NCBI GenBank assembly: GCA_902766045.1
Contig: CACXCA010000003.1
Location: forward strand, 1 to 64,000
Direction: 5' to 3'
DNA: 64,000 nucleotides
From: an uncultured Bacteroidales bacterium
GTDB lineage: Bacteria; Bacteroidota; Bacteroidia; Bacteroidales; Paludibacteraceae
Every line of letters starts with the position of its first letter. Positions within the stretch are counted from its first letter, which is position 1. The notes beneath the pieces were generated by a model. It was not told the DNA's origin. It did not search any database and was given only the letters and a program-made list of their open reading frames with translations. This document shows, one piece after another, positions 1 through 64,000 of the stretch. The position numbers and the translations under genes are program-made.

Positions 1-390
1 CAAGGTTGTTGCAGGCAACTTTGGCGCTTTTGTGAGACTTGTGCATCCATAGAACATACTTTTATAACAAGCTTTATCCAAGATTGTTGCAGGCAATTTT
101 GGCGCTTTTGTGAGACTTGTGCATCCATAGAACATCATATAATAACATTCTTCCTTCAAGGTTGTTGCAGGCAACTTTGGCGCTTTTGTGAGACTTGTGC
201 ATCCATAGAACATACAATTATAACAAGCTTTATCCAAGGTTGTTGCAGGCAATTTTGGCGCTTTTGTGAGACTTGTGCATCCATAGAACATAAAATCATA
301 GCACCTAGAAGCTAATGTTGTGGCGGGCAGTTCGGGCGCTTTCGTCAGGCTAGTGCATCCCGCAAATAAACCATTGAAGCAATAGTCGTT
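1..390 (-). repeat. 78-bp tandem coding repeat (at least 4 copies plus a diverged one)
   Basis: Repeat units begin at 1, 79, 157 and 235, each exactly 78 bp, with a more diverged unit from 313. In each unit a 57-bp core is nearly invariant: the cores at 1-57 and 157-213 are identical, and the others differ by one or two bases. The following 21 bp vary strongly. The unit encodes 26 residues, so gain or loss of a unit keeps the reading frame. Confidence 0.95.
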
Positions 391-786
391 GGAAATGAAC
401 ACAATTTCACCCACGTTGTCGATAAGGCTCATCACACTACCACTGGCGGCGATGCGTCCGGTCATGACGAATTTTGTGTACATATTTGTTGTGTCCGAGA
501 AGCCTTGCGGATTGTTTCCCCGCAGCAATGCCTTGTCGCCTTTGTGTTTCAGAGGGATGAGCGTGTCAGCCAGAAGTTTTGCCCAGGTTTTCCCTCCATC
601 CAGAGAGTATTGCACATCAGGGGTCCTTTGCAAGGTGTCGGACGAGGATCTATTCTTTTTGGACGAATCGTGTGTTTGTATACCGAACGACGAGCCATCC
701 TCCTCAGCCGTGAAGGTGAGGTAGTTGGCAGCGTAAAGTGCGCTAGTGGCGCACAAAAATAGAGAAATAAGTAATTTTTTGAGCAT
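1..786 (-). CDS. Secreted BspA-like repeat protein, 5' part (runs off the window)
   Basis: An open frame of 262 codons starts at ATG 786 and leaves the window at base 1, so only the N-terminal part is visible. It begins with a signal peptide (MLKKLLISLFLCATSALYA), followed by about 110 residues of unassigned sequence. It then enters 26-residue repeats of the type FYGCTSLTKAPKLPATTL plus a variable linker; about five are visible. These resemble the BspA-like/LRR5 repeats of surface proteins in Bacteroidota and protists. A TAnnTTTG box at 815-822 lies a short leader ahead of the start and supports it. Surface exposure is known for the family; the binding partner is unknown. The C-terminus, where a sorting domain would be, lies outside the window. 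Confidence 0.85.
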   Translation of the reverse strand, partial: MLKKLLISLFLCATSALYAANYLTFTAEEDGSSFGIQTHDSSKKNRSSSDTLQRTPDVQYSLDGGKTWAKLLADTLIPLKHKGDKALLRGNNPQGFSDTTNMYTKFVMTGRIAASGSVMSLIDNVGEIVFISNDYCFNGLFAGCTSLTKAPELPATTLASRCYDFMFYGCTSLTKAPKLPATTLDKACYNCMFYGCTSLTKAPKLPATTLKEECYYMMFYGCTSLTKAPKLPATILDKACYKSMFYGCTSLTKAPKLPATTL

Positions 787-814
787 ATTATGTACCTGTG
801 ATTGGTGTATGTTG

Positions 815-822
815 CAAATATA
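815..822 (-). promoter_or_regulatory. -7 box of the BspA-like gene
   Basis: TATATTTG on the minus strand matches the Bacteroidota -7 consensus TAnnTTTG. It lies 29 bases upstream of ATG 786. Confidence 0.6.
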
Positions 823-893
823 ATTTTTTGTGATGGAAATTAAAAGGGAATGTAATATTGCGTCTACTATAATCGATTTGTAAGATTTGGACA

Positions 894-1066
894 GATTTGT
901 AAGATTTCTCGCGAAGCGACTCATCGTTAAAATAAAAAAATAGCGCACAAAAAGGAGTGTCCTTCGGACAGAAATCATACAAATCATTACAAATCTAACA
1001 AATTTGTTTTCCTAGGGACATGATGGCAATGTGTCAATTTGTAAGATTTCTCGCAATGCGACTCAT
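894..1066. repeat. Pair of 31-bp direct repeats, each with a TCGC-NNN-GCGA hairpin
   Basis: Copies at 894-924 and 1036-1066 share ATTTGTAAGATTTCTCGC, then three variable bases, then GCGACTCAT. The four-base stem TCGC/GCGA is kept while the loop changes from GAA to AAT. Confidence 0.75.
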
Positions 1067-1239
1067 ATCATAAATAAATTTAATCCTGTCCGATAAAAAA
1101 AACATATGAAGTATGGAAAGTGCTTGCTTTTCGCAAAACAAGTCTGTGATGTCTATTTATCGGCACTGCAGGCATGTGAATTGTCACTTCTCAACTTTTA
1201 CCGAACAGCAATGTTTTTTAATTTTTAACAGAAACTTTT

Positions 1240-1247
1240 TATCTTTG
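1240..1247 (+). promoter_or_regulatory. -7 box of acyltransferase gene
   Basis: TATCTTTG matches TAnnTTTG. Transcription would start near 1254, on top of the possible TTG start at 1253. This favours translation from ATG 1280. Confidence 0.6.
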
Positions 1248-1279
1248 CTAGGTTGAAACATTATAATTCTTTTTTACCA

Positions 1280-2266
1280 ATGCAGACTTTCTCTCTTGAC
1301 CGTTTTTTCGGAAAAACCAATAGATTTTATTTCATGGGCATCGCCATCATCTTGATTTTCTTCTTTCATCTAGATACTCATTATGCTGACACGTTTGCCA
1401 CGAACGCCCCTGCATGGTTAAGGGTTTTTGACCAAGGATATCTCGGTGTAGATATCTTTTTTATCCTCTCAAGCTTCGGCCTGACCATCTCGTTGGATAA
1501 ATACACAGAGAAGCCCGACTATAAACAGTTCTATCTAAATCGATTTAAACGGATTTATCCTTATTATATATGTTATCTGGTTCTGTTAAGTCTCAGTTTC
1601 CTCTATGTGTTGGACAAAACAATGACCATACGACTCTTTTCTGACAACCTCCTCTGTTTGTCTCTATTTTTAGATTCGCCCGAAACAGCGTTAATTCATG
1701 TGGATTGGTACTCTCAATCGATCCTACTGCTCTATCTATTCTTCCCACTTGTCTTCCAGTTGAACAAACGTATTGCATCCATGAAATTTTCGATCGAAGC
1801 GATCTTTTTACTATTACTCATCTTAATTGCCCGACTACCGATTTACACACAAAGTCAATACTTATTCATCAGCAGATGGCCTATCCTATTTTTGGCCTCT
1901 GTCACTTATTTCCATCTCAAACAGAATGATTACGCCACAATCATAAAGCTTTCGTTACTATCCATATTGGTTGGATCCCTGCTTTTCAATCTTTATCTGT
2001 TGCTCTCCTTGGGTGTCTTTGCGGTTGTCTTGCTAATCTGTTCGGTGGATATCACACTTCCGTTCAATAAAGCATTATCATTCCTGGGAAAACATTCCTA
2101 CGAGATCTATCTGGCACAAAATGTTTGGACTTACTATTTCATCCATACGAAACGATTTGACAGTCCGTATGTTTTAACTGCCATCTGCCTTGTCGGCACA
2201 ATCATCACAGCAATTGTTATCTATTTTGCAGGCAAGGTTCTATCCAAGCTTTTCCCTAAGAATTAA
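1280..2266 (+). CDS. Acyltransferase family 3 membrane protein
   Basis: This 328-residue multi-pass membrane protein resembles the Acyl_transf_3 family, which moves acetyl or other acyl groups onto surface glycans. The N-terminus holds a hydrophobic segment with FFFHLDTHYAD, where the family has its catalytic-type histidine. A GYLGVDIFFILSSFGLTI segment around residues 52-69 is typical. About ten hydrophobic segments follow. An upstream in-frame TTG at 1253 would add nine residues, but the predicted transcription start falls on it, so ATG 1280 is preferred. The gene is convergent with the DUF3078 gene, with only 8 bp between. The acyl acceptor cannot be told from sequence. Confidence 0.8.
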   Translation: MQTFSLDRFFGKTNRFYFMGIAIILIFFFHLDTHYADTFATNAPAWLRVFDQGYLGVDIFFILSSFGLTISLDKYTEKPDYKQFYLNRFKRIYPYYICYLVLLSLSFLYVLDKTMTIRLFSDNLLCLSLFLDSPETALIHVDWYSQSILLLYLFFPLVFQLNKRIASMKFSIEAIFLLLLILIARLPIYTQSQYLFISRWPILFLASVTYFHLKQNDYATIIKLSLLSILVGSLLFNLYLLLSLGVFAVVLLICSVDITLPFNKALSFLGKHSYEIYLAQNVWTYYFIHTKRFDSPYVLTAICLVGTIITAIVIYFAGKVLSKLFPKN

Positions 2267-2274
2267 CCACCCCG

Positions 2275-3585
2275 TCATCGTCGGAAGATATAATTAAAGC
2301 CGAACGACAGTTGTTCCTGTATCTGAATTTTAGCATCTTCATCCTTTGCTGTGTTGTCATATCGCATAATCAAGGAGAGACGTGTACTCAAGTAACGGTT
2401 AATGATGAATTTACCCACCGTTTCCCAGTTCAGCTCAATGTTTTTGCAATTATATGAACTGAAGAAATAGAGATTAGAATTCAAATGAATCTCCTTGGTG
2501 AATTTCCAATCCATCTTAGCCCGTAACATATATCCCAAATAGGTTGTATATGTCTGGGTAGAATCCAGTCCCACATGCAAATGATCCACTCGATCATCCA
2601 CCGAAAACAGCACCTTATATGTAACAGGAGCCAAACGAATCGTATTCTTTTTATTATAACGGCACTCCATGCCTAAACTGAAGAATATCGTAGTAGGAGA
2701 CAAGAAAGATGCAACCACTTCCTTCGAATTGATCTTCTTATAACTAGGGAAGAGTGAAGTGTTAAAATCAATTGCAGCACTATAATACACTTTTTTTGAG
2801 AACCATGTCTGATACCCCAATAATGTACCCAACTGGAAAACATCATTATTCACACGAAAGGTATGAAGAGTATCTTCACTTGTGTTATAGAAGCCCACCT
2901 TGACGTCCATACTATTTTCCCATACAAGACGATCTTTCTTGTAATCAATATTATAATCAAAGATTGTCAGGAAAGTAGCATTCGGGGTTCCTCCTTTCGA
3001 CCAGTTGTCTGTCACATAATATTGAGAAAACTGCATCGCCAAACTTCCATCAAAGCTCCACGGAGATTTTTCTTTCTGTTTCAAGTATTTCTTTATATCA
3101 CCCAATTCCGGTTCTTCTGCCATAGGCTCCAAGCCTGTGATATAGATTTCCTTCTCTTCCACATTGAAGCGTTCCAGGTTCTCATCGTATGGTTTCAGAT
3201 CATAATACTCTATCTTCTCAGGCATTTCCAAAGAGATCTTATACATAGAACGACGACGGAAGAAATCCTCCAACAACATTTCTCTATACTTTTTCTCAAA
3301 ATTCGTCTCATGGAAAGGGTATATCATCTCATTTTCCCATGTCACCCGATATTCAGGGAACAAAGGCAACAGCTCCACCGTATTGATAGAATCAAAAACC
3401 AAAGGATAAAACAACACCTTTCCCTCCTTATTAGGGGAGTTCCAATACTCTTCCGGCGTAAGTATAGGGATGTTCGGTTCTGTTGGAGAAACAGCAGAAC
3501 TATCCTCCTGTGCTTTTACAGTGACTGTAAAACAGAAAGTTAGCAAAAGAAACAACAAAAAAGCATATTTATCCAACTTCATCAC
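2275..3585 (-). CDS. DUF3078 family predicted outer-membrane protein
   Basis: A 436-residue protein with a signal peptide ending near KAQ (residue 26). The central and C-terminal part has the alternating pattern of an outer-membrane beta-barrel, with the DUF3078-like stretch WSFDGSLAMQFSQYYVTDNW followed by WSKGG. No biochemical role is established for this Bacteroidota family. A TAnnTTTG box at 3627-3634 gives it its own promoter. The start may be either of two adjacent ATGs (3585 or 3582). Confidence 0.8.
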   Translation of the reverse strand: MMKLDKYAFLLFLLLTFCFTVTVKAQEDSSAVSPTEPNIPILTPEEYWNSPNKEGKVLFYPLVFDSINTVELLPLFPEYRVTWENEMIYPFHETNFEKKYREMLLEDFFRRRSMYKISLEMPEKIEYYDLKPYDENLERFNVEEKEIYITGLEPMAEEPELGDIKKYLKQKEKSPWSFDGSLAMQFSQYYVTDNWSKGGTPNATFLTIFDYNIDYKKDRLVWENSMDVKVGFYNTSEDTLHTFRVNNDVFQLGTLLGYQTWFSKKVYYSAAIDFNTSLFPSYKKINSKEVVASFLSPTTIFFSLGMECRYNKKNTIRLAPVTYKVLFSVDDRVDHLHVGLDSTQTYTTYLGYMLRAKMDWKFTKEIHLNSNLYFFSSYNCKNIELNWETVGKFIINRYLSTRLSLIMRYDNTAKDEDAKIQIQEQLSFGFNYIFRR

Positions 3586-3626
3586 TACAAAGATTTAGCT
3601 TTCGCTGATATCAAAATAGATGTATG

Positions 3627-3634
3627 CAAAAATA
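3627..3634 (-). promoter_or_regulatory. -7 box of the DUF3078 gene
   Basis: TATTTTTG on the minus strand, 42 bases ahead of the start codon, fits the Bacteroidota TAnnTTTG consensus. Confidence 0.55.
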
Positions 3635-3656
3635 ATAAAATTTTCATTGCAAAACA

Positions 3657-5660
3657 TCATTCTCGAAAACGCTTAATAACATTATAGGCTACATATATTC
3701 CTAATTCACCTGCTTTGCTCAAATCTGAAAAGCCTTTTTCTTTCTCTCCTATCATCACATAGCATAATCCTCTGTTAAAAAAGGCCTCGGCGAAATCTCC
3801 CTCCAGTTCAATGGCTCTCGAATAATTGGCTATTGCATTCCTATAATCTTTTTGCAGCAACAAGACATTTCCTCGATTAAACCAAGAAAAAGGGAAGGTT
3901 GAATACAATTCATTTGTCTTCTCATAATCCTTCACAATCAGATCATATATCATCTTCACACCATAACGATCCGCTGTCTCATCTTCTTTTCTCTGCACCT
4001 CATCTTTCATCGAAGCCTCATATTCCAGTTTCTTCATCCGACAGTTACCGCGTGAAAAATAATAAACCCATTTCTCCTGCAAAGGAGCTATCTCAATTGC
4101 CTTTCCATAATCTTCTATTGCGCTATCATAATCAGAGACAGACTCATAACATAAGGCTCTTTGGAAATAATACAAGGCAGAAGGTGATTTGTCAATCTCC
4201 TTGGTATAAGATTCTATTTCACTGAATGATCCATCTAGATTCTTATCTGCAGAAGAAACAGCATTAGATAAATACAAACGATGATTCAGAGACAAGTTCA
4301 TTTTATCAATCGTCTTGTCAAAATAAGACGAGCGTCTCATTCCCTCTTTCTTCACAGGGGTACCTGTCAGCACAATATTATTTTCCGGATCAATATTGAA
4401 ATTCACATTCTGCACTTTTCCTCTGGATTCACTCTTATAAGTCAATCGCTTTGTCTCCTCTTCCTTATCCGCAACTACCAGTTTTTGATGATTACGAAGA
4501 TCTTTGTCCGATTTCTTACGTGTCTTCTGTGTCTCCTTCTCAATATCTTTTTTAGTTATCTTCCGTTGACGAAGCAACATAGCTGTGTTATAATCTTTCT
4601 CGGCACCAAGTTTATCGAATTTCTTCATCTTGGCCTCTCCTCGTCCGTAATAGGCCGGGAAGAAATCAGGATACTCCTCAATGATCTTATCATAATCTGC
4701 GATACATCTCTTCAATTCACCCAGTTCATTCTCCAGAATAGCTCTGTTATAAATCGCAAAATAATTATTGGGTTCCATCTCAATCACCCGATCAAAATCC
4801 TCCAACGCACGATTTTTATCTCCCACCTCAGCCCGAAGCAATCCTCTGTTGTAATAAGCCAATGAATTGGATGGGTCTAGACGGATCACATGGTCATAAT
4901 CATCCATCGCACCTCTTAAATCATTCAACTGATAGCGAATCAATCCACGATTGATATAGTAATTCCCACGGTAAGGCTCCAATCGTATCGCTTCGTCAAA
5001 ATCTGCAAGAGATTCTTTATACTCTTTTTGCATATAATAAACATAGCCTCTTGCCGCATGACCCTCGGCACTGAAGTGATCCAGTTCAAGCACTCTTTCA
5101 AAATCCTTCATAGCCATCAACGTGTCTTCATCGGATATATAAGCATAGCCTCTGTTCAGATACGCTTCCTTATAATGAGGGAACTGTTCCACCGTCAGGG
5201 TGAAATCTCTGACTGCCTGCTTATAGTCTTTTTTCTCCATGGAAGCGTATCCTTTGCATAATAACAGCAGTTTACTCTCAGGCGAAAACTCCAATCCTTT
5301 ATCAAAATCCTCTGTTGCCTCATCATATTTTTTCAAATACACCTTGGCAATACCTCTACAACGATATGCCTCAACTAAAAATGGATTTCGACTCAATGCC
5401 AAAGAGCAATCCTCCTCAGCACCTTTATAATCCTCCAGACTGATTTTCGCCACTCCACGGTAGAAATAAGGTTCTGCCAAGTGCGGTTTCACTCGAATCA
5501 CCTGGTTAAAATACTGAATTGCAAGAACATAATCCTCAAAATATAACGCATTCTTACCAATAGACAACACTCGGTCCGTATTGATTTGAGCATACGAACC
5601 GCACAACATCGTTGTCAGAAACGATGTCACCCATATCCATCTTAGCAAACCTTTTTTCAT
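3657..5660 (-). CDS. Secreted tetratricopeptide-repeat protein
   Basis: This 667-residue protein has a signal peptide (cleavage near SYAQ, residue 25), so it probably acts in the periplasm or at the outer membrane. About ten tandem TPR units fill residues 28-365 (for example YNRGLLRAEVGDKNRALEDF). A charged, lysine-rich linker covers roughly 370-480, and further TPR units follow at about 490-650. TPR arrays bind partner proteins; the partner here is unknown. The start lies 3 bp after the radA stop, so the two are probably co-transcribed. This link may only be positional, because RadA is cytoplasmic and this protein is exported. Confidence 0.85.
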   Translation of the reverse strand: MKKGLLRWIWVTSFLTTMLCGSYAQINTDRVLSIGKNALYFEDYVLAIQYFNQVIRVKPHLAEPYFYRGVAKISLEDYKGAEEDCSLALSRNPFLVEAYRCRGIAKVYLKKYDEATEDFDKGLEFSPESKLLLLCKGYASMEKKDYKQAVRDFTLTVEQFPHYKEAYLNRGYAYISDEDTLMAMKDFERVLELDHFSAEGHAARGYVYYMQKEYKESLADFDEAIRLEPYRGNYYINRGLIRYQLNDLRGAMDDYDHVIRLDPSNSLAYYNRGLLRAEVGDKNRALEDFDRVIEMEPNNYFAIYNRAILENELGELKRCIADYDKIIEEYPDFFPAYYGRGEAKMKKFDKLGAEKDYNTAMLLRQRKITKKDIEKETQKTRKKSDKDLRNHQKLVVADKEEETKRLTYKSESRGKVQNVNFNIDPENNIVLTGTPVKKEGMRRSSYFDKTIDKMNLSLNHRLYLSNAVSSADKNLDGSFSEIESYTKEIDKSPSALYYFQRALCYESVSDYDSAIEDYGKAIEIAPLQEKWVYYFSRGNCRMKKLEYEASMKDEVQRKEDETADRYGVKMIYDLIVKDYEKTNELYSTFPFSWFNRGNVLLLQKDYRNAIANYSRAIELEGDFAEAFFNRGLCYVMIGEKEKGFSDLSKAGELGIYVAYNVIKRFRE

Positions 5661-5663
5661 CCT

Positions 5664-7028
5664 TTAACCAAATAGAAATTTAAATGCTTCATCTACCTTA
5701 CGAGCAAAGCATACTTCTATAGAACGATTTTTCATGGAAATATTTTTATATTCAGGGATAATTATTCGCTTGAACCCTAATTTTTCTGCTTCAGCTATTC
5801 GTTGTTCGATTCGATTGATCGGACGAATTTCACCTGACAAGCCCACCTCACCTGCCAAACAGGTCTGTCCATCAATAGCAATATCCATGTTTGAAGAGAG
5901 GATAGCACTGATGATAGCAAGGTCTATCGCAGGGTCATTGATCTTTATACCTCCAGCAATATTCAAATAGACATCTTTCTGAGCCAACTTAAATCCGACT
6001 CTTTTCTCCAAAACCGCTAACAGCATATTCAATCTGCGAATATCAAAGCCAGTAGCCGAACGCTGTGGATTACCATACGCAGCTGTGCTCACCAGAGCTT
6101 GAGCCTCAATCAAGAAAGGTCGAACTCCCTCAATAGCAGCCCCGATAGCCGTTCCACTCAATCCCTCATGATTGTTTGACAACAATAACTCAGAAGGGTT
6201 GCTCACCTCCCGCAATCCAGATTGGCGCATCTCATATATGCCCAACTCCTCCGTGCTTCCAAAACGATTTTTTATGGAACGTAATATTCTATACATATAA
6301 TGTTGATCTCCTTCAAACTGAAGTACCGTATCAACGATATGCTCCAACACCTTAGGTCCGGCAATGTTTCCCTCTTTATTGATATGTCCGATTAATAAAA
6401 CCGGAACACTGCTCTCTTTAGCAAACTTCAATAATGCAGCAGAGCACTCACGAACCTGTGTCACACTTCCGGGCGAGGACTCCGCCATCTCGGTAGAGAT
6501 CGTCTGTATGGAATCGATGATGACCAGGTCAGGTTTCACATTCTGTATATGCACAAAGATCTGTTCCAAAGAGGTTTCACTCACGATATAACAGTCAGGA
6601 TTATTTTGAATCATCAGACGGTCCGACCGCAGCTTCAACTGCTTCGTACTCTCCTCTCCAGAGACATAAAGTGTCCGCTTCCCTTTAATATTCAAAACGA
6701 TCTGCAACACCAAGGTTGATTTTCCGATGCCCGGTTCGCCACCAATCAATGTAAGAGACCCTGGAACAATACCACCACCCAACACACGGTTGAACTCATT
6801 GTTCCCTGTGTCGTTTCGTACCTCATCGGTGGTTTCCACCTCTTGTATTCGTATTGGTTTCGTCTTTTCAGAAGAGATAAATCCTACCGTGGAAGGGACA
6901 TTTTTTTCTTTTCTAATGATCTCCTCCACGTAGGTGTTCCACTCCCCGCAAGCAGGACATTTACCCACCCACTTGGCTGCTTCTGCACCACAGTTCTGAC
7001 AGACATACACCGACTTCGCCTTTGCCAT
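5664..7028 (-). CDS. radA: DNA repair protein RadA
   Basis: RadA is a RecA-like ATPase that helps branch migration and processing of recombination intermediates. The order of parts is complete. An N-terminal C4 zinc finger (CQNCG...CPACG) is followed by a Walker A motif (GGEPGIGKST) near residue 97, the RadA-specific KNRFG motif near 255, and a C-terminal Lon-like domain (residues ~280-450). The length of about 454 residues is normal. ATG 7028 (MAKAKSVYVC) is preferred over the ATG six bases upstream. No TAnnTTTG box is visible in the 118 bp upstream, so transcription may come from the S66 peptidase gene. Confidence 0.96.
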   Translation of the reverse strand: MAKAKSVYVCQNCGAEAAKWVGKCPACGEWNTYVEEIIRKEKNVPSTVGFISSEKTKPIRIQEVETTDEVRNDTGNNEFNRVLGGGIVPGSLTLIGGEPGIGKSTLVLQIVLNIKGKRTLYVSGEESTKQLKLRSDRLMIQNNPDCYIVSETSLEQIFVHIQNVKPDLVIIDSIQTISTEMAESSPGSVTQVRECSAALLKFAKESSVPVLLIGHINKEGNIAGPKVLEHIVDTVLQFEGDQHYMYRILRSIKNRFGSTEELGIYEMRQSGLREVSNPSELLLSNNHEGLSGTAIGAAIEGVRPFLIEAQALVSTAAYGNPQRSATGFDIRRLNMLLAVLEKRVGFKLAQKDVYLNIAGGIKINDPAIDLAIISAILSSNMDIAIDGQTCLAGEVGLSGEIRPINRIEQRIAEAEKLGFKRIIIPEYKNISMKNRSIEVCFARKVDEAFKFLFG

Positions 7029-7074
7029 ATTCATTCATTATTATTAATTTGAATCTGTTTCCTTCCACCATACC

Positions 7075-7102
7075 GTAGAGACGCAATGCATTGCGTCTCT
7101 AC
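7075..7102. repeat. 28-bp perfect palindrome (dispersed family, copy 1)
   Basis: The half-site GTAGAGACGCAATG is followed directly by its exact reverse complement. The outer ten bases are shared with copies at 41648, 41703 and 44704, while the centre differs (AATGCATT here, ACGGCCGT there) and stays self-complementary. A second hairpin (CATTGCA, TTTT, TGCAATG) lies at about 7113-7131. Both sit between the S66 peptidase gene and radA. Confidence 0.9.
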
Positions 7103-7146
7103 AATGTGACGTGCATTGCATTTTTGCAATGTGACTGCATTACGTT

Positions 7147-8190
7147 TCATTTATACGTAATCGTAGCCTTTTTAGCATCCACCACCAACTCAACCTCACG
7201 ACCTAAGTAAGTAGCCAGATTCTCTGAGTCATGTCCAATATTTATCCCATACAACACAGGAATACCTAAATCCTCAAGATGATCACGCATAATCTCATTA
7301 ATAGGATCATCTTTACCTTGACTAGCATTGGTAAATTCACCAATCACAACACCTTTCACACAATCCAATTTGCCACTCTGTTTCAGGTTATACATCATCC
7401 GGTCGATGCTGTAATTTGCCTCTCCAGTATCTTCAATCAACAGAATAGCATCTCTCACATTCAGGTCATTCACCGTACCACCCAAGCTATAAATAATAGA
7501 AAGGTTTCCGCCAACCAGACGACCAGTTGCCTTTCCTTTTATACAGTCCGAATTAGTTTGAATAGAATGAGAGGTTAACTCTCCGAACAAAGCTTTACGA
7601 AGTGTCTCCACACTCGATGAGTTGACCATATTATTCACCATGGCACCATGAATCGTCTCAATACCTTTGTTGTTTAACACTGCATGAAGAACCGTAATAT
7701 CGCTAAATCCCACCAACCATTTAGGCGAACGTTCAAACTTCGTCCAGTCGAGATAAGGTGTAAGATGTGTAGCACCATATCCACCACGAGCAGCAATAAT
7801 AGCACGGATATTAGGATTATCCAGCAACTTCTGCATTCCCTCCAATCGATCGGACAATTCTCCTGCATGACGACCGTTCTGCATATAAAGGTTATCCGCC
7901 TCAACCACATTCAAGCCCCATGATTTCAGAACACTTATACCCTTCGAAAGTTCATCTTTGGTCACTGCATTAGAAGGTGCAAAGACAGCAACGGTATCTC
8001 CTTTTTTCAAATAGTCTGGACGAATATCTACCCCCACAACTGAATCAGGATTTGAGATATAATACTTCGAGGTATAGACAGACTCATTGGTTATGTATTC
8101 GTTTGTTATGTACTCATTGGTAATATACTCTTTCTTACAGGAAGCCAATGCAGCCGCAACGCATAGCAGCAAAAAAAGTTTCTTTCTCAT
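7147..8190 (-). CDS. S66 family peptidase (LD-carboxypeptidase-like) lipoprotein
   Basis: A 347-residue protein of the LD-carboxypeptidase/MccF family, which trims peptidoglycan peptides or related amide bonds with a Ser-Glu-His triad. The family pattern is clear: AARGGYGATHLTPYLDW near residue 134, then VGFSDIT with the likely nucleophile Ser163, a glutamate in LLIEDTGE and a histidine in GINIGHDSE. Most relatives are cytoplasmic, but this one has a lipoprotein signal (LASC, Cys18), so it should be membrane-anchored outside the cytoplasm. Directly after the cysteine is a small repeat, EYITN three times. Substrate is inferred only from the family. Confidence 0.88.
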   Translation of the reverse strand: MRKKLFLLLCVAAALASCKKEYITNEYITNEYITNESVYTSKYYISNPDSVVGVDIRPDYLKKGDTVAVFAPSNAVTKDELSKGISVLKSWGLNVVEADNLYMQNGRHAGELSDRLEGMQKLLDNPNIRAIIAARGGYGATHLTPYLDWTKFERSPKWLVGFSDITVLHAVLNNKGIETIHGAMVNNMVNSSSVETLRKALFGELTSHSIQTNSDCIKGKATGRLVGGNLSIIYSLGGTVNDLNVRDAILLIEDTGEANYSIDRMMYNLKQSGKLDCVKGVVIGEFTNASQGKDDPINEIMRDHLEDLGIPVLYGINIGHDSENLATYLGREVELVVDAKKATITYK

Positions 8191-8206
8191 GATAAAATAT
8201 TTTAGG

Positions 8207-8227
8207 TGGGTTTTCTTTTCAACCCAT
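8207..8227 (-). terminator. Weak terminator-like hairpin after the acyltransferase gene
   Basis: TGGGTT and AACCCA form a six-base stem, followed on the minus strand by an AT-rich stretch. It lies between the acyltransferase stop (8273) and the S66 start (8190). A second small hairpin, GAGTCC-GCA-GGACTC, is at 8254-8268. Confidence 0.4.
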
Positions 8228-8272
8228 AATTAATGAATCACATCTATCGCAGTGAGTCCGCAGGACTCCTTC

Positions 8273-9277
8273 TCAGCCAAAGATATATTTCAGCTTTGTT
8301 TTATTAATCAACGCTACTATACCCCAACATCCGAGGAACACAACGCAGAAAAGCAAGACAGGACCCATCACCACATGCTCCTTAACAAACGATGCCACCA
8401 CCGATTGATTCAAAAGCAGAATGATAACTATCTGATGAAGGATATAGATTCCCATGCCCGAAGCATCTAATGAAGAGATGCATCTATTCGGCACACAACT
8501 CTCCTCCCTCTTCTCGGAAGGAACGAACAATAATTGAAACAAGGTCAAGGTCAAACATACACCCAACACTCTTGCTAACAAATCTGAGTGAAGAGGGAAT
8601 TTATTATACGTAAAAAATCCGATTAAAACGGCAAAAACAGTCAACGCAACCCATAACAATGGTTTACTCAAATGCGCCCATCTCTCCACTATAGAGAATC
8701 GTGCCCAGATGACACCTAAATAAAATATTGGGAAATAGACAAGAAATGAATCCATACAAAGGAGAGAAGACAAATAACCTCGTCCTCCTAACAGAAAATA
8801 AATCGATGAAAACGCCAAACAGAAGAGGACATTCACCCAAAGAGAGTGTTTCTCCCACAGAAAACGAGTAATAAAAACAAAGACGAAACACCACATCAAC
8901 ATCACCAAGAACCATAGGTGACAAGCAGGATATAGAAAATGAGACGGATCAATTCCTCCATATAGCAACAGATCCACCACAACGGCCCATAGCAAGAATG
9001 GAAGCAACAATCTTTTTACTTTCTTTAAAAGAAACTCCTTTCCATCGGAATATTTATGACATTGATTTTTTAAATAAGAGAACAGATAACCCGATGCAAA
9101 AACGAACATCGGCATATCTATTGAATTCAGGAATTTAGTGAAATGTTCATACACATCTATGTGAGGAAACAGATTCACACACATGGAATAGCCCGTAGCG
9201 AACTGATAAAAACAATGATATAGCACTACCATTATCATAGCAATTATCCTCATGTATGAAATCTCTATCCTTTTCAT
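8273..9277 (-). CDS. Acyltransferase family 3 membrane protein
   Basis: This 334-residue multi-pass membrane protein has the Acyl_transf_3 pattern. The N-terminus reads ISYMRIIAMIMVVLYHCFYQF with a histidine in the first membrane segment, followed by DMPMFVFASGYLFSYL. About ten hydrophobic segments follow. Such proteins acylate sugars of surface polysaccharide or other envelope substrates. It begins 1 bp after the rimO stop, so it is probably the last gene of a ftsY-rimO operon. The functional link with those two genes is unclear. Confidence 0.8.
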   Translation of the reverse strand: MKRIEISYMRIIAMIMVVLYHCFYQFATGYSMCVNLFPHIDVYEHFTKFLNSIDMPMFVFASGYLFSYLKNQCHKYSDGKEFLLKKVKRLLLPFLLWAVVVDLLLYGGIDPSHFLYPACHLWFLVMLMWCFVFVFITRFLWEKHSLWVNVLFCLAFSSIYFLLGGRGYLSSLLCMDSFLVYFPIFYLGVIWARFSIVERWAHLSKPLLWVALTVFAVLIGFFTYNKFPLHSDLLARVLGVCLTLTLFQLLFVPSEKREESCVPNRCISSLDASGMGIYILHQIVIILLLNQSVVASFVKEHVVMGPVLLFCVVFLGCWGIVALINKTKLKYIFG

Positions 9278-9278
9278 A

Positions 9279-10580
9279 TTAAATCACTTTACCAATTAAG
9301 TCGAAATAATCATAATCAACAATCTGTACCTGATAGAAGGCTCCAATGCTAAGGGTCTGATCACTCACTGGAATCAGCACCTCTGGATCCACCTCAGGAG
9401 AGTCAAACTCTGTCCGACCATAATAGTAGTCCCCCTCTTTTCGGTCTATAATCACTTTGAACACCTTACCAATCTTAGATTCGTTCAGTTCCTCTGCAAT
9501 TGATTCCTGTTCCGTCATCAACCGTTCCTGTCTTTGTTCCTTATCTTCTGGCGAGACATCATCCTTTAATTTTGCAGCAGGTGTATCCTCCTCCTCACAA
9601 TATTGGAATGCACCCATTCGCTCAAAACGCACTTTCCGGACAAACTCCAGCAATTTCTCAAATTGTGTCTCCGACTCACCTGGGAAGCCCACCATCAGCG
9701 TCGTACGAAGATGAATACCCGGCACCTCTTCCCGAATCCGACGAATAAGTTCATAGGTCTCCTCCTCGGTTATATGTCGGCGCATATTCTTCAACACCTC
9801 ATCATCGATATGCTGAAAAGCCAAATCAAGATACTTACATACATTGTCACGTTCACGAATCACCCGCAAAAGATCATACGGGAAATCCGTAGGATAAGCA
9901 TAATGAAGACGGATCCATTCAACACCTTTTATATCCGCTATTCGTTCGACCAACTTGGCAATAGAATACTCACCGTAGAGATCCTTTCCGTAATAAGAAA
10001 GATCCTGTGCAATGATTTGAAATTCTTTCACTCCCTGAGAGACCAACCACTCCACTTCATTAACAATATCTTCGATGGAACGGGATTTATAACTACCCGT
10101 AATCAGCGGGATGGCACAATATGCACACCGGCGGTTACACCCCTCTGAAATCTTCACATAAGCATAATGAGCCGGCGTAGAGATTTTATGTTGCAGAGAG
10201 CACGTAGGCATAAAAGCATAGCCCAAGTCGGAGATAATATCTTTCCAAGCAAACTTACGATAAAACTTATCGACCTCAGGTATCTCATTAGGTAAATCAT
10301 TGATATATCGTTCGGACAAGCAGCCCATCACCAACAATTTATCTATCTTTTTTTTCTTTTTTGCTTCAGCAAATTTCAGGATCTGTTCAATCGACTCTTC
10401 CTTGGCATCACCAATAAAGCCGCAGGTATTAATAACAACAATTTTCCCCTTCGGTTTTGCCGGGTCGAAATTCACATGGTATCCATTCACTTCGAGCTGA
10501 CGAGCAAGGAGTTCAGCATCAACAAGATTCTTCGAACACCCCATATTAATTACATCAATCTCGTTCAATTGACTAGGCAT
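9279..10580 (-). CDS. rimO: Ribosomal protein S12 methylthiotransferase RimO
   Basis: RimO is a radical-SAM enzyme that adds a methylthio group to an aspartate of ribosomal protein S12. All three parts are present. The N-terminal MTTase domain has cysteines in MGCSKNLVD and NTCGF. The radical-SAM cluster motif is CNRRCAYC. A C-terminal TRAM domain covers the last ~65 residues. The length from ATG 10580 is 433 residues, typical for the family. A longer in-frame start at 10616 would run into ftsY and add a non-homologous tail, so MPSQLNEIDVINMGCSKN is chosen. It follows ftsY by 7 bp. Confidence 0.95.
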   Translation of the reverse strand: MPSQLNEIDVINMGCSKNLVDAELLARQLEVNGYHVNFDPAKPKGKIVVINTCGFIGDAKEESIEQILKFAEAKKKKKIDKLLVMGCLSERYINDLPNEIPEVDKFYRKFAWKDIISDLGYAFMPTCSLQHKISTPAHYAYVKISEGCNRRCAYCAIPLITGSYKSRSIEDIVNEVEWLVSQGVKEFQIIAQDLSYYGKDLYGEYSIAKLVERIADIKGVEWIRLHYAYPTDFPYDLLRVIRERDNVCKYLDLAFQHIDDEVLKNMRRHITEEETYELIRRIREEVPGIHLRTTLMVGFPGESETQFEKLLEFVRKVRFERMGAFQYCEEEDTPAAKLKDDVSPEDKEQRQERLMTEQESIAEELNESKIGKVFKVIIDRKEGDYYYGRTEFDSPEVDPEVLIPVSDQTLSIGAFYQVQIVDYDYFDLIGKVI

Positions 10581-10587
10581 ATCAAAG

Positions 10588-11538
10588 TTATTTAAATAAC
10601 GAATCCACAAACTCACGTTTGTTAAATACTTGCAGATGGTCGATACCCTCTCCCACGCCGATATATTTAACAGGAATCTTAAACTGATCTGAGATACCTA
10701 TCACCACGCCTCCTTTGGCAGTTCCGTCAAGTTTCGTAATAGCAAGGGAGGTAACTTCTGTTGCCTTGGTGAATTGTTTAGCTTGTTCGAATGCATTTTG
10801 TCCGGTGGAACCGTCCAAAACCAACAACACTTCTTGTGGAGCATTCGGAATGATTTTCTGCATCACCTGTTTTATTTTAGACAACTCATTCATCAGATTG
10901 ATCTTGTTGTGCAGACGACCAGCCGTATCGATGATAACCACATCAGCACCATTTGCTTTTGCCGATGAAAGCGTATCAAATGCGACCGAAGCAGGGTCGG
11001 CACCCATGTTCTGTTTGATTACCGGACAGCCTACACGTTCACCCCAAATTACCAATTGTTCAACTGCAGCTGCACGGAAAGTGTCAGCAGCACCCAAATA
11101 CACTTTTTTGCCCGCTTTCTTGAATTGATAAGCCAACTTTCCAATGGTAGTTGTCTTTCCTACACCATTGACACCCACTACCATGATAACATACGGATCA
11201 GACGAAGCAGGGATGGTGAACTCAGAACCATCAACCGTATTGTTCTCTTCAAGCAAGGCAGCTATCTCATCTTTCAAGATGACATTCAACTCATCCGTAT
11301 TCACATACTTATCACTCGCCACCCGTTTCTCAATACGTTCAATGATTTTCAAAGTAGTATCGACACCCACATCAGAAGTAATCAACACCTCCTCCAAGTT
11401 ATCCAACACCTCGTCGTCCACCTTAGTTTTACCAACTACGGCACGAGCAATTTTTGAAAGGAAACTCTCCTTCGTTTTCTCAAGACCTTTATCCAAAGTC
11501 TCTTTCTTTTCTTTAGAAAAAATACTAAATAGGCCCAT
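10588..11538 (-). CDS. ftsY: Signal recognition particle receptor FtsY
   Basis: FtsY docks ribosome-SRP complexes at the inner membrane. This 316-residue form has the short acidic N-terminus usual in Bacteroidota, then the NG domain. It has the P-loop GVNGVGKTTTIGKLA, the DTAGR motif and TKLDGTAKGG. ATG 11538 (MGLFSIFSKEKK) is chosen because it matches the family start. An upstream ATG at 11688 would add 50 unrelated residues and place the start ahead of the promoter box at 11559-11566. Confidence 0.95.
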   Translation of the reverse strand: MGLFSIFSKEKKETLDKGLEKTKESFLSKIARAVVGKTKVDDEVLDNLEEVLITSDVGVDTTLKIIERIEKRVASDKYVNTDELNVILKDEIAALLEENNTVDGSEFTIPASSDPYVIMVVGVNGVGKTTTIGKLAYQFKKAGKKVYLGAADTFRAAAVEQLVIWGERVGCPVIKQNMGADPASVAFDTLSSAKANGADVVIIDTAGRLHNKINLMNELSKIKQVMQKIIPNAPQEVLLVLDGSTGQNAFEQAKQFTKATEVTSLAITKLDGTAKGGVVIGISDQFKIPVKYIGVGEGIDHLQVFNKREFVDSLFK

Positions 11539-11558
11539 AAACATATTTTTATCAACTG

Positions 11559-11566
11559 CAAAGATA
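11559..11566 (-). promoter_or_regulatory. ftsY: -7 box of ftsY operon
   Basis: TATCTTTG on the minus strand. It is divergent from the box at 11643-11650, so the two promoters share about 100 bp. Confidence 0.6.
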
Positions 11567-11642
11567 GTGAAAAAGGAGAGTGAAAAAGAAAAGTATCCAT
11601 AAATTTTCGTCATTCTGTTTTTTAGAATCTTACATTGTTTCG

Positions 11643-11650
11643 TATCTTTG
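11643..11650 (+). promoter_or_regulatory. -7 box of the 11676-20668 gene run
   Basis: TATCTTTG matches TAnnTTTG. It lies 26 bases before the start of the TPR gene and is the first promoter I can see for the following six close-packed genes. Confidence 0.6.
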
Positions 11651-11675
11651 CATAAATCAAATTTAAGGGAGTCAA

Positions 11676-14600
11676 ATGAGGAAAGCACTTATTCTATTAA
11701 TTATTTCTTCTTGTGTATCATTTGGTTATGCACAAAAAACAAAAGATTATTGCCAAGCTGACAAACTTTTCTGGGAGGGAAAAGAATTATATGACCTAAA
11801 TCATTACAGTGCAGCATACTATAAATTTAACAAATATTTAGAAACGATTGAGAAAGATCGTTCCCCTCTATATGGCGAAACGGAGTATTACCTTGCCAGC
11901 TGCTCATACGAGATGGGGGCGAAAGATGCCAATAGGAAGCTAACTACCTTCCTTGCACATAATCCTAATTCAACGTATGCCAATCGCGCTCATTTCCTGA
12001 AAGGCACAATCCTCTACAACAAAGGAGAATTCGCTGATGCAACCAAGGAGTTCGAGTCATGCGACCCTACCTTCCTCCCTCAAGGAGAAGAGCACGATTA
12101 TCTATTCAAAAGCGGATATGCGTATTTGGAAAATGCCTCATACGAAAAAGCGAAAGAGAAATTCGTGCAACTACTATCCGACTCAACCCCTTATAATCAA
12201 TCTGCCGCATATTACAAAGCCTACATTGATTATGAAGAGAAGAACTACGAAGAAGCGCTCCCAATTTTTGAGACACTGAAAACCAATCCATCATTTGAAA
12301 ACATTGTACCTTACTACTTGTTCCAAATCTACTACGCAAAAAGAGATTATGATGCAGTGCTTTCTTCCGGTACAGCTTTACTAGCAAAGGATTCCACTAA
12401 TCCGAACAACAAAGAGGTGCATCGTATCTTAGGCGAGTGCTACTATCAAAAGAAAGATTATAAAAACACGGTCAAATATTTATCGCTCTACCAAAAAGAG
12501 AGCAATCAGGTGATTCGAAACAACATGTATATGTTGGGTAACTCGTATTACCAAGTAGGTGATTATGTAGATGCTATTGATTGTTTCCAGTCTGTCACTT
12601 CTGTTGAAGATGCCATGAGTCAGAACGCATATCTATATCTAGGTGCCTGCTACGTTAAAGATGAGAACCTAAACAATGCGCGTCTGTGCTTTGAGTCGGC
12701 CGGACGTATGGAATATGACATGAATGTAAAAGAGGAAGCGCAATACAACTACGCTTTAATCGTTTACCAACAATCCTACTCTCCATTCAATGAATCCATC
12801 ACGGCATTTGAGAATTTCTTAAAAGAGTTCAGTGATTCTCAATACAAGGACAAGGTATATAACTACATGGTCAATCTTTACTTGACCACCAAGAACTATA
12901 AAGAAGCTCTTAACTCTATACAAAAAATAGAAAATAAGACCTTGCCGATTTATGAAGCTCGCCAACGTATCACCTACAGCTTAGGTATTCAGAACTTCAA
13001 CAACAGCGAATATGGAGAGGCTATCAAATATTTCGATGAGTCTCTCAAAGACAGTCGATTCAACAATGAACTTGCCGCATCCGCCATCTTCTGGAGAGGT
13101 GAGGCAAACTACAAACTGAAGCAATTCGACAAAGCTGCATCCGACTTTAATCAGTTTGTAAACTCAGTAGGGGCTCGCAACTGCGACGAGTTTAATCTAG
13201 CTCACTACAACATGGGTTATACTTACTTCACACAAAAAAACTACCCATCAGCCCTCACATGGTTTAGAAAATTCATCAATCTGGAAGAATCAAACAAAAC
13301 ATTAATTGCAGATGCAAACAATAGAATTGGAGACTGCTATTTCAACCAACGCGACTTCGATAATGCACAGAAGAACTATGCTACCGTCTATACATTAAGA
13401 GGCCCAGGCGCTGATTACGCTTGTTTCCAAGAGGGATTTATCCTAGGCCTGAAAAAAGATTACAACGGAAAGATTGAGACAATGAATAAGCTCATCAAAA
13501 CATTCCCTCAATCTGAATACATCGCTGATGCGCAATATGAAATCGGTCGATCTTACGTCATGTTAGGCAACAAAGAGAAAGCTATCAGCACATACAGCAA
13601 GCTCAATAAAGAGTTCCCTCATAGTCCATTGAGCCGAAAAGGACAACTCCAGACAGGTATGTTATACGATGAAATGAATAACTACCAAAAAGCCTCTTCC
13701 ACTTATAAGGAGATCATCAACAACTTCCCTAATAGTGCAGAAGCAAAAACAGCCTTGGAGAGTTTAAAGAACATCTACTTCGAGCAGAACGACATACAAG
13801 GATATGCTGATTATGTGGGAACGCTCAACGGATTAGCTAAATTTGATAAATCCGAGCAAGACTCTCTCACCTATTTTGCCGCAGAGAGATTATATGAAAA
13901 AGGAGAATATGACCGTGCAATAAGCAGTTTCAATAATTATATTCAAAAGTTCCCTAATAGCGGATTTGTATATAATGCACACTTCAACATTGCGAATAGC
14001 TACTACAAACAAGGAAACAAAAAAATGGCTGAACCTGAATATCAATACATTGCCAACATGATAGGTTCTCCTGAACGGGAAGAAGCCCTGACAAGACTTT
14101 CTGAGATTCAGTATGATAATCAAGACTACAAGACAGCTATCCGCACCATGTCAACATTAGACAGCATCGCACAAAATGCGGAGAACAAACAAGCAGCGAA
14201 GATCGGTATTCTTCGGTGCAATAACCTATTAGGGAACACAGACGAGACCATTCTTGCAGCGACCAACATCATTAACAGCGACAAGTTAGATCCGAACATC
14301 CTTAGAGAGGCCTCTTTCACAAGAGCGAAAGCCCACGAGGTAAAAGGTGACTCAGCAAAAGCATTTAATGACTACCTCGATTTATCCAGCAACTGCATGG
14401 ATGAATATGGTGCAGAATCAAAATACCGCATCGCAGAGTATTATTTCTTACGAAAAGACTTAGCTGCATCCGAGAAAGAGATCTTCGATTTCATTGAAAA
14501 GAATACACCTCATCAGTATTGGTTAGCAAAGAGCTTCATCCTGCTATCTGATATATATGTCAACCAAGACAGAAGTTTCGAAGCCAAACAATATCTAATG

Positions 14601-14711
14601 AGTGTGAGAGAGAATTATAAGGGAGCAGATGACATCTCGACAGAAATCAAAGTCAGACTGGACCAAATCGAAGCCAAGGAGTCTGAAAAAATTGTTAACG
14701 AAAAGAATTGA
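11676..14711 (+). CDS. Large secreted tetratricopeptide-repeat protein
   Basis: A 1011-residue protein with a signal peptide (MRKALILLIISSCVSFGYAQ). Nearly the whole mature chain is TPR units, with spacings like those of YbgF/BamD-type repeats (for example GEAIKYFDESLKDSRFNNELAASAIFWRGEAN). An AAGGGAG sequence precedes the ATG. It lies 7 bp ahead of a predicted outer-membrane barrel gene, so the two probably form a periplasmic scaffold with its barrel partner. This pairing is inferred from position; no function is known to me. Confidence 0.85.
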   Translation: MRKALILLIISSCVSFGYAQKTKDYCQADKLFWEGKELYDLNHYSAAYYKFNKYLETIEKDRSPLYGETEYYLASCSYEMGAKDANRKLTTFLAHNPNSTYANRAHFLKGTILYNKGEFADATKEFESCDPTFLPQGEEHDYLFKSGYAYLENASYEKAKEKFVQLLSDSTPYNQSAAYYKAYIDYEEKNYEEALPIFETLKTNPSFENIVPYYLFQIYYAKRDYDAVLSSGTALLAKDSTNPNNKEVHRILGECYYQKKDYKNTVKYLSLYQKESNQVIRNNMYMLGNSYYQVGDYVDAIDCFQSVTSVEDAMSQNAYLYLGACYVKDENLNNARLCFESAGRMEYDMNVKEEAQYNYALIVYQQSYSPFNESITAFENFLKEFSDSQYKDKVYNYMVNLYLTTKNYKEALNSIQKIENKTLPIYEARQRITYSLGIQNFNNSEYGEAIKYFDESLKDSRFNNELAASAIFWRGEANYKLKQFDKAASDFNQFVNSVGARNCDEFNLAHYNMGYTYFTQKNYPSALTWFRKFINLEESNKTLIADANNRIGDCYFNQRDFDNAQKNYATVYTLRGPGADYACFQEGFILGLKKDYNGKIETMNKLIKTFPQSEYIADAQYEIGRSYVMLGNKEKAISTYSKLNKEFPHSPLSRKGQLQTGMLYDEMNNYQKASSTYKEIINNFPNSAEAKTALESLKNIYFEQNDIQGYADYVGTLNGLAKFDKSEQDSLTYFAAERLYEKGEYDRAISSFNNYIQKFPNSGFVYNAHFNIANSYYKQGNKKMAEPEYQYIANMIGSPEREEALTRLSEIQYDNQDYKTAIRTMSTLDSIAQNAENKQAAKIGILRCNNLLGNTDETILAATNIINSDKLDPNILREASFTRAKAHEVKGDSAKAFNDYLDLSSNCMDEYGAESKYRIAEYYFLRKDLAASEKEIFDFIEKNTPHQYWLAKSFILLSDIYVNQDRSFEAKQYLMSVRENYKGADDISTEIKVRLDQIEAKESEKIVNEKN

Positions 14712-14718
14712 TCTATAT

Positions 14719-16467
14719 ATGAGACGTTTATTTACCACACTAAGTATCATTACTCTTTCTGTTTCCTCCTATGCCCAAACAGCAGAAACAGAAAAGCAAG
14801 ACACCACTATCCTGAAAAACATAGAGGTGGTCAAAGAGTATAACCCTGTCATCAAAGAAGTCGGGAAAATCAGCACCATGCCCGATCTGAAAGAAATAAA
14901 AACAGAACGTAAGAAATTGGACATCTCCGTATGGACCACGCCCTACTCTATAAAGCCTAGTGAGATCCCTACCTTGGATTTCGCTACGGCCGAACAAGAT
15001 CCTAAGAAAGAAACAAAAGAACATTATGCCAGACTAGGATTCGGCAATTATAAATCCTTCTTAGGAGAACTTTACACGCCGATATACAAAAACAACAGGA
15101 ACCTACTCGATTTCCATATACTTCACAATTCCTCTTTCGGGGATGTGAAACTGACGCCCAAACTCTACCCTAACCTCCCAGATGAGGTGAAGAGCCAAGC
15201 GACAAACAACGACACACGAGCAAAGGCAACCTACGTTCGCTCCATAAAAAATAAAGAGTTGAGCACCTTCCTAAAGGTCAATTACGACCTGCTCAAATAC
15301 TATGGATACGATTCGAACATGCAAGAACTGGCAGAAAAGGGCATTCGGGAGACAGATAATGACTCCCTAAAACAATCCTTCTTCAGATTAGGAGCCAACT
15401 TCCGTTTTAAAAGTAAAGATTTCATCTCTCGCTGGAAATATGATTTCCAAACCAATTATCTGTTATTTAAGAACAGGGACGATCTATCAGAGCACACTAT
15501 TCACACCCTACTAAGCGGTGCATATCGATTCGACAATTCCTCATTATACCTCAATTTCGATATGTATAATATCATCATGGGATTGCCAGAAAGCAATGAT
15601 AAATTTAATTTCGAACGAGGAGAAACGCTCAACAACTATACATTAATCAAATTAGCTCCTAACTACTATTTCTCTGGTGAAATCGGAGAGATCACAGTGG
15701 GTGTTAAAGGTGCATTCAGCATTAATCAAGGTAAAAAGGGAGCTGTCACACCGGATGTGTATGGAAAAGTCAGACTCATCAAAAACCTTCTGTATGTATA
15801 TGCAGGTGTTACCGGTGATTACACAGTAAACAACTATCAAGAGATTACAAAAGAGAATCCTTATATCTCATCCGACACTCGAATTGAAGACACCTATACC
15901 CCTATTGATGCTTATTTAGGAGTCACCTTGAAGATTGCCCAAAGAGTCAATATGGATTTACATGCCGGATATAAGCTGATCGAGAATCCTTATTTCTTTA
16001 TCAACCGTTATGATACCCTCACAGGAAAAATATCAAACACATTTGATGTCATATACGACAAGAAAGCCGGTCTGCTCAATGCTGGTTTATCTTTGAATTA
16101 TAACTGGAAAGAACGTTTAGATCTTCATTTTGAAGGGCAATATAACAAATGGGCTCTTAACGAGCTAGAAGAAGCATGGCATAAACCTATGTGGAACCTC
16201 AATTTCCAGAGCAGCTACATAGCAACTGATTTCCTACGTTTCCGCCTAGGTTATCAATTAGAGGCTAAACGATATGCAACGGTATGCAGTGAGAAGATTG
16301 CATTACCCAACACACACGATCTCTGCCTCGGTGTCGATTATAAGCTATTCAATTGGTTGAATTTCTTTGTGAATTTTGATAATATCATTGGTCAAGAGTA
16401 CGAAAGCTGGTATGGATATACACAACACCGATTTAACGTAATGGGTGGCGCTTCAGTCGTATTTTAA
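14719..16467 (+). CDS. Predicted outer-membrane beta-barrel protein
   Basis: A 582-residue protein with a signal peptide ending near SYAQ. It has a short periplasmic N-terminus, then from about residue 100 a long series of amphipathic strands (LYLNFDMYNIIMG, LHFEGQYNKWAL and similar). It ends in a phenylalanine (GGASVVF), as barrels inserted by Bam often do. It is often labelled TonB-dependent receptor in relatives, but I see no clear plug domain. ATG 14719 is chosen because an upstream in-frame start lies inside the TPR gene. It is 12 bp ahead of the J-domain gene. Confidence 0.8.
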   Translation: MRRLFTTLSIITLSVSSYAQTAETEKQDTTILKNIEVVKEYNPVIKEVGKISTMPDLKEIKTERKKLDISVWTTPYSIKPSEIPTLDFATAEQDPKKETKEHYARLGFGNYKSFLGELYTPIYKNNRNLLDFHILHNSSFGDVKLTPKLYPNLPDEVKSQATNNDTRAKATYVRSIKNKELSTFLKVNYDLLKYYGYDSNMQELAEKGIRETDNDSLKQSFFRLGANFRFKSKDFISRWKYDFQTNYLLFKNRDDLSEHTIHTLLSGAYRFDNSSLYLNFDMYNIIMGLPESNDKFNFERGETLNNYTLIKLAPNYYFSGEIGEITVGVKGAFSINQGKKGAVTPDVYGKVRLIKNLLYVYAGVTGDYTVNNYQEITKENPYISSDTRIEDTYTPIDAYLGVTLKIAQRVNMDLHAGYKLIENPYFFINRYDTLTGKISNTFDVIYDKKAGLLNAGLSLNYNWKERLDLHFEGQYNKWALNELEEAWHKPMWNLNFQSSYIATDFLRFRLGYQLEAKRYATVCSEKIALPNTHDLCLGVDYKLFNWLNFFVNFDNIIGQEYESWYGYTQHRFNVMGGASVVF

Positions 16468-16479
16468 CAGGGAAGGAGA

Positions 16480-17253
16480 ATGGGGATACTATCCTTTATC
16501 ATACTGATGTTTTTCTTCTTCCAGCTATTTAAAACAGCTGTCAAAGCAAGTGAAGAAAACAAATCGGCCAATCAGGATGGACACGGATGGTCGGAAGGAT
16601 ATTCATTAGAAAAATCCCTGATTTATATCTTTGCCTGCACAATGTCGGCCGACAACAAAGTGACCAAGAATGAGTTGTCTGTTGTCAAACGGTATCTCCT
16701 AAGAAAATATGGGGAGGCCAAAGCAAAGGAACTATTACTTCTTCTTCGTGATGTTCTGAAAAGCTCCAATTCAGTGGATATTCGTCCCTATTGTTTAAAG
16801 ATCAATCAAACGTATCTTTATCAAGAACGGTTAAATCTACTATCCTCTCTTTTCCAGATTTGTGTAGCCGATGGAATGATCTGCGACAATGAAGCCGATC
16901 TACTCCAACTATATGCTCGGTTCACTCGGATACGGAACATTGATTTTTATCAGATGCAGAACTATTATACCTATGGATTTGATTGGAAGGAGAATCAAGA
17001 CAACCGAAGCCGATATAAACAAAGGCAGAACGAGTCTCAAAATGCTCAAAAACCAAAGACAGACAAAGCATGGGCATATAAGATTCTAGGGCTTCCCGAC
17101 AATGCCTCAGAAAAGGAGATAAAGAAAGCATATCGGCAACTGGCTCAGCAATATCACCCTGACAAACAAACAGGGTCAAGCGACGAAGAGATAAAAAATG
17201 CCACAGAGAAATTTCGAGAGATCAACGAGGCGTATGAAATATTAACGAGATAG
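16480..17253 (+). CDS. DjlA-like membrane J-domain co-chaperone
   Basis: A 257-residue protein with an N-terminal membrane segment (residues 3-18), a TerB-like helical domain (about 40-155) and a C-terminal J domain with the HPD motif at residues 226-228. The same order occurs in DjlA, which recruits DnaK to the inner membrane. It lies 12 bp after the barrel gene and 5 bp before the flippase gene, so it may be translated from the same message. Whether it serves the polysaccharide machinery or the upstream envelope proteins cannot be told. Confidence 0.88.
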
Positions 17254-17258
17254 CAGGT

Positions 17259-18527
17259 ATGGAATGGTATAATAAGTTAAAGGCTCACTCGACCATATTA
17301 AGCAATATGGCATCATTAGGATTGCTTCAGATAGCCAACTATCTGATTCCTTTAGCTGTCATTCCTTTCATTGTACGTGGATTAGGGGTTGACATGATCG
17401 GGAAAGTGAGTTACGCACAGAATATCATTCAATATTTCACCATCTTCATCACCTTCGGCTTTGAATATTCAGCCACAAAAGAGATTTCCATCCACAAGGA
17501 CGACAAAGAAAAGACAAAAGAAATCTTCTGGAGTGTAATCATCATTAAATTACTACTCTTAATCACCTCTTTTTTTATCTTCATATGTCTCTCTTTATTC
17601 TGGGGCAAGATACAAAATGACCTGCCTCTTTATCTCACCATATTCGCCATAAACATTGGTTTCACCCTCTTCCCCACCTGGTTTTTCCAAGGAATAGAAG
17701 AGATGAAAAGCATGGCCATCATCAATTTCCTCATTAAGCTATTCGGAACAGGTCTGTCCGTCTTCTTCATCAACTCCCCAGAAGATTATCTAGTCTATGC
17801 AGGTATGCCTTCCATTGCCTATGCTATCTTTGGATTAGGCGCATTCATATACGTCATAAAAAAACATAATCTCAGCTACGCTAACGTATCCCTTAAATCG
17901 ATAAAGGAACAGTGCATCATCTCATTCCCTATCTTTCTCAACACCTTCTTCACCACCTTCTACACGACCGCCAATATAACAATACTGGGCTTCTTTGTAG
18001 GTGACCACGAAGTTGGCATATACTCTGGCGCTCATAAAATCATCATGAGCATTCTGATGGTTACCAGCATGCCAATTAACATAGCCATATTCCCTTCCAT
18101 CAGCAGGAAGATGGCAGAATCAAAGAAAGAGGGACTTCACTACTTCATAACAATCGGGAAATATGCTATTTTAGCCTCTTTGCTTGTCAGCGTCTTAACC
18201 TATATTTTCAGTCCGATACTGGTATCCATATTCCTTGGAGAAGCCTTTGCAAACTCCATACCCGTATTGAAGCTATTCTCCTGCCTGCCGTTTTTGGTAA
18301 TCACTGCCAGCCTATGTACAGTTCAGGGCCTTTATGGATTAGGATTTCAGAAATATGCCCCTTTCATGGGACTTACCGTCGGTATAATTTGTATCCTACT
18401 AAATCTAATATTAATTCCAAGACTAGAGATATACGGAGCGGCAACAGCATGGATTATAGCCCAAGCACTCGAAATCATCATTTCTGGAACGATTATTTTC
18501 TATAAATGCAGATCCTATGAAAGTTAA
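17259..18527 (+). CDS. Polysaccharide flippase (Wzx-like)
   Basis: A 422-residue protein of the MOP exporter superfamily that would flip lipid-linked glycan units across the inner membrane. It has about twelve hydrophobic segments. The N-terminal pattern NMASLGLLQIANYLIPLAVI followed by PFIVRGLGVDMIGKVSYAQ is typical of Wzx/RfbX proteins. Its end overlaps the next glycosyltransferase by 11 bp, which indicates translational coupling. It opens the polysaccharide part of the run. Confidence 0.93.
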   Translation: MEWYNKLKAHSTILSNMASLGLLQIANYLIPLAVIPFIVRGLGVDMIGKVSYAQNIIQYFTIFITFGFEYSATKEISIHKDDKEKTKEIFWSVIIIKLLLLITSFFIFICLSLFWGKIQNDLPLYLTIFAINIGFTLFPTWFFQGIEEMKSMAIINFLIKLFGTGLSVFFINSPEDYLVYAGMPSIAYAIFGLGAFIYVIKKHNLSYANVSLKSIKEQCIISFPIFLNTFFTTFYTTANITILGFFVGDHEVGIYSGAHKIIMSILMVTSMPINIAIFPSISRKMAESKKEGLHYFITIGKYAILASLLVSVLTYIFSPILVSIFLGEAFANSIPVLKLFSCLPFLVITASLCTVQGLYGLGFQKYAPFMGLTVGIICILLNLILIPRLEIYGAATAWIIAQALEIIISGTIIFYKCRSYES

Positions 18528-19566
18528 TTTTATCATTCCGAACATACCCAATGCACCTTCTGGCGGACATAAAATCATGTATGAATATGCCAATGAATTT
18601 GCCGCCAAAGGTCATGATGTACACTTATATCATGTTGCCACGATAGATAGAATAAAGTACAACATGCCTCATTGGCTTCGAATGATTAGGACACGTCTGT
18701 TTTTCCCAGACAGCAAACCCAAATGGTATGATTTCGACGAACGAGTTCAAACCCATAATATTCCACGTATCTCAAAAGAACTGATTCGTCCCGCCGACGC
18801 AAACATTCTCACCATGTGGGCTGAAGTACTCAATTTCCAATCCATCGGCGACACATTAGGAAAGCGTATTAATCTGATACAAGGATATGAAACATGGATG
18901 GCGGCAGAAGAAGATGTGCATCAATCCTATCAAACAGGCACCGTCAACATCGCCATCTCCGAATACTTGGCAGATAAAGTAGAAGATGCCACTGGAGAGA
19001 GACCTCACGTCATAAAAAATTTCATCAGCTCTAATTTTCAAAAGAAGAAAGAGTTGGCAGACAGGTCATCCGCATCCGTATCTATGCTCTACTCAACAAT
19101 AACCTGCAAAGGTTCATCTTGGGGAATAAAAGCATTGGATATAGTAAAAAAGCAAATACCGCAGCTACAAGTGGAGATGTTTGGCATATTCAATCGTCCA
19201 AACAACCTCCCTGCATGGATTAATTATACACAAAGGCCCAAAGATTTATGTGCGTTATATAATTCTGTCAGTATTCATATATCACCAAGCATAAACGATG
19301 GATGGGATCTCCCCTGTACAGAGGCCATGAAATGTGGTTGTGCGTTAGTCTGCACCGACATCGCAGGACATAAAGAATATGCAAGAGATGGAGAGACAGC
19401 CCTTCTTGTTCAACCCGAAGATGCAGAAGCATTAGCACAAAGTATCATCAAAGTGATTCAAGATGATGAATTGCGAAGCAGAATCGCTTCCAACGGACTA
19501 CAAGAAGCAGAGAAATATACAATAGAGATAGCCTATCAAAAATTAATCACCATAATTCAGAGTTAG
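18517..19566 (+). CDS. Glycosyltransferase family 4 (GT-B fold)
   Basis: A 349-residue GT-B type enzyme. The N-terminal domain starts VNFIIPNIPNAPSGGHKIMYEYANEFA, with a glycine-rich loop. The C-terminal domain carries the family signature SPSINDGWDLPCTEAMKCGCALVCTD near residue 255, with the nucleotide-sugar-binding E at EAMKCG. It would add one sugar to the repeat unit. Sugar and acceptor are unknown. It overlaps the flippase gene and is 1 bp before the next gene. Confidence 0.9.
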   Translation: MKVNFIIPNIPNAPSGGHKIMYEYANEFAAKGHDVHLYHVATIDRIKYNMPHWLRMIRTRLFFPDSKPKWYDFDERVQTHNIPRISKELIRPADANILTMWAEVLNFQSIGDTLGKRINLIQGYETWMAAEEDVHQSYQTGTVNIAISEYLADKVEDATGERPHVIKNFISSNFQKKKELADRSSASVSMLYSTITCKGSSWGIKALDIVKKQIPQLQVEMFGIFNRPNNLPAWINYTQRPKDLCALYNSVSIHISPSINDGWDLPCTEAMKCGCALVCTDIAGHKEYARDGETALLVQPEDAEALAQSIIKVIQDDELRSRIASNGLQEAEKYTIEIAYQKLITIIQS

Positions 19567-19567
19567 A

Positions 19568-20668
19568 ATGGTTATATATTTCATATTAGCAATTATTGTC
19601 ACTCTCATCACAATCTATTCAATACGATTCAATGAGAAGAGCCAGAAGATTCTTTATGTGTCAACAGCCATATTGATGACACTCATAATAATTGTTCGAG
19701 ACAGTACTGTTAATAAAGATTATGGAATATACAAACAGCTATACGACAAAGCACCTGCCCTCTCCGTATTAAAAAATTCATATTCAGAATATAATGATAA
19801 ACTCATCACGGAAGCCAGTTATTCTATGCTTTGCACCGTATTAAAAGAGACGGAGAATTCTGACAAAACAAACTTCATCATCATATTTGCTATCTATGCC
19901 ATCATCGGTGTAGCAATAAAAACAATTGCCATACGGCGAACCTCAGACTTGCCTTTTTTGGCCCTTTTCACCTATTTCTGCAACATCTATCTTTTACAAG
20001 AGATGACACAGATCAGAGCAGGAATAGCCCTTGGATTCGTTCTTTTGAGCATAAAAGATCTATACGATAGGAAATATTGGCTTTTCTTCCTATGGATCTT
20101 TATAGCTGCCTTTTTCCATACCTCTGCATTCATGGCACTTGTACTCATTTTTTTCAGAGAAATAAAAGCCGACAGGAGAGTATGGGGAACCATATTTCTC
20201 ATCTGCGTTATCATCAACATCACCCAATTCGACATCCTGAATTTAATCAAAATCATTCCTTTTGAATTCTATCAATACAAACTAAAGGCCTATATCCTTC
20301 TTCAAGACAGAGCCGATTTTAAGATAAATTACTTTAATATCTCCTTCATATTACAGAACGTCATTATCATTATCTGCTTCTTCTATAAGAAACTATTGGA
20401 AGAAAAATGTCAATACGTTAACATTCTGCTAAATATGTGCTGCTTATCATCTTGTTGTTTTGTGTTCTTCGGACAAATACCAGGATTTGCATTCAGAATC
20501 AGTGAGTTATTCAACATCTCTCTTATCTTCCTGATTCCTCAATTAGCTAAAGTCATGACACCTAAATATATAGGTCAACTGATTGTCATTTCCATCGGTT
20601 GGATATTATTCTTAATCAATGTATTACATTCCGGACTATTACAGCCCTACAAAACTTTTTGGTCATAA
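19568..20668 (+). CDS. EpsG-like membrane protein (putative polysaccharide polymerase)
   Basis: A 366-residue protein with about ten hydrophobic segments. Its pattern fits the EpsG family: FLALFTYFCNIYLLQEMTQIRAGIALGFVLLSI near residue 120, with the conserved QIR. EpsG proteins are thought to polymerise exopolysaccharide or O-antigen units. A second polymerase-like gene lies immediately downstream, so one of the two may have another role. Confidence 0.8.
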   Translation: MVIYFILAIIVTLITIYSIRFNEKSQKILYVSTAILMTLIIIVRDSTVNKDYGIYKQLYDKAPALSVLKNSYSEYNDKLITEASYSMLCTVLKETENSDKTNFIIIFAIYAIIGVAIKTIAIRRTSDLPFLALFTYFCNIYLLQEMTQIRAGIALGFVLLSIKDLYDRKYWLFFLWIFIAAFFHTSAFMALVLIFFREIKADRRVWGTIFLICVIINITQFDILNLIKIIPFEFYQYKLKAYILLQDRADFKINYFNISFILQNVIIIICFFYKKLLEEKCQYVNILLNMCCLSSCCFVFFGQIPGFAFRISELFNISLIFLIPQLAKVMTPKYIGQLIVISIGWILFLINVLHSGLLQPYKTFWS

Positions 20669-20701
20669 AGTATAAAATAGTCAAAAAACCAAAGAAATTA
20701 G

Positions 20702-20709
20702 TATCTTTG
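20702..20709 (+). promoter_or_regulatory. Internal -7 box before the second polymerase gene
   Basis: TATCTTTG in the only sizeable gap (66 bp) of the polysaccharide run. It suggests that the genes from 20735 to 23652 can also be transcribed separately. Confidence 0.5.
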
Positions 20710-20734
20710 TAAGGCATTTTTCGCACACAATAAG

Positions 20735-21940
20735 ATGATTTATATACTTCTTACCATATTATGTCTTTTCTTCATTCTAGTAGGATTGAAATGTTCAAAA
20801 ACGAATGTTTTTTCTCCTGCAGTAATAACTGGCTTCATGTGGTTTGCAAGTATAATGCTGTATCTTACATTGGGACAGAAACTACCAGCCCTAAGTAATA
20901 ATCTGGCCATCTGTCTCACTTTATGGATTTGTGGAATATGCTTTTCTTCTCTTTATATGCAATCGGCCACATATAGAGACTCTGATCTAACAGACGCCAG
21001 TGTTTTGATTCGGAATGTATATCTAATACTATCCATCGCTGCAATTCCTGAGTTAATAAACTTTGTCAAAGTGGTATTAGTCTGTGGAACAAGTGGGAAT
21101 CTGGCCTGGGATTTACGGTTAGCCGCCATCGGAGAAGGCAGTGGATTTAACAAACCCTTTGGCGGTTGGTTTGTTGTTGTCTGGCAAGCCACATTATTAC
21201 TAGAGATCTTGTTCTTTGAAAAGAAAAAATGGTGGCGACTGGCCATCATAGCTGTGATCTTCTTCTGTTTCGGTGTAGTAACCATGTCGAAGATCACCTT
21301 CTCATCCATGTTTATATTCGCCTGCACCATATTGTTTTTCAAAAAGAAAATCACGTTGAAACATCTGGGCATAGGAGCATCATGTCTATTCTTTCTTTTC
21401 TTTTTGATTCAAGCAGCACGAGCCGCTGTCGAAGTCTCCAATGTGGGAGGCAACAGCTTCTTCCTTAATTATATCGTAAGTAATCTCACCGCTTTTGATT
21501 CACTCCATCCATGTTCGGCAGAACATTTCGGTGAGAACACCTTTCGGTTTGTGTATGCTGTCTTTTATGATTTAGGCCTTTCAGACATAAAACCAATCAA
21601 CACATTGCTAAAATGGGTCATCAAACCCATTCCAACCAACACCTATACTGCCATGTATCCATTCTATGTTGATTTTGGAATCATAGGCCTGATTATCTTC
21701 CCTATAATCATGGGATGTACATACGGTTGGATATACAAAAAAGCAGATAAAGGAAACAACTTTTATATCCTGGTATATGCCACAATGGTCAATATGCTGA
21801 TTATGCAATACGCAGCCGATTTGTTCTTCACCTGCTTTTTTGGAAATGTGAAATTAATTCTTTTACTCATTATACCATTTTTAGAAAAAAAATATAATTT
21901 TCTTTCTTTTAATAAGAAGACGGTTCAACAATATGACTGA
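20735..21940 (+). CDS. O-antigen polymerase-like membrane protein (Wzy-like)
   Basis: A 401-residue protein with about ten to twelve hydrophobic segments and a large outer loop, resembling oligosaccharide repeat-unit polymerases. The loop holds arginine-containing stretches (WDLRLAAIGEGSGFNKPFGGWFVV), as expected for Wzy. Polymerases of this kind are very divergent in sequence, so the call rests on topology and context. It overlaps the next glycosyltransferase gene by 8 bp. Confidence 0.78.
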   Translation: MIYILLTILCLFFILVGLKCSKTNVFSPAVITGFMWFASIMLYLTLGQKLPALSNNLAICLTLWICGICFSSLYMQSATYRDSDLTDASVLIRNVYLILSIAAIPELINFVKVVLVCGTSGNLAWDLRLAAIGEGSGFNKPFGGWFVVVWQATLLLEILFFEKKKWWRLAIIAVIFFCFGVVTMSKITFSSMFIFACTILFFKKKITLKHLGIGASCLFFLFFLIQAARAAVEVSNVGGNSFFLNYIVSNLTAFDSLHPCSAEHFGENTFRFVYAVFYDLGLSDIKPINTLLKWVIKPIPTNTYTAMYPFYVDFGIIGLIIFPIIMGCTYGWIYKKADKGNNFYILVYATMVNMLIMQYAADLFFTCFFGNVKLILLLIIPFLEKKYNFLSFNKKTVQQYD

Positions 21941-22784
21941 TAGTAATAATAAAATATTCATTGTCCTTGTTCTATACAAACAGAAACTAGTTGAAAGTAT
22001 ATCTTTTCAATCTCTACAGAAGCATATAGATGATCTGCACATGGATTATCAGCTATTTGTATATAATAATTCACCAGAATCCAATGCCTTTGACGGGATT
22101 GATGATCCAAACATTGTCACATTCAACGCCCAATCCAACCAGAAACTGTTAGGAGCCTATAATGAGGCATTGAAGAGGGCACAAAACGAAGGATTCAATT
22201 GGATACTTCTTCTCGATCAGGACAGTGAACTAAACAAAGAGTATTTCGTACAAATAAACGAACATATCGCCAACATAGGAGATAAAGTAGCGGCTTTAGT
22301 GCCACACACCTCTCATAAAGGGACACATATCTCTCCTAGCGAATATTCATCCTTCGCCGGACCATTTGGTCGGATTACCCCCTATTCAGGTAAATTATCG
22401 ACGCATAAATACCTGAGTGGAATCAACTCCTGTACAGTCCTACGAACAGAAGCGATAACAGACATTGGCGGTTTTTCTCCTGAATTTACGTTAGATTGTA
22501 TGGATTTTATGTATTTTTACCAACTCTACATAAAAGGTTGGAAAGTACAACCCATCAATGTAGAAATTGAACATGAGCTCTCTATACTCTCATTAAATGA
22601 TATGGGATTAGAACGATATACAGATTACATGAAAGCTTGCGCAAAATTTGCAAAAGAAACCAAGACTTCCATATCTGTTGCATTTAAAATACGAACGATT
22701 CTTCGTAGTATTAAGATGTTATTCATTCCATCCAAATGGAAATTTATTCTTCCCACATTCTCAGCAATTTTTATTAATGAATAA
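21933..22784 (+). CDS. Glycosyltransferase family 2 (rhamnosyltransferase-like)
   Basis: A 283-residue GT-A type enzyme. It has a VLVLYKQ start and a WILLLDQDSE motif near residue 90 in place of the usual DxD. Later comes GGFSPEFTLDCMDFMYFYQL. This pattern is common in rhamnosyltransferases of O-antigen clusters. It overlaps the upstream polymerase gene and ends beside the next start, so coupling is likely. The sugar donor cannot be fixed from sequence. Confidence 0.88.
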   Translation: MTDSNNKIFIVLVLYKQKLVESISFQSLQKHIDDLHMDYQLFVYNNSPESNAFDGIDDPNIVTFNAQSNQKLLGAYNEALKRAQNEGFNWILLLDQDSELNKEYFVQINEHIANIGDKVAALVPHTSHKGTHISPSEYSSFAGPFGRITPYSGKLSTHKYLSGINSCTVLRTEAITDIGGFSPEFTLDCMDFMYFYQLYIKGWKVQPINVEIEHELSILSLNDMGLERYTDYMKACAKFAKETKTSISVAFKIRTILRSIKMLFIPSKWKFILPTFSAIFINE

Positions 22785-23652
22785 AATGGAAAACATAACA
22801 ATCATATTATCCACCTATAACGGGGAAAAATACTTAAACGAACAGATTGATTCCATTTTGGCTCAAACTGACACAAACTGGACACTTCTAATTCGTGATG
22901 ACGGTTCAAAGGACAAAACCATTGAACTGATACAGTATTATACTGAGAAATACCCTGAAAAGATCAAACAAATACCTTCTAACGAGAATCTAGGTGTTAT
23001 ACGTTCTTATGAACTACTATTAAAGCAATGTCAGACGCAATACATCATGCTGTGTGATCAGGACGACGTATGGTTACCGAAGAAGATTGAATGGACACGG
23101 GAGAAGATGACAGAATTGGAGAAAGAAAACCAAGGAAAACCACTTGTTGTTTATACAGATTTGCAAATAGTAGATGAGAAACTCAATCCTATCTTTTCCT
23201 CCTTCTGGAATTACTCTAAGATCATGCCATCACTACTGACTACATTCGACATGGTATGTGCCCATTCGGCAGCAACCGGCTGCACCATGATGATCAACCA
23301 GGAAGCACTGCGATGTTCACTGCCATTCTGCGACGAAGTGAGGATGCACGACTCCTGGATCTTATTAAACTCTTTGAAAGCAGGAGGTGCAGTGAGCTAT
23401 GTCAATGAGCCGACAATACTCTATCGGCAACACACAAACAACGTTATAGGTGCCATCAACGAGAAGGACTTTTATCTGAAAAACAAACTAAAGAGCCTAA
23501 AATCTGTATTGAAATCAAATCTTGCACAATGGAAGATGATTAATAAATTAGGATTCAAATCTCCATTCAAGTACATCATTCTTAAATTCCAATATCATAT
23601 CAAATACGCAAAAGTAGGAGCTTACAATACTTCAAACATAATACAACATTAA
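22777..23652 (+). CDS. Glycosyltransferase family 2
   Basis: A 291-residue GT-A enzyme that begins ENITIILSTYNGEKYLNEQIDSIL and carries IMLCDQDDVWLPKKI, the DQDD catalytic region, near residue 93. It resembles rhamnosyl- and alpha-1,3-transferases of this family. The start is ATG 22777, overlapping the previous gene by 8 bp, or ATG 22786, just after its stop. It is the last gene of the plus-strand polysaccharide run. Confidence 0.9.
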   Translation: MNKMENITIILSTYNGEKYLNEQIDSILAQTDTNWTLLIRDDGSKDKTIELIQYYTEKYPEKIKQIPSNENLGVIRSYELLLKQCQTQYIMLCDQDDVWLPKKIEWTREKMTELEKENQGKPLVVYTDLQIVDEKLNPIFSSFWNYSKIMPSLLTTFDMVCAHSAATGCTMMINQEALRCSLPFCDEVRMHDSWILLNSLKAGGAVSYVNEPTILYRQHTNNVIGAINEKDFYLKNKLKSLKSVLKSNLAQWKMINKLGFKSPFKYIILKFQYHIKYAKVGAYNTSNIIQH

Positions 23653-23725
23653 TTACCTTCCATTAATCCATAACGGATAATAGAGAAACAACAGATTAGA
23701 CAATAATAGGTGGATATAAATCCGC

Positions 23726-24532
23726 TTAGGATTTTATTTTTAATTTTTCAGCCATTTCGCTATTAATCTTCTCGCGTTCATCATCAAAGATCCATCCCCA
23801 CTTGTTAAAATACTTGATAGCTGAAAATACATGAATCGAAAGCATCTTAAATGAATGCGCAGAATCACGGTGAGACGCATGAATAGCTTTTACCAATGGA
23901 TAGCAAACAATATCAAATCCGCAAGAATGTACTCTTCTTGAAATATCGACATCCTCACAATACATAAAGAATCTCTCGTCAAACAATCCGACACTCTCTA
24001 ATATGGACGTACGCACCATCATAAAGCAACCTGACACCCATGGAGAGCTTACCGGATGATCATATACAATATCTTTATACACATCTTTCACAGAAGAAGG
24101 GAAAAGACGGCGTTTGATCAAAGTAGAAGGAGCAGGAAGAGAACGGCAAGAGAAAGCACGTTCACCTGTTGGCAAGAAGATATCTGGAGTGATTAAACCT
24201 ACATTTGTATTTTCGTTCATGTACGAAATAAGCTGTTCCACGACATCTGGTTCGAAATAGATGTCTGGATTCAAAATCAAATGATATGGAGACAATCCCT
24301 TGATCTTTCTCAACGCAATATTATGAGCTTTTCCAAAGCCCAAGTTTTCACCAACGAACTGATATTCTATTCTATCATCGTTTGGCAAAATAGGCTTGAT
24401 GTCATCAGACGGTGAATTATCAATCAGATACAGACGAACCTTCATATCTGTATTCAAAAAAGAATGTATCACCTTCAACAACTCATCAGAGTCATTTTTA
24501 TAAATCACTATGGATGCCGTAACTTCGTACAT
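23726..24532 (-). CDS. Glycosyltransferase family 2 (rhamnosyltransferase-like)
   Basis: A 268-residue GT-A enzyme starting MYEVTASIVIYKNDSDELL. It contains LILNPDIYFEPDVVEQL (the NPD motif of this subgroup), SGCFMMVRTSILESVGLFDERFFMYCEDVDISRRV, and a late histidine in AIHASHRDSAHS. This is the pattern of WbbL-type rhamnosyltransferases. It begins 2 bp after the previous minus-strand gene, forming a two-gene operon convergent with the main polysaccharide run. Confidence 0.9.
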   Translation of the reverse strand: MYEVTASIVIYKNDSDELLKVIHSFLNTDMKVRLYLIDNSPSDDIKPILPNDDRIEYQFVGENLGFGKAHNIALRKIKGLSPYHLILNPDIYFEPDVVEQLISYMNENTNVGLITPDIFLPTGERAFSCRSLPAPSTLIKRRLFPSSVKDVYKDIVYDHPVSSPWVSGCFMMVRTSILESVGLFDERFFMYCEDVDISRRVHSCGFDIVCYPLVKAIHASHRDSAHSFKMLSIHVFSAIKYFNKWGWIFDDEREKINSEMAEKLKIKS

Positions 24533-24534
24533 AT

Positions 24535-25245
24535 CTACTTTGAATATTTTAAAATAGAGAATAATAGATTCCAACGATCCATTATTTTATCTCTTAACGA
24601 TCTTGAACTAGGTCCAGAACAAGTGGATGAATTACTTCCATGCCTACGATATAAGATTAAAGGTTTATCCAAGAAAAATATCTTTTTTCTTCTGTATTCA
24701 ACACTCATCGCAATCCACCCGTCATGCATTGGAATATTAGTAGGGAAAGGTAGAACATAAGATAAAACATCTCGTTTAAATGCCATACAACAGCCAATAT
24801 AAGTGTTTTTAATCATGTTTTTCATGAACCCTTTGCCTGAATTAAGCTTACGAAACAACGAAGGTTGTATAACATTTTCGTTTTCATCTACCACCGTACA
24901 GTCTGAAACAACCAAATCATAAGAGCCTAACACCGACAACATACTTTTGACCTTTCCTTCCATCCAAACATCATCTTGATCCGCCATAAATATATATTCA
25001 CCACTTGCCTGCTTTAATGCATTTTCCATGTTGAATATAGGACTATGAAATGTATTATCCCGAAACACCTTTATCCTCGAATCTTGAAAAGATTCTATTA
25101 TGGATAATGTATCATCCGTCGAAGAATCATCGGAAATTATCACCTCATCGTTTTCTTCCAACTGACTCAATATTGTTTCCATCTGTCTTCGTATATATTT
25201 TCCCCCGTTAAAAGTCGGAATACATACGCTTACTCTACAACTCAT
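24535..25245 (-). CDS. Glycosyltransferase family 2
   Basis: A 236-residue GT-A enzyme. It begins MSCRVSVCIPTFNGGKYIRRQ and has YIFMADQDDVWMEGKV near residue 80. It is the same subgroup as the gene at 22777 on the other strand. It is short, lacking a C-terminal extension, but looks intact. Its promoter box is at 25268-25275. ATG 25251 is also possible. Confidence 0.9.
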   Translation of the reverse strand: MSCRVSVCIPTFNGGKYIRRQMETILSQLEENDEVIISDDSSTDDTLSIIESFQDSRIKVFRDNTFHSPIFNMENALKQASGEYIFMADQDDVWMEGKVKSMLSVLGSYDLVVSDCTVVDENENVIQPSLFRKLNSGKGFMKNMIKNTYIGCCMAFKRDVLSYVLPFPTNIPMHDGWIAMSVEYRRKKIFFLDKPLILYRRHGSNSSTCSGPSSRSLRDKIMDRWNLLFSILKYSK

Positions 25246-25267
25246 ATCCACATTTTTATAGCGAAAG

Positions 25268-25275
25268 CAAAAATA
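25268..25275 (-). promoter_or_regulatory. -7 box of the two-gene glycosyltransferase operon
   Basis: TATTTTTG on the minus strand, 23 bases ahead of ATG 25245, fits TAnnTTTG. Confidence 0.55.
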
Positions 25276-25350
25276 AGTTAAATTTTCGAATAAACCATCA
25301 TTCTATACCAACAAATAACTACTATTTCAGATAACAAACATTTATCTTCC

Positions 25351-25407
25351 TCAAAAACAACCTTTTTGAGTCAGTAAATAAGGTATCTTCCGAAGAAGAC
25401 ACCTTAT
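25351..25407 (-). terminator. Double hairpin terminator after carB
   Basis: The first hairpin (25378-25407) has a 13-base stem with one mismatch (ATAAGGT/ACCTTAT and TCTTC/GAAGA) and a four-base loop. The second (25351-25371) has a perfect 8-base stem, CTCAAAAA and TTTTTGAG. Both lie just past the carB stop. They should separate carB from the glycosyltransferase genes. Confidence 0.7.
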
Positions 25408-25426
25408 GTTTTTTGAAGAAATAAAA

Positions 25427-28400
25427 TTAATACTCTTGCCAACTCTTGATTTGAATCTCCTTTATGTCCTTTTCGCAGAACGCTTTAATGAATGCACTTG
25501 CTAATCTTGCGTTCGTCATCAAAGGAATATTGTGATCAATAGCTGAACGACGTATCTTATATCCGTTTGTTAACTCTCTTCTTGTATGATTCTTTGGTAT
25601 ATTGATAACCAAATCAACCATGTGCTCTTGCAACAAGGAAATGATATTGACATTATGATTGTTCTCATCTGGCCAGCTAACGGCTGTAGCCTCAACACCA
25701 TGCTCTACCAAGAAGTTCCTTGTTCCTTCTGTCGCATAAATCTTATATCCATGAGAACTCAACAACTTACAAGAATCCAACAAATCAACTTTTCCTCGTA
25801 TATCTCCTGAAGATACTAAGATTCCTTTTTGTGGTACGTAATAACCTACTGATACCAATGAATTGATCAACGCCTCATCAAAGTCTGCTCCTAAGCATCC
25901 CACCTCACCTGTAGATGACATATCAACACCTAAAATTGGATCTGCCTTATGCAAACGTGCAAATGAGAATTGTGATGCCTTCACACCAACATATTCAATA
26001 TCAAATGTTGAAGAGTCTGGTTTTTCTACTGGAACATCCAACATGATCTTCGTAGCCGTCTCAATGAAGTTTCTCTTCAATATCTTTGATACGAATGGGA
26101 AACTACGAGATGAACGCAAGTTACACTCGATCACCTTCACAGCATTATCCTTCGCCAAATATTGAATATTAAATGGACCACTGATATTCAACTCTTTTGC
26201 GATCTTCTTACTTACCTTCTTTATCTGACGGACAGTCTCCAAGTACAATTTTTGTGCAGGAAATACCAATGTTGCGTCACCTGAGTGCACTCCGGCGAAC
26301 TCAACATGTTCTGAGATGGCATATTCAATGATCTCACCATTCTTAGCCACTGCATCAAATTCCACCTCTTTTGCATTTTGCAAGAATGAAGAAACAACTA
26401 CCGGATATTCTTTTGAAACCTTAGCAGCCATCTTCAAGAAGGTATCCATCTGCTCACGGTTATAACATACATTCATGGCAGCGCCTGAAAGAACGTATGA
26501 AGGACGAATCAATACAGGGAATCCTACTTCATTGATGAAATTATCAATATCCTCAGAGCTGGTCAACTCACCCCAACGTGGTTGGTCAATACCCAACTGA
26601 TCCAACATAGCAGAGAACTTATGACGGTTTTCTGCACGGTCGATTGATACTGGTGAGGTACCTAAGACAGGAACATTCTGACGATATAACTTCATTGCCA
26701 AGTTATTCGGAATCTGACCACCCACGGATACAATCACACCCTTAGGATTTTCTAAGTCGATCACATCCAAGACACGCTCAAAACTCAACTCATCGAAATA
26801 AAGTCTGTCGCACATATCATAGTCTGTTGACACAGTCTCTGGGTTGTAGTTGATCATGATAGACTTATAACCCAATTTACGAGCAGTCTGTACGGCATTG
26901 ACTGAACACCAGTCAAACTCTACAGATGAACCGATTCTGTATGCACCAGAACCTAAGACTACAATGTTCTTATCATTTCTATATGAATAATCAATGCTAT
27001 GTTCGTCTGCACCGTATGTCATATACAAATAGTTGGTCAACTCAGGATGTTCAGAAGCAACCGTATTGATACGACGTACGACAGGAGTGATGCCTTGTTT
27101 CTTTCTGAGAGCTCTTACACGAAGAATCTCCTTCTCCATATTGTTCTGAGGGTTTTCAGAATAACGTGCTATCTGGAAGTCAGAGAATCCTAAACGTTTA
27201 GCCTCCTTCATCACATCGGCAGGGATATCTTCAATCTTATTGTATTTACCCAATACCTTTGTATAATCAACAATATTTTTCAACTTGCCAATGAACCATT
27301 TATCAATCTTGGTCAAGTCAACGATCTTTTCTATGCTATAGCCCTTCTCCAAAGCAGCTGCAATAGCGAAAATACGCAAATCAGTTGGATGAGACAATTC
27401 CTTATCCAAGTCTTCAAATTCCAAGTCACGGTTACCTACGAATCCATGCATACCTTGACCAATCATACGAAGACCCTTTTGGATGATTTCCTCGAATGAC
27501 TTACCAATAGACATGATCTCACCCACAGACTTCATAGATGAGTTGATTTCACGATCGACTCCAACGAACTTCGTCAAATCCCAGCGAGGGATCTTGACAA
27601 TGATATAGTCAACAGAAGGAGCAACATAAGCTGAATTAGGAGTACCCATCTCACCTATCTGATCCAACGAATAACCTAATGCTAATTTAGCAGCTACAAA
27701 GGCCAATGGATAACCAGAAGCTTTCGAAGCCAATGCAGAAGAACGGCTCAAACGAGCATTGATCTCAATGATACGATAATCATTGGTTTCAGCATTAAAT
27801 GCAAACTGAATGTTACACTCTCCTACAATACCAATATGACGAACAACTCTCTTAGAAATATCTTGAAGCAAAGTGATTTGTTCTTGTGTCAATGAGATAA
27901 TCGGTGCCACAACAATACTTTCACCTGTATGGATTCCCAGCGGATCAAAATTTTCCATTGGAACAACCGTGAAGCAATGATCGTTTTTATCACGAATCAC
28001 CTCAAATTCTATCTCTTTCCATCCTTTCAACGACTCCTCTACCAAGATTTGTTTTGAATGTGTCAATGCACTTTCACACAACTCCTTGAATTCTTGCTCG
28101 TTCGTACAGATACCAGAACCAAGACCGCCTAATGCATATGCAGAACGAACCATCACAGGGAATCCGATACGATGAGCAACCGCCAACGCATCATCCATAT
28201 TTTCTACAGCCTGAGATACTGGAGTCTTTGCTTGGATCTCACTCAACTTCTTAACAAATAAGTCACGATCCTCAGTAATCATAATTGCATCGACCGAAGT
28301 ACCCAACACCTGAACACCATATTTCTCTAAAACACCAGAAACATACAATTCAGTACCACAGTTCAAGGCTGTTTGTCCACCAAAAGCCAATAAGATTCCG

Positions 28401-28648
28401 TCTGGTTGTTCTTTCTTTATCACCTCTTCCACAAAATAAGGAGTGATCGGCAAGAAATAAACCTTATCTGCAACTCCATCCGAAGTTTGAATGGTTGCGA
28501 TATTAGGATTAATCAATACTGTGGAAATACCTTCCTCGCGCATTGCCTTCAGAGCCTGAGAACCAGAGTAGTCAAACTCTCCGGCTTGTCCAATCTTCAA
28601 GGCTCCAGAACCAAGCAAAATTACCTTTTTAACTTTCTGTGACTTCAT
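25427..28648 (-). CDS. carB: Carbamoyl-phosphate synthase large subunit
   Basis: CarB makes carbamoyl phosphate for pyrimidines and arginine from ammonia, bicarbonate and two ATP. At 1073 residues it is full length. It has two ATP-grasp halves, each opening with a glycine-rich loop (LGSGALKIGQAGEFDYSG and LGSGAYRIGSSVEFDWC), and a C-terminal MGS-like allosteric domain (about 930-1073) that in relatives senses UMP or ornithine. The small subunit gene carA, often adjacent, is not next to it here. The 5' leader carries a candidate attenuator. Confidence 0.97.
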   Translation of the reverse strand: MKSQKVKKVILLGSGALKIGQAGEFDYSGSQALKAMREEGISTVLINPNIATIQTSDGVADKVYFLPITPYFVEEVIKKEQPDGILLAFGGQTALNCGTELYVSGVLEKYGVQVLGTSVDAIMITEDRDLFVKKLSEIQAKTPVSQAVENMDDALAVAHRIGFPVMVRSAYALGGLGSGICTNEQEFKELCESALTHSKQILVEESLKGWKEIEFEVIRDKNDHCFTVVPMENFDPLGIHTGESIVVAPIISLTQEQITLLQDISKRVVRHIGIVGECNIQFAFNAETNDYRIIEINARLSRSSALASKASGYPLAFVAAKLALGYSLDQIGEMGTPNSAYVAPSVDYIIVKIPRWDLTKFVGVDREINSSMKSVGEIMSIGKSFEEIIQKGLRMIGQGMHGFVGNRDLEFEDLDKELSHPTDLRIFAIAAALEKGYSIEKIVDLTKIDKWFIGKLKNIVDYTKVLGKYNKIEDIPADVMKEAKRLGFSDFQIARYSENPQNNMEKEILRVRALRKKQGITPVVRRINTVASEHPELTNYLYMTYGADEHSIDYSYRNDKNIVVLGSGAYRIGSSVEFDWCSVNAVQTARKLGYKSIMINYNPETVSTDYDMCDRLYFDELSFERVLDVIDLENPKGVIVSVGGQIPNNLAMKLYRQNVPVLGTSPVSIDRAENRHKFSAMLDQLGIDQPRWGELTSSEDIDNFINEVGFPVLIRPSYVLSGAAMNVCYNREQMDTFLKMAAKVSKEYPVVVSSFLQNAKEVEFDAVAKNGEIIEYAISEHVEFAGVHSGDATLVFPAQKLYLETVRQIKKVSKKIAKELNISGPFNIQYLAKDNAVKVIECNLRSSRSFPFVSKILKRNFIETATKIMLDVPVEKPDSSTFDIEYVGVKASQFSFARLHKADPILGVDMSSTGEVGCLGADFDEALINSLVSVGYYVPQKGILVSSGDIRGKVDLLDSCKLLSSHGYKIYATEGTRNFLVEHGVEATAVSWPDENNHNVNIISLLQEHMVDLVINIPKNHTRRELTNGYKIRRSAIDHNIPLMTNARLASAFIKAFCEKDIKEIQIKSWQEY

Positions 28649-28660
28649 ATATATAATCGC

Positions 28661-28783
28661 TTAAATATTACTTTTAAAACATAAAAAAAGCGGGGAAAAA
28701 CCACCGCCAACACTAAATAATAAAAAATTGAAAAAACTTGTCTCTCCCTCCACATTCTTGAATATGTTTTGATATACAGACAT
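28661..28783 (-). CDS. Candidate 40-residue leader peptide of carB
   Basis: A short open frame from ATG 28783 to TAA 28661, lying wholly inside the carB leader and ending 12 nt before the carB start. Its product would begin MSVYQNIFKNVEGETS and is rich in phenylalanine (8 of 40) and leucine. The frame runs through a U-rich stretch (28736-28715, 17 of 22 bases T) and then through the hairpin and T tract at 28707-28683. I see no strong ribosome binding site, and I know of no matching protein family. The case rests on its placement, as in the pyrL leader of pyrBI. Confidence 0.5.
   Translation of the reverse strand: MSVYQNIFKNVEGETSFFNFLLFSVGGGFSPLFLCFKSNI
28683..28707 (-). terminator. Terminator-like hairpin inside the carB leader (attenuator candidate)
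   Basis: On the minus strand GCGGTGG and TCCCCGC form a seven-base stem with one mismatch and one wobble around a TTTT loop. Seven T residues follow. It lies 35 nt before the carB ATG, downstream of the promoter box and inside the leader ORF. Confidence 0.65.
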
Positions 28784-28833
28784 GATTCTAACTCAATTCT
28801 TTATTTCTTAATTCACATTTTGTTAATTGGGTG

Positions 28834-28841
28834 CAAAGTTA
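28834..28841 (-). promoter_or_regulatory. carB: -7 box of carB
   Basis: TAACTTTG on the minus strand, with a TTTG at 28864-28867 in a plausible -33 position. Transcription would begin near 28827, giving a leader of about 180 nt, long for this genome. Confidence 0.55.
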
Positions 28842-28924
28842 CACTTTTTTTCTATAACGAAAACAAATACGGCTTTAATAATTTCTTTTTTTTAAATGAA
28901 AGTCCGAACTTTATCCTAAAATTA

Positions 28925-28932
28925 TATATTTG
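28925..28932 (+). promoter_or_regulatory. -7 box of the glucosaminidase gene
   Basis: TATATTTG, 35 bases before the ATG at 28968. It is divergent from the carB promoter. Confidence 0.6.
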
Positions 28933-28967
28933 CAGATTAATGTAAACACAATATAATTCATCATTTT

Positions 28968-29909
28968 ATGAGATATTTCACTCAATTACTTTTACTGTTA
29001 ACTCTTTGCTGTTACACACATGCGCAATCGTATCAATCTGCTGAAACAACCGCCTATATAAAGAAATATCACAAAACAGCCATTCGTGAGATGTACCAAT
29101 ACAAAATACCTGCCAGCATCACATTAGCGCAGGGAATCCTGGAATCCGCCAGTGGGAAAAGCGATCTGGCAATCAAAGCCAACAATCACTTTGGCATCAA
29201 ATGCTCGGGCGATTATTCAGGCAAAAAATATTATAAGGATGATGATAAGAAGAATGATTGTTTCCGCTGTTATATTCACGCCGATGAATCATTCCGCGAC
29301 CATTCAATCTTTCTTACCAAACCTCGATATGCTGATCTTTTTAAACTTAAAACTACCGATTATAAAGGATGGGCGAAAGGATTAAAAGCGGCAGGGTATG
29401 CCACTAATCCTAAATACCCTTCGTTGCTCATTGAGATTATCGAACAAAATAACTTATCGGAATACGATAAAAACCCAGAGAAATACATCTCTAAAAAAGA
29501 AGCGGAAGATTACTCTCTACTCAAAGGCAAATTGTCGCCCGAAGGATCCCTCAAAGAAAATGTCGTCATTGCTCCAGCCGTCAAGAGAAACAAGATAAAT
29601 GGTGTGAAATGCATACAGATAAAACAAGGAGACACATTCTATAGCCTATCCAAACAACTTGGCATGAGCATTGAGGAACTGAAAAGAATCAACGACTTCC
29701 CTTCCAACTACACATTAAAGACCGGAGAGTTCCTATTCATCGAAGAGAAGAAAAAGAAAAACAAAGACTTTGATACACACACGGCCTCTCAAGGGGAAAC
29801 TTGGTTGTCTATCTCTCAGCTGTATGGTATTCAAAAGGATCGTCTTAAGAAAATGAACAAAGCCAAAGGAGAGTCTATTCCCGCAGGTAAAATTATACGT
29901 CTTCACTGA
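28968..29909 (+). CDS. Secreted N-acetylglucosaminidase (GH73) with two LysM domains
   Basis: A 313-residue autolysin-type enzyme that should cut peptidoglycan glycan strands. A signal peptide (ending near THAQ) is followed by a GH73 domain at about 30-165 with the family pattern ITLAQGILESASGKSDLA and NNHFGIKC. The glutamate of QGILESASG is the likely catalytic acid. Two LysM peptidoglycan-binding repeats follow (about 210-255 and 268-312: IKQGDTFYSLSKQLGMS and ASQGETWLSISQLYGIQ). It shares its strand with the CpsB-type phosphatase 18 bp downstream. Confidence 0.93.
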   Translation: MRYFTQLLLLLTLCCYTHAQSYQSAETTAYIKKYHKTAIREMYQYKIPASITLAQGILESASGKSDLAIKANNHFGIKCSGDYSGKKYYKDDDKKNDCFRCYIHADESFRDHSIFLTKPRYADLFKLKTTDYKGWAKGLKAAGYATNPKYPSLLIEIIEQNNLSEYDKNPEKYISKKEAEDYSLLKGKLSPEGSLKENVVIAPAVKRNKINGVKCIQIKQGDTFYSLSKQLGMSIEELKRINDFPSNYTLKTGEFLFIEEKKKKNKDFDTHTASQGETWLSISQLYGIQKDRLKKMNKAKGESIPAGKIIRLH

Positions 29910-29927
29910 TTTTTAGTTTATTCGAGC

Positions 29928-30632
29928 ATGAGTTTATTGGATTTCTTATCTTCAAAAATAACCGTCGAGAAAGCTGCGCTTTACAACGGTCTGATTGATT
30001 ATCATTCTCACATTCTACCCAATGTAGATGATGGCGTAAAAACTATCGAAGAATCTCTTGCCATCCTATCTCTATATGAATCATGGGGCGTGAAAGAGAT
30101 TTACTGCACTCCTCATATCATGGAAGATATTCCTAATACATCATCTGATTTAAAAGAGCGTTTCTCAACTCTCCAGCAAGCATACAGCGGATCCATCCAA
30201 CTTCATCTGGCAGCAGAATATATGATTGATATGCTATTTACAGAGCGACTCAACTCAAAGGATCTTTTACCTTTAGGAAACGACCATCTTCTTGTCGAGA
30301 CATCCTATTTCTCTGCCCCTTCTTATTTCTATTCTGTTATCGATGCTATAAAGAGCGAAGGATTATGGGTGGTTCTAGCTCACCCAGAACGATATACCTA
30401 CATGAAGGAGAAAGACTATATTAGATTAAAGGAACAGGGCATCAAGTTTCAACTCAATCTGCACTCTCTGTGGGGTGCCTATGGATCATCGGCACAAACA
30501 AAAGCTGAGCAACTTCTATCCAAAGGCATGTATGATATATGTGGAACAGATATCCACCATATAGACAATCAAACTCCTCAGCAAAGAGTCCATAAGAATT
30601 GTCTCAATGCCTATCACATAATGTCTTTATAA
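29928..30632 (+). CDS. CpsB/YwqE-type tyrosine-protein phosphatase (PHP fold)
   Basis: A 234-residue metal-dependent phosphatase of the PHP superfamily. The motif YHSHILPNVDDG (His26, His28) and the later HPERYTYM and GTDIHH are the expected metal ligands. In Gram-positive and some Gram-negative bacteria this family dephosphorylates the tyrosine kinase that controls capsule polymer length. A partner kinase is not in this window, but the polysaccharide cluster lies 6 kb away. A role there is inference. Confidence 0.9.
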   Translation: MSLLDFLSSKITVEKAALYNGLIDYHSHILPNVDDGVKTIEESLAILSLYESWGVKEIYCTPHIMEDIPNTSSDLKERFSTLQQAYSGSIQLHLAAEYMIDMLFTERLNSKDLLPLGNDHLLVETSYFSAPSYFYSVIDAIKSEGLWVVLAHPERYTYMKEKDYIRLKEQGIKFQLNLHSLWGAYGSSAQTKAEQLLSKGMYDICGTDIHHIDNQTPQQRVHKNCLNAYHIMSL

Positions 30633-30645
30633 TAAAATAGGTGGA

Positions 30646-31110
30646 TTATTCTCCTTTCTGAAGCTCTTGAAGTTTCGCAGCCCAGATACGTGCAGCCGAT
30701 TCAACAATTTGTACGCATGGTCGTTTTGCATAATAGCTTGCATTACGTTCTGCTGGCTTATGACTTTCCTTTGCATCCTTGTCCAAGCCCAACAAATCAC
30801 GACACTTCAGGAAACCGTTCTCTCCTTTAAACTTCTCAGCCAACTCCTGCACAATACGATAATTTTCTCCTTTCCCTTCTGCATCTTTCGGATCTGTTGT
30901 GCCAAACTGCAAGCCTGCCAACAAAAACATTCCACAGGCTGCTCCACAGGTCTCCCGCATACGTCCGATACCACCGCCAAAAGAAGCCGACACCTTCAAC
31001 GCCTGCTCCTCTGTCAGTCCATATAAATCAGCAAATGCTGCTACAACTGATTGGGAACAATTAAAACCACTTTTGAAAAGCTCTACTGCTCTTGCTACTC
31101 TATCTTCCAT
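30646..31110 (-). CDS. C_GCAxxG_C_C family redox-type protein
   Basis: A 154-residue protein with the spaced cysteines that name the family: FNCSQSVV near residue 17, ETCGAACGMFLLAG near 53, and later FLKCRDLLG and RPCVQIV. Members are predicted to bind a metal cluster or form redox disulfides; no precise function is established. It has no signal peptide. Its promoter (31142-31149) is divergent from that of the helicase gene. Confidence 0.88.
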   Translation of the reverse strand: MEDRVARAVELFKSGFNCSQSVVAAFADLYGLTEEQALKVSASFGGGIGRMRETCGAACGMFLLAGLQFGTTDPKDAEGKGENYRIVQELAEKFKGENGFLKCRDLLGLDKDAKESHKPAERNASYYAKRPCVQIVESAARIWAAKLQELQKGE

Positions 31111-31141
31111 AAAAATTATTTTATATCACATATTAATTACA

Positions 31142-31160
31142 CAAATTTAAAGTATATTTG
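31142..31160. promoter_or_regulatory. Divergent -7 boxes (redox protein and helicase genes)
   Basis: TAAATTTG on the minus strand (31142-31149) and TATATTTG on the plus strand (31153-31160) are three bases apart, so only one polymerase is likely to use the site at a time. Confidence 0.55.
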
Positions 31161-31178
31161 GCATACTAAAACGATATT

Positions 31179-34100
31179 ATGACTAAAAACTCACAATCTC
31201 CTAGATTAAAACTATATAGAGCCTCCGCAGGTTCAGGGAAGACCTATCGACTTTCCTTGGAATTTCTTAAATTATTAATCCATAATCCCTTCTGTTATGA
31301 TAAGATTCTAGCCGTTACGTTCACAAACAAAGCTACAACAGAGATGCAGACCCGAATCATGGCAGATCTTTATTCTGTAGCAAAAGGGTTGGACACAGGA
31401 TTAATCAATCATCTGAAAAAAGAACTAAATAAAGAAGCCAGTGAAAACGGACAAGAAAACTACTTCTCAGATGAGCTGATTAAAAACAATGCTCAAAAAG
31501 CACTTTTCAAAATTCTTCATGATTACAGTCATTTCCAAATAAGTACGATTGATAGTTTCTTTCAGATCATCCTTCGGAATCTTGCCCACGAACTGGGTCT
31601 CGGTGCTTATATCAACATCGTAATAGAATCGGATGATGTTCTCTCTGATGCCATCGATCTCATGAAAGAGAATTTCAGAACGAATGCAATCCTTCGTGAC
31701 AGAATTAACGAATATAGCAACGAAAAGACCGAAAACAATACACAATGGAGAATAGACAAGGATATGTTCACCATTGGTAAAAATATCTTCAGAGAAGTAT
31801 TCATGGAAAATGAAAAGGAACTGGAAGAAAAGCTTCGCGACCCTCTCATACTGGAAAACTTCAAAAAGGAAATCATCAAACTGAAGAAATTTCATGAGAA
31901 ACGGCTCTCAGACATGGCTCTAAAATTTGATAAGATACTAGAAGAAAACGACTTAACCGTTGATGACTTATCCAACAAGGAGAGAGGAGGCTATTCATAC
32001 ATTAACTCTATTAAAAAGAAGATATACGAGCCATTAGAATCTAAAAAAAGTGTGGCAAATTGCCTTGAATCACCTGAGAAATGGGCAAGTCAGAAGCATC
32101 CTCGTCAAAAGGAGATCATTGACTTGGGCGAAAAAAGACTGAATCCTCTCTTGCTTGAAACGGAGGATATCAGAAAAGAAAGCATCGTGCATATTCACTC
32201 CTGCAATAGCATATATAAACAACTCAGCCTACTTGGATTCGTCTCAGAGATTGCGGATGAAGTAAAGAATGTCAACCAACAAAGAGGTCAATTTCTATTG
32301 AGCGACACGCCTTCTCTATTAAAATCAATGATCGAGGATGATGACACACCTTTCATATACGAAAAGATAGGAACGCATCTCGAACACATCATGATCGATG
32401 AATTCCAAGATACAAGTGGAACGCAATGGCATAACTTCAAGCCTCTTCTTAAAGAGTGCATGGATCAAAACAACATGAACTTGATTGTAGGTGATCCTAA
32501 GCAATCGATTTACCGATTCCGAAACGGAGACTGGCGAATCATCAGTCACCTGGACAATGCGTTTACGGGCATCACCCCACACATCATCAACGCAGAGGAT
32601 AACTGGAGAAGTAAGGAAGTCATAATTCATTTCAACAATTCAATCTTTGCGCCGACGGACACAGAGAACTCTCCCATCCTATCCCCATTTCTCTCTCTCT
32701 TCGGTGGACATGCCTTATTGCAATCACTAAACACCATATACCAGGGCTCTAAACAAAATTGTCCTAAAGAAGAAAACAAAGGCAAAGGGTCTGTATCAGT
32801 TGAGTTCATTAACGCATCAAAGGACAAAGAGGAATCCGAGGAGTGGATGCTTCAACGCACGGTGGAATGGGTAACACAGCTTCAGGAACAGGGAGTCAAA
32901 GCCTCAGACATAACTATCTTATGTAAAAAAACCAAACACATAACAAAGATAGCCGAGTACTTCGCAGAATATAGAGATATGCATAAAGAAGAGATCCAGC
33001 AAAAAGGATTCTGCTACGACATCATCTCTGACGAAGCTTATCTCTTTGAATCCTCCACGGCCCTGAAAATGATTATCAACGCCATGAGAGTGGCTGTTCA
33101 GCCCGATGATGATATTCACATGATTGAATTATACTCTCAACTAAAAACAAGGGATTTCTCCTTCGCCAATCTGAACTACAAAGAGGAAGACGATTATGTA
33201 TCGCTGAAAACAAAGATTCAGACGCTGAAGAATATTCCATTATATGAAATGGTCGAAGAACTGTGTCGGATTCTCCACTTGGACGAAATGCCAGACCAGA
33301 CCTCTTTCCTCACAACATTCTTTGATTATCTGAACGATTTCATCTCCCGAAAATCCCCTGATTTAAGTCGTTTCATCGATTATTGGGAGAACTATTTAAA
33401 GAATCAAAAGATTCCTTTAGCCGACAATGCCAAAGGAATTCATATCATGACCATACACAAATCAAAAGGATTAGAGTTCCATACCGTCATCATTCCATAC
33501 TGCGACTGGGATTTGTATGGAGCAGACTCCCAAAAAGATCTTCTATGGTGCAAAACGGATCATCTGACACCTCCCTACAATCAACTTCCTATTTTACCAG
33601 TTAATTATCAAAAGGAACTCAAGGAATCTGTCTTCTCCGATGCTTATGAAGAGGAGACCATACAACAATTGGTAGATAACATTAATCTGCTATATGTCGC
33701 CTTCACCCGTGCAGTAAACAACCTGATTGTTCTCTGCAAGAAAAAAGAGGAGAAAAAAAATAAAAAGGAGGAGGAAGAAACGATTCCAACCACCTGCTCG
33801 GCACTATTAGAAGATCTATTGCGACCTAATCTTACATTAGAGACACAAGAACCGGATTTATCTGTAGTCAACTGCCATTATAAAATTGGCACCTTACTAC
33901 CGTCAGCAGAGAAAACGACCCTCGTCAAATCCGCCAATCCGTTCAAAGAAAAACCACGTCCTATCGAAGCCATTTTCCATACCAACAGGAGAACAGCCAG
34001 ATTCAGAAACTCCAACAAAGCATCTGAGTTCATCGAAGGAATCATTGACGCTGAGACAAAACAATCAGAAGCAATAAAAAAAGGTCTTCTGTTGCACTAT

Positions 34101-34505
34101 TTATTTTCGAACATCAATACCGAAAAGGATATTGTTCATTCCGTTCAACAATTGCTCGTCGAAGGTCTCATCTCATCCGAGAAAGAGAAACAAGAACTGA
34201 TTGAATATGCCACAGAGAAGATTCAACAACATCATGATTGGTTTCGAGATGGTTTGAAGCTATACAAGGAGTGTTCAATCCTGTCTCGCGATCTCCAAAC
34301 AGGAAGAGTGAAAATCAGTCGGCCAGACCGTGTGATCCAAGAAGGCAACAAAATGATTATCATCGACTTCAAGACTGGTAAAGAGACAGAAAGCAACCAT
34401 AAGAGATACCAGAAACAAGTAGATGAATATGCCCATCTACTGCAACAAATGGGGTATGAAACAGAGACACATATATGGTACTTAAACAGTGAAGAAGAGT
34501 TATAG
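31179..34505 (+). CDS. UvrD/RecB-type helicase-nuclease (AddA-like)
   Basis: A 1108-residue enzyme for double-strand break processing. Walker A is ASAGSGKT (residues 15-22), Walker B is IDEFQD (406-411), and later SF1 motifs include DPKQSIYRFRNGD and MTIHKSKGLEF. The C-terminal quarter ends in a PD-(D/E)XK nuclease-like part with IIDFKTGK near residue 1062. This order is that of AddA/RecB. The partner AddB gene, usually adjacent, is absent here; the next gene is ssb. It could work alone or with an AddB encoded elsewhere. Confidence 0.9.
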   Translation: MTKNSQSPRLKLYRASAGSGKTYRLSLEFLKLLIHNPFCYDKILAVTFTNKATTEMQTRIMADLYSVAKGLDTGLINHLKKELNKEASENGQENYFSDELIKNNAQKALFKILHDYSHFQISTIDSFFQIILRNLAHELGLGAYINIVIESDDVLSDAIDLMKENFRTNAILRDRINEYSNEKTENNTQWRIDKDMFTIGKNIFREVFMENEKELEEKLRDPLILENFKKEIIKLKKFHEKRLSDMALKFDKILEENDLTVDDLSNKERGGYSYINSIKKKIYEPLESKKSVANCLESPEKWASQKHPRQKEIIDLGEKRLNPLLLETEDIRKESIVHIHSCNSIYKQLSLLGFVSEIADEVKNVNQQRGQFLLSDTPSLLKSMIEDDDTPFIYEKIGTHLEHIMIDEFQDTSGTQWHNFKPLLKECMDQNNMNLIVGDPKQSIYRFRNGDWRIISHLDNAFTGITPHIINAEDNWRSKEVIIHFNNSIFAPTDTENSPILSPFLSLFGGHALLQSLNTIYQGSKQNCPKEENKGKGSVSVEFINASKDKEESEEWMLQRTVEWVTQLQEQGVKASDITILCKKTKHITKIAEYFAEYRDMHKEEIQQKGFCYDIISDEAYLFESSTALKMIINAMRVAVQPDDDIHMIELYSQLKTRDFSFANLNYKEEDDYVSLKTKIQTLKNIPLYEMVEELCRILHLDEMPDQTSFLTTFFDYLNDFISRKSPDLSRFIDYWENYLKNQKIPLADNAKGIHIMTIHKSKGLEFHTVIIPYCDWDLYGADSQKDLLWCKTDHLTPPYNQLPILPVNYQKELKESVFSDAYEEETIQQLVDNINLLYVAFTRAVNNLIVLCKKKEEKKNKKEEEETIPTTCSALLEDLLRPNLTLETQEPDLSVVNCHYKIGTLLPSAEKTTLVKSANPFKEKPRPIEAIFHTNRRTARFRNSNKASEFIEGIIDAETKQSEAIKKGLLLHYLFSNINTEKDIVHSVQQLLVEGLISSEKEKQELIEYATEKIQQHHDWFRDGLKLYKECSILSRDLQTGRVKISRPDRVIQEGNKMIIIDFKTGKETESNHKRYQKQVDEYAHLLQQMGYETETHIWYLNSEEEL

Positions 34506-34636
34506 TATCATCCAAAACAGAAAGCATCGGAACGTTTCTCTATTCATGATTAGCATTAGTTTTTGCTTAAACAGTAAATTTATGAATTCATCGAATAATT
34601 TTCTGCAATATAATTGGTAAGAATAAACTAATTTTC

Positions 34637-34644
34637 TACATTTG
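34637..34644 (+). promoter_or_regulatory. ssb: -7 box of ssb
   Basis: TACATTTG fits TAnnTTTG, 39 bases before the ssb ATG (34683). The rest of 34506-34636 shows nothing recognisable. Confidence 0.55.
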
Positions 34645-34682
34645 TAACGATAATTAATTATAAACTTTTTAAATAATAATCT

Positions 34683-35129
34683 ATGTCTGTTAATAAAGTA
34701 ATTTTAGTTGGCAACGTGGGGAAAGACCCCGACGTTAGGTATGTTGAAAAAGATGTTCCTGTTGCAAGTTTTCCTCTAGCTACTACCGAACGAGGATTCA
34801 AACGTCAAGATGGTTCAGAAGTTCCTGAGCGAACAGAATGGCACAATATTGTGGTATGGCGAGGGTTGGCCAAGGTAGCCGAAGGATATATTCGGAAAGG
34901 CACTTCACTATACATAGAAGGGAAACTACGGACACGTTCTTGGACAGACCAGAACAATATCACCCGCTACACAACAGAAGTGATAGCAGATCAGGTGGAA
35001 TTATTAGGAAAACGTCCAGATGGAGGAGTACCACCTCTTTCAACTTCAACTCCAAGCAATACAGTGCAACCAGCAGAACCACCTACTGCACCATTGCCTG
35101 ATTCACAAGAGGATGACCTTCCTTTTTAA
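34683..35129 (+). CDS. ssb: Single-stranded DNA-binding protein
   Basis: A 148-residue SSB. The OB-fold domain spans residues 1-110 (MSVNKVILVGNVGKDPDVRY, WHNIVVW, YIEGKLRTRSW). A flexible linker rich in proline, serine and threonine follows, then the acidic tip DDLPF that recruits repair and replication partners. The length is normal. It precedes gldE by about 120 bp with a hairpin between them. The ssb-gldE neighbourhood is common in Bacteroidota. Confidence 0.96.
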   Translation: MSVNKVILVGNVGKDPDVRYVEKDVPVASFPLATTERGFKRQDGSEVPERTEWHNIVVWRGLAKVAEGYIRKGTSLYIEGKLRTRSWTDQNNITRYTTEVIADQVELLGKRPDGGVPPLSTSTPSNTVQPAEPPTAPLPDSQEDDLPF

Positions 35130-35196
35130 AAAGGCAATCCTATTGTTTGTCTGTTCAATTATTTCTCAGACACACAAGAATATCAAGAATATTTTT

Positions 35197-35230
35197 TATA
35201 TTTGCAAGGACGGAAAAATTCCGTCCTTGC
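35197..35230 (+). promoter_or_regulatory. gldE: -7 box joined to a perfect 12-bp hairpin before gldE
   Basis: TATATTTG (35197-35204) runs directly into a perfect inverted repeat: GCAAGGACGGAA, three A, then its reverse complement (35204-35230). The hairpin lacks a T tract on the plus strand. It could end ssb transcription or modulate the gldE promoter. Confidence 0.6.
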
Positions 35231-35253
35231 ATGTTTAACAAAACTATACTTCA

Positions 35254-36582
35254 TTGGATATTCCTCTTTTAAACTCAATCGATTTTCTTTTTCAAGAACC
35301 CATGTGTTCTTATCTGTTACTAGGTATTGCCATATTAACTGCAATCATTTCATTTGTCGCACTTTCTTACATTTCATTTTTCGAATCGGAATTTTTTTCC
35401 CTCTCGGCCAGCGAAGTGGCAGAAGTAAGGCTCTCCGACGACCCAAAATTCAACAAGCTTAAAGAGCTATCGGAAAATCCATTAGACACATTAGGGAGCA
35501 TCATCATTGCACGTTATTTCTCTATCATCATTGCGATTGTTCTCTCTTCCCTTTCGTTATTTCAACTGTTCTCTGTCACAGGATTGCCCAATGGATGGAT
35601 CTATTTCATTATCATATTACTGTTATACATCCTCCTCTTCATCTTTGCCGAACTGATTCCGCAGAGAATGGTGACAAAAGCAAATCCTTATACGATCTGC
35701 AAAGGCGCACGCATCCTCAGTATTTTTGCCTTTATCTTCAAACCGCTTATTCATCTTGTCATCCACTCCACAGACATTATCGAACGAAGACTCGAATCAA
35801 GAACGCTCCGTAGTGTCGCTATTGATGATATATCAGAGTCTCTTCACATGGGAGACGCTGACTCTTCTGACGAAAAAGAGATATTACGAGGGGTCGTGAA
35901 CTTCGGGAAAACCAGTGTGGGGGAGATTATGCAACCACGTGTGGATATTGTAGATATCGACTATAAAAGTGACTTTGAAACTGTCCTGAAAATCATTCGT
36001 GAGTCAGAATACTCCAGACTACCGGTCTATGACGAGAGTATCGACTACGTAAAAGGTATATTGTTTATTAAGGATTTCCTTCAATATACCGATCAGAAAA
36101 AAGATTTCCAATGGCAGAACTTCATTCGCGAGGCTTATTTTGTACCTGAAACGAAAAAGATAGACGACCTCTTCAAAGAGTTTCAACAAAAACATATCCA
36201 CATGGCTATTGTGGTGGACGAATTCGGAGGCACCTCCGGTATCGTAACAATGGAAGACATCATCGAAGTTATCGTAGGGGATATCTGCGACGAACATGAC
36301 GAAGAAGAAAAACAGATCACCCAATTGGATGAAAACACCTATCTATTGGACGGCAAACTGCTCCTCTCTGATTTTTATCGCATCGAATCCATCGAGAAAG
36401 AGGTCTTCGAACCACTCGAAGGAGATGCCGATACGCTGGCAGGACTCGTCCTGGAACTGAAGGGATATATTCCGACAAAAGGAGAGATCATTGAAGTAGG
36501 CGACTATGTTTTTGAAATCGTTTCCGAAGACAAACGAAGAATAAAAGAGTTAAAACTGACTATAAATAACAAAAAAGCATGA
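35254..36582 (+). CDS. gldE: Gliding motility-associated protein GldE (CNNM/CBS family)
   Basis: A 442-residue membrane protein. It has four N-terminal hydrophobic segments (DUF21/CNNM, about 17-190), a pair of CBS domains (about 210-340, including [11 protein letters not shown] and [19 protein letters not shown]), and a C-terminal CorC/HlyC domain. Relatives bind adenine nucleotides and move Mg or other ions; GldE is needed with GldD for normal gliding in Flavobacterium. The start is TTG 35254. The nearest in-frame ATG (35302) falls inside the first membrane segment, and an in-frame stop is close upstream. Confidence 0.9.
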
Positions 36583-37157
36583 AACTACTCAAAATCAGCA
36601 TATGCACCATCCTTTTACTTGCCACTTTCTTTTCTTGTAGTGACACAATACCAAAACCAAGAGGCTATTTCAGAATAGAACTGGCAGACAAGGAATATAC
36701 AAACTACACAAATGATAGTGTTCCTTATCAATTTCAGTATCCAAGCAATGTATCCACGATTCAACTGAAAGCCATTCATCCTGATTCCGTCGGATTCAAC
36801 ATCTATTATCCTCAACATAATGCTAAGATATACTGTACATACCTTACATTGCACAATAACTTTCAAAACATAGCAGAGGATACTCGTCGGTTGGTTTATA
36901 AACCTCATACCGTCAAAGCCGATGCTATCACCGAACAAGTATATCAGAACGACGAGCATAAAGTCTATGGCATTTTATATGAACTGAAGGGCAATACTGC
37001 TTCTAATATTCAGTTTGTCATGTCAGATAGCACCAAGCACTTCCTTCGTGGAGCTCTCTATTTCAATGCCAATCCCAACAAGGACTCTATAGCTCCCGTA
37101 GTGAACTACATACGTGAAGATATTATTCAACTTATCGAAACATTGGAATGGAAATGA
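36579..37157 (+). CDS. gldD: Gliding motility lipoprotein GldD
   Basis: A 192-residue lipoprotein with the lipobox TFFSC (Cys20) and the GldD hallmark PKPRGYFRIELADKEY just after it. GldD is a cell-envelope protein needed for gliding in Flavobacterium, and the gene is found widely in Bacteroidota. Its ATG overlaps the gldE stop by 4 bp and its end overlaps gldG by 10 bp, so the three genes are translationally coupled. Confidence 0.92.
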   Translation: MKLLKISICTILLLATFFSCSDTIPKPRGYFRIELADKEYTNYTNDSVPYQFQYPSNVSTIQLKAIHPDSVGFNIYYPQHNAKIYCTYLTLHNNFQNIAEDTRRLVYKPHTVKADAITEQVYQNDEHKVYGILYELKGNTASNIQFVMSDSTKHFLRGALYFNANPNKDSIAPVVNYIREDIIQLIETLEWK

Positions 37158-38881
37158 AAAGAAAAGCATTACATATTGTTTCATTCATCGGCATAGTCAT
37201 TTTAGCCTATTTTCTATCCGAGAAATTCTTTTTTAGATGGGACTTGACCTCTGAAAAAAGATATAGTCTATCCGACAATACCAAACATTTATTGAAGAAC
37301 CTGAACGAAGAAATGAACGTCACCATCTATCTTGACGGAGATTTAAACTCAGGATTCCTTCGCTTGCGAAAAGCTACGAAAGAGCTACTGGACGAGTTCG
37401 ATGCATACAGTAGCAAGAAGATACAATACGAATTTGTCAATCCTTCAGCTGGAGCCACAAAGGAGGAACGACAAAAGAAATACGAAGAATTAGAGAAAAA
37501 AGGAATGCGTGGCATCGTTGTTTATGACGGCAACAAGGAAGGTGAGTCTCGACAAAAGATTGTATATCCCTGGGCTGAAATCACTTACAACAACAAAACA
37601 AAAACTGTCAACCTACTAAAAAACATTCCGAACAACTCAGGTGAAGAGAATCTGAATATCTCCATCGAGTCTCTAGAATATGAAATAACCGATGTTCTTA
37701 GAATCATCACCTCCACCCACACACCAAAGGTGGCTTTCTTAGAGGGACATAATGAATACCCTGAACCTCTCGTGTATGATTTCACCCAAACCCTGAGCCA
37801 TTATTATCAGGTGGACAGAGGCACCCTTTCAGGAAACACAAACGAACTGAATGACTATGAAGCTGTTATCATAGCAGCTCCTATCAACAAGTTCTCCGAA
37901 AAAGACAAATTCATACTCGATCAATATATCATGCAAGGCGGACGAATTCTATGGTTGTTAGATGGTACACGCATCTCGCTAGATAGTCTCTCTACCGCAT
38001 CACAAACCATTGGAATAGAAAACGATCTCAACCTGACAGACCAGCTTTTCAAATATGGCTTCCGAATCAATGCAGACTTAGTTCAAGACGTACAATGCAG
38101 TATGATTCCTGTTAACGTATCTCGCGAAGGAGATAACCCTAAATATGAACTTATGTCATGGTATTATTCACCGCTCTTGCTAACAATCCCGACTCATCCA
38201 ATATCAAAGAATATCGCACCTGTCAAATCAGAATTTGTCAGTTCCATCAACTTCGTAAACAACGATAACGAAAAGATAAGAAAAACACCTTTGCTGATTA
38301 CATCGACCGGGACACATATTCAAAACATCCCTTCCATCGTAAGCATGGATGTTATCAACATAGAACGAAACGGATACTATTTCAACACACAAAACGCAAT
38401 TGTAGCCGCTATTCTGGAAGGTGTCTTCCCTTCCGTATTCACCAACCGAATGATCCCTACCGGAATCACCACCACCTCTCCAATCATAACCGAAAGCAAA
38501 CCCACCAAGATGATTGTTATTGCCGACGGAGACGTGATTCGAAACGACATACAAGGAACAGGGGCAAATGCGAATATACTACCTTTAGGTTATGACCGAT
38601 ACATCAACCAAAAATTCGGCAACAGCGAGTTCCTGCTCAATGCCGTAAACTATCTGACGGACGACGATGGATGGTTGAATCTACGCTCTCGTGAAATTCA
38701 ATTAAGGTTACTCAATAAGCCTGCAATCATCGGACAACGAAGATTCTGGCAAGTCACCAATCTATTGCTACCCCTTATCATTATTTTACTTTATGGCGGA
38801 GTATTCTATTTCATCCGAAAGAAAAAATACACGACTAATATCTCTGTTAATAAACAACACGAAAGCATTGCAAATGATTGA
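37148..38881 (+). CDS. gldG: GldG, ABC-transporter auxiliary component
   Basis: A 577-residue protein with one N-terminal membrane segment (about 8-25), a long periplasmic region, and a C-terminal membrane anchor (LLLPLIIILLYGGVFYFI). The opening FFRWDLTSEKRYSLSDNTKHLL and the segment VAFLEGHNEY match GldG. In Flavobacterium GldG works with the permease GldF and the ATPase GldA. Neither is next to it here: gldD runs directly into gldG. ATG 37154 is an alternative start. Confidence 0.9.
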   Translation: MEMKRKALHIVSFIGIVILAYFLSEKFFFRWDLTSEKRYSLSDNTKHLLKNLNEEMNVTIYLDGDLNSGFLRLRKATKELLDEFDAYSSKKIQYEFVNPSAGATKEERQKKYEELEKKGMRGIVVYDGNKEGESRQKIVYPWAEITYNNKTKTVNLLKNIPNNSGEENLNISIESLEYEITDVLRIITSTHTPKVAFLEGHNEYPEPLVYDFTQTLSHYYQVDRGTLSGNTNELNDYEAVIIAAPINKFSEKDKFILDQYIMQGGRILWLLDGTRISLDSLSTASQTIGIENDLNLTDQLFKYGFRINADLVQDVQCSMIPVNVSREGDNPKYELMSWYYSPLLLTIPTHPISKNIAPVKSEFVSSINFVNNDNEKIRKTPLLITSTGTHIQNIPSIVSMDVINIERNGYYFNTQNAIVAAILEGVFPSVFTNRMIPTGITTTSPIITESKPTKMIVIADGDVIRNDIQGTGANANILPLGYDRYINQKFGNSEFLLNAVNYLTDDDGWLNLRSREIQLRLLNKPAIIGQRRFWQVTNLLLPLIIILLYGGVFYFIRKKKYTTNISVNKQHESIAND

Positions 38882-38893
38882 AACTTTTTTTAT

Positions 38894-38901
38894 TATATTT
38901 G
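38894..38901 (+). promoter_or_regulatory. dnaN: -7 box of dnaN
   Basis: TATATTTG, 42 bases before the dnaN ATG (38944), so dnaN need not rely on the gld operon. Confidence 0.6.
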
Positions 38902-38943
38902 CAAAAACATACATAATAGATAACTAAAAATTAGAAATACAAT

Positions 38944-40068
38944 ATGAATTTTTCAGTTTCAAGTGCCAACTTATTGACACACCTTCAAACAATTAGCCGC
39001 GTGATTAACTCAAAAAACGCTCTTCCTATCCTAGATAACTTTCTGTTTAATCTGCATGACGGAGTGTTAACCATCACGGCAGCCGATATGGAAACTACCT
39101 TAATGACAACCATCGAATTAAATCAATCTGAGGGAAGCGGTGTCGTTGCTCTCTCTGCTAAAATATTACTAGACACATTAAAAGAATTCGCTGATGAACC
39201 TCTGACATTCAACATCAACGATGATAACTATGCCATGACCATCAAATCAGGTTCTGGTGTTTATAATTTCATCGGATTGAATGCTGACGAATTCCCAAGA
39301 ATGAGAACACTGGAAGATGCTCACTCGTCAATCACAGTGCCTGCAAATGTTCTGAACAAAGGTATCACTGCCACCTCATTTGCTACCAGCGATGATGAGA
39401 TGAGACCCGTTATGGGCGGTATCTATTTTGATATAACAACAGAAAACGTCACTTTCGTGGCAACCGACGGTCATAAGCTTGTCAAAATAAAAACTGTATC
39501 ATCTAAGGGTGATTCTGTTACTTCCTTTATCCTGCCAAAGAAACCTTATTCTCTTTTAAAGGCTATTCTTCCAAAAGAATCAGGAGATGTGAAGATCGAC
39601 TTCGATTCAAAGAACGTTTATTTCACCCTTTCTGATTATCAGATGATCTGTCGATTGATTGAAGGTGTTTATCCAAACTATAACTCGGTAATACCACAGA
39701 GCAATAACAACAAAGCAACAATCGACAAGAGTGCATTTCTTACTGCATTAAGACGTATCTCAGTATATGCTAATCAATCTACAAACTTAGTGAAACTGGA
39801 ATTCGGTAATGGTCAGGTAATCATCTCTGCACAAGATTTCGATTTCTCAATCTCCGCTACAGAAACATTGGCTTGTAGCTACGAAGGAGAACCAATATGT
39901 ATCGGATTCAAATGCTCAATATTAGTAGATATGCTGAATAACATCAACTCCGACAATGTGATCCTGGAACTCTCTGATCCAGTTCGTGCCGGATTAATTC
40001 TTCCTTTGGAACAAAGCGAAACGGAAGATGTATTGATGTTGCTTATGCCAATGCAATTACCAGATTGA
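38944..40068 (+). CDS. dnaN: DNA polymerase III sliding clamp (beta subunit)
   Basis: A 374-residue clamp of three similar domains, usual length. The start MNFSVSSANLLTHLQTISRVINSKNALPIL is typical, as are FATSDDEMRPVMGGIYFDI and the C-terminal LMPMQLPD, which forms part of the partner-binding pocket. It loads onto DNA as a ring dimer and tethers the polymerase. The position after gldG is a known arrangement in Bacteroidota. A strong terminator follows. Confidence 0.97.
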   Translation: MNFSVSSANLLTHLQTISRVINSKNALPILDNFLFNLHDGVLTITAADMETTLMTTIELNQSEGSGVVALSAKILLDTLKEFADEPLTFNINDDNYAMTIKSGSGVYNFIGLNADEFPRMRTLEDAHSSITVPANVLNKGITATSFATSDDEMRPVMGGIYFDITTENVTFVATDGHKLVKIKTVSSKGDSVTSFILPKKPYSLLKAILPKESGDVKIDFDSKNVYFTLSDYQMICRLIEGVYPNYNSVIPQSNNNKATIDKSAFLTALRRISVYANQSTNLVKLEFGNGQVIISAQDFDFSISATETLACSYEGEPICIGFKCSILVDMLNNINSDNVILELSDPVRAGLILPLEQSETEDVLMLLMPMQLPD

Positions 40069-40084
40069 TAATCCTTTATTATAC

Positions 40085-40119
40085 AGAAGCGCATAGTAGA
40101 ATGCGCTTCTTCTTTTTTT
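40085..40119 (+). terminator. Strong intrinsic terminator after dnaN
   Basis: AGAAGCGCAT and ATGCGCTTCT form a perfect 10-base stem around a six-base loop, followed by a T-rich tract. The next ATG (40130) lies only 10 bases after the tract, and no promoter box lies between. Confidence 0.85.
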
Positions 40120-40129
40120 ACTTATATCT

Positions 40130-40915
40130 ATGGAATTAAATTTAAAGAAACCCATTATTTTTTTCGATTTAGAGACAACCGGGTTAAACATTGCTAAAGA
40201 TAGAATTATCGAAATATCTGCCATTAAGATCATGCCTAATGGTGACCAAGAAGTAAAAACAAGAAGACTGAGACCCGTAGATGCTGAAGGAAAACAAATG
40301 CATCTCCCTAAAGAAGTCAGCGACCTCACTCACATCACAGACGAGGATCTGGCCGACAAACCTACGTTCAAAGAGATTGGTAAATCACTGGCAAATTGGA
40401 TCAAAGGATGTGACCTTGGCGGCTATAATTCCAACCGTTTTGATATTCCTCTGTTAGCAGAAGAATTCCTCCGTTGTGATATCGACATAGATCTGCGCAA
40501 ATGCAAATTCGTTGATGCACAAGTCATCTTCAACAAGAAGGAACAACGGACCTTAACCGCTGCCTACAGATTCTATTGCGACAAAGAACTGGAAGGCGCC
40601 CACGGTGCAGAAGCGGATATAACCGCCACATACGAGGTGTTGAAAGCGCAACTCGACCGCTATCCAGATTTGAAAAACGATATAGACTTCCTTTCTGAAT
40701 ACTCAGCACATAATAACAATGTGGATTTCGCAGGCCGATTTATCTATAATGATAAGAATGAGGAAATCATTAATTTCGGCAAATACAAAGGAAGAGCTGT
40801 TGCTGAAGTATTACTGACTGATCCCGGCTACTATGGATGGATCATGCAGAATGACTTCACTCTCGACACGAAAAAGGTGCTAACAAAACTTAAAATCAAA
40901 TACGGTATTCATTAA
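40130..40915 (+). CDS. DnaQ-like 3'-5' exonuclease with DUF3820 tail
   Basis: A 261-residue protein. The N-terminal DEDD exonuclease domain (about 7-175) shows FFDLETTGLNIAKDRIIEI (ExoI), GGYNSNRFDIPLL (ExoII) and HGAEADITATYEVL (ExoIII, DEDDh type). The last ~45 residues (INFGKYKGRAVAEVL) match DUF3820, a small module often attached to such exonucleases. It may proofread or trim DNA or RNA. Only a terminator separates it from dnaN, so its expression probably relies on readthrough or an unseen promoter. Confidence 0.9.
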   Translation: MELNLKKPIIFFDLETTGLNIAKDRIIEISAIKIMPNGDQEVKTRRLRPVDAEGKQMHLPKEVSDLTHITDEDLADKPTFKEIGKSLANWIKGCDLGGYNSNRFDIPLLAEEFLRCDIDIDLRKCKFVDAQVIFNKKEQRTLTAAYRFYCDKELEGAHGAEADITATYEVLKAQLDRYPDLKNDIDFLSEYSAHNNNVDFAGRFIYNDKNEEIINFGKYKGRAVAEVLLTDPGYYGWIMQNDFTLDTKKVLTKLKIKYGIH

Positions 40916-40919
40916 TCGA

Positions 40920-41621
40920 ATGTCGAATTCCTATTTTAAATTTAAACAGTTTACAATATACCAAGACCGCTGTGCCATGAAAGTTGGTACAGACGGTGTG
41001 TTATTAGGCGCATGGGCAGATGTTTCGTCTGCCCATTCTGTTTTGGACATTGGAACCGGCACAGGTCTTATCTCTATCATGCTGGCTCAACGATGCATGG
41101 CAGAAATTACAGCCATCGAAATAGATGAAGAGGCGGCACAGCAAGCAACCGAAAATGTTGCCGCTTCCAAATGGAAAGATAGAATAACTGTCGTCAACCG
41201 TGCTCTTCAAGATTTCTCCATTGACGCCTCTTTTGACCGTATAGTCAGCAACCCACCCTATTTCAATCAGGCCTTAAAATCGCCCGAACAAAAAAGGACA
41301 ACGGCAAGACACACCGAATCACTCTCTTATCACGATCTTTTAGCTGGTGTGAACCATTATCTACAGGATGACGGCATCTTTTCTATCATCCTTCCTTTTT
41401 CAGAAAAAGATAGATTCTATCAATTGGCAAAAGCAGAACAGCTATATCCATGTCGGGAGACAATCATCTACTCCACCCCCAACTCCCAGCCGAAACGATT
41501 CATGGCTGAGTTTCAACGCAAGAAAACAGATTTTGAGCCTCATTCGCTCATTATCGAAGCAAACGGAAGACATCAGTACTCCGAGGAGTATAAAAAGCTA
41601 ACAGAGGACTTCTATTTGTAG
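40920..41621 (+). CDS. tRNA1(Val) adenine(37)-N6-methyltransferase
   Basis: A 233-residue SAM-dependent methyltransferase of the YfiC/TrmN6 type. The family start YFKFKQFTIYQDRCAMKVGTDGVLLGAW is followed by the SAM loop VLDIGTGTGLI and the adenine-N6 catalytic motif NPPYF. It should modify A37 of a valine tRNA. It starts 4 bp after the exonuclease stop and is probably co-transcribed with it. Confidence 0.92.
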   Translation: MSNSYFKFKQFTIYQDRCAMKVGTDGVLLGAWADVSSAHSVLDIGTGTGLISIMLAQRCMAEITAIEIDEEAAQQATENVAASKWKDRITVVNRALQDFSIDASFDRIVSNPPYFNQALKSPEQKRTTARHTESLSYHDLLAGVNHYLQDDGIFSIILPFSEKDRFYQLAKAEQLYPCRETIIYSTPNSQPKRFMAEFQRKKTDFEPHSLIIEANGRHQYSEEYKKLTEDFYL

Positions 41622-41647
41622 AAAAATCTCTATTCGTATAAATATGT

Positions 41648-41675
41648 GTAGAGACGCACGGCCGTGCGTCTCTAC
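41648..41675. repeat. 28-bp perfect palindrome (family copy 2)
   Basis: GTAGAGACGCACGG followed by its exact reverse complement. It sits in the convergent gap between the tRNA methyltransferase and nadB and may also act as a terminator. Confidence 0.9.
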
Positions 41676-41702
41676 GTAAACAATCGTCAAACATTTTTTA
41701 AC

Positions 41703-41726
41703 AGACGCACGTCCGTGCGTCTCTAC
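41703..41726. repeat. Truncated copy of the palindrome family (copy 3)
   Basis: AGACGCACGT followed by CCGTGCGTCT and CTAC, with one mismatch at the centre; the left arm lacks its first bases. It ends two bases before the nadB stop codon. Confidence 0.8.
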
Positions 41727-41728
41727 GT

Positions 41729-43357
41729 TTAGGCCTTTATCTTACCTTCCTGACGTTTCTTTAACGATTCCGTATCATACAAGCTTAAATGTTCATTCTT
41801 TTCAGGATAATCGATTGTGTAGTGTAATCCACGACTCTCCTTACGAGACTGAGCAGCTGTAATCACCAAATAAGCTGTATTGATGATATTACGTAGCTCG
41901 CAAAGTTCCTTAGAGACAACAGAGCGTCTGAACAGATTTTCTGTCTCCTTATACAACAATTCCAAACGGTCGTACGCTCTCTTCAAACGTAAATTTGAGC
42001 GAACAATACCCACATAGTTCTGCATGATCTGATTCACCTCTTTTTCACTCTGTGTAATCAACACCATCTCTTCATTCAAAGATGTTCCCTCATCATTCCA
42101 TTCAGGAACATTATCGTTCCAAGAAAGAGAAGGCAACAACTGCAAAGCATCCTTCGCAGCAGAATCAGCATAGACGATAGCTTCAATCAAAGAGTTGGAA
42201 GCCAATCGATTGGCTCCGTGCAGACCTGTACATGAACACTCACCAGCCGCATATAAACGATTGATTGAGGTGCGAGCATTCTCATCCACCTTGATTCCTC
42301 CACAGAAATAGTGTGCTGCAGGAGCCACAGGAATATACTCTTTCGTTATATCAATGCCATAAGACATACACTTATTGTAGATAGTAGGATACTCGCGACG
42401 GGTCACATCCGGATCCTTATGCGTCACATCCAAGAACACGCACTCATCACCCGTCTTCTTCATCTCATTATCAATCGAGCGAGCCACCACATCACGAGGT
42501 GCCAAGGAACCTCTGGAATCGTATCTCTCCATAAACGCTTCCCCTTTCTTGTTTCGTAAGATTCCTCCATATCCACGCATGGCTTCTGTAATCAGGAACG
42601 ATGGACGGTCACCTGGATGATACAAAGCCGTAGGATGGAACTGAACGAACTCCATATCCTGTACCAAGCCCTTCGCACGATAGACCATAGAGATACCGTC
42701 ACCCGTAGCCACTGGAGGATTAGTTGTCGTCTGATAAATATTTCCGATACCACCCGTTGCAATCATGGTGACTTTTGACAAAAAGGTATGAACATGATTC
42801 GTTCGGATATCTAATACATAGGCACCATAACACTCAATGTTAGGCGTTGTATGCTTAACCACCTGACCTAAATGATGCTGCGTGATGATTTCAATAGCAA
42901 AATGTTGGTCATACACATCAATATTAGGATGATTCTTCACTGTCTTAATCAAGCTGTCTTGAATCTCCTCACCCGTATTATCCTTGTGATGCAAGATACG
43001 GAAATCTGAGTGTCCACCCTCTTTATGCAGGTCAAATTCACCACTGGCATTCTTATCAAAATCGACGCCCCACTCCACCAATTGTTTGATTTGTTCAGGA
43101 GCACCTTCTACCACTTTACGAACCACCTTTTCATCGCAGATTCCGTCACCAGCAATCAACGTATCGACCACATGATCTTCGAAATTATCAGTAGGTTTCG
43201 TCACAGCAGCAACCCCTCCTTGTGCATAATGAGTATTGGCCTCCTCCATCTGTGTTTTACACATGATGGCAACCTTACCTTTTTGGGCCACTTTCAGTGC
43301 GAAGCTCATTCCGGCTATACCAGAACCAATTACTAAAAAATCATATTTTTTAATCAT
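41729..43357 (-). CDS. nadB: L-aspartate oxidase
   Basis: NadB oxidises L-aspartate to iminoaspartate, the first step of de novo NAD synthesis. At 542 residues it is full length. The FAD-binding loop is VIGSGIAGMSFALKVAQ, the active-site strand reads HYAQGGVAAV, and later come HPTALYHPGDRPSFLITEAMRG and the ECSCTGLHGANRLASNSL segment. The C-terminal helical domain is present. It lies 27 bp after the amidohydrolase gene and may share its promoter. Confidence 0.96.
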   Translation of the reverse strand: MIKKYDFLVIGSGIAGMSFALKVAQKGKVAIMCKTQMEEANTHYAQGGVAAVTKPTDNFEDHVVDTLIAGDGICDEKVVRKVVEGAPEQIKQLVEWGVDFDKNASGEFDLHKEGGHSDFRILHHKDNTGEEIQDSLIKTVKNHPNIDVYDQHFAIEIITQHHLGQVVKHTTPNIECYGAYVLDIRTNHVHTFLSKVTMIATGGIGNIYQTTTNPPVATGDGISMVYRAKGLVQDMEFVQFHPTALYHPGDRPSFLITEAMRGYGGILRNKKGEAFMERYDSRGSLAPRDVVARSIDNEMKKTGDECVFLDVTHKDPDVTRREYPTIYNKCMSYGIDITKEYIPVAPAAHYFCGGIKVDENARTSINRLYAAGECSCTGLHGANRLASNSLIEAIVYADSAAKDALQLLPSLSWNDNVPEWNDEGTSLNEEMVLITQSEKEVNQIMQNYVGIVRSNLRLKRAYDRLELLYKETENLFRRSVVSKELCELRNIINTAYLVITAAQSRKESRGLHYTIDYPEKNEHLSLYDTESLKKRQEGKIKA

Positions 43358-43384
43358 AATATATCTCTATTATTTATAGTTATT

Positions 43385-44623
43385 TCACATCCATTTCTTT
43401 GCACACTGTTTAGCCGATGATATGATCTCTTCCTCTCCATTCACATGACGATTTCTCATCACAATCTTTCCGTTACAAATCATCGTATCAATTGCCTCAC
43501 AACTTGAAGCATAAATCCAATTAGAGTTGAAATTAAAGTTCGGCACAAAACGTTCGTTATTCATATTGATCAACAACGCATCGGCCAACTTACCGACAGC
43601 AATCTCACCACCATTCAAGCCAAACACCTTCGGACCATTTTTCACAGACCAGTCAATCACGGTATTGACCGGAAGTGTTTCAGAACCATAATTACACTTT
43701 GCAATCATAGCAGCGAATTTGCTCTCCTCTATCATATCAAGATTATTATTAGAAGAACAACCATCCGTACCGATCAACACATTACTAGAGGATTGTTCCA
43801 TCAAAGCTGATTTAAAGAATCCGGAAGATAATTTCATATTCGATACTGGATTATGAGCGATGGCGACGCCTCTCTTTTTTAATATCTGAATCTCTTCCTC
43901 ATCCACATGTACCACATGAGCAGCTATGCAATTAGGGCCTAAGACACCTAAACTATCCAACCAACGAACAGGAGTCATCCCATGCTCTGCCACACAATCC
44001 TTCACCTCCTTTTCCGTCTCCGAAAGATGGAAATGCATAATGGTATGATGTTGCTTTGCGAAGTCTGCACAACGAATCCATAACTTATCACTCACCGTAT
44101 AAGGAGCATGAGGGGCAACAGACATCTGAATCATAGGTGATTTATGAAGATACTCTTCCACCAGGTCAAAACTCTTTTGGATCTTCTCCTCGCCCAGGAA
44201 ATCCATAAACGACACACCTAAACATGCGCGGATACCCATCTCATCAGTCGCTTTCCATACAGAGTCCATCATCCAATACATATCATTGTAGAATACGGTA
44301 CCCGATTTTATCATTTCCAATATAGCCAACCGAGTACCAATATAGATATCGTCCGCTGTCATTTTCGCCTCGAAAGGCCATATATAATCATTCAACCATG
44401 GGAAAAGGGCCATATCATCAGCGTAGCCTCTTAACAGCGACATCGCTGCATGCGTATGAGCGTTATAGAACGGCGGAACAATAGCAAAATTATCTGCCTC
44501 GATTAACTCATCATTCTCAGTAGGGACCAATGACGGATCGATCTCAGAAAAGAGATTTCCACTGATTCGGATATTGGTCTTCGTGCCGTTCAACAACACA
44601 TTTTTAATAAAAACTGTCTTCAT
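43385..44623 (-). CDS. Amidohydrolase (MtaD/SAH deaminase-like)
   Basis: A 412-residue amidohydrolase with the metal-binding motif NAHTHAAM (His56, His58), then MHFHLSETEKEV, AAHVVHVDEEE and GTDGCSSNNNLDM. These fit the group that deaminates S-adenosylhomocysteine, methylthioadenosine or 5'-deoxyadenosine. The exact substrate cannot be fixed; chlorohydrolase-like relatives share the motifs. A TAAATTTG box on the minus strand (44648-44655) is its likely promoter. Confidence 0.9.
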   Translation of the reverse strand: MKTVFIKNVLLNGTKTNIRISGNLFSEIDPSLVPTENDELIEADNFAIVPPFYNAHTHAAMSLLRGYADDMALFPWLNDYIWPFEAKMTADDIYIGTRLAILEMIKSGTVFYNDMYWMMDSVWKATDEMGIRACLGVSFMDFLGEEKIQKSFDLVEEYLHKSPMIQMSVAPHAPYTVSDKLWIRCADFAKQHHTIMHFHLSETEKEVKDCVAEHGMTPVRWLDSLGVLGPNCIAAHVVHVDEEEIQILKKRGVAIAHNPVSNMKLSSGFFKSALMEQSSSNVLIGTDGCSSNNNLDMIEESKFAAMIAKCNYGSETLPVNTVIDWSVKNGPKVFGLNGGEIAVGKLADALLINMNNERFVPNFNFNSNWIYASSCEAIDTMICNGKIVMRNRHVNGEEEIISSAKQCAKKWM

Positions 44624-44647
44624 CTTATTTCTTAATTTCTAAAGAAA

Positions 44648-44655
44648 CAAATTTA
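44648..44655 (-). promoter_or_regulatory. -7 box of the amidohydrolase-nadB pair
   Basis: TAAATTTG on the minus strand, 24 bases before the ATG at 44623. Confidence 0.55.
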
Positions 44656-44703
44656 TAAAATATAAAAGAAATAGTAAACAAAATATTCGCTTTCCTTATA
44701 GGG

Positions 44704-44730
44704 GTAGAGAGCACGGCCGTGCGTCTCTAC
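44704..44730. repeat. Palindrome family copy 4 (one base deleted)
   Basis: GTAGAGA, GCACGGCC, GTGCGTCTCTAC: identical to the copy at 41648 except for one lost C in the left arm. Confidence 0.85.
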
Positions 44731-44747
44731 CGCGTGAATTAACAGAA

Positions 44748-44776
44748 AGAGGGCATATCAATTTGATACACCCTCT
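44748..44776 (-). terminator. Terminator after the secreted-protein gene
   Basis: AGAGGG/CCCTCT and TATCAA/TTGATA pair around a two-base internal mismatch. It lies 26 bases past the stop of the gene ending at 44802. Confidence 0.6.
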
Positions 44777-44801
44777 TATTGCCTATTCCGATATTGGATG
44801 G

Positions 44802-46256
44802 TTATTTTCTTAGAATAATCTTAGAAGCCAATTTGCCTTCGTCGTTTTTCACTAGGATAACAACTACTTTATCATTTTTATTAGCAATAGCTCCATTCAT
44901 ATTATAGACAGCCTGCAACTCACCGTTTAACACAATGATATTGCCCTCTGCATCTACATAAGAGATGATTTCAAAGTCATTATTCTCTGCCATGAATTCT
45001 TTGACATCAGTAAAGGCTGAAGCCGATAGAATGATTTCATCGACCAAGTAAGCACAAGCCATTGGTGTGAAGATTAAATCCACTGATGTAGCTCCTGCAG
45101 GGACATCCACAACACCTTTGTATTTTGTCCAGAACAATTTCATGGTATCTCTTGCCAAATCAACGATTTCGCCTGTGTTGAATTTTAATTTGATAGGCAT
45201 ATCCTCATTTACAACTGAAGGATATAGAGGATCAATATCAGCGATGTTATCATAAGGGTAATATTTTTTGATTAACATCTCAGAATGAATCTGTGATATA
45301 CCCGCAGGTAATTGAATACCAGGAATAACAACCGAATCTCTTTCTGCTTCAGATTCAATGAGTAATGCCTGAAGTATCTCATCATCAAGATAACCGGAAC
45401 CATCCGTATTACGTAACTCATTAGGAATGAAATTTCTGAAAGTACTCAAATAAATTCCGCTTTCATTATCTCTTTCCGTAATAACAGGCTTAATTCCCCC
45501 ATGGAAAACTGCATCTGTTGTTTTTTTGTTCAATTTTGCGTTACCACTATATATAGAATACGATTCTCCATAGAACTCGCCAATCACATAATTAGCAAAT
45601 GTAAAGTTTTCTGCGTAGAAAGGTTTTACATTATCATCTGTAGGAATGAAACAAAGGTTTCGTATGTAAGGGAACACCTCCATATCACCATCAAGGTATT
45701 CACGTGCATAGGATAAGAACATACCTTGTATGGATGTAATAGTTGGGTTGGCATAAACATATTTGTAAGTGCTTACCCATTGATCTGTCACTCCCCATTT
45801 ACCATCAATAAATACTACTGCAGGACAATGAGGTGCATTATATGATGAACTTCTCAATTCTTTTTCTGTCGGTGTTAACCCGATAATGAAAAGAGGCTTA
45901 TTTCCATTGGATGCTCCTACTAATTGTGTTCCAGCATGTTGAGCAGGAATCATATACTCCAAAACCATCACATAGTTGGTGTTTAGATTCAATGGATTGA
46001 GAGTATCAAAAAGAATTCTTGGGTCCAAAAAACTGGTGTTTTTTTTCCTGAATTCCACTGCATTAACACCATCCTTAGATGTTTCTACCAAATCATCAGA
46101 TCCTTTGATAGCTTCATCATCGTAGTGTATAACATTGAAATTGTTAGTGAACTTACCATCTCTGATAATCCAGTAGGCATAATCAAAAGCACTGCCGGCA
46201 AAAAGACTCATCGACGAAGCAATGATAGCGAGGGAAAGTAAATGTAAACGTTTCAT
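44802..46256 (-). CDS. Secreted protein of unknown function, possible T9SS cargo
   Basis: A 484-residue protein with a signal peptide ending near LFAGSA. I recognise no catalytic domain. The first ~220 residues contain a beta-rich stretch (LNTNYVMVLEYMIPAQ) like carbohydrate-binding or jelly-roll modules. The last ~65 residues end VVVILVKNDEGKLASKIILRK, resembling a T9SS type A sorting domain, although the usual PNP motif is missing. It lies next to the GH5 cellulase gene, has its own promoter (46313-46320), and may act on the same substrate. Confidence 0.75.
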   Translation of the reverse strand: MKRLHLLSLAIIASSMSLFAGSAFDYAYWIIRDGKFTNNFNVIHYDDEAIKGSDDLVETSKDGVNAVEFRKKNTSFLDPRILFDTLNPLNLNTNYVMVLEYMIPAQHAGTQLVGASNGNKPLFIIGLTPTEKELRSSSYNAPHCPAVVFIDGKWGVTDQWVSTYKYVYANPTITSIQGMFLSYAREYLDGDMEVFPYIRNLCFIPTDDNVKPFYAENFTFANYVIGEFYGESYSIYSGNAKLNKKTTDAVFHGGIKPVITERDNESGIYLSTFRNFIPNELRNTDGSGYLDDEILQALLIESEAERDSVVIPGIQLPAGISQIHSEMLIKKYYPYDNIADIDPLYPSVVNEDMPIKLKFNTGEIVDLARDTMKLFWTKYKGVVDVPAGATSVDLIFTPMACAYLVDEIILSASAFTDVKEFMAENNDFEIISYVDAEGNIIVLNGELQAVYNMNGAIANKNDKVVVILVKNDEGKLASKIILRK

Positions 46257-46312
46257 ATTGCTTATACTTGTATTAGATTGTTGTTAATAATATCCTATTT
46301 ATTTCTGAATTG

Positions 46313-46320
46313 CAAATATA
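46313..46320 (-). promoter_or_regulatory. -7 box of the secreted-protein gene
   Basis: TATATTTG on the minus strand, 56 bases before the ATG at 46256. Confidence 0.55.
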
Positions 46321-46363
46321 ATATTTTTTTAGTATCCACCTCTGTTAAAGCATAAAATACGAA

Positions 46364-46393
46364 AGAGCCCCGCAAGAATCCTTGCAAGGCTCT
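46364..46393 (-). terminator. Terminator after the GH5 cellulase gene
   Basis: AGAGCC/GGCTCT and GCAAG/CTTGC pair around a two-base mismatch and a four-base loop, with a T-rich stretch after it on the minus strand. Confidence 0.75.
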
Positions 46394-46415
46394 CACATAT
46401 AATAGAATGAAAATC

Positions 46416-48341
46416 TTACTTAACAATCAACTTCTTAGTTGTAAGACCACCTTCATTAATGATTTGTACATTATATATTCCAGCAGCTAAGTTCAAAGAT
46501 ATTTCAGCTGTTTTATCAGCCTCCACATTGCCAGAATATACACATGCACCTTGTGCATTGAACACCTTCACTTCAGCATCCAATCCTACTGACAAGTTAA
46601 ATGAACCATTCTCAGATGGATTAGGCCACAAAGATATTTTTTCATTTTCAATCATTTTTGAATAAACGTCATTCTCTGGATTTCCCTTGATCTTAAATGA
46701 ACCAAGTCCTGAGAAGGATGTCATGAAAGCAAAAGAAATCGTGTGTGTTCCAGGCTCAGCAAAACGAATACGATACTTGATACTTTCATCATACTCATTA
46801 TATGGAGTCACCCAATCCCATGTGTCATAATCACCACTTTCATCACCGCCGTGGCAAGTAGGCAAAAACAATGCTTGATAACGTGTGGTTTCACCTTTGT
46901 CTGTTACCAAACCAGCCTTGCCATCTACTGCAATACCGAAGGTGTTAAAATCTTCATGGTCACAAGCGTATGCCTCAAACTCATAATCACCAGCAAATTT
47001 TACATCAATAGTATAAGTAATCCACTCACCATTTCCGATATATCCAAGATTCTTATAAGAAGTCTCCTTGTGATTCTTATCTACATAACCTACATCGAAA
47101 TACTCTCCTGGACGGAAATTATCCTCCTTACCTGCAGCACCTGCATTACAAGGTTTCGTATTATTTATGTCATTACCAGGACATGCCCAATCTTCATCAT
47201 AATCAAAATAAGCATTGTCCTGACCACCTTTGTCGTATGCACCTAAATCAAGATAAAAATCATTCACACCATCAAACACTTGCTCCTTGTATGGAGTTGT
47301 TTCGCAAAATGAGAAATTATCACCTTTTCTCAACAAACCTCTGATATAATTACCTGATTCAGAGAAACTCATGCTACTATAACCACCACCGGTGAAAGTT
47401 CCTGATGATTCACCTTTATCAGCCCAACTCCAGTTAGCCCAACTGATGATTTGTCCACCAAGGTTCTTACCGTTTGCAACCAAAATCATGTGATCAGCTG
47501 ACTTTGTATCTGCTCCATTATCTCCTGAATGGCCAGAAAGTCCCCATTCACTAATGAACACAGGAACAAAAGCAGCAGCACCAGAAAGGATACCCAAGTA
47601 TCTTTGTTGGTCACCAGCATAGTGGTGGAAGCTATACATGATCTGTAAATCCTTATATTTATCTCCAATTTCGATAGGATCTTGGAAAGCACATGTAACA
47701 TCCTGATCCCATTGTGGTGTACCCACAATCACAACAGCATCAGGGTCATTCTCTGCAATGATAGGAAGTACACTTTTTGTATATTTCTTGATATCATCCC
47801 ATACTTCATGGAATTTTGCAGGTGCACCCTCTTTATCTATATTTGGCTCATTACAAATTTCCCACAACACATGTCTGTAGTTCTTACTTTTTACATACGA
47901 ACTCAATTCTCTAAAGAAATTACTATACCCACTCCATGTACCATCAGTTGGTAACGCTTTTCCTTTACTATTAGGATTATCATTCAAAATATGCCAATCA
48001 ACCAAACAATACATACCTAGCTCTGCTGTATAATCAATACAGTTTTTCACCCAACTAATATTGGGGACATTATTTCCTTCATTTACATACTGTGCAATAC
48101 GAGCAAGATTAGCTCCTTCGTTCTTCATCTTCTCAAAATCATCTTTCTGATCATAACAACCCATGAACCATGATCCGTGAGTACTCCAACCTCTCAACTG
48201 GATAGGCTTACCCGACTCAGAACATAATTGGTTACCCACCAATTTCAAGCGTCCCCATTCTTTTACTGCTCCCGAATAATCGTAAGCATTTCCCTGCAAG
48301 AATACAAGCAGTAAGGAAACTAAAGTTAAAATTTTTTTCAT
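46416..48341 (-). CDS. GH5 endoglucanase with carbohydrate-binding module and T9SS sorting domain
   Basis: A 641-residue secreted cellulase. A signal peptide (1-19) is followed by a GH5 catalytic domain at about 25-345. Glu165 in LWEICNEPN is the likely acid/base and Glu265 in VFISEWGLS the nucleophile. A beta-sandwich module resembling CBM6-type domains follows at about 355-553 (GNGEWITYTIDV). The chain ends in a type A sorting domain (about 565-641, starting SLWPNPSENGS, ending KKLIVK), so it should cross the outer membrane by the type IX system. Probable substrate is cellulose or mixed beta-glucan. Promoter box 48407-48414. Confidence 0.93.
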   Translation of the reverse strand: MKKILTLVSLLLVFLQGNAYDYSGAVKEWGRLKLVGNQLCSESGKPIQLRGWSTHGSWFMGCYDQKDDFEKMKNEGANLARIAQYVNEGNNVPNISWVKNCIDYTAELGMYCLVDWHILNDNPNSKGKALPTDGTWSGYSNFFRELSSYVKSKNYRHVLWEICNEPNIDKEGAPAKFHEVWDDIKKYTKSVLPIIAENDPDAVVIVGTPQWDQDVTCAFQDPIEIGDKYKDLQIMYSFHHYAGDQQRYLGILSGAAAFVPVFISEWGLSGHSGDNGADTKSADHMILVANGKNLGGQIISWANWSWADKGESSGTFTGGGYSSMSFSESGNYIRGLLRKGDNFSFCETTPYKEQVFDGVNDFYLDLGAYDKGGQDNAYFDYDEDWACPGNDINNTKPCNAGAAGKEDNFRPGEYFDVGYVDKNHKETSYKNLGYIGNGEWITYTIDVKFAGDYEFEAYACDHEDFNTFGIAVDGKAGLVTDKGETTRYQALFLPTCHGGDESGDYDTWDWVTPYNEYDESIKYRIRFAEPGTHTISFAFMTSFSGLGSFKIKGNPENDVYSKMIENEKISLWPNPSENGSFNLSVGLDAEVKVFNAQGACVYSGNVEADKTAEISLNLAAGIYNVQIINEGGLTTKKLIVK

Positions 48342-48406
48342 GTATTAAAATAATTAAGTTAATATCTAAATCATTATTTTTCAGCCATACTACAACAATT
48401 AATCGC

Positions 48407-48414
48407 CAAATTTA
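48407..48414 (-). promoter_or_regulatory. -7 box of the GH5 gene
   Basis: TAAATTTG on the minus strand, 65 bases before the start at 48341. Confidence 0.55.
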
Positions 48415-48429
48415 TAAAAAAAAACAAAA

Positions 48430-48464
48430 GGGAGGGGAAAATCTTCAAAAAAATTTCCCCTCCC
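48430..48464 (-). terminator. Strong terminator closing the efflux operon
   Basis: GGGAGGGGAAA and TTTCCCCTCCC form a perfect 11-base stem, with a long T-rich tract after it on the minus strand. It lies 43 bases past the stop of the PII-like gene. Confidence 0.85.
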
Positions 48465-48507
48465 ACGAAAAAAGTAGTAGCTAAAAAAGCTGTTTCCCTT
48501 TGTATGC

Positions 48508-48801
48508 CTACACGGTTTGTTCGATGTTCCATACAAATGCACGCACACCGACTTCCTCATTTCTTAGATCCAATTTATGGATCGTCTTCAGCAACACATC
48601 CACCTGTTCATCTTCTACCATGGTGATGACTGCCGAGTTCATCTCCGGCCACGTATGTGTTCCCCTACGGGGCTGTCCTGTGTTCGAACCACGACCTTGG
48701 ACTTGTTCAAAAAAGGTAAAACCACGAATACCTAATTTATCCAACATATATTCAACACGCTCTGTGTTTGCTTGATTGAATACAATCATTACCGATTTCA
48801 T
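48508..48801 (-). CDS. PII-like small protein, last gene of the efflux operon
   Basis: A 97-residue protein with a ferredoxin-like pattern. It starts KSVMIVFNQANTERVEYMLDKLGI, as PII proteins do. A glycine/arginine-rich loop (QVQGRGSNTGQPRRGTHTW) sits where PII has its T-loop, then a strand NSAVITMVEDEQVDVLLKTI follows. PII relatives bind small ligands and regulate a transporter or enzyme. The gene begins 18 bp after the RND pump gene and precedes the operon terminator, so regulation of the pump is the simplest guess. No nucleotide-binding residues can be assigned with confidence. Confidence 0.7.
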   Translation of the reverse strand: MKSVMIVFNQANTERVEYMLDKLGIRGFTFFEQVQGRGSNTGQPRRGTHTWPEMNSAVITMVEDEQVDVLLKTIHKLDLRNEEVGVRAFVWNIEQTV

Positions 48802-48819
48802 ATTCCTTACCTTTTAGAA

Positions 48820-51800
48820 TTATTCTACAATTTCATTATTTCTGCCTGGTAGCTCCTTTTTCTCATCTTCTGTATTAATATTCATGAAGATGTATTGTGA
48901 ACGAATCTCAGCTTCCTTATCTCTCTCTCCATGTTTAGACATGATACCGTACAAGACAGGAACAACCACCAAAGTAACGACCGTTGAGACTAACAGACCT
49001 CCGATAACTACAATACCCATAGGTACCCACATCTCAGATCCATCTGAGGTGGCCAACGCCATTGGCAACATACCCAAGATGGTCGTCAAGGCTGTCATCA
49101 ATACCGGACGAAGACGTGACTGACCCGACAAAGCAATTGCCTCGTTCAACTCATATCCACGATCTCGCATCAGGTTAATGTAATCCACCAACACAATACC
49201 GTTCTTCACCACGATACCGACCAACATGACACATCCTAATGCACCGATCATATCCAAGTTCGTTCCTGTGATAAACAATGCCCAGATGACACCCGAGAAG
49301 GCAAACGGAACCGCCATCATAATGATAAACGGCTTTGCATACGACTCAAATTGAGATGCCATCACAACATATACCAATATCACAATGATCAACAACAACA
49401 GTCCCATATTTTGGAAGGATTCCTGCTGATCCTCATACACACCACCTAAGATAACAGATACACCCGAAGGTTTGTTAATCTGAGGCAATACTTTATCTAT
49501 CTCTTGTGCCAACTCACCCAAAGAGGTCTCATACGGAGTCACCTCTACCTTCAAGTAACGTTGACGGCTCTTACGTGTAATCTCCGGTGGTCCCCAATAT
49601 TCTTGGATGGAAACAAGTTCACTCAACTTCACATTACCACCTGCTGTAGGAATGGATAAATCCTCAATAGCGTCGATAGAATTACGATTCTCCTCTTTCA
49701 GACGAACCACAATATTATACTCATCACCATCCTCCTTCAAGAATCCGCAAACCATACCGTTAACACGGTTACGAACAAAGGAAGCTACAGATGATGAGGT
49801 CAAGCCATGACGAGCAGCTTTTTCCTTGTCAACCACAATCTTCAATTCTGGTCGGTCATCATCACGACTGATATCCACATTACGTGCTGTAGGGATCTTC
49901 GACTCGATTAATTGCTTTACCTGAGCGGCATACGAACTCGTCACATCAAAGTCATATCCATAAATCTCCACATCGACAGTGTTTTGTCCGCCCATACCGC
50001 CACCCGCAGAAATGGCCACCTTATAATCTGAAACTTCAGGATAAGAAGCAATCTCATTACGTAGCACCTCAGCAATCTCTGTGATGGAACGGTCACGCGT
50101 ATATTTCTTATCTGCATTGAAACGCATCTGAATCGTATTGTTTCTCGTAGATGAGAATAGAGCAGATATACCAGCATCTTCATTAGAACCACACGTTGTG
50201 GAGATATTCTTTGTCTCTGGCACCAATTCCACAAAACGTTTCTCCAACATGCGGGCAAACTTTGCCGTCTCCTCTACTCGGGTACCTTGCAGCAACTCCA
50301 CATCCACGGTTAATCGACCATTATCAGGAGTAGCCATAAAGTCAGTTCCAATATAACCCGTCAAAGCAGGGATCAACGATATAAGGAAGAAACCGACAAT
50401 ACCCAACACGGTCAATTTCTTATGCGTCAAACACCAGCGTAGCAAGTTAGCATAGGCTGCATCCAGCTTATCCAAGAATCGTACCACCGTATTTTCATAC
50501 GAAAGTTTTCTAGTATCTTTTTTCTCAACAATCAACTTACCCGATTCATCCACCTTAACCGTTTTTGCCTTCAATAGCTTAGAGCAAAGCATCGGAACAA
50601 GCGATATGGCAACCAGAGTAGAAGTACAACATACAATGGTTACAATCCAACCCAATTCCTTGAAAAGGATACCTGCGATACCTGTCAACATCGTCAATGG
50701 AACAAACACAGCACAGATTACCAACGTGGTAGCGATAACAGACACCCATACCTCATTCGTTGCATAGATAGCAGCCTCACGAGGATTAGAACCTCTCTCA
50801 ATATGTGTCGTAATATTTTCCAACACCACGATTGCATCATCCACCACCATACCTACAGCAATGGAAAGAGAACACAATGATATGATGTTCAACGAGCTGT
50901 CAACACCCAACAGATACAAGAAGGCAACCAGCAATGAGATAGGGATCGTCAATCCGACAATCAGACCGGCTCTCCACTTGCCTAAGAAGAACAATACGAC
51001 AAGTACCACAAATAGCACAGCATATAGAACAGACTCCTCCAAGGAGTTGATTGCATTTACGATATCAGTAGAAGAGTCGTAGATCTCATTAATCTCAACA
51101 TCCGCAGGAAGTGACGCTTTAATCTTCTTCAATTCCTTATGGATATCACGACAGATCTGAACAGTGTTTCCTCCTGTCTGTTTAGAGATAATCAAGCGGA
51201 CAGCCTCTTGTCCTCCCGCATCTCCTCTGGAAGTCATCTTCTCATCCAGGCTCAAATCCTTGATGGTATCACGAACAGTTGCGATATCACGCACATAGAT
51301 CTGTTTTCCGTCAGGCATAGTAGCGACGACGATATCCTTTAGCTCAGAACTCTCGAGGTATTCACTACGAACCTGCAAAGCGTATTGTTCTTTCTTCATC
51401 TTCACGTTTCCAGAAGAAAGATTCAAGTTATTAGAAGCCACGGCATTACCCACCGTTTCCAAGGAGATACCGTATGCATCCAACTGCTTTTGGTCGATTT
51501 CCACATAGACATAACGGTCAGGCTCACCCGACATTGTTACGTTACCCACACCATCCACACGGTTCAACTGAGGGATGATGACATCGTTCATGATTTTCTC
51601 CAAACCAGGATAACTCTCCTTCGCTTGAACAGCGAACTGAATAATCGGCATGGAAGAGCTATTGAACTTAATAATCAATGGATTAGAACAGCCACTTGGC
51701 AGATTATCCTTCGTCATATCCACATACGAACGGATATCATTCACCACATCATCCAGCTCTTCGCCCCATTCAAACTCCAATGCCACCAACGAAAGATTAT

Positions 51801-52056
51801 CCTTGGAAGTGGAGGTCAGTTCATCCAAGCCATCTACAGAGTTCAAACTATTCTCCAAATACTTTGTCACGTTCGTTTCCACCTCACTGGCGTTGGCACC
51901 AGGGTAAGAAGTCATCACGGCGATATACGGAGGTTCAATCTCTGGGAATTGGTCAATAGGCAGCTTTGAATAAGCAAAGATACCCATCAACATGACGGCC
52001 ACGAAGATCAAGATAGAGGTGACCGGCTTGTTAATCGCAGTTTTATATATACTCAT
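48820..52056 (-). CDS. RND efflux permease (AcrB/HAE1 family)
   Basis: A 1078-residue inner-membrane pump of full length. It has twelve expected membrane segments in two halves, each with a large periplasmic loop. The start MSIYKTAINKPVTSILIFVAVMLMG is typical. The proton-relay region SIAVGMVVDDAIVVLENI carries the paired aspartates of the HAE1 group. It would export drugs or other hydrophobic compounds together with the adaptor and TolC proteins encoded upstream. The C-terminal tail (about 35 residues) is charged and longer than in AcrB. Confidence 0.95.
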   Translation of the reverse strand: MSIYKTAINKPVTSILIFVAVMLMGIFAYSKLPIDQFPEIEPPYIAVMTSYPGANASEVETNVTKYLENSLNSVDGLDELTSTSKDNLSLVALEFEWGEELDDVVNDIRSYVDMTKDNLPSGCSNPLIIKFNSSSMPIIQFAVQAKESYPGLEKIMNDVIIPQLNRVDGVGNVTMSGEPDRYVYVEIDQKQLDAYGISLETVGNAVASNNLNLSSGNVKMKKEQYALQVRSEYLESSELKDIVVATMPDGKQIYVRDIATVRDTIKDLSLDEKMTSRGDAGGQEAVRLIISKQTGGNTVQICRDIHKELKKIKASLPADVEINEIYDSSTDIVNAINSLEESVLYAVLFVVLVVLFFLGKWRAGLIVGLTIPISLLVAFLYLLGVDSSLNIISLCSLSIAVGMVVDDAIVVLENITTHIERGSNPREAAIYATNEVWVSVIATTLVICAVFVPLTMLTGIAGILFKELGWIVTIVCCTSTLVAISLVPMLCSKLLKAKTVKVDESGKLIVEKKDTRKLSYENTVVRFLDKLDAAYANLLRWCLTHKKLTVLGIVGFFLISLIPALTGYIGTDFMATPDNGRLTVDVELLQGTRVEETAKFARMLEKRFVELVPETKNISTTCGSNEDAGISALFSSTRNNTIQMRFNADKKYTRDRSITEIAEVLRNEIASYPEVSDYKVAISAGGGMGGQNTVDVEIYGYDFDVTSSYAAQVKQLIESKIPTARNVDISRDDDRPELKIVVDKEKAARHGLTSSSVASFVRNRVNGMVCGFLKEDGDEYNIVVRLKEENRNSIDAIEDLSIPTAGGNVKLSELVSIQEYWGPPEITRKSRQRYLKVEVTPYETSLGELAQEIDKVLPQINKPSGVSVILGGVYEDQQESFQNMGLLLLIIVILVYVVMASQFESYAKPFIIMMAVPFAFSGVIWALFITGTNLDMIGALGCVMLVGIVVKNGIVLVDYINLMRDRGYELNEAIALSGQSRLRPVLMTALTTILGMLPMALATSDGSEMWVPMGIVVIGGLLVSTVVTLVVVPVLYGIMSKHGERDKEAEIRSQYIFMNINTEDEKKELPGRNNEIVE

Positions 52057-52096
52057 TTTCTATTGTTTTTTATTGAATTTCTTTCGCTCAAATCAA

Positions 52097-53206
52097 TTAC
52101 TTAACCGCAGCACTATCAACAGTCACATTTGATTTAGAATTAGCTTCCTCTTCGTAGGTTCCACTCATCACCAATAGTTCAACACCATCAATTAAACGAG
52201 CCTGACCTTGCGTCACAACCTCAGCACCTTCAATAACCTCATCAGAAATAACCTCCACATAACGATTGAAACGTTGTCCGGCCTCAACCGTCACACGTTT
52301 TGCCACCCCGCCATTGTTCAAGAACAGATAACGTTCGTTGGATCCAGTCAACTTCAAAACAGATTGATAAGGTACTGCCAAGACCTTTACCTTACCTACA
52401 TTAACAGACGTATGAACATACATACCAGGACGAAGTTTCATGCTACCGTTAGGTATCTTAACCTTACATTGGAAAGTATGAGTTGCCACATCGATTGTAG
52501 GATAAATTGTTTCAATAACAGCTGGGAACTTCGTATCAGGATAAATATCAGAGAGAATATCCAGTTTCATACCTGTTTTAATCTTAGGGAAATAGATTTC
52601 AGGCACATTGATGATTGTCTTCAACATATTCAATTGCACCACCGTCAGGATAGGTCTAGCACCATTGAAAAGTTCACCGCTTTCATAATTACGAGCAGAG
52701 ACAACACCTGGGAACGTAGCTTTGAAGAACGTATTGTTCTGTAAGAACTCCACCTGTTGTTTAGCCTGATCATAAGCCATTTTAGTCTTGTCGTATGTTT
52801 GTTGAGTAACGTTACCGCCAGCCAGCAAAGCATCCATACGTTTCATTTCAGTTTCAAGATTAGACAAGTTCAATTTAGCTTGTATTAACTGATTCTGATC
52901 CATCCGAACCAGCAGGTCACCCGTAGAAACACGGTCACCTACGTCTTTATACCTTTTCTCGATGATACCTGTCAACGAAGGAGAGACATTCATGGTCTCA
53001 TAGCCCTCAAGGACAGCTGTACACTCCACATCACGTTCGATTTCCTGTTTAACTACAGGTTCTGTACGAACCTTTTCCACTCTCGTCTCAAGTGAGTCGA
53101 TACTCTCTCCACCCTTCTTTTTGTCACCTTTACCGCAACTAGCAGACAAACCGACCAAAGCCAGAGTCATCACGGAGACCCAACCCCATCTTATTACTTT
53201 CTTCAT
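52097..53206 (-). CDS. RND efflux periplasmic adaptor (MFP family)
   Basis: A 369-residue membrane-fusion protein. It has a lipobox (LSASC, Cys24), so it is anchored as a lipoprotein. It shows the split lipoyl domain (VSPSLTGIIEKRYKDVGDRVSTGDLL), a short helical hairpin (QLIQAKLNLSNLETEMKRMDALL), and beta-barrel and membrane-proximal parts. It links the pump to the TolC channel. It lies 40 bp from the pump gene and 30 bp from the tolC-type gene. Confidence 0.94.
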   Translation of the reverse strand: MKKVIRWGWVSVMTLALVGLSASCGKGDKKKGGESIDSLETRVEKVRTEPVVKQEIERDVECTAVLEGYETMNVSPSLTGIIEKRYKDVGDRVSTGDLLVRMDQNQLIQAKLNLSNLETEMKRMDALLAGGNVTQQTYDKTKMAYDQAKQQVEFLQNNTFFKATFPGVVSARNYESGELFNGARPILTVVQLNMLKTIINVPEIYFPKIKTGMKLDILSDIYPDTKFPAVIETIYPTIDVATHTFQCKVKIPNGSMKLRPGMYVHTSVNVGKVKVLAVPYQSVLKLTGSNERYLFLNNGGVAKRVTVEAGQRFNRYVEVISDEVIEGAEVVTQGQARLIDGVELLVMSGTYEEEANSKSNVTVDSAAVK

Positions 53207-53236
53207 TTGTATATTGTTTTTAATTATTATCTAGAT

Positions 53237-54688
53237 TTATTTATTTAAAAGCACCTTTAAATTAACATACGCACTGATCATATCCATAAGTGCAGTAATA
53301 TAGGTGTTTTGTGCACTGATCAACTCCGTGCTGGAAGTAGTCAACTGCATACTTGAGATCGTTCCATATTTAAACTTCTCAGAATTACTCTTGAACACAC
53401 GCTGCATCACATCAATATTATTGGATTGAATCTCGAAATTCTCGTAAGCAGAAGTCAAGTTATAACGCAATTGTTTTTCTTGGATACCCAATTGAAGCTC
53501 CATATCCTCCAGTTCATTAAGAGCCTTTTCGTAATCCATTTTAGCACTACGAACATCAGCCCAACGACTTCCACTAGACCATATAGGAACAGAAAGTTTA
53601 ACACCTACCGTATTTTTAGGCGATGAACTAAACATATCCAATATTGCTTCTGTCTGCTCGTCCGCATTTACATATTTATAATCTGAATAGTTATAAAATG
53701 CAGTTAAAGAAGGAATATAGGCAGCCTTGCTAAGATTTAACTGTTTCTTTGTCAATTCTGTACTCTTAGACTTTATTCTATAATCGTAGTTATTATTCAA
53801 ATTCAAATCTGCCCCCATAAGAGATAGAATAGAGCCTGGATTTACCACATCTTCCAACTTTTGTGTAAGGACAATCTCTTGGTCGGCAGCAATACCCATC
53901 ATCGTACGAATCGTATTGTACAACACCTCTATCGTCCGTTTCGTCGTATTCACTGCACTCTTCATAGAAGCCACCTGAATCGCAATCTGATCGGCATCAT
54001 TCTGCTCAGCCACACCAGCATTCACAGCATTCACAGTCATATTGTACATCTTATCCATATTCTCAAGATTACTTTCCAACAACTGCACTGTTGTTTGAAG
54101 AGCTAAGATATTGACATAAGAGGTTTCAATATTAGAGGTAATAACTTGATCTGTTTTCCCAACAGCCATCATAGAGAGTTCCTGTGCTATTTTCGCAACG
54201 CGCACACCAACAATCTGTACACCACTGATAGTAGCCGTAACGCTTACCCCCCAGCTAACTGTCGAAGGCACTTTAATTTCACTCGATGAGGCAGATGCTT
54301 GTTGAAGGCTTGCTGTATCGACAGCCATTCCTGCATTTGAAGTATCTGATATCCCGGTGGAGCTACTACGACCGCCCCCCATTAAACCAGAAAGATCTCT
54401 TTTATATCCACATAGATTAGAATACGTAACATCACCACTCACTTGCGGCAACATACTTGCAATCGCTTTCCACTTCGCAGCCTCAGCTTTCTTTACATCA
54501 TACGATGCATTTTGAATCGTACGATTGTGTTCAATTGCATATTTCTTTGCCTCATCCAACGAAAAAGCCAACACATTGGCTCCCTTGTCTGCAGCGTTCA
54601 ACGAATCCCCCGCTTGTGCAAAAAGAGATGCACTTACCAATATTGACAACGTCAACAAACAACCACCTTTTTTAAATATCCTCTTCAT
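53237..54688 (-). CDS. TolC-family outer-membrane channel
   Basis: A 483-residue protein with a signal peptide (ending near LFAQAG) and two long outer-membrane-efflux repeats rich in coiled helix (SLDEAKKYAIEHNRTIQNASYDVKKAEAAKW opens the first). A low-complexity serine-rich insertion (about 100-140) sits in the first repeat. It would form the exit channel of the RND system. It starts 26 bp after the tetR-type gene. Confidence 0.93.
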   Translation of the reverse strand: MKRIFKKGGCLLTLSILVSASLFAQAGDSLNAADKGANVLAFSLDEAKKYAIEHNRTIQNASYDVKKAEAAKWKAIASMLPQVSGDVTYSNLCGYKRDLSGLMGGGRSSSTGISDTSNAGMAVDTASLQQASASSSEIKVPSTVSWGVSVTATISGVQIVGVRVAKIAQELSMMAVGKTDQVITSNIETSYVNILALQTTVQLLESNLENMDKMYNMTVNAVNAGVAEQNDADQIAIQVASMKSAVNTTKRTIEVLYNTIRTMMGIAADQEIVLTQKLEDVVNPGSILSLMGADLNLNNNYDYRIKSKSTELTKKQLNLSKAAYIPSLTAFYNYSDYKYVNADEQTEAILDMFSSSPKNTVGVKLSVPIWSSGSRWADVRSAKMDYEKALNELEDMELQLGIQEKQLRYNLTSAYENFEIQSNNIDVMQRVFKSNSEKFKYGTISSMQLTTSSTELISAQNTYITALMDMISAYVNLKVLLNK

Positions 54689-54714
54689 ATTATTATTTAT
54701 TTATTTTTTCCTCA

Positions 54715-55320
54715 TTACTCTTTTACATATTCATCGATCAAGGCAAGACCTTTAGTCGTTGCAATACCTCTAAAATAAACGATACACAACACCTTGAAAA
54801 TTTCTTTCGGAGAGTTCATCGAATAATCATACGTATCATCATTTCGCATGGAAGTCAACATTCCATAATATACATTTGCCAACACATCCGCCTGCAAATG
54901 CGTGATGATATAACCATCCGCCTGCGACCGCTCAATCAATTTCTGAAACTGTGAAATCTGTGCAGGTTTGTTCAATTTCGCTTTCTTGATATGATCAGGA
55001 AACAGAGTTTTAACATCAATGAAAAAATTCAAATTGATATTCTGCAGTCTGGCAAAATTACTCTGAAACATCCGTAGAAGATAAACAAAAGAGTTATCTG
55101 AAGTCTTCTCCAATATCTTATTGTTATCATCGATCTGCTTCTTAAATACTATCAGACATTCCGACACCAGATCCTCCTTGTCAGAGAAACTTTCGTATAT
55201 AGTACGCTTAGAAATAGAAAGAGCCATGGCTATCTTATCCATGGTCACCGTCTTTATTCCTTGTGCTAAAAATAAATCCAAAGCACCTTTTGCAATCTTT
55301 TCTCTATTTTCTACGCCCAT
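54715..55320 (-). CDS. TetR-family transcriptional regulator
   Basis: A 201-residue regulator. The N-terminal helix-turn-helix (KIAKGALDLFLAQGIKTVTMDKIAMALSISKRTIYESFSDKEDLV) is a standard TetR domain. The C-terminal ligand domain is not informative. As the first gene of the efflux operon it probably represses its own promoter (55391-55398) until an inducer binds. A candidate operator lies at 55404-55429. Confidence 0.93.
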   Translation of the reverse strand: MGVENREKIAKGALDLFLAQGIKTVTMDKIAMALSISKRTIYESFSDKEDLVSECLIVFKKQIDDNNKILEKTSDNSFVYLLRMFQSNFARLQNINLNFFIDVKTLFPDHIKKAKLNKPAQISQFQKLIERSQADGYIITHLQADVLANVYYGMLTSMRNDDTYDYSMNSPKEIFKVLCIVYFRGIATTKGLALIDEYVKE

Positions 55321-55390
55321 AATTTATGTTTTTTCAAACGCTGAGTTGCTTCTTTACTTCAAAGACATTTCATGCAGTTTAAATCACTTG

Positions 55391-55398
55391 CAAAGATA
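55391..55398 (-). promoter_or_regulatory. -7 box of the efflux operon
   Basis: TATCTTTG on the minus strand, 70 bases before the regulator ATG at 55320. Confidence 0.6.
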
Positions 55399-55403
55399 TG
55401 TAG

Positions 55404-55429
55404 AAAACTATCAAAACAAAAATAGTTTT
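55404..55429. promoter_or_regulatory. Candidate TetR-type operator
   Basis: AAAACTAT and ATAGTTTT form a perfect 8-base inverted repeat with a 10-base spacer. It lies upstream of the -7 box, across the -33 region of the efflux promoter, a sensible place for repression. Confidence 0.5.
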
Positions 55430-55503
55430 TCTGGTTTTTATATTATTTAACATATTTTCAGAGCAGGTTACAGAATTCACTTGCCAAGCCAACTGAATTA
55501 TGG

Positions 55504-55511
55504 TATTTTTG
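55504..55511 (+). promoter_or_regulatory. -7 box of the lrgA-type gene
   Basis: TATTTTTG. The predicted transcription start lies only a few bases before ATG 55523, so the leader is very short. Confidence 0.6.
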
Positions 55512-55522
55512 CAGAAAAAAGT

Positions 55523-55888
55523 ATGAATACAGTAATTGGTATCGCTATCATATTAGGTTTCCTTGCATTAGGCGAGGTCGGTGCCTATCTCATGAATCAT
55601 TTTATACCGGGGAGTGTATTGGGCATGATTCTTCTTTTCATCGCATTAACATTGAAATGGGTAAAGCCGGACACTATTCGACCTGTTGCGAAGTTTCTCA
55701 CACAAAACATGTCCATCTTCTTCATACCTGCTTTTATGGGCATTCTAGAGCAATGGGATGTGATTCGTTTAAACTTTGTAGAATGGATCATCGTGGTACT
55801 TTTTTCAACTATAGCCGTATTCTTCAGTTCCGGTTATGTTGCCAAGATAATCATAAAACTCACATATAAAGAGGGGACAGACGAATGA
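55523..55888 (+). CDS. CidA/LrgA family holin-like membrane protein
   Basis: A 121-residue protein with four hydrophobic segments. It carries the family pattern IPGSVLGMILLFIALTLKWVKPDTI near residue 30. CidA/LrgA proteins are linked to control of murein hydrolases and, with LrgB, to pyruvate or glycolate transport. A longer frame starts at 55481, but that start precedes the promoter box, so ATG 55523 is chosen. It overlaps lrgB by 4 bp. Confidence 0.88.
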   Translation: MNTVIGIAIILGFLALGEVGAYLMNHFIPGSVLGMILLFIALTLKWVKPDTIRPVAKFLTQNMSIFFIPAFMGILEQWDVIRLNFVEWIIVVLFSTIAVFFSSGYVAKIIIKLTYKEGTDE

Positions 55889-56577
55889 AAGAGTTATTTC
55901 TGAATACACCTGCCATGCTGTTTTTAACCATCGGCAGTTACCTAGTAGGACTTTATTGTAAAACCAAATCAGGTTTTTCACTTCTTCATCCATTCATTAT
56001 ATGTATTCCGATTATTATAGTGACGCTTCTGATAACAGGCATCTCCTGCAAAGAGTACATGGAATGTAATAAGATCATCACTTTTTTATTAGGTCCTTGT
56101 GTTGTTTCCCTGGGACTTTCGTTATACGATAATCTGGACGTTATTAAGAAGAATGCATTAGCCATTTTATCCTCTGTCATAGCAGGCAGCATAGTAGGGG
56201 TCGGAAGTGTTTATCTACTATGCAAATGGATGGACTTAGATGAATTATTTGCACAATCGCTCGTCTCCAAATCGGTTACCACACCGATTGCGATGGATTT
56301 AACGGAGAGTCTAGGAGGGAATATCTCCCTGACAGCGGTATCGGTGGTTCTTTGTGGATTCATCGGTGCAGTAATAGGACCCGTTCTATGGAAGGTGTTT
56401 CGGTTCAGACATCCTGTAGCAAGAGGATTGGCCATGGGATGTGCCTCTCATGGATTGGGTACGGCACGAACCATTGAGATGGGGGCCGTGGAAGGAGCAA
56501 TCAGTGGTTTAAGCATTGCTTTGATGGGAATTGCAACAGCCCTTATTATACCGCTATACAGCTACCTAACAACCTGA
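55885..56577 (+). CDS. LrgB/CidB family membrane protein
   Basis: A 230-residue partner of the LrgA-type protein, with about six to seven hydrophobic segments. The family core SLVSKSVTTPIAMDLTESLGG and the later GMGCASHGLGTARTIEMG-like stretch (written AMGCASHGLGTART here) are clear. Its start codon overlaps the upstream stop (ATGA), which ensures paired synthesis. Function in Bacteroidota is not established. Confidence 0.92.
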   Translation: MKELFLNTPAMLFLTIGSYLVGLYCKTKSGFSLLHPFIICIPIIIVTLLITGISCKEYMECNKIITFLLGPCVVSLGLSLYDNLDVIKKNALAILSSVIAGSIVGVGSVYLLCKWMDLDELFAQSLVSKSVTTPIAMDLTESLGGNISLTAVSVVLCGFIGAVIGPVLWKVFRFRHPVARGLAMGCASHGLGTARTIEMGAVEGAISGLSIALMGIATALIIPLYSYLTT

Positions 56578-56607
56578 TACGAATAGTCAACCGACAAAAC
56601 AATTCAT

Positions 56608-57066
56608 TTATTCTTCGCTCTCCTGTTTAGGCAAATACGGATGAGCCTTGGCATATTCATAATCCTCTTCGGTGATGGTGTAACGGGAAATAAAGTAATC
56701 TTCCTGAATTTTCTCTTTTTTATAATAACGAATATCTGATACATTTTTCACATTAGTTCCCATTTCAAGAGTACAGATAGACTTATCTTCATTATCAAAA
56801 GAGATAAACACAATCCCTGTAAAAGGCGAGGCATCATGCATATAACTAGTTCTTTCTATCAAGATACTATCATTCACAGAAATTTCATATATATCAGAAG
56901 CTTTACTACGATCAAAAGGCTGATCTTCTATATTCACAACATGACTTGTACTATTTATAATGACAAACATCTCCGTACGATGTTCCCCATCTGATATATA
57001 TTCTTCCCTACAACTAAACAGAAGAGGGAAAAGCATTCCAATCAATATTATTCTTTTAACTCCCAT
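56608..57066 (-). CDS. Small lipoprotein of unknown function
   Basis: A 152-residue protein with a lipoprotein signal (PLLFSC, Cys19). The rest is beta-rich and polar, with no recognised domain. The final ~30 residues are acidic and tyrosine-rich (TITEEDYEYAKAHPYLPKQ). A TACTTTTG box at 57133-57140 may be its promoter. It is convergent with lrgB and divergent from the carboxynorspermidine synthase gene. Confidence 0.75.
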   Translation of the reverse strand: MGVKRIILIGMLFPLLFSCREEYISDGEHRTEMFVIINSTSHVVNIEDQPFDRSKASDIYEISVNDSILIERTSYMHDASPFTGIVFISFDNEDKSICTLEMGTNVKNVSDIRYYKKEKIQEDYFISRYTITEEDYEYAKAHPYLPKQESEE

Positions 57067-57132
57067 ATTTCTACAATGCCATTATTCTTTTTCATAATAA
57101 CCATCTATTTACTCGTCAGAACCTCAACTCAA

Positions 57133-57140
57133 CAAAAGTA
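57133..57140 (-). promoter_or_regulatory. -7 box of the small lipoprotein gene
   Basis: TACTTTTG on the minus strand fits TAnnTTTG, 66 bases before ATG 57066. Confidence 0.4.
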
Positions 57141-57240
57141 GCATAATTTTCTGAGGCGATTTTCAAAAATAACGTTAAAAAACGCTCTTTCTGCATCATA
57201 TTTTTTCACCAGAAACGAAATAATATTATTTATTCTTTTT

Positions 57241-57248
57241 TATTTTTG
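57241..57248 (+). promoter_or_regulatory. -7 box of the carboxynorspermidine synthase gene
   Basis: TATTTTTG. Transcription would begin near 57255, leaving a leader of about 70 bases before ATG 57324. Confidence 0.55.
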
Positions 57249-57323
57249 TAATTGACAGTGGTTTGTATGTCATACAAGCTACTAAGTCGGGTAACTAATT
57301 GTTTTACTTTAAATTTTAAGGGA

Positions 57324-58532
57324 ATGTCTAAAGTTCTTATTATCGGAGTAGGCGGTGTGGGAACCGTAGTGTGTCACAAAGTTGCACAGAATGCCAACAT
57401 CTTCACTGACATTGTAATTGCCAGTCGAACCAAAGCTAAATGCGATGCTGTAGCAGCTGTTTTGAAAGAACGCTATGGCGTATCTGTCACGACAGACAAA
57501 GTGGATGCTGATTACACCGATCAGATTGTCGCTTTGTTCAAAAAGCACAAACCTGAGTTAGTTATCAATGTAGCTCTGCCATATCAAGACCTCAACATCA
57601 TGGATGCTTGTCTGGAATGTGGCGTCAATTATCTGGATACGGCTAACTACGAACCCAAGGACGAAGCTCATTTTGAGTATAGCTGGCAATGGGCTTATAA
57701 AGATAAATTCGAGAAAGCTGGATTGACCGCTATTCTTGGTTGCGGATTTGACCCAGGTGTGTCTGGTATCTACACTGCATATGCAGCTAAACATCACTTC
57801 AAGGAGATGCAATATCTCGATATTGTAGATTGCAATGCAGGAAATCACCACAAAGCATTTGCTACTAATTTCAACCCTGAAATAAACATCCGTGAGATTA
57901 CGCAGAAGGGTCGTTACTACCAAGATGGCAAATGGGTGGAGACAGGTGCTTTGGAAATTCATAAAGCATTGACCTACCCTAATATCGGTCCGCGTGAATC
58001 ATATCTAATGTACCACGAAGAGTTGGAATCGTTGGTGAAGAATTTCCCTACCATCAAACGTGCTCGTTTCTGGATGACATTCGGTCAAGAGTATCTTACT
58101 CACCTTCGTGTGATTCAAAACATTGGTATGGCTCGTATCGATGAAGTGGAATACAATGGTGTGAAGATCGTTCCTCTTCAATTCCTGAAAGCTGTTCTTC
58201 CTAATCCTCAAGATTTAGGAGAGAACTACGAGGGTGAGACAAGTATAGGCTGCCGAATCCGCGGTATTGGCAAGGACGGTAAACCTCTCACTTATTATGT
58301 TTACAACAACTGTAGCCATCAAGAAGCGTTCAAGGAGACTGGTATGCAAGGTGTCAGCTACACCACCGGTGTGCCTGCCATGATTGGTGCTATGATGTTC
58401 TGCACAGGTCAGTGGAAACGTCCTGGTGTATGGAACGTGGAAGACTTCGATCCAGATCCGTTTATGGAGCAATTGAGCAAACAGGGATTGCCTTGGCATG
58501 AGATCATGAACGAGGACCTTGAAGTAGATTAA
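57324..58532 (+). CDS. Carboxynorspermidine synthase (saccharopine dehydrogenase family)
   Basis: A 402-residue NAD(P)H-dependent enzyme. The Rossmann loop VLIIGVGGVGTVVCHKVAQ is at the N-terminus, and GCGFDPGVSGIYTAYAAKHHF is in the middle. In Bacteroidota this enzyme joins aspartate semialdehyde with a diamine to carboxy(nor)spermidine, a route to spermidine. Relatives also include saccharopine dehydrogenases, so lysine metabolism is the alternative. ATG 57324 fits the family start, as the longer frame from 57252 overlaps the predicted transcription start. The decarboxylase partner is not adjacent. Confidence 0.88.
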   Translation: MSKVLIIGVGGVGTVVCHKVAQNANIFTDIVIASRTKAKCDAVAAVLKERYGVSVTTDKVDADYTDQIVALFKKHKPELVINVALPYQDLNIMDACLECGVNYLDTANYEPKDEAHFEYSWQWAYKDKFEKAGLTAILGCGFDPGVSGIYTAYAAKHHFKEMQYLDIVDCNAGNHHKAFATNFNPEINIREITQKGRYYQDGKWVETGALEIHKALTYPNIGPRESYLMYHEELESLVKNFPTIKRARFWMTFGQEYLTHLRVIQNIGMARIDEVEYNGVKIVPLQFLKAVLPNPQDLGENYEGETSIGCRIRGIGKDGKPLTYYVYNNCSHQEAFKETGMQGVSYTTGVPAMIGAMMFCTGQWKRPGVWNVEDFDPDPFMEQLSKQGLPWHEIMNEDLEVD

Positions 58533-58555
58533 AATCCTATTTCGTATATAATAAG

Positions 58556-58597
58556 AGGGTGTGTTCAAATCATACGATGCGACACACCCTTATATTT
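58556..58597. terminator. Bidirectional terminator between convergent genes
   Basis: AGGGTGTGT and ACACACCCT form a perfect 9-base stem (58556-58564 and 58582-58590), followed by TATATTTTT on the plus strand. It lies between the synthase stop (58532) and the hipA stop (58598). Confidence 0.8.
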
Positions 58598-59848
58598 TTA
58601 CTCAACGACAAGATGGTCAATAACCTTTTTTATCCTAGCTGATATTTCTGGATCAACATTATATGCATTACAAAGATCTTGAAACTTGCCCAACGCTTCA
58701 TATACTCTTCTTATTTTTTCTTTTGGATTACTAACAAAGTTATCTGCAAATTCGATAAAATCAGCGACGGACAAAGAGGAACGTTTCCCCATCACACCCA
58801 TACAATGAATATGAGCAGAAGAGTTATCCCACGTGTTAGCTGAAAACATAACATCATATGCAGGAGAAATGCGCCACCTTCCAGTTTTATCCATAAGAAA
58901 GGAAAAATTCTTGTTATGGTCATCTGATATTCCTGCGACATAATTGAACACCATTCTAATGAAAAGTTGGTCTTTATCTTCTTGAGGAAGATTCAATCTG
59001 TCTGCCAACCAACAGATTTTCATATAATCGTCTGCCTTTGGCGCAATTGCAGCAAGCGTCTGCGTGAAAACTTTTTCACCATTCTTTCTGTCAAATCGCT
59101 CCGTGACAAAATGTTTTTTCCCATCAATCTCCTTCAAAAAACAAGGCATCATATCTATACCTGCTGCTTTAGCCATCTTATGATAAACCATTTCTATCTC
59201 AGCGGATGGTGAATTCTCAGACTCCTTAAATTTAATGATATATTGCTTAAATCCATCCGGAAGATTGATTTGACCTGAACGGAATTCACCTGTCTCTTCA
59301 TTATATGCAATCACAGCTTTCGGACGCATACCACCAGCTGATGTGCCAAGGTAAATAAGCTTCTTCATCGTCAGGCTCTCTTTTCTTGAAATAATAGCTG
59401 CACTTTTATCCTCGTAAATCTTTGATGCCAGATTAGCTAAAGATGACATATCAACTGAATCCGTTAAATCCATCTGCTCATATTCAGGTTCAAACTCTAA
59501 TGCCCCCATGGCTCGTCTCCCTATATATGAGAGTTTCAACAATGGTAATGATTCCGATACTTTTATATTATTGCTCGTCAGCCATTGGTCAAACAACGAT
59601 GACCCCCATTTGTCGGGAAGTGCATCTGCAATGAACTCAGGCAAACCCTGATACAAGCTTTCTATGTTTCCAAAAAAAGAAGAGGAAAGAGGTTTCCCTT
59701 TTGGATGTGTGGTCGGACACACATCATATGGCAAATTAAGATATTCATCCGAAAACTGAAATACGGATTTGTGATGATTATCATCCCATCTCAATCTACC
59801 TATACAATTGCCCCATAAATTTACATTTACTATAATATCTGATTTCAT
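58598..59848 (-). CDS. hipA: HipA-type serine/threonine kinase toxin
   Basis: A 416-residue HipA kinase, close to the usual 440. HipA phosphorylates glutamyl-tRNA synthetase (or other targets in relatives) and slows growth. Visible parts are an N-terminal domain with GNIESLYQGLPEFIADALPD, the glycine-rich loop GTSAGGMRPK (168-177), the catalytic DDHNKN (309-314) and metal-binding SPAYDVM (Asp332). All key residues appear intact. It overlaps the hipB-type gene by 4 bp. The target cannot be predicted from sequence. Confidence 0.93.
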   Translation of the reverse strand: MKSDIIVNVNLWGNCIGRLRWDDNHHKSVFQFSDEYLNLPYDVCPTTHPKGKPLSSSFFGNIESLYQGLPEFIADALPDKWGSSLFDQWLTSNNIKVSESLPLLKLSYIGRRAMGALEFEPEYEQMDLTDSVDMSSLANLASKIYEDKSAAIISRKESLTMKKLIYLGTSAGGMRPKAVIAYNEETGEFRSGQINLPDGFKQYIIKFKESENSPSAEIEMVYHKMAKAAGIDMMPCFLKEIDGKKHFVTERFDRKNGEKVFTQTLAAIAPKADDYMKICWLADRLNLPQEDKDQLFIRMVFNYVAGISDDHNKNFSFLMDKTGRWRISPAYDVMFSANTWDNSSAHIHCMGVMGKRSSLSVADFIEFADNFVSNPKEKIRRVYEALGKFQDLCNAYNVDPEISARIKKVIDHLVVE

Positions 59849-60183
59849 ATAGACTTCCGTTTACTATTAAACCGTTGAACCATCTTCCCCGTCTTCTCAT
59901 TTATTAAATAAGGCGACTCAGGAAGATCAGGAATAAGATCTACGATTCCCTCTAATATGCCACTTACACGCATAATCTTAAGTAGCGTGCCCAACGTGAT
60001 GTCATTGACAGCATATGACTCTATCCTCTTGATAGTGATGATCGATACCCCACACTTCTCAGCAAACTCTTTTTGTGAAAAACAACAACTTAGTCGAACA
60101 GCCTTCACCTTCTGACACAATCTCCCTATAATCTCTCCATCAGAGAACTCATAAATAGTATATCTGTCAAACACTCGTTCCAT
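59845..60183 (-). CDS. hipB: HipB-like antitoxin and repressor
   Basis: A 112-residue protein with a Cro/CI-type helix-turn-helix at about 25-75 (QKEFAEKCGVSIITIKRIESY). The C-terminal ~35 residues (SPYLINEKTGKMVQRFNSK) form a tail that could contact HipA. It should bind and neutralise HipA and repress the operon. The promoter (60217-60224) and operator candidate (60202-60217) lie just upstream. Confidence 0.9.
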   Translation of the reverse strand: MERVFDRYTIYEFSDGEIIGRLCQKVKAVRLSCCFSQKEFAEKCGVSIITIKRIESYAVNDITLGTLLKIMRVSGILEGIVDLIPDLPESPYLINEKTGKMVQRFNSKRKSI

Positions 60184-60201
60184 GTATGAATCGTTATTAA
60201 A

Positions 60202-60217
60202 GTATCATTATTGATAC
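60202..60217. promoter_or_regulatory. Candidate HipB operator
   Basis: GTATCA, four bases TTAT, then TGATAC: a perfect 6-base inverted repeat. It touches the -7 box and covers the predicted transcription start, 19 bases before ATG 60183. Confidence 0.7.
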
Positions 60218-60224
60218 AAAGATA
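60217..60224 (-). promoter_or_regulatory. -7 box of hipBA
   Basis: TATCTTTG on the minus strand, directly next to the inverted repeat at 60202-60217. Confidence 0.65.
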
Positions 60225-60305
60225 TACAAAATTTAGGATTATAGAATTTTTCACCAACTATATTATTATTCTCATGGGATTCTTTACTACCCTTTCATCA
60301 TACAT

Positions 60306-60890
60306 TCAAAACGAAACAACATGTGTGCCCCTATACTTCTCTTTAAGCTCTGCACATTGCTTCCATGCTTCTTTATAATCAGACAAACACATTGCATAGA
60401 CATAAAATCTTCCATCTTCTTCATAGTATCCAGCCGACTTATATCCCTCCAACTCCAGTACCATCACAAAATGATTGGCTCTTGGCAATGAGATAAACTC
60501 TCCACAGACAAGATAATAACTAGACTCAACCACCTTTGTTGCTTTGTTTTGGTTATTGATAATATAAGTTAATGCGTCCGATAAGGATATACGTTTTTTT
60601 TCGGTCTCCATATATGGATGTATCAACTTTCCATTAAACAAGATAACAGGCATCGTAACCATTGATACAGAATATCCTCTCGAAGTAAGATGGTTCCACA
60701 TGTCCGTCGCATTTTTCTTGTCTGCAGTAGGATATTCTATGTATGGAATATTCTTTTCTGTTAAATACTCCCTTGTACGAATACAATTACCACAACCTTC
60801 CATTGTGTATATCTCCAGATTCTGAGCAAATGAACCGGAGAATAGCAAAAGCGTCGAAAATAATAGAATCAATCTTTGCATAAGAGACAT
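60306..60890 (-). CDS. Periplasmic glutaredoxin-like protein with C-terminal SPOR domain
   Basis: A 194-residue protein with a signal peptide (ending near GSFAQ), then a glutaredoxin-like domain (about 25-105) with the CGNC active-site pair in YTMEGCGNCIRTREYL and the cis-proline loop VTMPVILFNGK. The last ~75 residues (YYLVCGEFISLPRANHFVMV onward) fit a SPOR domain, which binds denuded glycan of septal peptidoglycan. The start is ATG 60890 or 60881; a GTG at 60926 lies inside the terminator of the upstream gene. No promoter box is visible, so readthrough may drive it. Confidence 0.8.
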   Translation of the reverse strand: MSLMQRLILLFSTLLLFSGSFAQNLEIYTMEGCGNCIRTREYLTEKNIPYIEYPTADKKNATDMWNHLTSRGYSVSMVTMPVILFNGKLIHPYMETEKKRISLSDALTYIINNQNKATKVVESSYYLVCGEFISLPRANHFVMVLELEGYKSAGYYEEDGRFYVYAMCLSDYKEAWKQCAELKEKYRGTHVVSF

Positions 60891-60927
60891 AAAAAAAGTG
60901 GACTGGATGAAACTCACCCAGTCCACT
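60891..60927 (-). terminator. Terminator after the large T9SS protein
   Basis: AGTGGACTGG and CCAGTCCACT form a perfect 10-base stem (60897-60906, 60918-60927), with a run of T residues on the minus strand ending directly at ATG 60890 of the next gene. Confidence 0.85.
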
Positions 60928-60937
60928 GATAAAGCAA

Positions 60938-63900
60938 TTATTTAATGATAACAGTTTCACTTACACTGCCATCCTGCGAGAAGAGAATATACGCACCGGC
61001 AGTCAGATCACTTACAGTGATTTGAAGCTTGTTGCTATTAGCTTTCACTACCTTTACAACCTCTCCGTTCAGGTTAACCATCTGGAGGGTCTTGTCCTTC
61101 AAGGAAGGAGCCTCAACATAGATGATTTCTGAAGCAGGATTTGGATATACATACAACGAAGCGACATTCTCATCAAGCACGATAGTTGTTGTACCAAAGT
61201 CTCTCAAATCAACCAACGAACGCAATGTTGCTGCATATACCTTAGTTGATTTAGCACGCAAGCCGGATGGCTTCTTCATATTCTTGTTGCAGATAAGAGA
61301 CAAGTTCAATACCACGAACTCTTTTTCTGTACATGTCACAGTTACATTATCATAATAGATGACATTACCCGACTGATATACTTCCCAGTTAGTGATAAGT
61401 TCATCACCGATGTATGAAAGAACCTTCACATTAACTGAGTCAATCTTCTCAGCGAAATCAATCTCACATCCGTTCGTTTCGACCACTCCGATTGATTTCA
61501 CGGTATCCACAACCACAACCACCTCTTGGTTATCGTTCACAATAACCTCTGCAACATCATTATATGTTGAGATTGGGTTTGCATAAACGCAGCTTCCATC
61601 CTCTTTGGTTGCTTTCTCATTGTAGTTGGCCGCCTTTGGATCCGTACATCCTTCCACAACGATTACGCTATCCACCTTCTCATAGATACACTCAGAAGAA
61701 ACGGAAGCCAATGGGTTATAGTTGATTGCCTTAGCATCCATACAGCCCACTATCGTGTCGCTCACCGTACGATATTCACATGTGTTATTGTCTATCTCAG
61801 CATATGGGTTATAATTCAATGCGAAGGTATCGGTACATCCATGGATGATCTCTCTTGGGTACTGACAACTACCATCATTGTAAGTAGCCAATGAATCGTA
61901 GTTCAACGCATTTGCATCCGTACATCCGCCAATCTCTTTCACATACTCACACAAACCACTATTATGAGTAGCCTCTGGATCATAGTTCAAAGCTTTCGGA
62001 TCGGTACATCCATAAATCACCGTTGCATAGATACAACTGTTATCCCTTACTGTTGCCATTGAGTCGTAGTTCAATGCAACAGGGTCTGTACAACCACAAA
62101 TCATGTCGATAGCAAAGCAGGCTGTAATCTGTACATCCTTATCGTCTGTTAGAACCACGTATGTCGTGTCGTCCGTTTTGTATAATCTACAATTCGTTGC
62201 ATTGACAGACTCCACATGATATCCCACAGCTGGATATACATTAAACCAAACCGTATCATCAGCATAAGCAGTTTGTTGACATCTGATTCTTCCCTTTCCA
62301 CAGCTGACAATCGTATCGATGTTTAGCTTGATTGCGGCTTCTATGTAAGAGATATATAATTTTTCTACTGGCATTCTAAACGAAGCAGAGTCCCATTGTC
62401 TTCCCCATACTTCCACTTCTTTACCTGAAGCTGTTCTAAGCATCACCTTATCAACATCTACATCTCCCCATAATTCCATATAAATATGAGTATCTCCTGT
62501 CACCGAATCTATTTTGGAAACCTTTCCAATTTCATAGGATTCTGATTCTTCAGTATATAATTGGATTTTCCCTTTCACATTCTTGCTAAATGATTCATCT
62601 ATGATGATTGAATTTTTCACAACACATTTAAAATAAGGATAAACCCATACATCATTGTCTGGCTCCATTACAAAGGCATACAAAGTATCATCTATTTGAT
62701 AATAGGATGCACCTGAGACGGAGACGCGATTTAATATGTATCCAGGATCAGGCACTACACTAAACACGATCGTGTCTCCAGCATTTCCTGAAGAAGGACA
62801 GCGGACATTACCGCCCCTGAATCCATTTAAATTTATTGCTAAGTTTGTTGTTTGTGACGCTGTCACCTTCACAAGCTCATATGGCATCACAAAGGAGATA
62901 ACAGAATCATTCACGAATGTACTACTTATTTGCATGGTCCAGTTTCCAACCCAGTTTTTACGCATCACTTTTGGTCTGAAACCTTTTTCAAACATAATCT
63001 CAACCGTAGTACCAGCCTCCGCTGATATAGGATAGCTGAAATCATTAAAATAGTCTATATAGGTTGAATCGTAGATAATCTCATAAACTGGATTCTTAAC
63101 AGAGAGGACGATGTCGCTATCCGGCATGAAGAAATTCACATTGTCGCTCATCTTTTGTTCATAAATAAGACCTCCATTTTTCTCACGGATACTCACTGTT
63201 GATTCATAGTCCAACCCTGCGAACATAGACATGAAATACAATTGTTCTCCTACAAGAATGGAATCCAATCCTTTACTGTCTTGTAACCAGTAAGAATCGC
63301 ATGTGATATTATGTTTTGCAAAGGTGGAATCCAATGTGATAGAATGATATACAGGTATAGGTTCGAAACATGCGTAAATCCATGCGGATTCATCCTCCAC
63401 CATCTCGAACATATAGGTGGTGTCGTCCCATGCCTGGAACTGTCTGCCCCCCGTCACATTGACACTCCGTACAGTGTAACCTGCCGCAGGATGCACGCTG
63501 AACCAGATGGTATCTCGTGCGTTTCCAACCATCTTCGGACAATTAATTTGTCCTTCTCCGCAGTTAATCTGCTTGTTTATCGGAAGATCCTTCGTTTGAG
63601 CAGCGCCCACCAATACATTGGCAAACGGCATTGTGAAAGTAACACTCCAAATGTTGTTTCCTTCCGATCCAGTTGAAGTTTCCCCCACCTTCGACCATCT
63701 TCCATTCCATATTTCTCGGGATACATTCGCAATGATATCACCCTCATAGAGAATCTTCACTGTGGTACCCGCCTCTGCTGATATCGGATAACTGAAACCG
63801 TTAAAATAGTTTATATAAGTGGAATCATATGTGATCTCGTAAACTGGATTCACAACTGAGAGGACGATGTCGCTGTCCGGCATGAAGAATTCCACGCTGT

Positions 63901-64000
63901 CTCCCATCTTATGCTTATAAATAAGTCCTCCGTTTTCCTCACGGACGCTCACGGTTGATTCATAGTTCAATCCTCTGAACATATACATGAAATCCACCCG
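60938..64000 (-). CDS. Very large T9SS-exported repeat protein, 3' part
   Basis: At least 1020 residues. The frame stays open past the right end, so the start is outside the window; a GTG at 63997 is only an internal codon. The visible chain has two copies of a ~252-residue beta-rich unit (sharing FMPDSDIVLSV and FSYPISAEAGTTV) and a diverged third part. Six GCTDP-ALNYD repeats (about 635-805) follow, then a beta-rich region, and finally a type A sorting domain (SLYVYPNPASEIIYVE to ETVIIK). It should be surface-exposed or released. Binding or adhesive function is inferred. Confidence 0.88.
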   Translation of the reverse strand, partial: RVDFMYMFRGLNYESTVSVREENGGLIYKHKMGDSVEFFMPDSDIVLSVVNPVYEITYDSTYINYFNGFSYPISAEAGTTVKILYEGDIIANVSREIWNGRWSKVGETSTGSEGNNIWSVTFTMPFANVLVGAAQTKDLPINKQINCGEGQINCPKMVGNARDTIWFSVHPAAGYTVRSVNVTGGRQFQAWDDTTYMFEMVEDESAWIYACFEPIPVYHSITLDSTFAKHNITCDSYWLQDSKGLDSILVGEQLYFMSMFAGLDYESTVSIREKNGGLIYEQKMSDNVNFFMPDSDIVLSVKNPVYEIIYDSTYIDYFNDFSYPISAEAGTTVEIMFEKGFRPKVMRKNWVGNWTMQISSTFVNDSVISFVMPYELVKVTASQTTNLAINLNGFRGGNVRCPSSGNAGDTIVFSVVPDPGYILNRVSVSGASYYQIDDTLYAFVMEPDNDVWVYPYFKCVVKNSIIIDESFSKNVKGKIQLYTEESESYEIGKVSKIDSVTGDTHIYMELWGDVDVDKVMLRTASGKEVEVWGRQWDSASFRMPVEKLYISYIEAAIKLNIDTIVSCGKGRIRCQQTAYADDTVWFNVYPAVGYHVESVNATNCRLYKTDDTTYVVLTDDKDVQITACFAIDMICGCTDPVALNYDSMATVRDNSCIYATVIYGCTDPKALNYDPEATHNSGLCEYVKEIGGCTDANALNYDSLATYNDGSCQYPREIIHGCTDTFALNYNPYAEIDNNTCEYRTVSDTIVGCMDAKAINYNPLASVSSECIYEKVDSVIVVEGCTDPKAANYNEKATKEDGSCVYANPISTYNDVAEVIVNDNQEVVVVVDTVKSIGVVETNGCEIDFAEKIDSVNVKVLSYIGDELITNWEVYQSGNVIYYDNVTVTCTEKEFVVLNLSLICNKNMKKPSGLRAKSTKVYAATLRSLVDLRDFGTTTIVLDENVASLYVYPNPASEIIYVEAPSLKDKTLQMVNLNGEVVKVVKANSNKLQITVSDLTAGAYILFSQDGSVSETVIIK
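61575..62100 (-). repeat. Six GCTDP/ALNYD cysteine repeats
   Basis: Six units of about 22-23 residues, spaced 28-32 residues apart, each with the pattern GCTDP-ALNYDP-A----G-C-Y. Each has two cysteines that can form a disulfide and acidic residues that could bind calcium. They lie between the large beta-rich units and the C-terminal part of the T9SS protein. Confidence 0.85.
62460..64000 (-). repeat. Two direct copies of a ~756-bp coding unit
   Basis: Residues 4 onward and 256 onward of the visible protein align with an offset of 252 residues. Long stretches are nearly identical even in DNA (for example around 63060-63160 against 63815-63915). Other parts, such as the ends of the units, differ strongly. 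Confidence 0.8.

Follow-up and report, generated by a model that had tools for sequence, protein, structure and literature searches.

In a gut bacterium of the Bacteroidales and in many of its relatives, the gene for carbamoyl-phosphate synthase (carB) is preceded by a small upstream frame, a U-rich stretch and an intrinsic terminator arranged like the UTP-sensing switch of Escherichia coli pyrBI. This suggests that the same type of control arose separately in a distant bacterial phylum. The element is conserved, and the best explanation for it is translation-coupled transcription attenuation of carB. We consider this mode of control very likely and UTP as its signal likely, the latter being inferred by analogy with pyrBI.

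Results

Anatomy of the carB leader

The features of the leader are collected in Table 1. They lie within the window, by which we mean the whole 64,000-nucleotide stretch of DNA analyzed. The observation made in an earlier note, which described a promoter box, a 40-codon frame passing through a U-rich tract and a terminator hairpin, and a stop 12 nt before carB, proved correct base by base. Only 27 of the 127,958 22-mers of the window (both strands) contain 17 or more T, as the U-rich tract does. The terminator hairpin folds at -9.9 kcal/mol (z -2.8), a value equaled by 1 of 200 shuffles. In contrast, the fold of the whole 188-nt leader is not exceptional (z -1.4) and revealed no aptamer. A generic sigma-70 scan missed the promoter because the boxes of Bacteroidota differ, and was uninformative for this phylum. 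A weak candidate pause hairpin upstream of the U tract is no better than shuffles in this copy (z +1.3). Across the 60 leaders described below, such a hairpin is only modestly favored (mean z -0.98, with 9 of 60 below -2), though the Bacteroides copies show an A:U to G:C change with pairing kept.

Table 1. Predicted elements of the carB leader and neighboring frames in the window
Feature	Position (strand)	Description
Promoter -7 box	28834..28841 (-)	TAACTTTG, Bacteroidota type (TAnnTTTG)
Expected transcription start	about 28829-28826 (-)	CACCCAATT at the predicted start
Leader ORF	28661..28783 (-)	40 codons, ATG 28783, TAA 28661, ending 12 nt before the carB ATG; reads MSVYQNIFKNVEGETSFFNFLLFSVGGGFSPLFLCFKSNI followed by stop
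Weak candidate pause hairpin	28751..28768 (-)	CATATT-CAAG-AATGTG, upstream of the U tract
U-rich tract	28715..28736 (-)	17 T of 22, inside the leader ORF
Second frame	28645-28755 (-)	36 codons; overlaps the leader ORF, runs through the hairpin and ends in an ATGA overlap with the carB start, which could couple translation to carB
Terminator hairpin	28690..28707 (-)	GCGGTGG-TTTTT-CCCCGC
Terminator T-run	28683..28689 (-)	7 T; predicted 3' end of the attenuated leader RNA
carB	25427..28648 (-)	Large subunit, 1073 aa; NCBIfam TIGR01369, 1419.7 bits; no promoter box of its own; ATG at 28648

Conservation of the promoter and terminator

To determine whether this arrangement could have arisen by chance, we compared carB upstream regions from 69 loci of the family (the window's among them) and 80 named loci. 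These 149 loci, in which some genomes are present twice, were reduced to 102 by removing leaders more than 85% alike. Sixty of the 102 have an intrinsic terminator of -8 kcal/mol or better within 130 nt of carB. In 39 of these 60, a TAnnTTTG box lies 55-190 nt upstream of the hairpin (4.7 expected from shuffles), whereas only 4 boxes lie between hairpin and carB (4.2 expected), none of them in the window. The median distance from hairpin to ATG is 44 nt. On this evidence carB would depend on transcription through the terminator. Stem pairs 4-9 of the terminator differ between genera (T-A, T-G, G-C, C-G, A-T) with the pairing kept. Since a MAFFT alignment misplaced the arms, stems were compared pair by pair, a procedure biased towards pairing because the hairpins had been picked for folding.

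The element spans many uncultured Bacteroidales (Paludibacteraceae-like), Bacteroides and Tannerellaceae. Muribaculaceae and some Phocaeicola and Bacteroides loci lack it. In a sample of 20 more distant genomes of the Bacteroidota most carB genes follow carA directly, and none has the element. Two Phocaeicola loci (L161 and L164; L denotes loci in our numbering) have a strong terminator before carB without a U tract (4 T in 30), perhaps a remnant or another control. In some genera (loci L069, L073, L079, L081 and L083) a tRNA gene and its terminator lie directly before carB where others have the leader frame, and the same type of TGCGTT..AACGCATTTTTTTT hairpin may serve both.

The leader frame and the U-rich tract

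In 38 of the 60 leaders an ATG frame of at least 18 codons begins after the promoter and stops between -12 and +25 nt of the hairpin start, against 9.3 +/- 2.8 (maximum 18) in 500 shuffles that keep dinucleotides. The stops sit mostly at -9 to +10, so that in most relatives the stop codon lies at the foot of the hairpin. The window's own copy is atypical in this respect. It keeps the MSV start of its nearest relatives (MSVHQYIV.., MSVPHYIY..), but its 3' part is out of their register, so it runs through the hairpin and stops before carB, like pyrL in E. coli. The peptides differ between genera (for example MSVPHYIYKNWDDVKALFFYSY, MTMDYGHKQLAVADNTSACRFTFPF, MYSKLCKPASDEATVIRGIGKPVYLSSKQLIFFYKSEK), although Bacteroides species share an ending ..IFSSLVMR or close to it. 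Frames diverge but stay open. Within groups, substitutions favor third codon positions (122 of 236 in the largest family group and 286 of 651 in Bacteroides, the pairs not being independent), and pN/pS is about 0.5 in the three largest groups. This points to weak purifying selection, but the values come from protein-guided alignments and are only indicative.

In the 30 nt before the hairpin T makes up 0.454, compared with 0.294 before 84 gene-end terminators of the same contigs (P = 3.6e-10) and 0.297 further upstream in the same leaders. T is enriched at all three codon positions of the last 12 codons (0.43/0.48/0.54, against 0.24/0.27/0.32 earlier in the frame), and pyrimidine-ending codons end in T in 80% there, against 56% in carB (P = 1e-15). 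This is what selection on uridine content, rather than on a particular amino acid, would give. Phe is nonetheless common: it is present in the last 14 codons of 44 of 46 leaders, at least twice in 38 and in tandem in only 10. The 52 Phe codons, against 39 expected from per-position composition, are a small excess that leaves some room for a peptide or Phe effect. Arg codons are not concentrated, occurring at least twice in only 4 of 46 leaders and never in tandem.

Genomic context and other pyrimidine genes

The nearest named relatives of the genome are Paludibacteraceae or unclassified Bacteroidales metagenome-assembled genomes from animal guts (95% identity to RGIG7865). A plasmid search gave nothing. 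The genome has two full carB genes: the one studied here (carB1) and one 64% identical, fused to carA in a gene of about 1,450 aa that lies directly behind the CTP synthase gene pyrG (loci L002 / L171; G000:C58:96518-100843, given as genome, contig and positions in our numbering). Both CarB paralogues are closer to human CPS1 than to E. coli CarB in score. The possibility that carB1 is the arginine enzyme was considered because of CPS1-like residues in its C-terminal domain; however, both paralogues carry the same W and P residues, and CPS1 is the best solved relative of both. The idea that this genome lacks arginine synthesis, prompted by the absence of any OTCase-like hit but pyrB, was dropped because argininosuccinate synthase is present. 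In the genus, all but one of 16 genomes have the window's carB. Two 99%-complete genomes (G002 and G008), which keep the element, and a third (G011) have carB1 but no detectable carA and no second carB. In G002 and G008 carB1 would have to be the only carbamoyl-phosphate synthase. Such a stand-alone CarB may use ammonia or an unknown glutaminase.

Other pyrimidine genes do not share the design. In the genus, pyrE and pyrD have no terminator just before the gene. The pyrB gene of the whole genus has its own, strongly conserved leader terminator (ACCAATGCGA..TTGGC..TCGCATTGGTTTTTTTT) about 20 nt before the gene, with only a mini-ORF and no U tract (loci L184-L198, for example L188 at about 1429-1481; G000:C15 near 150879). 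This is a second, different candidate attenuator of the same pathway. No protein exceeded the cut-off of the PyrR profile NF003549 in any of the 16 genus genomes, while six control genomes did. No Rfam family matched the window's leader above gathering score, and among eight loci examined only a tRNA did so.

Discussion

In the model that we favor, RNA polymerase starts at about 28828 and makes a leader RNA in which a ribosome begins the 40-codon frame. When UTP is plentiful, polymerase would cross the U-rich tract quickly, leaving the ribosome behind; the GC hairpin would form and most transcripts would end at about 28683, so that little carB mRNA is made. When UTP is scarce, polymerase would slow in the tract, allowing the ribosome to close up behind it and cover the 5' arm of the hairpin; the terminator could not form and carB would be transcribed. 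Our analysis establishes the anatomy of the element, its recurrence across Bacteroidales, the placement of the stop codon, the nucleotide-level selection for U and the enrichment of promoter boxes upstream of the terminator only. Termination in vivo, translation of the frame and the role of the ribosome, and the response of readthrough to UTP are inferred from sequence and by analogy.

The earlier note had proposed that carB is controlled by UTP through translation-coupled attenuation, and our results support this interpretation in part. Two of the three conditions that it had set for rejecting its reading could be examined, and neither was fulfilled: a short frame and hairpin are conserved in close and distant relatives, and promoter boxes are not enriched downstream of the hairpin. 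This strongly supports translation-coupled attenuation. The UTP component, on the other hand, rests on the U tract, on the pathway of the gene and on the parallel to pyrL. The picture differs from that of the note in the usual position of the stop codon, and the pause hairpin seen in E. coli pyrL is weak in the window's copy. Furthermore, the existence of a second carB beside pyrG means that carB1 might serve arginine as well as, or rather than, pyrimidines. Tight coupling of ribosome and polymerase has not, to our knowledge, been shown in Bacteroidota.

These properties inspire comparison with the E. coli pyrBI attenuator. There, too, a promoter is followed by a leader frame (pyrL, 44 codons), a U-rich tract inside the frame, a GC hairpin with T8 and the structural gene right behind, pyrL stopping 3 nt before pyrB. 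In E. coli the ribosome suppresses termination when it is close behind polymerase (PMC5021804), and the distance between a stop codon and a terminator decides whether it does so, with a very steep dependence at pyrBI (PMC4824070, citing Roland 1988). However, the leader peptides show no sequence similarity (BLASTP E = 3.8 over 3 residues), the gene is carB rather than pyrB, the promoter and ribosome-binding signals are those of another phylum, the frame ends at the hairpin foot in most relatives, and the pause hairpin, strong in E. coli, is weak in the window. By sequence the element is not a relative of pyrL; by design it would work like it. The same enzyme is under pyrimidine control in E. 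coli carAB (ArgR, PurR, PepA, RutR and UTP-dependent reiterative transcription), but this control acts at initiation, and attenuation is not used at the arginine-controlled P2 promoter or at other arginine genes (PMC6245113). PyrR-dependent attenuators, as in the Bacillus pyr operon, also place a terminator in the leader of a pyrimidine gene, but are not known to have a long leader frame. Long 5'UTRs with sORFs occur in Bacteroides thetaiotaomicron (Ryan et al.), where the main text, the only part examined, gives BT_4401 as an example and no carB or pyrimidine case. Full-text searches, which left out most subscription papers and all supplements, found no such attenuator described in Bacteroidota.

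Among alternative explanations, translation-coupled attenuation responding to another signal, such as general translation or ribosome speed or a charged tRNA (phenylalanine or arginine), is unlikely but survives best. A stalled or slow ribosome would let the terminator form or would block it. The abundance of Phe codons, the weak peptide-level constraint and the conserved ending in Bacteroides favor this view; the scarcity of Arg, the few tandem Phe codons, the extension of the T excess to synonymous positions and the lack of any link between Phe and carbamoyl phosphate speak against it. A run of Arg codons, as expected of a classical attenuator responding to the end-product amino acid, is not found. 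Protein- or ligand-dependent antitermination (PyrR, a riboswitch or another RNA-binding protein), with the ORF being incidental, appears improbable. A terminator does lie between promoter and gene, as in the leaders of PyrR-controlled pyr genes, but PyrR is not detected in the genus, no Rfam match, conserved antiterminator or aptamer was seen, and the placement of the frame is conserved. It is similarly improbable that the frame is a stand-alone small protein or sRNA gene whose terminator happens to precede a carB with a separate promoter. The mild purifying selection and the tRNA genes found in this place in some genera are compatible with this idea; however, there is no excess of promoter boxes between hairpin and carB, the stop codon is locked to the hairpin, the U tract is absent before ordinary gene-end terminators and the peptides are not conserved between genera. 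Finally, UTP control through nucleotide effects at initiation or slippage with a constitutive terminator, although known for E. coli carAB, upp and codBA (PMC6245113), is very unlikely, as there is no homopolymer T at the predicted start and it does not explain the U tract or the stop-codon placement.

The pyrBI switch is a textbook regulator without a regulatory protein, known to us only from enteric bacteria. It is tempting to speculate, and in our view about as likely as not, that the Bacteroidales element is an independently evolved UTP-sensing, translation-coupled attenuator, conserved through much of the order and guarding a carB gene that in some of these genomes is the only carbamoyl-phosphate synthase and has no CarA partner. 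If so, it would show that ribosome and polymerase run tightly coupled in a phylum where this has not been established. The element occurs in Bacteroides species close to genetically tractable strains and is thus open to direct testing. A second, unrelated origin in gut Bacteroidota would show how readily such control evolves, give a first candidate pyrimidine control mechanism in these bacteria, and provide a natural reporter for whether transcription and translation are coupled there.
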